This document shows, piece after piece, positions 1 to 40,398 of a stretch of DNA of 40,398 bases. Made by a program: the position numbers and the translations under genes. Numbering within the stretch: the stretch's first letter is position 1; every line of letters starts with the position of its first letter. Where the stretch lies: the NCBI GenBank assembly GCA_031253955.1, contig JAIRVJ010000057.1, positions 1 to 40,398 of the forward strand, in the 5' to 3' direction. Below the pieces are notes generated by a model. It was not told where the DNA came from and did not search any database. It was given only the letters and a program-made list of their open reading frames with translations. This DNA is from Burkholderiaceae bacterium (GTDB lineage Bacteria > Pseudomonadota > Gammaproteobacteria > Burkholderiales > Burkholderiaceae_C).

Positions 1-326
1 TGTCTCGTACTACTCGGTGAGACAGAGGATATCGCAAATCGAATTTAAGGTTAACGCTTATGCGCGAAGGCGGGAACTTCGCGGGAATGGCGAGAAGAAA
101 TTCCATGCGCTGGAACGCACGGGCGCTGCCCGGCCATCGACGGCGTGCGGGGTGAGACCGCCAATAGATTTCCGCCTTCGCGGGAATGACAAGGAAAGAG
201 AACGGCGGGGGTTGTGCTTATCTGAGGCATGTACCCAATCGGGTCAAATCAGCTTTCAGCACAGACGTAGCTTGAACATAAAGCTTGTCAATATAAGAGC
301 GAAAGTTTCTTTCGCCAAACGTCAAC
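1..326. repeat. Intergenic stretch with degraded interspersed repeats
   Basis: No convincing gene is seen here. Positions 47-66 hold a half-copy of the terminal repeat that bounds the element at 2366-2605 (AAGG-TTAACGC-TTATGCGCG), followed by GGCGGGAA and GCGGGAATGG pieces at 70-90. A further CCGCCTTCGCGGGAATGAC segment lies at about 171-189. The stretch reads as debris of the same repeat family found elsewhere in the window. The bases nearest yajQ (about 300-326) may hold its 3' untranslated end. Confidence 0.5.
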
Positions 327-812
327 CTAATCGCGCAGGTTGTTGAAGCTCACTGGCAGGTCGGGCAATTCTTTTTTGATGAGCGCCATGGCCGCTTGCA
401 GGTCGTCGCGCTTGGGGCCGCTCACGCGCACGGCTTCGCCCTGAATAGCGGCCTGCACTTTCAGCTTGCTGTCCTTGAGGGCGCGCTGAATTTTCTTGGC
501 CTGCTCCGAGGCGATGCCGCTTTTGACCGTGATCGCCTGTTTGAGCTTGTCGCCGCCGATCTTCTGGGGCGCACCTTTGTCCAGAAAGCGCAGATCCACG
601 TTGCGCTTGGCGAGTTTGCCGCGCAGGATTTCTTCAATCTGCGCGAGCTGGAATTCGGCCTCGCCCGTGAGGGTGATTTCGCGCTCCTTGAGGTCGATGG
701 CGGCGGCGGTGCCCTTGAAGTCAAAGCGCGTGCCGATTTCCCTGGCCACGTTGTCCACGGCATGGCGCACTTCGGTCAGGTTGGGTTCGCAAACGGCGTC
801 GAAGGATGGCAT
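327..812 (-). CDS. yajQ: YajQ family nucleotide-binding protein
   Basis: Cytosolic protein of the YajQ/UPF0234 family. Members bind nucleotides, and some bind cyclic di-GMP and act as effectors in transcription control; whether this one does cannot be read from sequence. The 161-residue product matches the usual family length and begins MPSFD, the typical family start. It carries the expected FDFKGT segment near residue 31 and the late KRDDLQ segment. An in-frame ATG ten codons upstream was rejected: the start at 812 has a GGAG ribosome binding site about 8 bases upstream and gives the family-typical N-terminus. The gene is divergent from the DUF945 gene, whose start lies 87 bases away, so the two share a promoter region. 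Confidence 0.95.
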
Positions 813-898
813 GGCGTTTCTCCGTGACTTGGAAAACGGCAATTTTGCCGCAGGCCATGCACTGCTACCATTGCGGGCACTTCCAGGGAGTCATCGGC

Positions 899-2353
899 AT
901 GGGTAAGGCAGCAGTTTTCGGCGTGGCGGCGGTAGTCGTTGCAGGTGGCGCGTACATCGGGGCAGCCGCGTACAGCGGCAGCCTGGTGCAAAAGCAGTAC
1001 GACGCAGCGTTCGACAAAATGGCGCGGACGCTGCCCTTCATCAAGATCGTCGATCGCAAGTATGACAAAGGCTTGTTCTCGTCCACCGCCAGCTATGGTC
1101 TGCGCCTCGGCTGCGATTTGCAAGAAGGTAGCGCCGCGACCATTACCGTGCGCGATACCATCGTGCACGGTCCGTTTCCGGACTTTGCCGGCGTGGGAGC
1201 GGCGCGCATCGACACGCAGATCGTGCTGCCGCCGGACGCGCTGCCGTCCGATGCGCCAGAATCGCTGCGCCAGTGGATCGGCGGCATAAAGCCTGAAGCC
1301 ATTCGCACCATGGTCGGCTTCGACGGTGCGTTCACCACCCGCGTGGAACTGCCCGCCGGCGAAGTCAAAGAGGATGAGGGCCGCCTGCACTGGCAGGCCA
1401 TGCGCGCCACGTTCCGCATGAACGGCGCGCGCACGCACTTGAGTTACAACCTCGACGTGCCGGAGGTTGCGTTCGATCTTTCCAGAGCCGGAGAAACTGG
1501 CAGCTTAAAGCTCGTCAATCTGCGCGTTCAGAGCGACAGCGAGCTGGCGAACCTGCTCATGACCAACGGCACAAGCACAGGCTCGCTTGACAGCCTGCAA
1601 TTGGCCTCCTCCAAGGCTGGTTTGTTCGTTGATCTGAACCAGGTCAAGCTCACCAGTTCCGGCAAGACCGAAAACGATCTGCTCGGCGCCACCACGTCCG
1701 TGACCGGCGCGCTCGACATCAAGGTGGGCGGCAAGTCCTTCAGGTTCGACAAGATCGAACTGCAAGAATCCCTGAAACGGATTCACGCCCCCACCCTGCA
1801 AAAAATCACGCTCGGAATCTGGCAGGAGTTGGGCGGCATCTGCCGCAAAACGCCCGCCGAACTTGCCCAATCCCTGCAAGGCAAACAGGCCGAAATGCTG
1901 CTGGGCTTCAAGCAGTTGCTGATCTACAACCCGGAATATTCGGTGGACAAAATCGCCGTGACTTACGAAGGGCAGGAAGGCACGCTGGCCTATTCCGTGG
2001 CCGCCAGCGGCGTGACCGATCAAGACCTGCAACAGCCCGACGTGCGCAATCTGCTGAACAAGGTTACTGCCAAGGCCAGCGCCAGACTGCCCGTCGCCTG
2101 GCTGGAGAAAATAGCAGCCGAATCCGCCGGGGGCAAGGTCACGCCGCAGGAAATACACGCGAAGATTGACGCCGCGATCAGCCAGATGAACCAAGCCGGC
2201 TATGTGGTGCGCGAAGGCGACTTCATCGCCAGCGCCGCGCTGTTCGAGCATGGCCAGTTGACGGTCAATGGCAAGCCGCTCGATAGCCGCGCCCTGATGA
2301 TGGGCCATCCGGGGCATAGCGGGGGCGGAGAAGCAAACGGGGAAGAAGATTGA
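899..2353 (+). CDS. DUF945 (YdgA-like) family protein
   Basis: A 484-residue protein of the DUF945 family, of which E. coli YdgA is the known example. The biochemical role is poorly defined; family members are inner-membrane-anchored periplasmic proteins. The N-terminus has a hydrophobic anchor at about residues 4-24 (AVFGVAAVVVAGGAYIGAAA), followed by YSGSLVQKQYDAAFDK, the typical family opening. The rest is soluble and rich in beta-strand-like segments, and the C-terminus is a Gly/Glu-rich tail. The start at 899 has AGGGAG eight bases upstream; an open frame continues further upstream but overlaps yajQ and lacks a comparable site. A large repeat element begins only 13 bases after the stop codon. 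Confidence 0.85.
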   Translation: MGKAAVFGVAAVVVAGGAYIGAAAYSGSLVQKQYDAAFDKMARTLPFIKIVDRKYDKGLFSSTASYGLRLGCDLQEGSAATITVRDTIVHGPFPDFAGVGAARIDTQIVLPPDALPSDAPESLRQWIGGIKPEAIRTMVGFDGAFTTRVELPAGEVKEDEGRLHWQAMRATFRMNGARTHLSYNLDVPEVAFDLSRAGETGSLKLVNLRVQSDSELANLLMTNGTSTGSLDSLQLASSKAGLFVDLNQVKLTSSGKTENDLLGATTSVTGALDIKVGGKSFRFDKIELQESLKRIHAPTLQKITLGIWQELGGICRKTPAELAQSLQGKQAEMLLGFKQLLIYNPEYSVDKIAVTYEGQEGTLAYSVAASGVTDQDLQQPDVRNLLNKVTAKASARLPVAWLEKIAAESAGGKVTPQEIHAKIDAAISQMNQAGYVVREGDFIASAALFEHGQLTVNGKPLDSRALMMGHPGHSGGGEANGEED

Positions 2354-2365
2354 GCTTCGATCTTC

Positions 2366-2605
2366 GTCATTGCCGCGAAGGCGCATAAGCGCCAACTTGA
2401 TGTAAGTTACTGACGTTTGCGCGGTTTTCCCCCTCCCCCTCGTGCGGGGGAGGGCTGGGGGTGGGGGCGCACGGCGCTGGGAAAAGCACTGCGTTCGGGA
2501 TATGCCGCCGCCCCCCATCCCAACCTTCCCCAGCAAGCGGGGGAAGGGGCAAAACGCGAGCGATTTATTCTTAAGTTGGCGCCTATGTGCTTTCGCGGGA
2601 ATGAC
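2366..2605. repeat. Inverted-repeat element enclosing paired GC hairpins
   Basis: A 240-bp element fills almost all the space between the DUF945 gene and sbcB. Its ends are 33-bp inverted repeats (2366-2398 and 2573-2605) that match at 29 of 33 positions; each runs from GTCATT to GCGCCAACTT. Inside, 2427-2550 holds two G+C-rich hairpins, CCCTCGTGCGGGGGAGGG and CTTCCCCAGCAAGCGGGGGAAG, in a larger imperfect inverted arrangement. No protein is encoded. A shorter relative lies at 13591-13694. The structure suggests a non-autonomous MITE-like unit that has captured, or evolved with, a REP/BIME-type pair. Confidence 0.75.
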
Positions 2606-2649
2606 GATTTTCGGGATCGGTTTCTTATCATCTTGAACGCGAAATCGAA

Positions 2650-4095
2650 TTATTCCCCGGCCAGCGCCTCGCCCCATTCGTACAGCGCCTCCAGCACGGC
2701 TTGGCCGCGTGCGTCGTCCACGGATTCGGCCAGCGCGTCGATGCGGTCGAACAGCGCCTGCACGGTAAGCGCGCCGCCCGCGCCGTCGATCAGGCGGGCG
2801 CGGCGGTGTTCGGCCCAGCGGGCGGCGTCCTGGGCGCTCAGGGTGTCTGGAAAGTTGCGGGCGCGGTAGCGAAACAGCAGTTCGGCCAGGCGCGCGTCGT
2901 CAAAGCCGGTGCGCGCGTGGGCCAGCTCTTGCGGGGTGAGTGGGCGCAAGGCGTCGAGCCGGCGGCGATCAGCGTGGCCGATGAAGCCGCCGTACAAATC
3001 TTCGTCTTCGTCAAGCGCAGCCTGTGCGGAATCGGGCGCATACACCTGCGGCCACAGCGCGCTCAGGTCGGGCAGCGCGCGCAGGCGGTCGAAGTGGCGC
3101 GCGGCGGCGGCCAGGTCAATACCCCAACGCTCGGCCAGTTCGGGCCGCAAGGTTTTGAGGTTGCCGATGACGACGGGCGATTTGTTCAGGTGCACGCCCT
3201 TGATGGGTAAGCGCGCCACGCCTTCGGGCAAGGCGTGATCGGCGGTGAACAGGCGGGCGCGCACGGCATCGGGTTTGAGGTCGGCCAGCTCGGCGGGATC
3301 GGCGCTCAAATCCCAGGCCAGCAGTTCGTTGCGGTTGACCGGGTGCATGGCCAGCGGGGCCATGACGGCGATGCAGCCGCGCGCCGCGCCGAAACGCCCG
3401 CTGACGTGCAGAAACGGCTTGACTTCGCGCAGCGTGGCGGGCAGGCCCAACTCTTGCGCCACGCGGTCTTTCTTGCGCAAGGCCAGGCAAAAGTCGAACA
3501 GCTTGGGCTGCTTGTCGCGCAGCAGGCGCGCCAGCGCGAGGGTGGCGCGCACGTCCGACAGCGCATCGTGCGCGCTGTCATGCGCCAGGCCGTTGGCGGC
3601 GCTCAGGCGCTCCAGTTTGAAACTGAGCAGGCCGTCGTCGCCCAGTGGCCACTGAATGCCTTCGGGCCGCAGCGCGTGGGCGCAGCGCGCTACGTCGAGC
3701 AAGTCCCAGCGGCTGCAATCGTTTTGCCATTCGTGGGCGTAGGGGTCGATCAGGTTGCGCCAGAACAGAAAGCGCGTGACCTCGTCGTCGAAGCGAATCG
3801 AGTTGTAGCCCGCGCCGATGGTGCCCGGCTCGGCCAGCAGCGCCTGCACGCGGGCGGCAAAGGCGTGTTCGGGCAAGCCCCTGGCGGCGCATTCTTGCGG
3901 GGTGATGCCGGTGATGAGGCACGCCTCCGGTTCTGGCAGGCGATCAAGAGGCGGCTGGCAATACAGCATCAGCGGCTCGCCGATTTCGTTCAACGCCGCG
4001 TCGGTGCGAATCGCCCCCCATTGCGCCGGCCAGTCGCGCCGCGGATTGACGCCGAAGGTTTCGTAGTCGTGCCAGAGGAAGGTGAGTGCGGACAT
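2650..4095 (-). CDS. sbcB: Exodeoxyribonuclease I
   Basis: Degrades single-stranded DNA 3' to 5'; works in recombination and mismatch repair in the cytosol. The 481-residue product is close to the 475 of the E. coli enzyme. The N-terminal DEDDh exonuclease domain opens FLWHDYETFG, with the acidic metal ligands D10 and E12, and continues with the HDALSDVRAT segment (His-Asp then Asp). The SH3-like and C-terminal helical regions follow. The start at 4095 was chosen because it places HDYETFG at the usual distance from the N-terminus; an open frame continues upstream but has no family resemblance. mutS lies 15 kb away in this window and is not part of an operon with it. Confidence 0.95.
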   Translation of the reverse strand: MSALTFLWHDYETFGVNPRRDWPAQWGAIRTDAALNEIGEPLMLYCQPPLDRLPEPEACLITGITPQECAARGLPEHAFAARVQALLAEPGTIGAGYNSIRFDDEVTRFLFWRNLIDPYAHEWQNDCSRWDLLDVARCAHALRPEGIQWPLGDDGLLSFKLERLSAANGLAHDSAHDALSDVRATLALARLLRDKQPKLFDFCLALRKKDRVAQELGLPATLREVKPFLHVSGRFGAARGCIAVMAPLAMHPVNRNELLAWDLSADPAELADLKPDAVRARLFTADHALPEGVARLPIKGVHLNKSPVVIGNLKTLRPELAERWGIDLAAAARHFDRLRALPDLSALWPQVYAPDSAQAALDEDEDLYGGFIGHADRRRLDALRPLTPQELAHARTGFDDARLAELLFRYRARNFPDTLSAQDAARWAEHRRARLIDGAGGALTVQALFDRIDALAESVDDARGQAVLEALYEWGEALAGE

Positions 4096-4112
4096 GGGGG
4101 ATGATTGTCCAC

Positions 4113-4279
4113 TCAGCCTGTCTGCTGGTTCAGCCAATTGGGAAACTCGTGCCACGGCATGGCCGTTGCGCCGTGCGGCAGCGGTGTGGCGGTCAGCTTG
4201 ATTTCGATGGGAATCAGCGCGCCTTGGCCTTGCACGATCAAATCCACTTCCAGCCTGTTGGACGAGACATTCGCGTTCC
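4113..4279 (-). pseudogene. C-terminal remnant of DUF4143-type ATPase, MITE-interrupted
   Basis: Only the last ~55 codons of a protein survive here. The peptide reads RLEVDLIVQG then IPIEIKLTATP, matching the C-terminal nuclease-like end of bacterial AAA ATPases with a DUF4143 domain (the E-V-D then E-I-K pattern). The stop is at 4113. Moving upstream along the gene, the frame runs into the MITE at position 4280. It resumes in the same frame on the far side of the element at 4512 (AVDLEANRNANV when the 10-bp duplication is collapsed) for a few codons, before an A+T-rich repeat ends the similarity. The gene is clearly non-functional. Confidence 0.65.
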
Positions 4280-4501
4280 AAGGCGATCGCATCTGAATTC
4301 CATTCAACTCAACCCGTTGGATTTCGACGCGACAGATGACTCCCGTGCCTTCCGTAGGGGCGAAAAATCTTTCGCCCTGCGGCGTCTCCATGCCAGCGCC
4401 GTCGCTCTCTTGAGTGCGAGGGCGAAAAATCTTTCGCCCCTACATCCGTGCTTCATCGCCAACTTGTTGATTCTTAAGAAATTTAGATGCGGTCGCCCTG
4501 G
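4280..4501. mobile_element. MITE-like element, copy 1 (AAGGCGATCGC ends)
   Basis: A 222-bp non-coding element. It is flanked by a perfect 10-bp direct repeat, TTCGCGTTCC, at 4270-4279 and 4502-4511, the expected mark of a transposition event. The ends are inverted: left GGCGATCGCATCT, right AGATGCGGTCGCC, with similarity continuing to a GTTGG / CCAAC pair about 40 bp inside. The core (4355-4443) has two copies of the palindrome GGGCGAAAAATCTTTCGCCC facing each other. It interrupts the DUF4143-type remnant. A relative is at 16148-16378. No transposase is encoded, so movement would need one supplied from elsewhere in the genome. Confidence 0.8.
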
Positions 4502-4539
4502 TTCGCGTTCCTGTTTGCTTCCAAATCAACAGCTAACTG

Positions 4540-4620
4540 CCAATATATTGTATAGTTTTTATGTATTTTTATACATGAAAACTATACAACACATAGATAA
4601 GAAGCTATCAAATTCATAGA
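4540..4620. repeat. A+T-rich interspersed repeat with long hairpin
   Basis: A strongly A+T-rich stretch in a G+C-rich neighbourhood. Positions 4548-4566 and 4571-4589 form a 19-bp hairpin with one mismatch and a TTTT loop. The unit ends AGCTATCAAATTCATAGA at 4603-4620, nearly identical to the end of the unit at 32211-32324. It lies 32 bases beyond the 3' end of clpA, so the hairpin could also help end clpA transcription; there is no clear T-tract in that orientation. Confidence 0.6.
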
Positions 4621-4651
4621 AAACGAAGAACTGGAAACATGCTCAACGTCT

Positions 4652-6994
4652 TCACTCCCCCTCAACCGTCAATTCTTCCTGCGGCTCGGAATCCTTGCGC
4701 TCTTTTGGGGGTGGCGGGGCGATGTCGAGCAGGGCTTGGCCCTGGTCGTCCATGTCCACCGTGAGGCGCCCGCCTTCGGTCAGGCGGCCAAAGAGCAGTT
4801 CGTCGGCCAGTGCGCGGCGGATGGTGTCCTGGATCAGGCGCTGCATGGGGCGCGCGCCCATGAGCGGGTCGAACCCTTTCTTGGCCAACTGTTTGCGCAG
4901 CTTGTCGGTGAAGGTGACTTCGACTTTCTTTTCGGCCAGCTGCGTTTCCAGTTGCAGCAGGAATTTATCGACCACGCGCAAGATCACCTGCTCGTCCAGC
5001 GGCCTGAAGCTGACCATGGCGTCGAGCCGGTTGCGGAATTCGGGCGTGAACAGGCGCTTGATGTCGGCCATTTCGTCGCCCGCCTGGCGCGCGTTGGTAA
5101 AGCCGATGCTGGCCTTGTTCATGGTCTCGGCGCCGGCGTTGGTCGTCATGATGATGATGACGTTGCGAAAGTCCGCCTTGCGCCCGTTGTTGTCGGTGAG
5201 CGTGCCGTGATCCATGACTTGCAGCAGCACGTTGTAGATGTCGGGGTGCGCCTTTTCGATCTCGTCGAGCAGCAGCACGCCGTGCGGTTTTTTGCTGATG
5301 GCCTCGGTCAGCAGCCCGCCCTGGTCGAACCCCACGTAGCCCGGCGGCGCGCCGATCAGGCGGCTGACGGCGTGGCGCTCCATGTATTCGGACATGTCGA
5401 AGCGGATCAGCTCCACGCCCATGATGTAGGCCAACTGGCGCGCCGCCTCGGTTTTGCCGACGCCGGTGGGGCCGCTGAACAGAAACGAGCCGATCGGCTT
5501 GTCGCCCCGGCCCAGGCCGGAGCGCGCCATTTTCACGGCCCCAGCCAGCACTTCCAGCGCCTTGTCCTGGCCGAAGACCACGCTTTTGAGGTCGCGTTCC
5601 AGCGTTTGCAGCTTGCTGCGGTCGTCGTTGGACACGCTGGCCGGGGGAATGCGGGCTATTTTTGCCACGATCTCCTCGATCTCGTGCTTGCCGATGGTTT
5701 TCTTGCGCTTGGCGGCGGCAGCGATGCGCTGGGCCGCGCCCGCTTCGTCGATCACGTCGATGGCCTTGTCGGGCAGATGCCGGTCGGTGATGTACTTGGC
5801 CGATAGCTCGGCGGCGGCCTGCAACGCGGCGGGCGCGTATTTGATGCCGTGGTGCTCCTCGAAGCGGGTTTTCAGCCCCTTGAGGATGTCCACCGTCTCC
5901 AGCACCGTTGGCTCCACCACGTCCACTTTCTGAAAGCGGCGCGAGAGCGCGGCGTCTTTCTCGAACACGCCGCGGTATTCGGTGAACGTGGTCGCGCCGA
6001 TGCACTTGATCTGCCCCGAAGCCAGCGCGGGCTTGAGCAGGTTGGACGCATCCAGCGTGCCGCCCGAAGCCGCGCCCGCGCCGATGAGCGTGTGAATCTC
6101 GTCGATGAACAAAATGGCGTGCGGCTTGTCCTTGACCGACTTGAGCACGCCTTTCAAGCGCTGCTCGAAGTCGCCCCGGTACTTGGTGCCCGCCAGCAGC
6201 GCGCCCATGTCCAGCGCATAGACCACCGCATCGGCCAGCACTTCGGGCACGTTGCCCTCGGTAATGCGCCAGGCCAGCCCCTCGGCAATGGCGGTTTTGC
6301 CCACCCCCGCCTCGCCCACCAGCAGCGGGTTGTTCTTGCGGCGGCGGCACAGAATCTGGATGGCGCGCTCCACCTCGTACTCGCGCCCGATCAGCGGGTC
6401 GATGCGGCCATCCTTGGCGTGCTGGTTCAGGTTGACGGTGAACTGCTCCAGCGGCGACGCTTTTTCGCTCTTTTCGCTGGAAGTGGCGGCGGCGCCGCTT
6501 TCTTCACCCTCGCCCGCAGCGGCGGCCTCGCCGCCCTTGGGCGCCTGCGGCGAATCGCTCTTGCGGATGCCGTGGGCGATGAAGTTGACCACGTCCAGCC
6601 TCGTGACGCCCTGCTGGTGCAGGAAATAGACCGCGTGCGAATCCTTCTCGCCGAAGATGGCCACCAGCACGTTGGCGCCCACCACTTCCTTCTTGCCGTT
6701 GCCCGTGCTCTGCACGTGCATGATGGCGCGCTGGATCACGCGCTGGAAACCCAGCGTGGGCTGCGTATCGGCCTCGCCCTCGCCGGCCAGTTGCGGCGTA
6801 TTGTCGCGGATGAAGCCGATCAGCCCCTTGCCCAACTCCTCAATGTTGGCCGCGCACGCGCGCAGCACCTCGGCGGCGCTGGGGTTGTCCAGCAGCGCCA
6901 GCAGCAAATGCTCGACGGTGATGAACTCGTGGCGTTGCTTGCGCGCTTCGACGAAGGCCATGTGCAGGCTGACTTCCAGTTCCTGGGCAATCAT
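4652..6994 (-). CDS. clpA: ATP-dependent Clp protease ATPase subunit ClpA
   Basis: AAA+ unfoldase that feeds substrates to the ClpP peptidase in the cytosol; ClpS directs N-degron substrates to it. The 780 residues show the Clp N-domain repeats (about 1-145), an acidic, Ala-rich linker (about 148-180), the first AAA module with Walker A GEAGVGKT at 227-234 and Walker B ILFIDE near 294, and the second AAA module with GPTGVGKT at 508-515. The tripeptide IGF in ASIGFTN occupies the place of the ClpP-docking IGL loop of E. coli ClpA. AAGGAA lies about 8 bases before the ATG. The gene follows clpS on the same strand after 58 bases, the standard clpS-clpA arrangement. The C-terminal tail is acidic. 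Confidence 0.97.
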
Positions 6995-7052
6995 GATGAA
7001 TATTCCTTGGGGCCTTGACAGATTGGGGCGGATACGGCCCGGTTCAATAACT

Positions 7053-7409
7053 TCACTGTAACGGCTCGCTCACGCACTGCAACGGGTGCCCCGCCGCGCG
7101 CGCCGCCTCCAGCACCTGCTCGACCTTGGTGGCGGCAATGTCGCGCGGGTACACCCCGCACACGCCTTTGCCGTCCTGGTGAATGTCGAGCATGATCCGC
7201 GTGGCCGCCGCGCGGTCCTTGCCGAAAAATTCCTGAATCACCACCACCACGAACTCCATCGGGGTGTAGTCGTCGTTGAGCATCACCACCTGATACATCT
7301 TGGGCGGCCTGGTCTTTTGCAGCTTGCGTTCAAGCACGACCGTGCCGCCCTCGTCGCTTTCACGCGGCGGCGCGGCGGGCGGGCGTTTGACGGAAAGAAA
7401 CAGGCTCAT
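7053..7409 (-). CDS. clpS: ATP-dependent Clp protease adapter ClpS
   Basis: Small adapter that binds N-end-rule substrates and delivers them to ClpA. The 118-residue product has an unstructured N-terminal arm (about 1-35) and the conserved core: [17 protein letters not shown], in which the Asp-Asp pair belongs to the N-degron pocket, then the helix with the [10 protein letters not shown] segment. The start at 7409 (MSLFLS) is preferred over the ATG three codons upstream because GGA lies at a workable distance before it; either is possible. The gene sits upstream of clpA in a two-gene operon and is divergent from the cold-shock gene, as clpS and cspD are in E. coli. Confidence 0.95.
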
Positions 7410-7434
7410 GAAATCCATTCTAAACAGGCCCGGC

Positions 7435-7471
7435 TTGACAAGCAGGGCGCACTGATAGCAAACTGCGCCTG
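7435..7471 (+). promoter_or_regulatory. Possible promoter -35 and 5' leader stem-loop of cold-shock gene
   Basis: TTGACA at 7435-7440 is a perfect -35 hexamer in the divergent clpS/cold-shock space, but the -10 is poor (TAGCAA after 15 bases is the best seen). Just downstream, 7443-7451 and 7464-7471 can pair as CAG-GCGCA / TGCGCCTG with one bulge around a 12-base loop. The stem would lie about 27 bases upstream of the cold-shock ATG. Leader structures are a known mode of control for csp genes, but this assignment rests only on the visible pairing. Confidence 0.3.
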
Positions 7472-7497
7472 TGGACAGCCATCAAGGAGACTCCACC

Positions 7498-7734
7498 ATG
7501 CCTGAAGGACACGTCAAATGGTTCAGCAACGCCAAGGGCTTCGGCTTCATCGAGCCTGACAGTGGCCCGCCGGATGTGTTCGCGCATTTCTCGGCCATCG
7601 TCGGCGCGGAAGGCTTCAAAACGCTCAAGGAAGGCGCGCGGGTGAGCTACGATCTGGGTCACGGCCCCAAGGGCGTGCTGGCCCTGAACATCCGCGCCGT
7701 GGCGGCGGACGAAAACACGCCGCCCCCGCCATAA
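7498..7734 (+). CDS. Cold-shock domain protein (CspA family)
   Basis: Single cold-shock domain of 78 residues that binds single-stranded RNA and DNA in the cytosol. The two nucleic-acid-binding motifs are visible: RNP1 as KGFGFIEP at about residues 13-20 and RNP2 as VFAHFSA near 28. The product begins MPEGHVKWF, the typical opening. AAGGAG lies eight bases before the ATG at 7498, which decides the start over an ATG nine codons further upstream. The position opposite clpS suggests a CspD-like gene, but the sequence alone does not separate CspD from other paralogues. The DUF192 gene follows after eight bases, so the two are probably co-transcribed. Confidence 0.93.
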
Positions 7735-7742
7735 TCGCGCCC

Positions 7743-8213
7743 ATGCTGTTTGCTCTCCGCTCCTGGCGCCTGACGTACTGCGCCGCCCTGATGCTGCTGG
7801 CCGCCGCCGCCCGCGCCCAGCCGGCCCCCGAAGGCCAGCCGCAAATGAATTTGCCGCGCGCGCAACTGACCGCCGGTATGCACCTGCTCGACGTGCAGGT
7901 GGCCGGCACGCCCCTGCAGCGGGAAACCGGCCTGATGTTTCGCCGCCAGATGCCCGATAACGAAGGCATGCTGTTCATCTTCGAGCGCCCCGGCGTGCAG
8001 TGTTTCTGGATGAAAAACACGCTCATTGCCCTGACTGCCGCCTTCATCGCCGACGACGGCGGCATCGTCAACCTGGCCGACATGGCTCCCCAGACCGAAA
8101 CCAGCCACTGCTCGGCCAAGCCGGTGCGCTACGTGCTGGAAATGAACCAGGGCTGGTTCGCCCAGCGCCACCTGGCGGCGGGCGGCAAACTGAGCGGCGC
8201 GCCTTTTCACTGA
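7743..8213 (+). CDS. DUF192 family exported protein
   Basis: A 156-residue protein with a cleavable signal peptide (hydrophobic core about residues 10-24, AAARAQ cleavage region) followed by a single DUF192 domain. Recognisable family segments are ETGLMFRRQMPDNEGMLFIF and FWMKNTLIALT, then the YVLEMNQGW stretch. The function of DUF192 proteins is not established; they are small beta-rich periplasmic or secreted proteins. The gene begins eight bases after the cold-shock gene and is probably translated from the same transcript. A G+C-rich paired-hairpin repeat starts right at the stop codon. Confidence 0.88.
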   Translation: MLFALRSWRLTYCAALMLLAAAARAQPAPEGQPQMNLPRAQLTAGMHLLDVQVAGTPLQRETGLMFRRQMPDNEGMLFIFERPGVQCFWMKNTLIALTAAFIADDGGIVNLADMAPQTETSHCSAKPVRYVLEMNQGWFAQRHLAAGGKLSGAPFH

Positions 8214-8215
8214 CT

Positions 8216-8344
8216 TTTCTCCCTTCCCCGCGTGCGGGGGAGGGCAGGGGTGGGGGCGAGCGGCGCTTGATGAACAACCTTGCGTATGTGCGTGCATTGC
8301 GCCGCCCCCATCCCAACCTTCCCCCGTAAACGGGGGAAGGAGCA
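8216..8344. repeat. Paired G+C-rich hairpin repeat (BIME-like)
   Basis: A unit of about 130 bp with two hairpins, CCCGCGTGCGGGGGAGGG near 8227-8244 and TTCCCCCGTAAACGGGGGAA near 8319-8338, joined by a spacer, with the two halves roughly inverted relative to one another. Copies with the same plan lie at 2427-2550, 26881-27006 and 36847-36978, all between genes. The plan resembles bacterial interspersed mosaic elements made from two REP units. It separates the DUF192 gene from purF and may end transcription or stabilise mRNA 3' ends. Confidence 0.75.
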
Positions 8345-8422
8345 AGACATCTGGCCGCCGGGAGAAGAAGATAATTTACCTTTCGCCCCTTCGCGGCGAA
8401 CCACTCTTCCCGGGACCTTCTC

Positions 8423-9874
8423 ATGTGCGGAATCGTCGGCGTCGTCGGCAGCGCCCCTGTCAACCAGCTTCTTTACGACGCGCTGCTGCTGCTCCAGCAC
8501 CGCGGGCAGGACGCGGCGGGCATCGTCACCCAGCAGGAGCGCCGGTTTTACATGCACAAGGAGCAGGGCATGGTGCGCGACGTGTTCCGCACCCGCAACA
8601 TGCGCGCCCTGCCCGGCACGAGCGGCCTGGGCCAGGTGCGCTACCCCACGGCGGGCGATGCCGACAGCCAGGAAGAAGCGCAGCCCTTTTACGTCAACGC
8701 CCCCTTCGGCATCGTGCTGGCGCACAACGGCAACCTGACCAACGCCAGCGCGCTCAAGTCGGAACTGTTTTCCACCGACCACCGCCACACCAACACCGAG
8801 AGCGATTCCGAAGTGCTGCTCAACGTGCTCGCGCACGAGCTGGAACGCGCCTCGCGCGGGCTATCGCTGGCGCCCGCGCAGGTGTTCGCGGCGGTGGAAG
8901 GCGTGCACCGGCGCGTGCGCGGCTCCTACGCGGTGGCCGCGCAAATCGCCGGGCACGGCCTGCTGGCGTTCCGCGATCCCTACGGCATCCGCCCGCTGTG
9001 CTTCGGGCGCGGCGAAGGCGGCGCTTTCATGGCCGCCAGCGAATCGGTCGCGCTCGAAGGCACCGGCCACCAGCTTGAGCGCGACGTGGCCCCCGGCGAG
9101 GCCATCTTCGTCACGCTGGACGGCCAGTTCCACGCCCGCCAGTGCGCGCCCGCCGCCCAGCTTTCGCCCTGCATCTTCGAGTTCGTCTATCTGGCGCGGC
9201 CCGATTCGGCGCTCGACGGCATCTCCGTCTATCAGGCCCGCCTGAACCTGGGCCGGGCGCTGGCCCAGCGCGTCATCTCCACCGTGCCGCCTGATGAGAT
9301 CGACGTGGTCATCCCCATCCCCGAATCCAGCCGCCCCAGCGCCACCGAACTGGCCGCCATCCTCGGCAAGCCCTACCGCGAAGGGTTCGTCAAAAACCGC
9401 TACGTGGGCCGCACCTTCATCATGCCCGGCCAGGCGGTGCGCAAAAAATCAGTGCGGCAAAAACTCAATGCCATCGGCAGCGAATTCGCCGGGCGCAACG
9501 TGCTGCTGGTCGATGACTCCATCGTGCGCGGCACCACCAGCCGCGAGATCGTGCAAATGGCCCGCGAAGCCGGCGCGCGCAAGGTCTACATGGCCAGCGC
9601 CGCCCCGCCCGTGCGCCACCCCAACGTCTATGGCATCGACATGCCCACGCGCGAAGAACTGGTGGCGCATGGCCGCAGCGAAGAACAGGTGCGCCAGCTC
9701 ATCGGCGCCGACGCGCTGATCTACCAGGACGTGGACGCCATGAAGCGCGCCGTCGGCCAGCTCAACCCGGCAGTGCGGCAATTCGACGCTTCGTGCTTCG
9801 ACGGCGTGTACGTTACCGGCGACATCGCCCCCGGAAACGCCGCCTGCATTCCGCGCCAAGGTGACGGAATTTGA
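8423..9874 (+). CDS. purF: Amidophosphoribosyltransferase
   Basis: Catalyses the first committed step of purine synthesis, transferring the glutamine amide to PRPP to give phosphoribosylamine. The 483-residue product begins MCGIVGVVG; Cys2 is the glutaminase nucleophile exposed after removal of Met1. The N-terminal glutaminase domain holds LLLQHRGQDAAGIV and LAHNGNLTN. The C-terminal phosphoribosyltransferase domain carries the PRPP loop NVLLVDDSIVRGTTS at 359-373. The glutaminase domain is complete. In many proteobacteria purF follows cvpA; here the upstream space holds only a repeat element and the DUF192 gene. About 78 bases separate the repeat from the ATG. Confidence 0.97.
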   Translation: MCGIVGVVGSAPVNQLLYDALLLLQHRGQDAAGIVTQQERRFYMHKEQGMVRDVFRTRNMRALPGTSGLGQVRYPTAGDADSQEEAQPFYVNAPFGIVLAHNGNLTNASALKSELFSTDHRHTNTESDSEVLLNVLAHELERASRGLSLAPAQVFAAVEGVHRRVRGSYAVAAQIAGHGLLAFRDPYGIRPLCFGRGEGGAFMAASESVALEGTGHQLERDVAPGEAIFVTLDGQFHARQCAPAAQLSPCIFEFVYLARPDSALDGISVYQARLNLGRALAQRVISTVPPDEIDVVIPIPESSRPSATELAAILGKPYREGFVKNRYVGRTFIMPGQAVRKKSVRQKLNAIGSEFAGRNVLLVDDSIVRGTTSREIVQMAREAGARKVYMASAAPPVRHPNVYGIDMPTREELVAHGRSEEQVRQLIGADALIYQDVDAMKRAVGQLNPAVRQFDASCFDGVYVTGDIAPGNAACIPRQGDGI

Positions 9875-9899
9875 CCCCTCCGCATCGCGCCACTTTTTA

Positions 9900-9928
9900 T
9901 TGACAAAACCGGTTCGGCATGATAAAAA
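9900..9928 (+). promoter_or_regulatory. Putative sigma-70 promoter of the phase-variable surface gene
   Basis: TTGACA (9900-9905, perfect -35) is separated by 17 bases from TAAAAA (9923-9928, four of six matches to TATAAT). The predicted start of transcription would be near 9935, giving a 65-base leader to the ATG at 10000. AAGGA at 9986-9990 is nine bases before that ATG. The promoter lies 25 bases after the purF stop codon. Confidence 0.55.
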
Positions 9929-9999
9929 GCATATTCAGGCACGCATTGCACCATTCATCATGTCGTCTCTAATAGCCATTCCCGAAAGGACGCTAGATC

Positions 10000-12367
10000 A
10001 TGCCTTTCAAAATGTCACAGAAAATATATTTAGTTACGTCTCTCCCCCCCCCCCCCGAATGTAACAATATGTGATTCTTCTGCGTCTCCGAGGTTTGTTT
10101 CCGGGCGGTTTTCTTTTCTTTCTTTTTCCCGGTATTTTGTTTTCGCGCTCTGTCAGGTTTTGCTTGGCGGGGCGTTGTTTTTTGCGCCCGGCGTTTCGCG
10201 GGCGACCAGCGGGGGCAACACCATCGACGTAGGCGACAACGCCACGACCGGTGGCGCGGGTTGGAATTACGACCGGGGCAACAAGGTTTTCACCATTACC
10301 GATAGCGGCGTGAATGTCAAAGGAACGACTTCCAGCAACCGCATCGTGGTGGCCGGCGGCAGCGCCCAGAAAATCATCACGTTCACCGGCAATGTAACCA
10401 TCGACATGAGTAAGGTTGGTGGAGAAAGCTCCTTCGCCTTGAACGGCGCGAACGTGCTGCTGCGGCTGCAAGGAGGAACGAGCAGCACGCTGAAAGGCGG
10501 CGGAAGTGCCCCAGGGCTGCAAGCGCAGGTCGGCTCGACGCTGATCATCGACGCCCTCGGTGCAGGCACTGCCAGCCTTCAAGCTACTGGCGGCCTCTTT
10601 GCCGCTGGTATCGGCGGCGGCTTTTTTCTGGGTCTTTGCTCGCACGGTGAGGACGGCGGCACGATCACGATCAACGGCGGCAACATCACCGTCAACGGTG
10701 GCTTAGGTGCCGCTGGAATCGGCGGCGGCAGCGGCCTCGATAGCGACTTCCTTTGCGGTGGCGGCGGCGGTATCGGCGGCAATATCACGATTGCCGGCAA
10801 CGCCAACGTCACGGCCAACGGTGGCTATGGCGCCGCCGGCATTGGTGGCGGCTATAAGGGAGGCGCCGATCGCAGCCGCATCACGATTGGCGGCAACGCC
10901 AGCGTGACTGCCATCGGCGGCGACGACGATGGTTCACGCAGCGGCGGCGGCGCTGGCATCGGCAGCGGTGTTGGCGGCGTACCGGCTGGCACGATCCGGA
11001 TCGACACCACCGGCGCCGTCATGGCCATCGGCGGGGCCGGCAAGTCAGGTGAGCCGGCGGGCGCGAATATCGGCGAGGGCGCCTATGGCGGTCACGCCGG
11101 CTACGGTCTGCAAAGCGTGACGCCGCCAAGCGGTGCGGCAGCCATGATTGGCGCCATGGCCACGTTTACCGCAGGCAGCGTGAGCACCATAGGATCGCCG
11201 CAGGTGGCCTATCTGTGGGAGTCGAATGTCACGGGAACCTGGAACGTTGTGGGCATGGGCCAATCGGTGACGATCCCGGCGATGTTCTCCGGTATTGCCG
11301 TCCAAAACACGGTGCATGTGTATGGCGGGCCAATGAAAAACGGCTCAGACATTTATTACGTATTTCACCCCAAGCTGACGGTTTATACCGCGACGATTTC
11401 CATCATATCCGAGCCTGTTTCGCAGACGGTGACCGAAGGTGCGATTACAGGTGCGCTATCCGTGGCAGCCACGATCAACCCGAGCGGCACGCTTAAATAT
11501 CAGTGGTATCAATGGGCAAGGCTAACGCCAGCCCAACCAATTCCTAGACAAGAAAATGAAGATGTCCTAATTCTTCTTAATAGCAAGCCGATTGCCGGTG
11601 CAAACAGCGCATCATTCAGGTTTCCGGCGACATTAAAGAAAGAAATGACGTATTATTACCACTGTGTGGTAAGCGAGGCTAATGAAAGAGCAGCGCCAGT
11701 GGTGAGCAAGATAGCTACGGTGTCGGTAAACCCGCCAAAACCGCCGACACCAGCTCCAATATTGACAAACGAGAGTTTGTTGGAAGTAACAACAAACAGT
11801 GTCAGATTCAGTGTGACGAGCAATCAGGATGCGGCGGCGACGTGGGCCATAGTCGGTGCGAACGATACCTGCCCGCCGCTGTCGTCGGTCTCAATTTCCC
11901 CGATGAACTACGGAGATATGAATGCGGCAAAGCCGTTTTCATGGCAGATAATCAATTTGTTGCCGGACACCGATTACAAGCTGTGTTTCTACGCTTACCC
12001 GGCAAACAACCCAACGATTGTCAGCACTTGGGAAAAGACGTTCAGGACGCTTCCTGCGACTTGTGCGCCCAATCTGACGTTGCAGTCGATGAGTTCGACG
12101 AGTACGAGCGTGACGTTTACGGTGAAGAGCGACATCGCCGCAACAGGTTACTGGGCGGTGCAAGAAGCAAACGCGGCCGATCCGAATCCGGACAACATGA
12201 AGAATTCTCCTATCGTCCCTTCGCATCATATGAATGCCAACGAATCTTTTACCAGTACGGTCATGGGCTTGCCGCCAAATACGGATCAAAAACTGTTTTT
12301 CCTCGCAGTCAGTGACACCGGTGGCTGCATGAAGATGCTGACGGTGCCATTCAAGACCCAGCCCTAG
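10000..12367 (+). CDS. Secreted repeat/Ig-like surface protein, frame-interrupted at poly-C
   Basis: Two frames make this gene. The first starts at ATG 10000 (MPFKMSQKIYLVTS), with AAGGA nine bases upstream, but ends at a stop at 10072 because of the 13-C run at 10044-10056. The second is open from 10034 to the stop at 12365-12367 but has no ATG or GTG; its first possible start is a TTG at 10160 in the middle of the signal peptide. With one C fewer the frames join into a 788-residue protein. It would have a long basic n-region, a hydrophobic core around residues 45-63 and cleavage after SRA (about residue 68), matching the paralogue downstream. Next come Gly/Asn-rich beta-solenoid-like repeats with recurring AGIGGG (about 200-330), an Ig-like domain with YQWY and YYYHCVV (about 463-578), and two fibronectin-III-like domains to the end. 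There is no C-terminal sorting motif. A surface or secreted role is likely; the ligand is unknown. Confidence 0.75.
10044..10056 (+). repeat. Homopolymeric C13 tract, candidate phase-variation switch
   Basis: Thirteen consecutive cytosines lie 15 codons into the secreted-protein gene. With 13 Cs translation from 10000 terminates after 24 codons. With 12 or 15 Cs it continues into the 2.3-kb frame. With 14 Cs the frame meets TAA directly after the tract. Such tracts change length by slipped-strand mispairing, the known basis of on/off switching of surface genes in several bacteria. A miscounted homopolymer in the assembly is the alternative. Confidence 0.8.
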
Positions 12368-12543
12368 TGAGATTGCCATAAGCGGCTCCAAGCCAAAAAC
12401 GGAAGCAACTTGCCAATGAAAACGCAAGAATGACAATGTAAAAGGCATAAACGACTAGAGAAAAGTCATGGATGTAATCACAGAAAAGATCACCCAATCC
12501 CCCTGTTCATACCGAATAGGATTCTTGTAAGAAGGAGTAAACG

Positions 12544-13392
12544 ATGTTTGCCACCATTCCCATGTACCACGCGCCGCATTGGAGCAGTCCGTCCGGTTCG
12601 AGGCCATCGCTTTTCAAGCATTTTTATGCTTGGCTCGCCATCATGTCGGCGCTGCTGGGCGCGTTGTTGTTTGCGCCTGGGCTGGCACAGGCGACGTCAT
12701 TGTCTCTGCTGACAATTGACGGCACCCCCACGTCCACCACGGCCGATTTCCGCATCACCCTCCTTGACGCGAATGGAACGGGTTTTTGGTTGGTACAGCC
12801 TGCCGGGGATCCAGCGCCTACGCCAATTACTATCAGCCTGAGCGGCAATTCGGGGCCGATGGTGATGGGCACGCCTTTCACGGGACAATTGACGGGGTTG
12901 ACGCCGGGTACGGACTATATGCTGTACTTCATAGCGTCTGATGGCTCGATAATAAGCAACATTGCGAGCGTGGCGTTCACGACGGGCGTGCCTGTGCTGA
13001 CCGCATTGACAGCAAGCGGAATCACGGCGACGGGGGCCAGTTTCAGTATTACCAGCGATGCCTCTGCCACCGGCTACTGGCTGGTGCGGCTTGCCAGCGA
13101 TCCAGCGCCTACACCAATTGATATTAGCCTCGGCGGCAATTCGGGCCCAATGACGATGGGTACACCTTTTACGAGGTCGGTAGCGGGGCTGACCCCGAGC
13201 ACGAACTATGTGCTGTACTTTATAGCGTCTCAGAGCGGAGCAACGAGCAGCGTGGCGAGCGCACCGTTTACGACACTGGCACTGTCGGCCGGCGCGGCCA
13301 CGGCGGTTCCCACGCTCAACGAATGGGCGCTGGCGCTACTGGCGGCATGGCTGGCCGCCCTGACGTTTTGGCGTAAACGCGGGCAAGCGTAG
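12544..13392 (+). CDS. IPTL-CTERM surface protein with two Fn3-like repeats
   Basis: A 282-residue exported protein. A long n-region (1-26) is followed by a hydrophobic core and cleavage after AQA at residue 50. Two ~95-residue repeats follow (about 52-148 and 149-244). They share SDPAPTPIDIS-like, GNSGPM, LTPGTDYMLYFIAS and AFTT segments and resemble fibronectin-III-like beta sandwiches. The C-terminus (255-282) begins VPTLNEW, then a hydrophobic helix and WRKRG: the IPTL-CTERM signal, thought to be processed by an exosortase-like (archaeosortase/rhombosortase-type) system. AAGGAG six bases before the ATG at 12544 decides the start. Its signal peptide and repeats are similar to those of the gene 176 bases upstream, so the two are tandem paralogues, only this one bearing the sorting tail. 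Confidence 0.85.
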   Translation: MFATIPMYHAPHWSSPSGSRPSLFKHFYAWLAIMSALLGALLFAPGLAQATSLSLLTIDGTPTSTTADFRITLLDANGTGFWLVQPAGDPAPTPITISLSGNSGPMVMGTPFTGQLTGLTPGTDYMLYFIASDGSIISNIASVAFTTGVPVLTALTASGITATGASFSITSDASATGYWLVRLASDPAPTPIDISLGGNSGPMTMGTPFTRSVAGLTPSTNYVLYFIASQSGATSSVASAPFTTLALSAGAATAVPTLNEWALALLAAWLAALTFWRKRGQA

Positions 13393-13762
13393 CGCCAAGA
13401 CGGTTTTCTCCTTCGCTCGTTTGCGGGAGAGGGTTGGAGAGAGGGCCAGCCGAAGGCTGGGGGAGCGCATCCTCAAACTAAAGCGCAAGTCCTTTATAGC
13501 GATTCAGATATATGCGCCTCGTCATTCCCGCGAAGGCGGGAATCCATGAGCGTCACCTTGAAGCCAACGCTGTCTGGATTCCCGCCTTCGCGCATAAACG
13601 CTAACTTGGGGTAAGTGCGCGGTTTTCTCCCTCCCCCGCGTGCGGGGGAAGGGGCAAAACGCCAGCGATTTGTCCTTAAGTTAGCGCCTATGCGTACGGG
13701 CGGAAATAAAAATTTTCTTTCGTAGTCGCAACCCACATTAAACGATGCTTTAATATTGCCCG
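13393..13762. repeat. Non-coding stretch packed with interspersed repeats
   Basis: No gene is seen. A degraded paired-hairpin half lies at 13403-13445. An inverted repeat ATTCCCGCGAAGGCGGGAAT lies at 13524-13543. A second, oppositely oriented GGATTCCCGCCTTCGCG follows at 13576-13592. From 13591 to 13694 there is a short inverted-repeat element: 17-bp ends (CGCATAAACGCTAACTT and its partner at 13678-13694, two mismatches) enclose a single hairpin CCCCCGCGTGCGGGGG. This is an internally shortened relative of the element at 2366-2605. The last 70 bases before the Fic gene hold no recognised signal. Confidence 0.65.
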
Positions 13763-14935
13763 ATGACCCGCAACACCGGTACTTACGCCATCTCCACCAC
13801 GCTGGGCGAGGCGGTATCGGCTTTCGTGCCGCACCCGTTGCCGCCAGCCGGCCCTGCCTTGGCGCTGGCGCCCTTGGCCGATCTCAACCGGCAGGCGGAA
13901 CTGGCGCTGGCGCGGCTGTCGGGGGTATCGAGCCTGGCGCCGTCGGTCGATTGGCTGCTTTACGGTGCCATGCGCAAGGAAGCCCTGCTCACCTCCCAGA
14001 TCGAGGGCACGCAGGCCACGCTCGCCGATCTGTTCAACGAAGAAGCGGGCTTCACGATCAGCAACACCGACGACGTGGCCGAGGTCAGCAACTACCTGCG
14101 GGCGTTTCGCCGGGTACGCGAGCAATTGCACAGCCCCAAGGGCCTGCCCATCAGCGTTCGCCTGTTGCGCGACGCGCACCGGCTGCTGCTTGAGGGCACG
14201 CGGGGCGCGGGCAAGCAACCGGGCCAATTGCGCCGCTCGCAGAACTGGATCGGCGGCACGCGCCCCGGCAACGCGGTGTTCGTGCCGCCCCCGCCGCAGC
14301 AGGTGCCGCAACTGCTGGCGGATCTGGAACGGTTCATCCACGCGGACCTTGGCCGGGCGCCGGGCAATCTGCCGCCCCTGATAAAGATCGCGCTGGTTCA
14401 TGCCCAGTTTGAAACCATTCACCCCTTTCTGGACGGCAACGGGCGCATTGGCCGCCTGCTGATCGCCGTGCTGCTGGAACACTGGAGCCTGCTGACCGAG
14501 CCGCTGATGTACCTCAGCGGCTACCTGAAACAGTATCAAGCCGAGTATTACCGGCGCCTGTCGGCCATCCGCACCGAAGGCGATTGGGAATCCTGGATAG
14601 CGTTTTTTCTGGAAGGCGTGGCCGTTGCGGCGGCGCAAGCGGAGCAAAGCGTCATCGCCATTGCCAGCCTGATCGCCGCCGACCGCAGAAAGCTGTTGCA
14701 ATCACCCAAGGCCAGCCCGGCCAGTTACCGGCTGTTCGAGTTGCTGCCGATGATGCCGCGCTTCACCGTCGATCACGCGCGGCGACAATTGCGCACGAGC
14801 TTCCCGACGGCCAACGCGGCGGTACGGATGTTGCAGCAACTGGGTGTCGTCGCGGAAGTGACAGGCCAGAAAAAAAACCGCAGCTACAGTTACCCGGCCT
14901 ACGTCGCGCTGCTTGCGGGAGAGGGAAAACCATGA
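13763..14935 (+). CDS. Fic family protein (probable AMP-transferase)
   Basis: Fic enzymes usually transfer AMP from ATP to hydroxyl side chains of target proteins. The 390-residue product has the full catalytic motif [12 protein letters not shown] at 220-231, with His220 as the expected base. An N-terminal inhibitory helix TSQIEG at 77-82 fits the (S/T)xxxE(G/N) pattern of self-inhibited, class II Fic proteins, so activity is probably restrained in cis. The C-terminal ~80 residues look like a winged-helix DNA- or protein-binding domain ([24 protein letters not shown]). The stop codon overlaps the prfA start (ATGA), so translation is likely coupled. The target is unknown. Codon use and G+C are like the neighbours. 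Confidence 0.92.
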
Positions 14936-16005
14936 AAACCGCCATCGCCCAGCAACTTGCCCGATACGCCGAGCGCCTGGGCGAGCTTGACTTTTTGCTG
15001 TCGCGCCCGGACATCATGGCCGACATGGCGCAGTTCATGAAGCTCTCGCGCGAGCACGCCGAGGTGGGCGCGGTGGCCGGGCGCTGGGCGCGCTACCAGC
15101 AGCGCCAGGCCGACTTAGCCGCTGCGCGCGATTTGCTGGCCGACCCGGACATGGCGGGCATGGCGGGCGAGGAAATCGCCGCCGCCCAATCTGAGCTGGC
15201 GCAGTTGGACGCCGAATTGCAACGCATGCTGCTGCCGAAGGATCCCGACGACGCGCGCAACGCCTTCATTGAAATCCGCGCCGGTACGGGCGGCGACGAG
15301 TCGGCCCTGTTCGCGGGCGATCTGGCGCGCATGTACACGCGCCACGCCGAGCGCCAGGGCTGGCGCGTGGAGGTGATGAGCGAATCACCGGCGGAACTGG
15401 GCGGCTACAAGGAGATCGTGCTGCGCGTGGAGGGCGAAGGCGTGTATGGCTGGCTGCGCTGGGAATCGGGCGGCCACCGCGTGCAGCGCGTGCCCGCCAC
15501 CGAAACCCAGGGCCGCATCCACACCAGCGCCGCCACCGTGGCGGTGATGCCCGAACCCGACGAGGCGGAAGCAATCAAACTCAACCCGGCCGAACTGCGC
15601 ATCGACACCTTCCGCGCCAGCGGCGCGGGCGGCCAGCACATCAACAAAACCGATTCCGCCGTGCGCGTGGTGCACCTGCCCACCGGCATCACCGCTGAAT
15701 GCCAGGACGGGCGCAGCCAGCACAGCAACAAGGCCAAGGCGCTGCAAGTGCTGCAAGCGCGGCTGCAAGAAAAGGAGCGCAGCGAGCGCGCCGCCAGGGA
15801 AGCGGCCACGCGCAAGGGACTGATCGGCTCGGGCGACCGCAGCGACCGCATCCGCACCTACAACTTTCCGCAGGGGCGTTTGAGCGACCACCGCATCAAC
15901 CTGACGCTCTACAAACTGGCCGCCATCATGGAAGGCGATCTGGCCGAAGTGCACGCGGCGCTGCGCGCGGCGCGCGAGGCGGAGCAGTTGGCGCAGTTGG
16001 AGTGA
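14932..16005 (+). CDS. prfA: Peptide chain release factor 1
   Basis: Reads UAA and UAG stop codons and triggers peptide release on the ribosome. The 357-residue product carries the catalytic GGQ at residues 233-235, the same position as in E. coli, inside [15 protein letters not shown]. The anticodon-like tripeptide PAT lies in [10 protein letters not shown]. The ATG at 14932 overlaps the stop of the Fic gene by four bases, with GGGAGAGGG as ribosome binding site inside the Fic coding end. hemA and prmC, common neighbours of prfA in proteobacteria, are not adjacent here. An A+T-rich repeat and a MITE follow. Confidence 0.97.
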
Positions 16006-16033
16006 TTTTTCGCGTCATTCCTGCGCAGACGCA

Positions 16034-16127
16034 TAATTGATAGCATCTTGCCAAAAATTTGTATGGTTTTTTACTGAAAAAACATTATAAACATATATAA
16101 TTAATATACATGTAGCTATTAATTTTG
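16034..16127. repeat. A+T-rich interspersed repeat (AGCTATTAA end)
   Basis: About 95 bp of A+T-rich DNA with inverted ends: AATTGATAGC on the left and AGCTATTAATTTT on the right. It is preceded by GTCATTCCTGCGCAGACGCAT (16013-16033), a degraded end of another repeat family. The right end is shared with the units at 4540, 23914, 32211 and, inverted, 36686. No coding potential. Confidence 0.55.
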
Positions 16128-16147
16128 AACCATCGCACGTTCAACGC

Positions 16148-16378
16148 CAAGGCAATCGCATCTAAATTTCTTAAGAATTAACAAGTTGGCAATGGAGCAC
16201 TGGTGTAGGGGCGAAAAATTTTTCGCCCTTGGGCTGTCCCACAGGAACAGCGCTCTCCAATGATGCGCCGTAGGGCGAAAAATTTTTCGCCCTTACCGCA
16301 GCCGCAGCGTGCTTGTGCGAGCGAGACGTCAGCGCTCCAACTTGTTGAGTTTCAAGAAAACTAGATGCGATTGCCTTG
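16148..16378. mobile_element. MITE-like element, copy 2 (AAGGCAATCGC ends)
   Basis: A 231-bp element with inverted ends of about 40 bp: left AAGGCAATCGCATCTA, then AAGAATTAACAAGTTGG; right CCAACTTGTTGAG, then TAGATGCGATTGCCTT. The core has two perfect palindromes GGGCGAAAAATTTTTCGCCC at 16209-16228 and 16273-16292. It is bracketed by CGTTCAACGC (16138-16147) and CGCTCAACGC (16379-16388), a 10-bp direct repeat with one mismatch, matching the 10-bp duplication of copy 1. The right-hand duplication contains the greB stop codon, so insertion happened exactly at the end of greB without shortening it. Confidence 0.8.
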
Positions 16379-16381
16379 CGC

Positions 16382-16957
16382 TCAACGCTTATCCCCCGGC
16401 TTGGGATAGTCCACTTGCAGCACCTCGATTTCGCGCACGCCGGCGGGCGTGGGTAGTTGGAGCGCGTCGCCCACGCGGGCGCGCAGCAGGGCGCGGGCGA
16501 TGGGGCTAATCCAGCTGACTTCGCACTGGCTGCTTTGGGCCTCGTCAATGCCCTTGATGGTGACGGTGCGCTCCTGCCCGTCCTCATCGGCATAGGTGAC
16601 GGTCGCGCCGAAGAACACCTGCTGGCCGCCGTGGTGCGCGCTGGGGTCGGTCACCTCGGCGATCTCCAGCCGCTTGGTCAGAAAGCGGATGCGGCGGTCG
16701 ATCTCGCGCAGGCGCTTTTTGCCGTACAGGTAGTCGCCGTTTTCGCTGCGGTCGCCATTCTTGGCGGCCCAATGCACGGCCTCGACCACCTGGGGACGCT
16801 CCTCGTTCACCAGCGCCAGCAGTTCCGCGCGCAGCCGCGCATAGCCTTGCGGGGTGATGTAGTTCTTGCCGCCCGCGCTGGCGGGCAGCGGCGGCAAGGC
16901 GGCGTCTTGCTCGCCCTCGCCCTCGCCGTCGCGCTCACGGGTGAATGCCTTGTTCAT
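16382..16957 (-). CDS. greB: Transcription elongation factor GreB
   Basis: Rescues backtracked RNA polymerase by stimulating transcript cleavage through its coiled-coil tip. The product has 191 residues, longer than the usual ~160 because of an extra acidic N-terminal arm (about 5-30, GEGEGEQDAA). The conserved coil holds KNGDRSENGDYLYGKKRL at about 66-83, with the acidic tip residues Asp69 and Glu72; the GKKRLREIDRRIRFL run is GreB- rather than GreA-like. The C-terminal FKBP-like domain ends at QVDYPKP. The start at 16957 gives MNKAFTRE, the usual opening; no good ribosome binding site is visible. The stop codon lies in the target duplication of the adjacent MITE. Confidence 0.92.
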   Translation of the reverse strand: MNKAFTRERDGEGEGEQDAALPPLPASAGGKNYITPQGYARLRAELLALVNEERPQVVEAVHWAAKNGDRSENGDYLYGKKRLREIDRRIRFLTKRLEIAEVTDPSAHHGGQQVFFGATVTYADEDGQERTVTIKGIDEAQSSQCEVSWISPIARALLRARVGDALQLPTPAGVREIEVLQVDYPKPGDKR

Positions 16958-17153
16958 GGGGCAGATGATAGGAGGTTGGGCATGGGACAATGTTTTTTTG
17001 AACGCCCCGCCGCGCTCCGCCCGCACGCTTACACGCCATGCCTGTTGCCTGTCTCTGCCGAAGTTCTCTTTTCAATAGCTATATACCCTTGTATGGTCTG
17101 CGAAAAACGCTGATTTCATTCATAAAACAATCCCCCGAAAGCGGGCGCGCCCC

Positions 17154-19454
17154 ATGAACATCAGCGCCCTGTGGCCGGGCTGGCTGGGCGGGCAGCGTTA
17201 CCAGCGCGCGTTGCGCATGGTGTTGAGCAGCTACGTGCTCAATGGCGCTTTGTGCGCCATCGGGATGCTGCTGATCTCCGCCTTCGTGCGCGGGGTTTTC
17301 GGCGCGGACGCCGGGGCCACGGCCACCGTGGGCGTGATGGCCACGCTGGCGCCCGATCTGGTCGGCCCCCGGCGCGGCAAGCTGGCCTACATGATCGCCT
17401 CGCCGCTGATCGGCGTGCCGCTGTTTCTGGCGGTGCAACTGCTGCACAAGCAGCCGGTGGAGCTGGGCGTGTTTCTGGTGGCGGCGACGTTCCTGTCCTT
17501 TCTGGGCATGGCCTGGGGCAAACGTGGCGCGCCGGTGGCGATCGGGGTGATGCTGGGGGTGATCTTCGCGCTGTCCACGGCCCCGCCGCAAGACACGCAC
17601 GCGGCTTTGGCGCGCGCGCTGTACTGCGGGCTGGGCAGCTTGCTGTACGTGTTTTATTCGGTGCTGGTCAACCTGCTGGCCAACGGCCGCTACCGCACCC
17701 AGCGCACCGCCGAGACGCTGCTGGCGCTGGCCGCGCTGATGCTCACACACGCGCGGCGCATCGCGCCCGACGAGGCGGCGCAGCCGGAAACCGGCCCGGC
17801 CGCCACGCAGGGAGTGTCGGAACTGCTCAACCAGCACGCGACCCTGGCGACCTTGCTGCAGGCCGCGCGCGACGTGATTCTGGAATCGCCCCGCACGCCA
17901 CGCCGCCAGCGCCTGGCCGCCATGCTGCTGGTGGCGCTGGAGATGCGCGACTATCTGGTGGCCGGCGAACTCGACCTCGACCGCGTGCGCCCCCACCCCG
18001 GCAACGAGGCCGTGCTGCGCGGGCTGGCCAGCGTGTATCGCGGCATGGCGGGCGATCTGGCGCGCATGGCCGATGCCCTGCTGCTCGGGCGCGAGCCGGC
18101 CCCGCCCGCCGACCGCGGCGAGCCGCTGGCCAAGCTCGCCAAACTGGCCGCTGCCAACCTGCCGCCGCCCGCCATGGACAGCGCGGACAGCGCCAATGCC
18201 AACGCCAGCGACCACGCCGCGCGCCTGCTGCGCGGCGTGGCCTTGCGCATCACGCACCAAAACAGCGCGATCTTGCAACTGGGCGCGCTGGCGCGCGGCC
18301 AGGCGCTGCCTGACCTGAACATGGTGCGCAACAACTGGCGGCTGTTCGTCAGCCCCACCGCGTGGTCGCTGCAACCGTTTTTCGGCCTCTGGCACTGGCA
18401 GCAGCCGGCGCTGCGGCACGCGGTGCGCGCGGCGCTGGCGATGGGCACGGGCTATGCCATCGCCACCTTGCTGCCCTGGGGATCGCACGCTTACTGGGTG
18501 CTGCTGACCATCGCGGTGGTGCTGCGCGGCAGCCTGGCGCAAACGCTGGAGCGGCGTAACCAGCGCGTGGCCGGCGCGCTGGTAGGCAGCCTGCTGGCCA
18601 CCGGGCTGTTGGCGCTGCACCCGCCCGCGTGGGGGCTGCTGCTGGCCGTGACGGCGGCGCAGGGCGTGGCGCACGCTTTTGCGCCGCGGCGCTATCTGGT
18701 GGCCGCCATCGCCGCATCGGTCATGGGACTGGTGCAGGCGCACATCCTGAACACCAGCGGCAGCCCCGCCTTCGCGCTGATCGAGCGGGTGGGCGACACA
18801 CTGCTGGGCGCGGTCATCGCCTGGGGTTTTTCCTATGTGCTGCCGTCGTGGGAGCGCGGGCAACTGGCCAAACTGGTGCGGCGCACCTTGCAGGCGCTCA
18901 GTCTGCACGCGCGCCGGTCGCTCGGTCTTGCCACGCTCAACGAAATCGACACCCAGACCGATCTGGCCTGGCGGCTGGCGCGGCGCGAAGCGTATGACGC
19001 GCTGTCCGAACTGGTGCTGGCCACCCAGCGATCCTTGTCCGAGCCGCACGCCGTGCGCCCGCCCGTGCCCCTGCTGGAACTGCTGCAAGGCCACAGCTAC
19101 CAGCTGCTGGCTCAACTAAGCGCCGTCAAATCCCTGCTGCTGCTGCGGCCCGAACAATTGCAGGCCGAGCGCATCGCCGCGCCGCTGCAACAATCGGCCG
19201 CGCGCATCGAAGCGGCGCTCGCGCCCGATGCGCCGCCCGCCGCACCCGCGCCAGCGCCGCCCGAAACCACGCCCGACGCGCCCGGCGCCGAAGAAGAAGA
19301 CCCGCCCGCCACCTTGCCCGGTCCGTTCCAGCAAGACACCAGCCCCTGGCTGCTGCGCCGCCTGCACTTGGCGGAGGGCCTGGCCGATCAGGTGCGCGAA
19401 AACGCCCGCGCCGTGCTGACCGCGATCGAAACTTCCACGGCAACGCCGGATTGA
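17154..19454 (+). CDS. FUSC family inner-membrane protein (YccS/YhfK-like)
   Basis: A 766-residue protein with two clusters of membrane segments (about residues 20-170 and 415-570) separated by a large cytosolic region, the plan of FUSC/YccS-type proteins. The second cluster contains the family hallmark [17 protein letters not shown]. These proteins are related to AaeB-type aromatic acid efflux components, but the substrate here is unknown; no membrane-fusion partner gene is nearby. The C-terminal ~180 residues include a Pro/Ala-rich low-complexity stretch (about 685-730). The gene stands alone, with mutS starting 79 bases after it in the same direction. Confidence 0.85.
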
Positions 19455-19533
19455 AAGCGAAACACCACGCCGCCGCCTGATTCAGGCACACTTTGCCGTT
19501 TCCTCACAACCGCAACCAGTCAGGACGAAAGGC

Positions 19534-22197
19534 GTGAAGAATCAAACGATAGGCGGCGCTCCGTCAGGCGACCACACGCCGATGATGGCGCAATATCTAC
19601 GCCTGAAAAGCGGCTTTCCCGACACGCTGCTGTTCTACCGCATGGGTGATTTCTACGAGATGTTCTACGCCGACGCCGAGCGGGCGGCGCAGTTGCTGGA
19701 CATCACGCTGACCACGCGCGGGCAGTCGGCGGGCGCCCCGATTCCGATGGCGGGGGTGCCGGCGCATGCGGTGGAAACGTATCTGGCGCGCCTGATCAAG
19801 CTGGGCGAATCGGTGGCGATCTGCGAGCAAGTGGGCGAGGCGGAAAACCAGAAAGGCCCGATGGAGCGCAAGGTGGTGCGCGTGGTCACGCCCGGCACGC
19901 TCACCGACACGGAACTGCTCAGCGAGAAAAACGAATCCATCCTGCTGGCCCTGGCACCGCAGGCTGGCGGCGCCCGTTCCGCGCCCAGCCGCTGCGGGCT
20001 GGCGTGGCTAGCGGTGACGCAAGGCCAGGTGCATCTGGCCGAATGCGCGCTGGCTGACCTGCCCGCGTGGCTGGATCGCGTGAGCGCGGCGGAGGCGCTG
20101 ATTCCGGCCGAAGCGCCGCCCGCGCTGGCGCAGCTTCTCACGCAATATGCCGATGCGCGCGGCGCGGCGGCGCGCATGGCCGTCACGCCCCGGCCCGGCT
20201 GGCAATTCGACGCGGAACTGGGCCGCCGCAAGTTGCTGGAACAGTTGCGCGCCGCCTCGCTGGAGGGATGGAACGCCGGCGACCTGCCGCTGGCGCACGC
20301 CGCCGCCGCCGCGCTGCTGGCCTATGCCGAACACACGCAGGGCCAGGCGTTTACACACGTGCAGGGCATGGTGGCGGAGCGCCCGGGAGAATACCTGAGC
20401 CTGCCGGCCAACACGCGGCGCAATCTGGAACTGACCCAAACGCTGCGCGGCGAGGATGCGCCCACGCTGTTTTCGCTGCTCGACACGGCGCGCACCGGCA
20501 TGGGCAGCCGCCTGCTCAAGAACTGGCTGCTCGCGCCGCCGCGCGAGCGCGCCCCGGCCCAGGAGCGGCTGGCCGCCATCGCCGCGCTGCGCGAAAGCGG
20601 CCTGGCCGAGCATGTGCGCGCCGCGCTTAAGGGCACCAACGACGTGGAACGCATCACCGCGCGCATCGCGCTCGCGCAGGTCAAGCCGCGCGAGTTGGTG
20701 GCGCTGCGCCGCGCGCTGCAAAACGAGGCGCTGCGCGCGCTGATTGCCGAGCGCCCCGAACCGCTGCTGGCGCACATCGCCCTTGATCTGGCGCCGCCGC
20801 AAGAGGCGCTGGCGCAACTGGCCGCCGCGCTGCGCGAGGACCCCGCCGCGCTGATCCGCGACGGCGGCGTGATCGCCGAGGGCTACGACGCCACGCTGGA
20901 CGAACTGCGCGCCATCAGCGAAAACGCCGACGCCTTCCTGATCGAACTGGAAAACCGCGAGCGCCAGCGCACGGGCATCCCGAATCTGCGGGTGCAGTAC
21001 AACAAGGTGCACGGTTTTTACATCGAGGTCACGCAGGCCAACTTAGCTCGCATTCCGGCGGACTACCGGCGGCGGCAAACACTCAAAAATGCCGAGCGTT
21101 TCATCACGCCCGAACTCAAGGCGTTCGAGGACAAGGCGCTCTCGGCGCAAGAGCGGGCGCTGGCGCGCGAGAAGCGGCTCTACGAGCAGTTGCTCGCGGC
21201 GCTGCAACCGCATGTGCCGCAACTCACGCTCTTGGCGCGCGCCATCGCCGCGCTGGACGCGCTGGCGGCGCTGGCTGAACGCTCGCTCACGCTGGGCTGG
21301 TGCGCGCCGCAATTCGTGCGCGAGCCGTGCATCGAAATCCGCGGCGGACGCCACCCGGTGGTAGAAGCGCGCCTGCGGCAAACCGGCGGCGCGTTCATCC
21401 CCAACGACACGCTGCTCGGCCCCAAGGTGCGGATGCAAATCGTCACCGGCCCCAACATGGGCGGCAAAAGCACCTACATGCGGCAGGTGGCGCTGATCAC
21501 GCTGCTGGCCGCCATGGGCAGCTACGTGCCCGCGCAAAGCTGCCGGCTGGGGCCGATTGACGCCATTCACACCCGCATCGGCGCCGCCGACGATCTGGCC
21601 AACGCCCAATCCACCTTCATGCTGGAGATGACCGAGGCGGCGCAAATCCTGCACGGCGCCACCGCCCAGTCGCTGGTGCTGATGGACGAAGTCGGGCGCG
21701 GCACCAGCACCTTCGACGGCCTGGCGCTGGCCGCCGGCATCGCCGCCCACCTGCACGACAGGGTGCGGGCGTTCACGCTGTTTGCCACGCACTACTTCGA
21801 GCTGACCGAATTTCCCGCCAGCCACCACGCCGCCATCAACGTGCATGTGAGCGCCACTGAAAACGGGCCGGACATCGTGTTCCTGCACGAATTGCAGCCC
21901 GGCCCCGCCAGCCGCAGCTACGGCATCCAGGTCGCGCGGCTGGCGGGCGTGCCCGCGCCGGTCATCGCGCACGCCCGCCACGCGCTGGCCGGGCTGGAGC
22001 TGGGCGCCCACCAATCGCGGGCGCAAGCCGACCTGTTCGCCGCCCCGCCGCCGTCTGCACTTGATACAGCGCCCGGCATCGCCCCGCCGCCCGGCCCCGT
22101 AGAAGAGGCGCTGGCGCGAATCGACCCCGACACCCTTGCCCCGCGCGAGGCGCTGGAAGCACTCTATCGCCTGAAAAAAATCGCCGCTCAAGAGTAG
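19534..22197 (+). CDS. mutS: DNA mismatch repair protein MutS
   Basis: Recognises mismatches and starts repair. The 887-residue product has the mismatch-reading Phe-X-Glu in GDFYEMF (Phe40, Glu42), the connector and lever domains, and a C-terminal ABC ATPase with Walker [12 protein letters not shown] near 639-649 and Walker [21 protein letters not shown] start at 19534 with AGGA eight bases upstream fits best; the first ATG is 16 codons further in and would remove part of the usual N-terminus. An extended C-terminal tail includes the dimer/tetramer region ending [10 protein letters not shown]. MutS is relevant to the nearby poly-C tract because mismatch repair status can affect slippage rates for short repeats. 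Confidence 0.97.
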
Positions 22198-22476
22198 CCC
22201 CGCGCGTTCGCCTTGCCCAGCCACGGGGGCGGCCATTTTTAATGTTTTCGCCTGATTCGCAACATACGCCAGATTCGTCATTCCCGCGAAGGAAAAGTTA
22301 TGCAGCTTTCCTTCAATTCCACCTGAGGCAGGTTGCTAATCATGTGTACCTAATCAGATGTTTTTGGCTTCCAACCCATATCAATTCTTGGCATGAGGCT
22401 ATTTTTTTGGTAGCAATCAGGCACCATGCCACTTGTTTTGAGATATTCTTGCAGCCGTCGCGCAATTGGTTACATC
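22198..22476. other. Intergenic region with a truncated repeat
   Basis: No gene is supported. A half repeat GTCATTCCCGCGAAGG sits at 22277-22292 and runs into GAAGGAAAAGTTATGCAGC, whose complement CTTTCCTTC follows, so a small hairpin can form at about 22289-22315. This could be a terminator for mutS, although no T-tract follows. A second small inverted pair (TGGCATGAGGC and GGCACCATGCCA) surrounds a run of seven Ts near 22405-22411. Confidence 0.35.
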
Positions 22477-23841
22477 ATGTCCGGCTCCGCCCACGCCCCC
22501 ATCGCCGCCGACGCTGACGCCAGTGACGCGCCGCGCATCGCTCCGTTCTGGACGCGGCTTAACGATTTCTTTCTGTTCCCGTTCCAGATGGAGCCGCTGA
22601 TCTGGGCCATCGCGCTGGCGCTGGCGAACTCCGTGGCGGTGTTCGTCCCCCTCCTGGGCCTGCTCACCGGGTTTGCCACCATCTTCTACTTCTTCAAAGT
22701 GGCCGCCCTAGCCTCGCGCGGAGTGCTGCACAGCGACCAATACGCCCCCAGCATGATGGACGAGGATTGGAAGTGGCTGCCCGTCAAGCTATATGGCGTG
22801 CTACTCGTGTACGGCGTCATCGTCGGCCTCTTGGTTGCCTTTGTCTTCCGTCCGTCGAGCATGATGGGTGTTCTCTCCCTCATGACGCTGATCTTCCTGC
22901 TCTTCGCGCTGCTGCTGCCGGCGATGGTGATGGTGCTGATCCGCTCCAGCAGCATGGCGTCGGCGCTCAACCCTCTTGAACTGCTGACCGCCATCACGGA
23001 CATCGGCATGCAGTACCTGCTGCTGTGCTTTTTTCTGTTCTTGCTGCTCACCGGCACATGGATAGCGCAGGACTTGCTGGCGTCCATCGTGCCCAAGATG
23101 CTCCTGTACCCGGTGGTCTACTTCGTGTCGGTTTGCTTCACCTGGATCATGGCCGCGCTCATCGGTTACGTGATGTATCAGCATCACGGCGCGCTGCAAA
23201 TTGACCTGCTCAGGCAGCCTTCCGCCGAAACTGAGGACAAAAAAGAAACCCCCGCCGCCGCTCAGGCGCGCAAGGAAGACCAAGAAGCCCGCCGGCGCGA
23301 CGCGGAACTGGCCGAGCTGGTGCAAAAAGGCGACATGCAAGAGGCCCTGGCCCAAGCCCGCGAATGGGTGCGCGCCACCCAAACGCCCGTGGCCGACCAC
23401 CGGCGCTACCAGCGCCTGCTGCTGCTAGACGACCCCGTTTCGGGCCGGCTGGCCGTGCACACGCCGGAATACATCGCGCTGCTGCTGGCCGAGCGCCGCA
23501 ACGCCGAAGCGCTGAAAACGCTGCAAGAAGTGCAGGGCAAGCTGCCCGGCTTCACGCTCAATCACGCGCCCGCCGTCCTCGTGCTGGCGCAATACACCTG
23601 GTCGCAGATGGATGCGCACGCCACCTTGCATCTGCTGCGGGGTTTTGACAAACGCTTTGCGCAAGCGCAGGAAATTCCCAATGCCTATGAGTTGATCGTG
23701 CGCGCGCTCAAGCAAGGCATGGGGCGCGGCGACAAGGCGCTGCCCATCGTCCAGGCCATGCAGCGGCGCTTTCCCGACCACCCCTCCACCCAGGAAGCGC
23801 AATGGCTGCTGCGCGCCGAGTTGCCGCCCAAGAGCGTTTAG
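22477..23841 (+). CDS. Unrecognised integral membrane protein with helical C-terminal domain
   Basis: I do not recognise a named family. The 454-residue product starts MSGSAHAPIAADA. The first half has about five hydrophobic segments (roughly residues 33-65, 93-118, 123-150, 172-195 and 203-228). An acidic, Lys/Gln-rich linker follows (about 238-265), then a soluble alpha-helical region (265-450) with repeating Leu/Ala patterns such as LVQKGDMQEALAQAREWV that resemble tetratricopeptide units. This suggests a membrane-anchored scaffold. The ATG at 22477 is preferred because it begins a compact N-terminus; a start 17 codons upstream is open but reads as untranslated sequence. The gene is isolated from its neighbours by non-coding DNA. 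Confidence 0.7.
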   Translation: MSGSAHAPIAADADASDAPRIAPFWTRLNDFFLFPFQMEPLIWAIALALANSVAVFVPLLGLLTGFATIFYFFKVAALASRGVLHSDQYAPSMMDEDWKWLPVKLYGVLLVYGVIVGLLVAFVFRPSSMMGVLSLMTLIFLLFALLLPAMVMVLIRSSSMASALNPLELLTAITDIGMQYLLLCFFLFLLLTGTWIAQDLLASIVPKMLLYPVVYFVSVCFTWIMAALIGYVMYQHHGALQIDLLRQPSAETEDKKETPAAAQARKEDQEARRRDAELAELVQKGDMQEALAQAREWVRATQTPVADHRRYQRLLLLDDPVSGRLAVHTPEYIALLLAERRNAEALKTLQEVQGKLPGFTLNHAPAVLVLAQYTWSQMDAHATLHLLRGFDKRFAQAQEIPNAYELIVRALKQGMGRGDKALPIVQAMQRRFPDHPSTQEAQWLLRAELPPKSV

Positions 23842-23913
23842 CGTGGGGCGTTGGTTTCGAGGTGGCGCGCATGGACCAGATGCTCGCGCGCCAGTGTTGA
23901 TCATGACACTCTA

Positions 23914-24008
23914 TTTTTTATAGCTATATATTTGTGTTTTATATGTGTTTTTGATTATTTTATGCCATAAACATATGCTATACGCTGGCATATAGCTATC
24001 AAATCAAT
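23914..24008. repeat. A+T-rich interspersed repeat (TATAGCTAT ends)
   Basis: About 95 bp, with TATAGCTATAT at the left and CATATAGCTATCAAATC at the right; the two ends are inverted copies of one another around TATAGCTAT. The surrounding 23842-24155 stretch holds no gene. The rest of it is G+C-rich except for a T-run at about 24137-24143, shortly before the DsrE gene. Confidence 0.55.
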
Positions 24009-24155
24009 ATTTCAACGAGGCAGGTTGACGTTTTACCGATATCTACTGTTGCGTTGGCGCGCTCGCGCCGCCTGCGGCGGTTGTATGCTTATAAATTGCC
24101 ATCGCCGCGCGGGTTCCGCGTGGCTATGGTTGTCATTTTTTTTCAGAATCGCAGT

Positions 24156-24527
24156 ATGAAAACGGCTGATTTCGTGACCACGTTATTCGATGGCAAATCC
24201 AACCCCGGCAAGGTGACCGTGGCCTTCACCATGGCGCTGAACGCGCTGATAAAGGGGCACGGCGCCGTGGTCATCTTGATGATCGAGGCGGTCGAGCTGG
24301 GCCGGCCCGGCGCGATGGACGGCATCGACATCGGCCAGCCCTTCGAGCCGGTGGCCGATCTGCTGAAGAAATTTCTGACCGGCGGCGGGCGCGTGGCGGT
24401 TTGCAAGTCCTGCATGATCCACAACGGCTTGAAGGCCGAGGACATGGCGCCGGGCTACGAGATCGTCACCGCGCCGGATGTGGTCGATCTGCTGATGGGG
24501 GCCAAGGGTTCCCTGCAAATTGCCTGA
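24156..24527 (+). CDS. DsrE family protein
   Basis: A 123-residue cytosolic protein of the DsrE/DsrF/YchN-like fold. Relatives act in sulfur-relay or sulfur-trafficking reactions. The conserved GGGRVAVCKSCM stretch puts two cysteines at residues 83 and 86, candidates for persulfide chemistry. FDGKSNPGKVTVAFTMALNA is the typical first strand and helix. The ATG at 24156 gives a complete domain; no strong ribosome binding site is visible. The small DUF2892 gene follows after 136 bases in the same direction, which supports a shared sulfur-related role by inference only. Confidence 0.8.
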   Translation: MKTADFVTTLFDGKSNPGKVTVAFTMALNALIKGHGAVVILMIEAVELGRPGAMDGIDIGQPFEPVADLLKKFLTGGGRVAVCKSCMIHNGLKAEDMAPGYEIVTAPDVVDLLMGAKGSLQIA

Positions 24528-24663
24528 GCCGTCATGCTCTTGGTCCGTGCAGCTGGCAGGCCGCGCCTTCGGGCTGGGCCGGCGGCGTGAAGGCTTCGGG
24601 AAAACCCCGGACAATAGGGATGTTTTTTTGCCATTCAACCGTGTAACAACGAAAGGAAGATTC

Positions 24664-24870
24664 ATGAAACCCAATGTTGGCGGCATCGACCGCATTCTGC
24701 GCATCGTCGCCGGCCTCGTGCTGATCGCGCTAGCGGCCTTCAACGCCGTGGGCCAGTGGAGCTGGGTCGGCTATATCGGCGTCGTGCCGCTGCTCACGGG
24801 GCTGTTTGGCTTTTGCCCGGCCTACCCTCTTTTGGGCCTGAACACCTGCCCGATGAAAAAACAACCTTGA
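24664..24870 (+). CDS. DUF2892 (YgaP-type) small membrane protein
   Basis: A 68-residue protein with two hydrophobic segments (about 15-33 and 37-55) and the DUF2892 pattern: MKPNVGGIDRILRIVAG at the start, then GVVPLLTGLFGFCPAYPLLG with a cysteine, and a final LNTCPMKK with a second one. This matches the membrane half of E. coli YgaP, where it is fused to a rhodanese sulfurtransferase; here it stands alone. AAGGA about eight bases before the ATG decides the start. Together with the DsrE gene upstream it forms a plausible sulfur-handling pair. Confidence 0.85.
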   Translation: MKPNVGGIDRILRIVAGLVLIALAAFNAVGQWSWVGYIGVVPLLTGLFGFCPAYPLLGLNTCPMKKQP

Positions 24871-24969
24871 GGCGACGCTCGACTCAGGCCAGCCTCGTTG
24901 CGCAACAGCCGCTTGCCGGGCATCCCGGCAGCGGGATGTTTAGGCGCGCAGCAAGCGGCGGATCGACGC

Positions 24970-25290
24970 TATAGCGGTTCCCAAAAATACTCAGACGCGA
25001 AGACGAGCCGCAGACAGTACGAGCAGTACGACTAGAGCGGTTTTGGTTGAGTTGATGACACTTTTTCTTCCGGGGATAGGAGGGAAAAAGCCGCCGGTTG
25101 TAGGGGCGAAAAATCTTTCGCCCCCATCGCAACGAAAGAGCGTGGCGCCTTGAATGAGGCGCTGCCGGGCGAAAAATTTTTCGCCCCTACAAGGCAGCAC
25201 CAGCCACCCATAGAGGTGTCAGCACTTGAACCAAAACCGCTCTAGGCGAAGGCGGCAAAGTATGTATGAGAATTTTTGGGAACCGCTGTA
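24970..25290. mobile_element. Correia-like miniature element, split by a nested element
   Basis: Inverted ends TATAGCGGTTCCCAAAAATA at 24970-24989 (extending to 24993) and the matching end at 25267-25290 agree at 22 of 24 positions. The left arm continues GAGCCGCAGACAGTACGAGC-AGTACG. This order of TATAG-GG ends followed by CCGCAGACAGTAC is strikingly like the Correia element of Neisseria as I remember it. The right arm reads, on the other strand, ACTTTGCCGCCTTCGCC, again Correia-like. The element is interrupted at 25033 by a second element; without it the unit would be about 110 bp. No protein is encoded. Confidence 0.7.
25033..25244. mobile_element. Nested MITE with TAGAGCGGTTTTGG ends and shared palindrome core
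   Basis: A 212-bp unit inserted in the Correia-like element. Inverted ends CTAGAGCGGTTTTGGTT (25032-25048) and its exact complement (25229-25245) extend at lower identity to 29 bp, 25 of 29 matching. TA lies at both outer edges, consistent with a TA target duplication as in IS630/mariner-type miniature elements. The core (25101-25191) has TAGGGGCGAAAAATCTTTCG and a facing copy GGGCGAAAAATTTTTCGCCC, the same module that sits inside the two elements with AAGGCRATCGC ends at 4280 and 16148. The ends differ completely from those elements. Confidence 0.75.
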
Positions 25291-25314
25291 TCTGTTTTCA
25301 ACTGAAAAACAACC

Positions 25315-26844
25315 TCAAGTTCCAGACCCCTTGACAAGCAAACGGGTCAATTCGCCGCCGGGCGCATGGCGCTGCAATTGGGGCAGCCAGGCGCGGGCTT
25401 CTTCCATGCGGCCGGCGCGCGCCAGGTTGGCGGCAAGCTGCTGCACGGTTTCCGCCCACCCTTCGGGGGGCGGATTGATGCGCGCCAGCGCGCGGGCCAA
25501 GCCGTCGGCATCGTTCCATTCCTGCTGCACCGCGAAAGCGCGCACCAGCGCCTGCATTTCGGCGAGGCCAAGGCGCACCGAGGGCTTGGCCGTTTCCAGA
25601 TAGGTGCGCCAGGCGCGGTGCAGCAACTGGCGCGTGGGCGCGTCGTGCGCAGGCAGGCGGAAGATACGGCGGGCGGCGGCGTGAAAATCCTCCGATGCCG
25701 GATCGTGCCGCGCGCAATTCAGCCACGCGCCGAGCACCCGCCCATCGCGCGGGGCCAGCCGCGCCGCCTGGCGCCAGATTTTGGCGGCGTCGGCAAAGGC
25801 CAGTTGGCTGGTGAACTGGCGCGCCTTGGCGATCAGGCGCGCCAGTTCTTCGGCGCGCCCGGTTTCGGCTTGGCTGGGGGCGTTGCGCCGGGCTGCCTGC
25901 TCGGACGGGTCTTCAAAGGTGCGCACGAGCTTGAGGCTGCCCATCAGCAACGCGCCGGTGAGCAGCCCGCCCAGGTGCGCCATGTACCCCACGTTGGAGC
26001 CGCCCCGCAGGTGGCCGTACAACTCCACGCCGATGTACGCGGGCAGCACCGCCAGCGCCGGCCAGCGCGCGTAGTTGAAGTAAAACAGCACCATGTAGAA
26101 AAACCGGATGCGGCGCAGCCCGTACAGCACCACGTACATGCTCATCAGCGCCGCGATTGCGCCGGAAGCGCCCAGCCCGTAATTGCCCATGCCGGCATAC
26201 GCCACGGTCTCCAGCGCCGAAGCGCCGATGCCCCCGATCAGGTAGCAGGCCAGGTACAGCAGCGGCCCCAGCGCTGCCTCCAGCGTGAAGCCGAACAGGA
26301 ACAGAAACACCATGTTGCCCAGCAGGTGGATGAAGCTGCCGTGCAGAAAGGCGGCGGTCAGCCAGGTGACCAGGCGCGTGGGGGCGCCCTCCTCGAAACT
26401 CAACGCCCAGCGGGTGGTGAAGGGTTGCGGCTCGTGCGGGGTGAAACTGGCGCGGGCCTCGCGCCAGGCGTCGGCCTCGGGGTTGTCCGGGCCGATGATC
26501 TGCCCGGCCAGCAGGCGGGCGCGGAAGCCGTCGTCGTCCCACATCGCCTCGTAGAGCATGGGCCAGTTTTTGCGCTGGACCACCCGTTCGATCATCTCGG
26601 CGCGCATATCGTCGCGCCGCTTGCCGCTGCGTTCGGCGCGCTCGCGCAGATAGCCGGCGTAGGCCGTCCCTTCGATCTCCGGCAGCGGCGTCTCGACATA
26701 AAACGCGGCCATGCGCTCCACCGCCTTTTCCTCGGGCACCTGCCAGCCGAAATAGATCGTGCAATTGACGAGGATGAGCAGGATCGTTACCCACGGCAGC
26801 GCGTTCCAGCTTGGCTTGTGCTGCAGCGGAATGGCGAGGAACAT
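25315..26844 (-). CDS. Rhomboid family intramembrane serine protease
   Basis: Cleaves membrane-embedded substrates within the lipid bilayer. The 509-residue product has the catalytic Ser227 in GLGASGAIAAL (GxSG) and His290 in YMAHLGGLL. The HGSFIHLLGN loop supplies the oxyanion residues (His168 to Asn177). An N-terminal membrane segment (about 18-33) is followed by a large hydrophilic insertion (about 36-155) before the six-helix core. The C-terminal ~190 residues (320-509) are soluble and helical, with TPR-like periodicity. The extra N-terminal insertion and C-terminal domain make it much longer than a minimal rhomboid. The substrate is unknown. The IPTL-CTERM protein in this window needs a sorting protease, but nothing here ties this gene to that task. 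Confidence 0.88.
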   Translation of the reverse strand: MFLAIPLQHKPSWNALPWVTILLILVNCTIYFGWQVPEEKAVERMAAFYVETPLPEIEGTAYAGYLRERAERSGKRRDDMRAEMIERVVQRKNWPMLYEAMWDDDGFRARLLAGQIIGPDNPEADAWREARASFTPHEPQPFTTRWALSFEEGAPTRLVTWLTAAFLHGSFIHLLGNMVFLFLFGFTLEAALGPLLYLACYLIGGIGASALETVAYAGMGNYGLGASGAIAALMSMYVVLYGLRRIRFFYMVLFYFNYARWPALAVLPAYIGVELYGHLRGGSNVGYMAHLGGLLTGALLMGSLKLVRTFEDPSEQAARRNAPSQAETGRAEELARLIAKARQFTSQLAFADAAKIWRQAARLAPRDGRVLGAWLNCARHDPASEDFHAAARRIFRLPAHDAPTRQLLHRAWRTYLETAKPSVRLGLAEMQALVRAFAVQQEWNDADGLARALARINPPPEGWAETVQQLAANLARAGRMEEARAWLPQLQRHAPGGELTRLLVKGSGT

Positions 26845-26880
26845 GGGGCACGGGCTTTCTTTTGGCGCGGATCAGGGTAT

Positions 26881-27006
26881 TTTTTCCCTCTCTCCTTGGG
26901 GGGAGAGGGTTAGGCAGAGGGGGTGCGCGGCACAAGCGCTATGACGCCAACCAGCGCCGCTGGCCCTCTCCCCAACCCTCTCCCACAAGTGGGAGAGGGA
27001 GAAAAA
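26881..27006. repeat. Paired G+C-rich hairpin repeat (BIME-like)
   Basis: The unit begins TTTTTCCCTCTCTCC and ends in GGGAGAGGGAGAAAAAA, with CTCTCCTTGGGGGGAGAG and CCCTCTCCCACAAGTGGGAG hairpins inside. The end pair is itself inverted, so the whole can fold as one long stem with T- and A-runs at its foot, which would serve as a terminator in either direction. It lies between metY and the rhomboid gene, both on the minus strand. Confidence 0.7.
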
Positions 27007-27012
27007 ACGCGC

Positions 27013-28314
27013 TCATGTCTTGGCCAGCGCCTGATCCAGATCGGCCAGCAGATCGTCGATGTGCTCGATGCCCACGCACAGGCGCACGGTTTCCTCTTTC
27101 ACCCCGGTTTTCGCCAGCTCGTCGGGCGATAACTGGCGGTGCGTGGTGCTGGCCGGGTGCGTGGCCAGCGACTTGGTGTCGCCGATGTTGACCAGGCGCG
27201 TGAACAGTTGCAGCGCATCCAGAAAGCGCGCGCCGGCGGCGCGGGCGGCCTCGCCCGGCGCGGACTTGACGCCGAAGGTGAGCAGCCCCGACGCCCGCCC
27301 GCCCCTGTAGCGCCGCGCCAGCGCGTGGTCGCCGTGATCGGGCAGGCCGGCATAACTGACCCACGCCACCTTGGGGTGTTTTTGCAAATACCGCGCCACG
27401 GCCAGCGCGTTGTCGCAGATGCGGTCCATGCGCAGCGCCAGGGTTTCGATGCCTTGCAGAATCTGCCACGCATTGAAGGGCGAAAGCGCCCCGCCCGTAT
27501 TGCGCAACGGCACCACGCGCGCGCGGCCGATGTAGGCCGCCGCGCCAAAGGCCTCGGTATATGTCACGCCGTGGTAGCCGGGATCGGGCTGGTTCAGGCG
27601 CGTAAAGCGCGTCTTGTGCTCGGTCCACGGAAACTTGCCGCTATCGACAATCGCCCCGCCCATCGACGCGCCGTGGCCGCCCAGGTACTTGGTGAGCGAA
27701 TGCACCACGACGTCCGCGCCGTGCTCGATAGGGCGCAGCAGCCAGGGGCTGGCGACAGTGTTGTCCACAATCAGCGGCACGCCGTGGCGATGCGCGATTT
27801 GCGCGATGGCGGCAATGTCGGTCACATTGCCCGCCGGGTTGCCGATGGATTCGACGTACACGGCCTTGGTTTTGGCGTCGATCAGCTTGTCGAAGCTGGC
27901 CGGATCACGGTGATCGGCAAAGCGCGTGGTGATCCCGAACTGCGGCAGCGTGTGCGCCAGCAGGTTGTACGTGCCGCCGTACAGCGCCGTGCTGCTGGCA
28001 ATGTTGTCGCCCGCCTCGGCGATGGTCTGCAAGGCGTACAAAATTGCCGTCTGCCCGCTGGCCACCGCCAGCGCGCCGATCCCGCCTTCCAGCGCCGCCA
28101 TGCGCTTTTCCAGCACGTCGCAGGTGGGATTCATGATGCGGGTGTAGATGTTGCCCGGCACCTTTAGATCGAACAAATCGGCGCCGTGCTGCGCGCTGTC
28201 GAAGGCGTAGGCCACCGTCTGGTAGATAGGCACGGCGACCGATTTGGTCGCCGAATCGGGCCGGTAGCCGGCGTGCACAAGTTGGGTTTCAAACTTCCAG
28301 TGGGGCTGGGACAT
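27013..28314 (-). CDS. metY: O-acetylhomoserine aminocarboxypropyltransferase
   Basis: PLP enzyme that joins sulfide to O-acetyl- or O-succinyl-homoserine to give homocysteine in methionine synthesis. The 433-residue product has the PLP lysine in VVHSLTKYLGGHG (Lys209), the YTRIMNPT segment near 57-64, and the SGQTAILYAL phosphate-binding loop near 86-95. The length and the LVHAGYRPD opening fit the MetY/MET17 group rather than MetB. The start at 28314 has AAGGA seven bases upstream. No SAM riboswitch was recognised in the 165 bases between it and divergent yggX. Which acyl group it prefers cannot be told from sequence. Confidence 0.93.
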   Translation of the reverse strand: MSQPHWKFETQLVHAGYRPDSATKSVAVPIYQTVAYAFDSAQHGADLFDLKVPGNIYTRIMNPTCDVLEKRMAALEGGIGALAVASGQTAILYALQTIAEAGDNIASSTALYGGTYNLLAHTLPQFGITTRFADHRDPASFDKLIDAKTKAVYVESIGNPAGNVTDIAAIAQIAHRHGVPLIVDNTVASPWLLRPIEHGADVVVHSLTKYLGGHGASMGGAIVDSGKFPWTEHKTRFTRLNQPDPGYHGVTYTEAFGAAAYIGRARVVPLRNTGGALSPFNAWQILQGIETLALRMDRICDNALAVARYLQKHPKVAWVSYAGLPDHGDHALARRYRGGRASGLLTFGVKSAPGEAARAAGARFLDALQLFTRLVNIGDTKSLATHPASTTHRQLSPDELAKTGVKEETVRLCVGIEHIDDLLADLDQALAKT

Positions 28315-28479
28315 GGCGATTCCTTGATTCGAGACATGGCGTTGAGCGAGCATTGTGTCAGGAGTGCGCATCCGGGCGCTTGATGAAAAATCGGCACGTG
28401 CCCGCCGGCAGGCAAGGTTGCTACAGTGCGGCCCGGTTACGATCCCATTCCCCCACCCATTCATTGCGAGGAAAGCGTC

Positions 28480-28752
28480 ATGGCGCGCATGGTTCAATGC
28501 ATCAAGCTCGGCAAGCAGGCCGAAGGTCTCGATCTGCCCCCCTACCCCGGCGAATTGGGCAGGCGCATCTGGGAACAAGTCAGCAAGCAGGCATGGCAAG
28601 ACTGGTTGCGCCACCAGACCATGCTGGTCAATGAAAACCGCCTGAACCTGGCCGACCAGCGCGCGCGCGAGTACCTCAAGCGCCAGATGGAAAACCACTT
28701 CTTCGGCAGCGGCGCGGATCAGGCCGCAGGGTATGTGCCGCCTGCCCGGTGA
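28480..28752 (+). CDS. yggX: Oxidative damage protection / Fe(II) trafficking protein YggX
   Basis: Small cytosolic protein that protects iron-sulfur clusters and is tied to iron traffic. The 90-residue product matches the family: Cys7 in [28 protein letters not shown], and [22 protein letters not shown] lies about eight bases before the ATG at 28480. It is divergent from metY and followed after 81 bases by mnmC. Confidence 0.93.
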
Positions 28753-28833
28753 GCGTTGGGCGTTGAACGCTCCGCTGGAAAGCTTTACAAGCGAAATCGG
28801 GCTACAGCCCAGATGTAAACTTGGCAAACGGCT

Positions 28834-30960
28834 ATGAATATCAGAGCAAGTGCGTCTTCAGAAGCAGCGTCTCCCACGCTCAACGCTCAACACTCCACGC
28901 CAAACGCCGCATCCCCCACCGTCTTCTGGCGCGCCGACGGCACGCCTTTCAGTCCGCGCTTTGACGACATCTACCGCAGCGCGGGCAGCGATGGCTTGGG
29001 CGCGCTGGCGCAGGCGCGGCATGTGTTTCTGGGCGGCTGCGGTCTGCTGGCCGATGACGATGCGCCCGCGGCCTGGGCCAGGCAGCCCGTGTGGCAGATT
29101 CTGGAAACCGGCTTCGGCCTGGGCCTGAACTTTCTGGCGACGTGGCACGCCTGGCGGCAAGATCCGGCCCGGCCTGCGCGCCTGTTTTACAGCGCCGTCG
29201 AAGCCCACGCGCCCCAGGAGCAAGACCTGCTCCAAAGCGCCGCGCCTTTCCCCGAACTGGCGCAACTGGCCGGGCAACTGGCGGCCCAGTGGCGCGGCCT
29301 GTTGCCGGGTGTGCACCGCCTGCAATTTGAGCAAGGTGCGCTGCAACTGACGCTGGCTGTGGGCGACGCGCAGCCCATGCTGGAGGAATTGAGCGGGCGT
29401 TCTGACAGCGTGTTTCTGGACGGCTTCAGCCCGACCAAAAATACGCAGATGTGGACGCCCGAAGTGCTGCGCGCCGTGGCGCGGCTGGCGCGGCCCGGCG
29501 CGCGGCTGGCGACCTGGTGCGTGGCCGGCGAGGTGCGCGAGCGGCTGCGGCACTGCGGCTTCACCGTCGAGCGCGTGCCGGGGCTAGCGCCCAAACGCCA
29601 CGCTTTGCGCGCGGTGCTTTCTTCTTCTCCCCGCCTCACCCAGGAGCCTGCATCAAATTCTTCGTCGTTCCCGCGCGGGAATGACGAGGAGAAAGTTGCG
29701 CCGCGTACAAGTCTCGGTTCCGGAAAAAACTGCCTCATCATCGGTGCGGGGCTGGCCGGCGCCAGCCTGGCCTGGAGCCTGGCTGCGCGCGGCTGGCAGG
29801 TGACAGTGCTGGCGCGCGGCGGCCAGCCTGCCGATGGCGCAAGCGGCCTGCCTGCGGGTGTGATGGCCCCGCACGTCTCGCCTGACGACCGGCCCCTCTC
29901 GCGCCTCACGCGCGCGGGCGTGGCCGCCACGTTTGCCCGCGCCCGCACGCTGCTGCGCGAAGGCATCGACTTTGCCGAATGCGGCGTGCTGGAACGCCAC
30001 GAAAGCGGCAAGCGCCAGACCCCTCTAAGCTGGCAAATTGCGGCAACCGCTATCAATAACGAAGCAATCAACCCATTGTCCGCACCGGCCAACGCCCAAC
30101 AATGCCAGCAAGCCGGGATCGCGGCGGATGATGAACACCCCGCCCTGTGGCACGAGCGCGCCGGCTGGCTGCGCCCGGCGGCGCTGGTGCGCGCCATGCT
30201 CGCTGCGCCGGGCGTGCGCTTTATCGGTGGGGCGCAAGCGGCGCGCATCGCCCCGCGCGCGGGCGGCTGGCAGGCGCTTGATGCGGCGGGGGCCGTGCTG
30301 GCCCAGGCCGATTTTGTGCTGCTGGCCGCCGGTTACGGCACGCTCGCGCTGCTGGCCGCATCCGCCCCGGAAAACGCCGCTGCCGCATGGCCGCTGCACG
30401 CGCTGCGCGGCCAGTTGGCCTTCGGCCCCTTGCCCGAAACATCCGAGGGCGCTGGCGCGCACGCGCTGCCGCCCTTCTCCGTCAACGGCCACGGCTTCTT
30501 CGCCGCGCTGGGCGGGCCGGACGCGATTTGGACCGCCGGCGCCACCTTCGTGCGCGAGGACACCCGCACCGACACCCGCCCCGAAGAGCACGCCGCCAAC
30601 CGCCAGCGCCTGGCCGAGCTGCTGCCGACAGCCGCCGCCCTGCTCGCGCCCCAGTGGGACGATGGGCGCGCCCGCGCCCAGGCCGCCGTGCGCTGCACCG
30701 TGCCCGACCGGTTGCCGATGGTTGGCCCCCTGCCTTGGACAGCGGCCCTTGATGAAACCCCGCCGCCCTGGGCGCTCACCGGCCTGGGTTCACGCGGGCT
30801 GACGCTGGCCGTGCTGGCCGGCGAAATCACTGCCGCTTGGCTGCACGGCGAGCCGCTGCCAGTGGAACGCACGCTCGCCCACCTGCTGCGCGCCAGCCGC
30901 TGGAGCGAGAAAAACGCCCGCTCCGCACGCCGCGCCCATCCACCCGGCGGGCCAGTGTGA
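28834..30960 (+). CDS. mnmC: Bifunctional tRNA mnm5s2U biosynthesis protein MnmC
   Basis: Completes the mnm5 side chain at wobble uridine 34 of several tRNAs: the FAD domain turns cmnm5U into nm5U and the SAM domain methylates it. The 708-residue product has the methyltransferase first (ETGFGLGLNFL near 91-101, VFLDGFSPTKN near 192) and the FAD oxidoreductase second (CLIIGAGLAGASLAWSL near 300). It is longer than the E. coli protein (668). Two places explain this: a Ser/Ala-rich N-terminal leader, and an interdomain linker at about 270-298 that contains SSSFPRGNDEE, encoded by an intergenic-type repeat (29667-29687). The start is uncertain because no good ribosome binding site is seen; a later start would lose only the leader. 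Confidence 0.93.
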   Translation: MNIRASASSEAASPTLNAQHSTPNAASPTVFWRADGTPFSPRFDDIYRSAGSDGLGALAQARHVFLGGCGLLADDDAPAAWARQPVWQILETGFGLGLNFLATWHAWRQDPARPARLFYSAVEAHAPQEQDLLQSAAPFPELAQLAGQLAAQWRGLLPGVHRLQFEQGALQLTLAVGDAQPMLEELSGRSDSVFLDGFSPTKNTQMWTPEVLRAVARLARPGARLATWCVAGEVRERLRHCGFTVERVPGLAPKRHALRAVLSSSPRLTQEPASNSSSFPRGNDEEKVAPRTSLGSGKNCLIIGAGLAGASLAWSLAARGWQVTVLARGGQPADGASGLPAGVMAPHVSPDDRPLSRLTRAGVAATFARARTLLREGIDFAECGVLERHESGKRQTPLSWQIAATAINNEAINPLSAPANAQQCQQAGIAADDEHPALWHERAGWLRPAALVRAMLAAPGVRFIGGAQAARIAPRAGGWQALDAAGAVLAQADFVLLAAGYGTLALLAASAPENAAAAWPLHALRGQLAFGPLPETSEGAGAHALPPFSVNGHGFFAALGGPDAIWTAGATFVREDTRTDTRPEEHAANRQRLAELLPTAAALLAPQWDDGRARAQAAVRCTVPDRLPMVGPLPWTAALDETPPPWALTGLGSRGLTLAVLAGEITAAWLHGEPLPVERTLAHLLRASRWSEKNARSARRAHPPGGPV
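29667..29687. repeat. Intergenic-type palindromic repeat inside the mnmC coding sequence
   Basis: GTTCCCGCGCGGGAATGACG carries the palindrome TTCCCGCGCGGGAA at 29668-29681. The same ATTCCCGCG...CGGGAAT unit occurs between genes at 13524-13543, 36796-36833 and 40255-40274. Here it is read in frame as the linker peptide FPRGNDE between the two catalytic domains of MnmC. Confidence 0.65.
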
Positions 30961-30986
30961 ACACCGCCCAACCGGACCATTGCCCC

Positions 30987-32063
30987 ATGTCTGCTCCCAC
31001 GCCATCCGCCCTTGCCGCCGCCCAGCCGCGCCTGACCTCGCTTTCGCACGGCGGCGGGTGCGGCTGCAAAATCGCGCCCGGCGTGCTCTCTGAGCTTTTG
31101 CGCGGCGTCGGCAACCTGCCCGCGCCGCCGGAGTTGCTGGTGGGCATCGAAACCAGCGACGACGCGGCCGTCTATCAATTGAGCGCCGAGCAGGCGCTGG
31201 TGGCCACCACCGACTTTTTCATGCCCATCGTCGATGACCCGCGCGACTTTGGCCGCATCGCCGCCGCCAACGCCCTGAGCGACGTGTACGCCATGGGCGC
31301 GCGGCCCATCCTGGCGCTGGCCATCGTAGGTATGCCGGTCAAGGTGCTATCGACGGCCACCATCGGCCAGATTCTGGAAGGCGGCGCCAGCGTGTGCCGC
31401 GCGGCAGGCATACCGATTGCCGGCGGGCACACCATCGACTCGGTAGAACCCATCTACGGCCTGGCCGCCCTGGGTCTGGTGCACCCGCGCCAACTCAAGC
31501 GCAACGCCGGCGCACAGGCGGGCGACGTGCTGGTGCTGGGCAAACCGCTGGGCGTGGGCGTGTATTCCGACGCGCTCAAAAAAGAACGCCTGAGCGCCGC
31601 CGGCTACGCCCGCATGATCGAGCTGACCACGCGCCTGAACACCCCCGGCCCCGAACTGGCCCTGCTGCCCGGCGTGCACGCGCTGACCGACGTGACCGGC
31701 TTCGCCCTGGCGGGCCACACGCTAGAAATGGCGCGTGGCGCTCGCCTTACAGCGCGCATCGACTGGCCCGCCGTGCCCCTGCTGCCCGGCGCGCGCGCGC
31801 TGGCCGCACAAGGCCACGTCACCGGCGCCAGCGGCCGCAACTGGGCCGCCTACGGCCACGAAGTGGCGCTGCCCGAAGATTTCGACGCCGCCGACCGCGC
31901 CCTGCTCACCGACCCCCAAACCAGCGGCGGTCTGCTGGCCGCCTGCGCGCCGGATTGCGTGGAACAGGCGCTTGCCATCTTCCAGCGCCACGGCTTCGCC
32001 CAAGCCGCCGTCATCGGCCAGATGCTGCCGGCGGGGACAGCAGCGCTTTGCGTTGCGGGTTGA
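30987..32063 (+). CDS. selD: Selenide, water dikinase (selenophosphate synthetase)
   Basis: Makes selenophosphate from selenide and ATP, the donor for selenocysteine and for 2-selenouridine in tRNA. The 358-residue product has the catalytic loop HGGGCGCKIAPG with Cys25, Cys27 and Lys28; the active position is cysteine, not selenocysteine. The ETSDDAAVY and TTDFFMPIVDDPRDFGRIAA segments carry the metal-binding aspartates. The ATG at 30987 is 26 bases after the mnmC stop codon, so the two are probably one operon. selA, selB and mnmH (selU) are not in the window. The link with mnmC suggests use in 5-methylaminomethyl-2-selenouridine synthesis. Confidence 0.95.
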   Translation: MSAPTPSALAAAQPRLTSLSHGGGCGCKIAPGVLSELLRGVGNLPAPPELLVGIETSDDAAVYQLSAEQALVATTDFFMPIVDDPRDFGRIAAANALSDVYAMGARPILALAIVGMPVKVLSTATIGQILEGGASVCRAAGIPIAGGHTIDSVEPIYGLAALGLVHPRQLKRNAGAQAGDVLVLGKPLGVGVYSDALKKERLSAAGYARMIELTTRLNTPGPELALLPGVHALTDVTGFALAGHTLEMARGARLTARIDWPAVPLLPGARALAAQGHVTGASGRNWAAYGHEVALPEDFDAADRALLTDPQTSGGLLAACAPDCVEQALAIFQRHGFAQAAVIGQMLPAGTAALCVAG

Positions 32064-32210
32064 GCAAACCGGGAAATGCCAATCCACGAAACCCGGAAAG
32101 TGGATAGAAAAGGGATATGACATGCCGACCCTGGACAACTCATCGGCCAGACCGCCACCATCGGCTACGCCTGCGACAAAGGCAAGATCGCCGCGCCCGT
32201 GCGGGAAAAA

Positions 32211-32324
32211 TGACATATATTCCTATATTCATATCATTCAGCAAATGCTATATATGAATTTTTTGCAGTTTTCAATCTAAAATGCATTACATTTATTGGT
32301 AATCAGCTATTAAATTCATAGATA
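32211..32324. repeat. A+T-rich interspersed repeat (AGCTATTAA end)
   Basis: A+T-rich unit in the 320-base gap between selD and rdgC. It contains the inverted pair ATTCATAT / ATATATGAAT near 32228-32257 and ends AGCTATTAAATTCATAGA at 32306-32323, almost the same as the end of the unit at 4540-4620. The preceding 32064-32210 stretch is G+C-rich and has no gene that I can support. Any rdgC promoter would have to lie in or after this repeat. Confidence 0.55.
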
Positions 32325-32383
32325 ACCAAACGTCCCACACCATGTAAGATTCCGCGCTTTCCCGCTTCACTCCATTCTCTTTC

Positions 32384-33286
32384 GTGTTCAAGAATCTGAT
32401 GCTCTACCGCCTCGCCCCCGGCTGGCCGGGGGCGGCTAATCAACTGGAGGCGGCGCTGGGGCGCGAGCCGTTTGCCGAGTGCGGCGCGACGCAGCAAAAG
32501 TCCAGCGGTTGGGCGCCCCCGCGCGGGCAGGCGCACGGCGCGCTGGTGGAGACCGTGGCGGGCCAGTGGCTGGCGCGGCTGGTGATCGAAAACAAGCCGG
32601 TGCCCGCGCAGACGGTGCGGCGCAAGGCCGAGGAAGAGGCGGCGCGCATTGAGCGGACCACGGGCCGCAAGCCTGGCAAGCGGGAGTTGCGCGATCTGCG
32701 CGAGGACGCTCTGCTGGCGCTGCTGCCGCAGGCGTTTGCGCGCCGCGCCGAAGTAGCGATGTGGATTGAGCCTAAACACCGCTGGCTGGCGCTCGACGCC
32801 GCCTCGCCCGCCAAGGCCGACGAGGCGATTGCCAGCCTGGTGCGCGTGGCTGGCAAGGGCTTTGCGATCAGCCCGCTGCAAACCCGGAGCACGCCCCAGG
32901 CGCTGATGACGGCCTGGCTGCTGGCCGAAAAACCGGGCGATCTGCCGCGGGCCTTCCACATCGAGCGCGATTGCGAATTGAAAGCCAGCGGCGAGGAGCC
33001 GTCCGCCGTCCGCTTCACGCGGCACGAGCTGGCCACGCCAGAGGTGCGCCGCCACGTGCGCGAGGGCAAACGCCCGGTGCGGCTGGCCCTTTCGTGGCAG
33101 GGGCGGGTGGGCTTTGCGCTGACCGAGAGCTTGCAGATCAAAAAAATCCGCTTCGACGAGGGCGTGTTCGAGCAGGAACAGACGAGCGAGGAAGACCGCT
33201 TCGACGCTGACGCGGCCATCGTCACCGGCGAACTGACCGGCCTGATCGGCGATTTGATCGAGGCGCTGGGCGGGCAAGAGGGTTGA
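32384..33286 (+). CDS. rdgC: Recombination-associated protein RdgC
   Basis: Ring-shaped DNA-binding protein that restrains RecA and is linked to replication restart. The 300-residue product has the family opening FKNLMLYRL, the LLPQAFARR segment near residue 114, and the C-terminal DAAIVTGELTGLIGDLIEALGG. Translation from a GTG at 32384 gives the conserved N-terminus; the only nearby ATG (seven codons in) would remove it. The stop codon lies inside a stem-loop shared with the convergent efflux gene. Confidence 0.95.
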   Translation: MFKNLMLYRLAPGWPGAANQLEAALGREPFAECGATQQKSSGWAPPRGQAHGALVETVAGQWLARLVIENKPVPAQTVRRKAEEEAARIERTTGRKPGKRELRDLREDALLALLPQAFARRAEVAMWIEPKHRWLALDAASPAKADEAIASLVRVAGKGFAISPLQTRSTPQALMTAWLLAEKPGDLPRAFHIERDCELKASGEEPSAVRFTRHELATPEVRRHVREGKRPVRLALSWQGRVGFALTESLQIKKIRFDEGVFEQEQTSEEDRFDADAAIVTGELTGLIGDLIEALGGQEG

Positions 33287-33311
33287 GCGTGTGGCGTTTT
33301 GAAACGCTCAA
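33283..33311. terminator. Stem-loop spanning two convergent stop codons
   Basis: TTGAGCGT (33283-33290) and ACGCTCAA (33304-33311) form a perfect 8-bp stem with a 13-base loop. The rdgC stop (33284-33286) and the stop of the minus-strand efflux gene (33308-33310) both lie in the stem. No T-tract follows on either strand, so this may be a weak bidirectional terminator or a 3'-end stabiliser. Confidence 0.4.
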
Positions 33312-34729
33312 AGCTTGCCGCTCTTCTGCCGCACCCGCAAGGTGCTCAAAACAGCGCCCAGCGCGGCGCAGGCGGCGGCCAGCAGCAGGGCGATGGTGGG
33401 GCCTTTGTGATCGTGCGGGTTCCACAGGCTGAAAATCCCCGCCAGCATGACCGCGCCCAGGGTTTGCCCGGTCAGGCGCCCGGCGCTGAGCATGCCGCTG
33501 GCCGCGCCGGAGCGGTGCGGCGGCGGCGTGGTGACGATGGTGTGGTTGTTGGGCGACTGAAACAGCCCAAAGCCCAGTCCGCACAACGCCATGCGCCAGA
33601 CGATGTTGGCGTTGGAAGGCTGCTCGGGCAGCAGCGCCAGCAGCAGCAAACCGGTGGCCATCAGCGCCAGGCCCGCGCCGCCGAGCAGCCCGTCGGCAAT
33701 GCGCCCGATCAGCCGGCCCGCAATCGGCGCGATCACCACAATCGCCAGCGGCCAGGCCGTCATCAACAGGCCGGCCACCCCGTGCGAGCGGCCATAGCTG
33801 TCCAGAAACAGAAAAGGCAGGGCGATGTAGGCCAGCATCTGCGCGGCAAAGGAACTGACCGACGTGCCCATCGACAACGCGAACACCGGAATGCGCAGCA
33901 GATCGACCGGCAGCAGCGGCGTTTGCCGCTTGCGCTGGCGCCGCACGTGTACCACGCCCACGGCCATGCCCGCCAGCAGCAGCAGCCAGCCGATGGACGG
34001 CTGCGCCGCGCCGCCGGTGTGCACGCCCAGCACGTTGGCGCCGGTGAAGAGCAGGGCGAACATGGCGCCGTTGAGCAGCACGTCCAGCACTGAAAAATTG
34101 AGCCGGTCCAGAGTGACGATGTTGTGCGGCAGGTAGCGCGCGGCCAGCGCCAGCGTGACCAGCCCGAACGGAACATCGACGGCGAACAGCCACGGCCAGG
34201 AAGCGATGGAGAGAATGGCCGCCGCCACGGACGGCCCCGCCACCGAGGCCGTGGCCACCACCAGCGAATTGATCGCCACGCCGCGCCCCAGGTGCGCCGC
34301 CGGATAGGTCAGGCGCACCAGCGCGGTGTTGACGCTGAACAGGCCCGCCGCACCCAGCCCCTGCAAGGCGCGCGCGGCAATCAGCGTCTCCAGCGAGCGG
34401 GCCATGAACGACATGCACGCGGCGGTGGCGAAAACCGTCATGCCCACCAGATACACCCGGCGGTAGCCGAAGCGGTCGCCCAGTGTGGCCAGCGGCAGCA
34501 GCATGACCAGCGTGACGATCTGGTAGGTGTTGACGATCCAGATCGCCTGCGAGGCGCTGGCGCGCAATTCGCGCGCGATGTCGGGCAGCGCCAGGTTGAC
34601 GATGGTGCCGTCCAGCACCGAAATGGCGATCCCCAGAATGATGACCAGCATTGCCCAGGCGCGCTGCGGGTAAGGCAGCCCATCACGCGCCGGCGCGGAG
34701 GCGTGGGATGGGACGGGGGATGGGGTCAT
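33308..34729 (-). CDS. MFS drug/proton antiporter, DHA2 (14-TM) type
   Basis: Inner-membrane efflux pump of the major facilitator superfamily. The 473 residues contain about 14 hydrophobic segments. The first (AMLVIILGIAISVLDGTIVN) carries the DHA2 signature LDxTIVNxALP near 40-50. The loop LGDRFGYRRVYLVG is MFS motif A. GPSVAAAIL in the fifth segment corresponds to motif C of antiporters. These point to the EmrB/QacA branch; the substrate cannot be read. The start at 34729 (MTPSPV) leaves a short cytosolic arm. There is no adjacent membrane-fusion protein or TetR regulator, so it probably works alone. Confidence 0.88.
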   Translation of the reverse strand: MTPSPVPSHASAPARDGLPYPQRAWAMLVIILGIAISVLDGTIVNLALPDIARELRASASQAIWIVNTYQIVTLVMLLPLATLGDRFGYRRVYLVGMTVFATAACMSFMARSLETLIAARALQGLGAAGLFSVNTALVRLTYPAAHLGRGVAINSLVVATASVAGPSVAAAILSIASWPWLFAVDVPFGLVTLALAARYLPHNIVTLDRLNFSVLDVLLNGAMFALLFTGANVLGVHTGGAAQPSIGWLLLLAGMAVGVVHVRRQRKRQTPLLPVDLLRIPVFALSMGTSVSSFAAQMLAYIALPFLFLDSYGRSHGVAGLLMTAWPLAIVVIAPIAGRLIGRIADGLLGGAGLALMATGLLLLALLPEQPSNANIVWRMALCGLGFGLFQSPNNHTIVTTPPPHRSGAASGMLSAGRLTGQTLGAVMLAGIFSLWNPHDHKGPTIALLLAAACAALGAVLSTLRVRQKSGKL

Positions 34730-34828
34730 TGCGGGAAACCGTGTCTCTTTCTTTTTTTGAAACGGCACGCCATCAATCATATAGGCGGCCCGGCCCGCCT
34801 CCTACAATCGTTTGCGCCCAAACCACCC

Positions 34829-35242
34829 ATGAACGCCCTCAAACTGATCCACACCCTGCACGCGGCGTTGGCTGTGTGTCTGGGCGCGAGCGTGGGCGCG
34901 CTGGCGCGCTGGCAGCTTGGGTTGTGGCTCAACCACCCCGGCGCGTGGCTGCCGTGGGGCACGCTGGCGGCCAATCTGGCTGGCGGCTACGCGGTGGGCG
35001 TGGTGGCGGGCGTGTTCCTGATCCACCCGGCCATCAACCCCGTGTGGCGGCTGCTGCTGGTTACCGGCCTGCTGGGCGGGCTGACCACGTTTTCCTCATT
35101 CAGCGCGGAAGCGGTGGAGATGATGGTCGAAGGGCGCTGGAACACGGCGCTTGCCACCGTGCTGCTGCACGTGTGCGGCTCCTTTGCCCTGACCTACGCG
35201 GGCTTGCGCAGCGCGCGCTGGTTTTTGCCGTATGTGCAATAA
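34829..35242 (+). CDS. crcB: Fluoride exporter CrcB/Fluc
   Basis: Small dual-topology membrane channel that exports fluoride. The 137-residue product has four hydrophobic segments, the pore asparagine in TLAANLAGGY (Asn49), and GGLTTFSSFS at 83-92, both family hallmarks. No fluoride riboswitch was recognised in the 99 bases upstream. The last 11 bases overlap the start of modA, so crcB and modA are likely co-translated, an unusual pairing of fluoride export and molybdate uptake. Confidence 0.95.
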   Translation: MNALKLIHTLHAALAVCLGASVGALARWQLGLWLNHPGAWLPWGTLAANLAGGYAVGVVAGVFLIHPAINPVWRLLLVTGLLGGLTTFSSFSAEAVEMMVEGRWNTALATVLLHVCGSFALTYAGLRSARWFLPYVQ

Positions 35243-35999
35243 AACCGCGCGCCGGATTCTGGCCTGCATCGCCGCGCTGCTGTGCACGCTTGCCCATGCG
35301 GAGACCGCCCGCATCGCCGTCGCGGCCAACTTTGCCGCGCCTGCGAAGGCGCTGGCGCAGATGCTGAACCGGAACACCGGCCACACGGCCCGGTTGAGCT
35401 TCGGCGCGAGCGGCGTTTTCACGGCGCAAATCGAAAACGGCGCGCCGTTCGACGTGCTGCTGGCCGCCGATGCCCAGAGTATCGACTGGCTGCAAGCCAA
35501 GGGGCTTGCCGTGCCCGGTTCGCGCCTGACTTACGCCGTCGGGCGGCTGGCGTTGTGGTCGGCCACGCCGGGCCTGGTCGATGACCAGGGCAAGGTGCTC
35601 GGCAGCGGGCGGTTCGGCAAGCTCGCCATCGCCAACCCCAAACTCGCGCCGTATGGCGCGGCGGCGTGGCAGACGCTGGAAAAACTTGGCCTGGCCGAGC
35701 AGCTCAGGCCCAAGCTGGTGATGGGCGAAAGCATCGGCCAAACCTACCAGTTCGTCGCCAGCGGCAATGCGGCGCTGGGGTTCGTGGCGCTCTCGCAGGT
35801 GATGGAAGGCGGCAAACCGGTGGCGGGCGGCTCGCCGTGGATCGTGCCCGAAAGTCTGCACGCGCCCATCGTGCAGGACGCCGCGCTGCTTAAGCGCGGC
35901 GCCAACAACCCGGCGGCCCGCGCGTGGATGGCGCTGCTGGAATCAACCGCCGCGCAAGACGTGATGCGCGGCTACGGCTACGCCGCGCCAAAGCGTTGA
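35232..35999 (+). CDS. modA: Molybdate ABC transporter substrate-binding protein
   Basis: Periplasmic protein that captures molybdate (or tungstate) for the ModBC importer. The 255-residue product has a signal peptide with cleavage after AHA at residue 23. The mature start [19 protein letters not shown] is typical of Mod[21 protein letters not shown] carries the oxyanion-binding serines, and [20 protein letters not shown] follows later. It overlaps the end of crcB by 11 bases and is followed after four bases by modB. Confidence 0.94.
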
Positions 36000-36003
36000 A
36001 ATC

Positions 36004-36678
36004 ATGGACGCAGCAAGCCTGGCCGCAATCGGTCTGTCCATCGAATTGGCCGCCGCGACCACGGCCATCCTGCTGGTTTTTTGCACGCCGCTGGCCTGGT
36101 GGCTGGCGCGCGGGCGCGTGGGCGGCTGGCTGCGCACGCCGGTGCGCGCGCTGGTGGCGCTGCCGCTGGTGCTGCCGCCTTCCGTGCTGGGCTTTTATCT
36201 GCTGGTGGCGCTGGGGCCGCACGGGCCACTGGGCGCGCTCACGCAGTGGCTGGGCTGGGGCACGCTGGCCTTCACGTTCTGGGGGCTGCTGCTCGGCTCG
36301 GTCATTTACTCGCTGCCATTCGTGGCGCAGCCGCTGGTGAGCGCGTTCGAGGCCATCGGCGAGCCGCCGATGGAAGCCGCCGCCACCCTGCGCGCCGGAC
36401 CGCTGGATGCGTTCTGGCACGTGGCGCTGCCGCTGGCGCGGCCCGGCTACCTGGCGGGCGCGGTGATGGGCTTTGCGCACACGCTGGGCGAGTTCGGCGT
36501 GGTGCTCATGATCGGCGGCAATATCCCCGGCCAGACGCGCACGATTGCGGTGCAGATCTACGACCACGTCGAGGCGCTCGAATACGGCGCGGCGCACTGG
36601 CTGGCCGGCGGCATGCTGGTCTTCGCGTTCTCGGCGCTGGCGGCGCTGCATGGGATGCAGGCCAGGAGAGCGGCATGA
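36004..36678 (+). CDS. modB: Molybdate ABC transporter permease
   Basis: Inner-membrane channel of the molybdate importer. The 224-residue product has five to six hydrophobic segments and the ATPase-contacting EAA loop [20 protein letters not shown] near residues 123-142. The [20 protein letters not shown] segment is characteristic of ModB. It begins four bases after modA. Unlike most mod operons, modC does not follow at once: 320 bases of repeats lie between. Confidence 0.94.
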
Positions 36679-36998
36679 ACTGCAAGATTAATAGCTCCAT
36701 ACCCATGATTGGTTTGTATTTTCCAATCAAAATTATTAAAAATGCAATTTATTCACTGGAATCATGCTATAAAAATAGTATTTTCCTTTTCCTTCGTCAT
36801 TCCCGCGCAGCTCCCGCTTTCGCGGGAATGACAGGCAATCCACGTCTTGCTCCTTCTCCCGCGTGCGGGGGAAGGTTGGGATGGGGGTCAGCGGCACCTG
36901 AAAAAATTCAGCGCCTGTTTCCGCGCCGTGCGGCCCCCACCCCAGCCCTCCCCCGCGCGCGGGGGAGGGAGCGGGGGGGCAGCGGAGAAATTTGAGAC
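36679..36998. repeat. Three different repeats between modB and modC
   Basis: No gene is present. At 36686-36780 lies an A+T-rich unit with ATTAATAGC at the left and GCTATAAAAATAG at the right. At 36796-36833 an inverted repeat GTCATTCCCGCG...CGCGGGAATGAC follows. At 36847-36978 there is a paired G+C-rich hairpin unit of the BIME-like type, ending in GGGAGCGGGGGGG 20 bases before the modC ATG. The three families sit side by side inside an operon, so modC translation may depend on read-through of strong hairpins or on its own promoter. Confidence 0.7.
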
Positions 36999-38141
36999 AT
37001 GCCGCCAATTAGCTCCCAAGACGCTCAAGCCGAACCCGTGCTGGCGCTGCGCCTGCGCGTGCGGGCGGGGCCGCACTTTGATCTGGCCGTCGATGCCGAT
37101 CTGCCCGCGCGGGGCGTGACCGTCGTCTTCGGCCCATCGGGTTGCGGCAAGACCACGCTGCTACGCGCGGTGGCGGGCTTGACCCGGCCCCCGCCGGGGC
37201 GCGGCGTGGCGCTGGGGCGCGTGGCGCTGGGGCGCGAGGTGTGGCAGGACGACGCGCAAGGCATCTGGCTTGCGGCGCACCGGCGCGCGGTGGGCATGGT
37301 GTTTCAGCAGGCCAACCTGTTCGCGCACCTGACGGCGGGCGAGAACCTGCAATTCGCGCTGGCGCGCGTGCCGCCGGGCGAGCGCCGCATTGCGCTCGAT
37401 CAGGCGGTGGCGCTGCTGGGCATCGGCCCGCTGCTGGCGCGCCGGCCTGGGCAACTTTCCGGCGGCGAGCGCCAGCGCGTGGCCATTGCCCGCGCGCTGG
37501 CCGCCAGCCCGCGCCTGCTGCTGCTCGACGAGCCGCTGGCCTCGCTGGACGCGGCGCGCAAGGCCGAGCTGCTGCCGTACTTCGAGCGCATCCAGCGCGA
37601 GCTGGCCCTGCCCATGCTGTACGTGACCCATGCGCCCGACGAACTGGCGCGGCTGGCCGACCAAGTGCTGCTGCTGCACGAAGGCCGCGTGCGCGCGCAA
37701 GGGCCGGCCGGCGAAATGCTGGCGCGCATGGATTGGGCGCTGGAGCAGGCCGATGCCGCCGGCGCGCTGATCGAGGGCGTGGTCGAGGCATTCGATGAAA
37801 CCTGGCGCCTGCTGCACGTGCGCTTTGCCGGCGGCGTGGTACGGTGCGTGAGCGCGCCCGGCGCGGCCCCGCGCGCGCCGGGCCAGCGCGTGCGCCTGCG
37901 CGTGCCGGCGCGCGACGTGAGCCTGACCCTGACCGCCGCTGGCGACACCAGCATCCTGAACGTGCTGCCCGCCACCGTGACCGAGTTGGCCGATGACGGC
38001 CCGGCCCAAACGCTGGTGGCGCTGCAAGCGGGCGGCGCGCCGCTTATGGCGCGCGTGACGCGCAAATCGGCGCACCAGCTTGGCCTGCGCCCTGGCTTGG
38101 CCGTGTTCGCCCAAATCAAGGGCGTGGCGTTGCTCGATTGA
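36999..38141 (+). CDS. modC: Molybdate ABC transporter ATP-binding protein
   Basis: Powers molybdate import. The 380-residue product has Walker A GPSGCGKT at 45-52, the Q-loop in GMVFQQANLF, the signature LSGGERQRVA near 154, Walker B LLLLDEPLASLD, and the switch histidine in YVTHAPDE. The C-terminal TOBE domain (about 300-378, with DTSILNVLPATV) is the molybdate-binding regulatory domain typical of ModC. GGAG lies about 12 bases before the ATG. The tctB gene starts 107 bases after it. Confidence 0.95.
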   Translation: MPPISSQDAQAEPVLALRLRVRAGPHFDLAVDADLPARGVTVVFGPSGCGKTTLLRAVAGLTRPPPGRGVALGRVALGREVWQDDAQGIWLAAHRRAVGMVFQQANLFAHLTAGENLQFALARVPPGERRIALDQAVALLGIGPLLARRPGQLSGGERQRVAIARALAASPRLLLLDEPLASLDAARKAELLPYFERIQRELALPMLYVTHAPDELARLADQVLLLHEGRVRAQGPAGEMLARMDWALEQADAAGALIEGVVEAFDETWRLLHVRFAGGVVRCVSAPGAAPRAPGQRVRLRVPARDVSLTLTAAGDTSILNVLPATVTELADDGPAQTLVALQAGGAPLMARVTRKSAHQLGLRPGLAVFAQIKGVALLD

Positions 38142-38145
38142 GGCT

Positions 38146-38165
38146 AACCTGTCAAAAACCTGTCA
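38146..38165. promoter_or_regulatory. Direct repeat AACCTGTCA upstream of tctBA
   Basis: AACCTGTCA occurs at 38146-38154 and again at 38157-38165, 11 bases apart, about one helical turn. The pair lies 84 bases before the tctB ATG and just after the modC stop codon. It may be an operator for a regulator of the transporter; the spacing is suggestive only. Confidence 0.3.
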
Positions 38166-38248
38166 TACGTGAAAACCGCTATCGCCACGCGGTATCCAGG
38201 TCCAACAATGGCGTCAACCTGTTTCCATCTGCTTTCCGCCTCACCGTC

Positions 38249-38671
38249 ATGAACAACCAAAACCTTCTGAAGGGCGTGTTTCTGATAGCGATCGCGCTGA
38301 TCTTCGGGATCGGCGCCATGCGCTACCAGGTCGGCACTTTTGCCCACGCCGGCCCCGGCCTGTTTCCCCTGATGGTCAGTTCCTTCGTGGGCTTCATAGG
38401 CCTGATGATGATGGTGCGCTCGCGGGTGCTGCCCAAGATACCGATGGATATGCGGGTGAAAAACGCCCTCCTCGTCCTGTTCTCCCTAATCGGCTTCGCC
38501 GTCGTCACCCACTTCCTGGACATGACTGCCGGCATCCTGTTCATGGTGTTCCTGTCCACGCTGGCCAGCCGGCCCTATTCGTGGAAACGCAACCTGGCCA
38601 TCGCGGGGGTGCTGCTGGGCATTGCCTACGCCTTCCAGAAACTTCTTGGCCTGAACCTGCCGCTGTTCTAA
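38249..38671 (+). CDS. tctB: Tripartite tricarboxylate transporter small membrane subunit TctB
   Basis: Small membrane component of a TTT-family importer, which takes up citrate-like or related carboxylates with a periplasmic TctC protein. The 140-residue product has four hydrophobic segments, with the GAMRYQVGTFAHAGPGLFPL stretch after the first that marks TctB. The ATG at 38249 gives the usual length; an open frame upstream was not used. tctA begins three bases after its stop codon. tctC is not in the window. Confidence 0.9.
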   Translation: MNNQNLLKGVFLIAIALIFGIGAMRYQVGTFAHAGPGLFPLMVSSFVGFIGLMMMVRSRVLPKIPMDMRVKNALLVLFSLIGFAVVTHFLDMTAGILFMVFLSTLASRPYSWKRNLAIAGVLLGIAYAFQKLLGLNLPLF

Positions 38672-38674
38672 ATC

Positions 38675-40210
38675 ATGGAAACACTACATAACCTGGCGTT
38701 CGGTTTCGAGCACGCGCTGACCATTCACAACCTGATGTACTGCGCCATCGGGTGCGTGGTGGGCACCATCGTCGGCCTGCTGCCGGGCCTGGGGCCGCTG
38801 GCCACCATCAGCCTGCTGCTGCCGCTGACCTACTCTATCGACACCACCAGCGCCCTCATCATGCTGGCCGGCATCTACTACGGCGCCCAGTACGGCGACA
38901 GCGTAAGCGCCATCACCATGAAGATCCCGCACGCGGCCAGCATCGTCGCGTGTATTGACGGCTACGCCATGACGCTCAAGGGCAAAACCGGCCTGGCGCT
39001 GTTCACCGCGGGCATCTCCAGCTTCATCGGCGGCACGGTCGCCATCGTGGTGCTGGCGTGGCTGGCGCCCGTGCTGGGCGAAGTGGCCCTGATGTTCGGC
39101 CCCTCGGACTACTGCGCGCTCATGCTGTTCGGCTTTTTCTGCGTTAGTTTCGTGACCACCGGCAGCCTGCTCAACGGCCTGGCCATGTGCATGATCGGCG
39201 TGCTGCTCGGGCAGATTGGCACCGATGTGAACAGCGGCGTGCAGCGCTACACCATGGACCTGCCCTCGCTGGCCGACGGCATCAGCCTGGTCAGCGTGGC
39301 GCTGGGCGCCTTCGGCATCGCCGAAATCATCAAGAACCTCGACGCCAAGTCGCAGCACTCGCCCTTCAACGGCAAGATCAAGCTCATTCCCACCTGGCCG
39401 GAGTTCAAGCGCATCATCCCCAGCGCGCTGCGCGGCAGCATCGTCGGCTCCTTCCTGGGCATCCTGCCCGGCGGCGGCCCCACCATCGCCCAGTTCGCCG
39501 CCTACGCGGTGGACAAGAAGATGAGCAAGTACAAGGACGAAATCGGCCAGGGCGCCATCGAAGGCGTGGCCGGCCAAGCCGCCGCCGACGAAGCCGCCGC
39601 GCGCACCAGCTTCATCCCGCTGATGAGCATCGGCATCCCTGAAAACGCCGTCATGGCGCTGATGATGGGTGCCTTCATCATCAAAGGCATCCAGCCCGGC
39701 CCCAACATGATCGCCGGCCACCCCGAACTGTTCTGGGGCCTGGTGGCCAGCATGTGGATCGGCAACGTATTCCTGGTCACGCTCAACGTGCCGCTGGTGC
39801 GCTATTGGCTGTCGCTATTCAAGATTCCCTACGGTGTGCTGTACCCGGCCATCCTGTTCTTCTGCTGCGTGGGCACTTACAGCGTCAACAACAACGTGGA
39901 CGACGTGTACATCACCGCCGCCTGCGGTATCGGCGGCTACCTGTTCCTGCGCTTCGGTCTCGAACCGGCCCCGCTGCTGCTGGGCTTCATCCTCGGCCCC
40001 ATGCTGGAAGAAAACTTCCGCCGCACCATGCTCCTGTCGCGCGGCAGCTTCGCCGTGTTCTTCACACACCCAATCAGCGCCACACTGCTGAGCCTCATCG
40101 GCATCCTCGTAGCGTGGCAGGTCATCGCCTTCTGGCGCAAATCGGCCAAGGCCAAGAAAGAAGCCGCTCAATCCAGCGCGACCGCGCCGCCTGCCGCAAG
40201 TGCGGTTTGA
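38675..40210 (+). CDS. tctA: Tripartite tricarboxylate transporter large membrane subunit TctA
   Basis: Main membrane channel of the TTT-family importer. The 511-residue product has about 11-12 hydrophobic segments. Two family hallmarks are clear: GLLPGLGPLATISLLLPLTY near residue 34, and its later counterpart LGILPGGGPTIAQFAAYAVD. The SALIMLAGIYYGAQYGDSVS and SIGIPENAVMALMMGAF segments are also typical. A Lys/Ala-rich tail ends the protein. It is coupled to tctB with only three bases between them. The substrate is unknown. Confidence 0.94.
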   Translation: METLHNLAFGFEHALTIHNLMYCAIGCVVGTIVGLLPGLGPLATISLLLPLTYSIDTTSALIMLAGIYYGAQYGDSVSAITMKIPHAASIVACIDGYAMTLKGKTGLALFTAGISSFIGGTVAIVVLAWLAPVLGEVALMFGPSDYCALMLFGFFCVSFVTTGSLLNGLAMCMIGVLLGQIGTDVNSGVQRYTMDLPSLADGISLVSVALGAFGIAEIIKNLDAKSQHSPFNGKIKLIPTWPEFKRIIPSALRGSIVGSFLGILPGGGPTIAQFAAYAVDKKMSKYKDEIGQGAIEGVAGQAAADEAAARTSFIPLMSIGIPENAVMALMMGAFIIKGIQPGPNMIAGHPELFWGLVASMWIGNVFLVTLNVPLVRYWLSLFKIPYGVLYPAILFFCCVGTYSVNNNVDDVYITAACGIGGYLFLRFGLEPAPLLLGFILGPMLEENFRRTMLLSRGSFAVFFTHPISATLLSLIGILVAWQVIAFWRKSAKAKKEAAQSSATAPPAASAV

Positions 40211-40254
40211 AGACGAGGTTGCCATACGGTTCAGTGAAGGCGTTTCAAGTCGTC

Positions 40255-40274
40255 ATTCCCGCGCAGGCGGGAAT
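40255..40274. repeat. Palindromic repeat ATTCCCGCG...CGGGAAT
   Basis: ATTCCCGCGCAGGCGGGAAT is an inverted repeat with seven matching bases at each end, placed between tctA and the aminotransferase fragment. It is of the same kind as 13524-13543 and 36796-36833 and resembles the dRS3-type repeats known from Neisseria. It lies just upstream of where recognisable aminotransferase similarity begins. Confidence 0.7.
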
Positions 40275-40276
40275 CC

Positions 40277-40398
40277 AATGGCCTGCCCAGCGTCGCGGCG
40301 CAAGGCTTTGAGGCGCCGGGCGTGGTGGTCAGCTACACCGCCGATCCCGACATTCAGAGCGGCAAAAAATTCATCGAACAGGGCCTGCAAACGGCCAG
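40277..40398 (+). pseudogene. 5'-truncated aminotransferase fragment, runs off the window
   Basis: The frame reads SVAAQGFEAPGVVVSYT then DPDIQSGKKFIEQGLQTA, resembling the C-terminal part of class-V PLP aminotransferases of the alanine-glyoxylate type, as far as I can recall them. Upstream the frame passes through a palindromic repeat to a TGA at 40235, with no start codon, and tctA occupies the space before. The 5' part of the gene is missing, so this is probably a decayed remnant. The rest lies beyond the window. Confidence 0.5.

What the first reader, a model, noticed from the sequence alone, without database searches (positions are those of the whole stretch)
9900..12367. Candidate phase-variable surface gene switched by a C13 tract
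Seen: a good ribosome binding site and ATG at 10000 lead into 15 codons, then 13 Cs, then a stop at 10072. The 2.3-kb frame after the tract is open from 10034, has no ATG or GTG, and its only early start is a TTG in the middle of a signal peptide. Removing one C fuses the two frames into 788 codons, with the upstream half of the signal peptide (PRFVSGRFSFLSFSRYFVF) restored and the cleavage region (APGVSRATS) mirroring the paralogue at 12544 (APGLAQATS). A TTGACA-N17-TAAAAA promoter lies upstream. Inference: slipped-strand mispairing turns the protein ON at 12 or 15 Cs and OFF at 13 or 14.
Basis: partly seen in the sequence, partly recalled or inferred. Interest (0 to 1): 0.92.

Follow-up and report, generated by a model that had tools for sequence, protein, structure and literature searches.

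The report
Poly-C on/off switch before surface proteins
A run of thirteen Cs just after the start of a secreted-protein gene puts its start out of frame with the rest, and related genes in the same and neighbouring species carry such runs at other lengths, so it is most likely a random on/off switch for surface proteins of the sort known from Neisseria.

Summary
A C13 run (10044-10056) separates a Shine-Dalgarno/ATG leader (10000) from a 777-codon open frame in another register. The frame begins with a signal peptide that has no upstream start of its own. The next longest C/G run in the window is 7. The decisive evidence is comparative. In this genome, 4 of the 5 C/G runs of 12 or more lie at this position before signal peptides (C13, C13, C12, C17). 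The fifth is in the first 36 bases of a contig. The C17 copy is naturally in register and encodes an IPTL-CTERM protein; the other three are out. Another genome of the genus has seven such genes (three C10, two C11, two C13), covering all three registers. Two similar leaders one C apart are one register apart. Chance and fixed frameshifting are therefore unlikely. Slipped-strand translational phase variation of secreted, mostly exosortase-H-type proteins is the best explanation (about 0.85). Switching itself was not seen: no reads or second strain were available. The mechanism is classical. What seems new is the lineage, the protein class and the multi-gene set.

The parts
9900..9928 (+). promoter-like TTGACA-N17-TAAAAA, directly after purF
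   Evidence: read from sequence; not listed by the consensus scan; weak
9985..9990 (+). Shine-Dalgarno-like AAAGGA
   Evidence: found again by the SD-ATG-C pattern
10000..10043 (+). start codon and short leader (MPFKMSQKIYLVTSL...)
10044..10056 (+). C13 tract, the proposed switch
10072..10074 (+). stop of the leader frame at the assembled tract length
10034..12367 (+). 777-codon open frame of the secreted protein, out of register with the leader
10106..10204 (+). signal peptide in the open frame (RFSFLSFSRYFVFALCQVLLGGALFFAPGVSRA)
   Evidence: core resembles that of the 12544 gene
10211..11083 (+). glycine-rich repeat region, homologous to the C12 paralogue and to a G001 protein
   Evidence: strand-rich in a low-confidence model
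11765..12358 (+). C-terminal strand-rich region shared with the 12544 gene (33% identity)
12544..13392 (+). neighbouring secreted IPTL-CTERM protein without a tract; context, same C-terminal domain type

Best explanation
The locus is a contingency gene. Ribosomes start at ATG 10000, read about 15 codons and then cross the C run. The length of the run, which changes by slipped-strand mispairing during replication, decides which frame they leave in. One of three length classes continues into the signal peptide and the secreted protein (ON). The other two end at early stops (OFF). The assembled genome caught an OFF state. The same kind of leader switch sits before three paralogues in this genome and several secreted proteins in related species, so each cell would display a random subset of surface proteins. 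Shown: tract, frames, stops, paralogues in different registers. Inferred: slippage in vivo, expression, surface location, and benefit (evading phage or grazer, or varying attachment).
For: (1) C13 lies between leader and signal peptide in different frames. (2) Of 16 C/G runs of 9 or more in the genome, 5 are of 12 or more. Four of these 5 lie at this position before signal peptides; the fifth lies in the first 36 bases of contig C146. (3) C159 (C17) is naturally in register and full length, with an IPTL-CTERM. (4) SD-ATG-C8 patterns in the 29 genomes of the genus, own included: 38 distinct places, against 1 and 2 hits for the reversed patterns. Of 13 places with C10 or more, 12 run into a signal-peptide-like hydrophobic segment (no control frames scored). 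Two of the 13 are in register, against 18 of 25 places with C8-9 (Fisher p 0.0016; registers assigned mechanically, and the 25 include doubtful frames). (5) The seven such genes of G027 cover all three registers. C130 and C163, with leader 93% and flank 85% identical, are one C and one register apart; C14 and C163 are three Cs apart and share a register. (6) In all 6 out-of-register G027 copies no in-frame start lies early enough to make the whole signal peptide. (7) The peptide between tract and signal peptide resembles that of the G001 protein in the open frame (PPxVTxC). (8) Two remote homologues in other phyla have a G run at the same place: L140 (G10, out of register) and L192 (G9, in register), each with SD, ATG and signal-peptide-like segment.
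Against: No reads and no second strain: length change within a population is unseen. The finding's own leader is not clearly homologous to the others (56-73% over 26-32 columns, near the crude random baseline of 67%). The G001 homologue is out of register with only C7, too short for fast slippage, so it may be dead or differently regulated; its contig shares no purF neighbourhood with the window. The C12 paralogue has an in-frame ATG before its signal-peptide core. Registers are uneven: 3 in, 9 one way, 3 the other, of 15 loci with C runs. The promoter call is weak. In the wider family the SD-ATG-C10 pattern occurs in 14 of 399 genomes, own included, and is not above its reversed control (20 rows against 68, 64 of them in one genome). 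Most IPTL-CTERM genes of this genome have no such run.
Confidence: 0.85

Rival explanations
1. Assembly miscount: the true tract is in register and the gene is simply on.
For: Homopolymers are error-prone, and the genome is a 167-contig draft.
Against: It cannot explain why long runs sit at this same position in several paralogues and species and cover all registers. Even if this one count is wrong, a C run of about 13 remains slippage-prone.
Confidence: 0.07
2. Programmed ribosomal frameshifting or transcriptional slippage on the C run gives a constant low level of full protein from one fixed sequence.
For: 9 of 15 loci share the same register offset. Long C runs can slip in RNA synthesis and decoding (general knowledge).
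Against: All three offsets occur within G027, with lengths 10, 11 and 13, and one locus there and one in G000 need no shift. A fixed recoding site would keep one offset and one length.
Confidence: 0.05
3. The gene is a decayed pseudogene, or starts internally at TTG 10160/10175, so the tract is only 5' untranslated sequence.
For: TTG codons lie in frame at 10160 and 10175. The C115 copy is truncated near a contig end, and the G027:C163 frame ends 50 codons after its tract.
Against: Both TTGs lie inside the hydrophobic core and would remove the n-region. The rest of the 2.3-kb frame is open. The peptide upstream of the TTG resembles that of the G001 protein. Out-of-register copies in G027 have no internal start ahead of the core.
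Confidence: 0.03

Closest known systems
Neisseria pilC translational phase variation
   Same: Homopolymer in the 5' part of the coding region; length change frame-shifts and switches a surface protein on and off (PMC5320596, passages seen).
   Different: Poly-G in Neisseria against poly-C here; unrelated protein; no experimental switching here.
Neisseria opa (CTTCT repeats)
   Same: Copy-number changes of a repeat switch a surface-protein gene (PMC5320596 passages; several loci per genome and placement in the leader are recalled).
   Different: Pentanucleotide repeat; different protein family.
Bordetella pertussis frameshift phase variation
   Same: A frameshift controls phase in another member of the Burkholderiales (timeline row and reference title in PMC11868660, passages seen; the order, and that it is a C tract in bvgS, are recalled).
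   Different: There the switch lies in a regulator; here in each secreted protein's own leader.
IPTL-CTERM / exosortase H (XrtH) surface proteins
   Same: The in-register paralogue C159, the G001 homologue and neighbour 12544 carry IPTL-CTERM; XrtH is found in 25 of 29 genomes of the genus, G000 included. One IPTL-CTERM protein is reported as an S-layer protein in Methylomirabilis (PMC8671808, one passage).
   Different: The finding's protein has no IPTL-CTERM; searches listed no paper on phase variation of this class.

Membership tests
SSR-mediated translational phase-variable gene | Long simple-sequence repeat in the 5' part of the coding sequence | tested here: met
   C13 at 10044-10056 after about 15 codons
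SSR-mediated translational phase-variable gene | Off registers end at early stops, one register gives a full protein | tested here: met
   stops 10062, 10072 and open frame to 12367; natural in-register paralogue C159
SSR-mediated translational phase-variable gene | Repeat length differs between homologous loci and the register follows it | tested here: met
   tracts of C10 to C17 among paralogues; C130, C163 and C14 of G027
SSR-mediated translational phase-variable gene | Repeat length differs between cells or strains of one species | not testable with these tools
   one assembly per species, no reads
SSR-mediated translational phase-variable gene | Reversible high-frequency switching of the product | not testable with these tools
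   needs cells
IPTL-CTERM (PF18203 / TIGR04174) exosortase-H substrate | C-terminal IPTL motif, transmembrane segment and basic end | tested here: not met
   no match for the 10034-12364 protein. C159 passes TIGR04174 (21.9 against 20.5) and just misses PF18203 on its own (19.1 against 20.8; 23.0); G001 and 12544 pass; the two G027 copies scanned fall under TIGR04174 (19.5 and 17.1)
IPTL-CTERM (PF18203 / TIGR04174) exosortase-H substrate | XrtH encoded in the same genome | tested here: met
   G000:C104:42363-42830, 191 bits, cut-off 86
Signal-peptide secreted protein | n-region, hydrophobic core, AxA-like cleavage site | tested here: met
   FVFALCQVLLGG core, Kyte-Doolittle 2.12, 3 K/R between tract and core; SRA cleavage-like site read; no trained predictor was available

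The most novel reading that the evidence does not exclude
Leader, homopolymer run and signal peptide act as a conserved switch module in front of fast-diverging surface proteins. It has arisen with unrelated leaders in at least two species of the genus, and with G runs in homologues from other phyla, so that cells shuffle a combinatorial, largely exosortase-sorted surface repertoire. Leaders and post-tract DNA are 79-95% identical in the closest pairs, while the mature proteins are 34-44% identical where they match at all.
Probability: 0.3. Interest if true: 0.7.

Novelty: new member of a known kind. Interest (0 to 1): 0.55.

Why it matters
Homopolymer phase variation is best documented in pathogens and host-adapted commensals. 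Here it appears as a multi-gene set before mostly exosortase-type surface proteins, in a genus for which my searches found no report of it. It suggests that part of a class of sorted surface proteins is expressed stochastically, and gives defined loci where this can be tested from existing reads.

Tried and rejected
Chance run: rejected (and the paralogues). Fixed recoding: rejected because registers vary. Wider family survey with the SD-ATG-C10 pattern: 14 of 399 genomes, own included, mostly generic by the matched letters; not above the reversed control (68 hits, 64 in G198); loci not examined further. Five of the 79 hold a C/G run of 8 or more. Three have an SD-ATG leader running into it: L200 (C11), L140 (G10) and L192 (G9); L170 has G12 after a signal-peptide-like segment, with the frame changing there. 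I had at first passed over L140 and L192 and found them on re-checking. Synteny: the G001 contig shares only this gene and one unrelated family with the window. Solved structures: 0 matches with A1. Structure model: mean pLDDT 50.2, pTM 0.42 from two sequences, not enough for a fold claim. Rfam: 0 matches in 9700-14000. Tandem repeats: only weak arrays in 9000-14000, best score 65. Codon-position test: substitutions lean only slightly to third positions (27/22/33 in G000, 199/207/298 in G027), weak support for coding constraint. DNA identity of mature parts sat at a crude random baseline; the protein comparison shows they are partly homologous, so I lowered the novel case from 0.35 to 0.3.

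Literature, listings and abstract starts only unless said: IPTL-CTERM with exosortase 0 papers; Ottowia with phase variation 0, a genus guess of mine that no call supports; poly-C tract, signal peptide, homopolymeric and phase variation 1, on Neisseria; exosortase with phase variation 3, none about this; phase variation with Comamonadaceae or simple sequence repeats 161, 15 seen; IPTL-CTERM/XrtH terms 7, one relevant; phase variation, gut symbiont, Burkholderiales, homopolymer 18, 15 seen. Passages read: PMC5320596, PMC11868660, PMC8671808.

Limits: one search used a pattern that misses runs of exactly 11 followed by G. Thirty-one regions around its tracts were fetched; most at contig ends were left out. 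The printout was cut; one search showed L114-L121, but the rows of L122 were not seen.

Full report
What is there. The window (contig C8 of a 2.6-Mb, 167-contig draft genome) has purF at 8423-9874, then AAAGGA-N9-ATG at 10000, a leader of about 15 codons, 13 Cs at 10044-10056, and a stop of the leader frame at 10072. A second frame is open 10034-12367 (777 aa). Its closest upstream stop is 10031. Between there and the signal-peptide core it has no ATG, GTG or TTG; TTGs occur at 10160 and 10175, inside the core, then GTG at 10310 and ATG at 10406. C or G runs of 13 or more are expected about 0.0024 times in this window, and the next longest is 7.

The protein. From the open frame alone: a signal peptide, a glycine-rich repeat region, and C-terminal domains 33% identical over 204 columns to the neighbour at 12544. 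The neighbour is a secreted IPTL-CTERM protein. The finding's protein matches no Pfam or NCBIfam family at 0.001. At 0.1 only a weak Pfam beta-helix repeat appears (0.025) and nothing in NCBIfam. The AlphaFold model has mean pLDDT 50.2 and pTM 0.42 and is used only for strand content.

Paralogues in the same genome. A scan for nine or more Cs found 16 runs. Five are of 12 or more. One lies in the first 36 bases of contig C146 in a low-complexity stretch. The other four all lie between an SD-ATG leader and a signal peptide: C8 (C13, this finding), C12 (C13), C115 (C12) and C159 (C17). C159 is in register from its ATG to the end of a 475-residue protein whose C terminus passes TIGR04174. C8, C12 and C115 are out of register. 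The C115 frame ends at 135 codons near a contig end. Leaders of C12, C115 and C159 are 80-93% identical and their post-tract 90 bases 88-91%. Their mature parts have diverged: C115 and C159 match over 52 residues at 37%, C12 and C8 over 103 at 35%, and C12 with C159 not at all at 0.001 with low-complexity filtering; an unfiltered search aligned C12 to C159 at 35%. The finding's own leader is more distant. Of ten IPTL-CTERM matches in the genome, nine gene starts were looked at. Only C159 has a C/G run of 7 or more in the bases examined; two others have a T7 or A7 about 250 bases upstream. Two of the nine frames run off a contig end, and for one (L086) the frame start read seems to lie inside a larger gene. 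The tenth, at 12544, has no C/G run of 8 or more near it.

Relatives. In the 29 genomes of the genus, own included, two patterns (AGGA or GGAG, spacer, ATG, short gap, C8 or more) gave 24 and 22 places, 38 distinct. The reversed patterns gave 1 and 2. In one search each place was assigned mechanically, by the longest frame after the tract. Of 13 places with C10 or more, 12 lead into a signal-peptide-like segment; the exception is G000:C75 near a contig end. Two of 13 are in register. Of 25 places with C8-9, 18 are in register; these are a mixture of evident genes, three or four with signal-peptide-like starts, and doubtful frames (Fisher p 0.0016). G027 holds seven switch-like leaders: C14 C13, C89 C13, C122 C10, C130 C11, C143 C10, C163 C10 and C76 C11. 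One is in register, three are in one off register and three in the other. C130 and C163 (leader 93%, flank 85% identical) differ by one C and by one register; C14 and C163 differ by three Cs and share a register. None of the six out-of-register copies has an in-frame start early enough to make the whole signal peptide; one has a GTG inside the core. G027:C89 encodes an ankyrin-repeat protein; the mature parts of four others (C14, C76, C130, C143) match each other at 34-44% where aligned, while C122 matched none of the set and C163 was left out. G026:C2 (C9) is in register before a signal peptide. G012:C144 (C10) is out of register and ends at a contig end. The G001 homologue has only C7 and is out of register. 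A named MAG contig (L150, Burkholderiaceae bacterium Pmx449_bin7) has the same length and shares the stretch tested with that G001 contig. L200 (Proteobacteria bacterium Cu122P3bin14) has C11 after an SD-ATG leader, out of register, before 1,848 codons. Over these 15 loci: 3 in register, 9 in one off register, 3 in the other; the excess of one is suggestive at best.

Other phyla. Among 79 remote homologues, L140 (a Bacillota MAG) has SD, ATG, leader, G10 and then a signal-peptide-like segment out of register, and L192 (a Coriobacteriaceae MAG) has G9 in register in the same place; L170 (a Coriobacteriales MAG) has G12 just after a signal-peptide-like segment with the open frame changing there. 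So the arrangement is not peculiar to this genus.

Mechanism. The best reading is slipped-strand translational phase variation. The presence of all three registers in one genome speaks against fixed recoding. The recurrence of the tract at the same place speaks against assembly error as the whole story. Not shown: length change in a population, expression, surface location, advantage. Outside the genus the exact SD-ATG-C10 pattern was not above its reversed control in 399 genomes of the family.

Known context. The arrangement works like Neisseria pilC, where a homopolymer in the 5' coding region sets the frame (PMC5320596, passages). The protein class is that of exosortase-H/IPTL-CTERM substrates for several of the family members. 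XrtH is found in 25 of 29 genomes of the genus, G000 included. Membership fails for the finding's own C terminus. Searches listed no paper joining IPTL-CTERM/exosortase with phase variation of this kind; that covers only the open-licence library searched.

Verdict. It is a new member of a known kind, in a lineage and protein class where my searches found no report.

Noticed in passing
window 36793-36842: A roughly 50-bp intergenic inverted-repeat element (CGTCATTCCCGCG...CGCGGGAATGAC). A query holding a copy gave 49 matches across the genome, most of them to this element, including one upstream of the C159 switch gene.
   Followed up: no
window 13763-14935: Fic/DOC-family protein with Fic_N downstream of the two surface-protein genes.
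   Followed up: no
L043 68-472 (G000:C115): A fourth paralogue with C12 whose frame ends at 135 codons, close to the contig start; the end looks like a junction with foreign sequence.
   Followed up: partly
G000:C112:344-590: Fragments similar to the C159 protein, perhaps a remnant paralogue.
   Followed up: no
L104 (G027:C89): The in-register C13 gene of G027 encodes a secreted ankyrin-repeat protein, a different passenger class from the IPTL-type proteins.
   Followed up: partly
L102, L282 (G027): G027 has XrtH but no PF18203 match. Tract proteins end in a variant motif (SPTLGELGLLLSG...RRR) under the TIGR04174 cut-off.
   Followed up: partly
L140, L170, L192: G runs of 10, 12 and 9 before or just after signal-peptide-like segments of large repeat proteins in Bacillota, Coriobacteriales and Coriobacteriaceae MAGs; possible phase-variable surface genes.
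   Followed up: partly
L123, L125 (G007): Long mixed C and G runs in contigs of G007 look like assembly artefacts.
   Followed up: no
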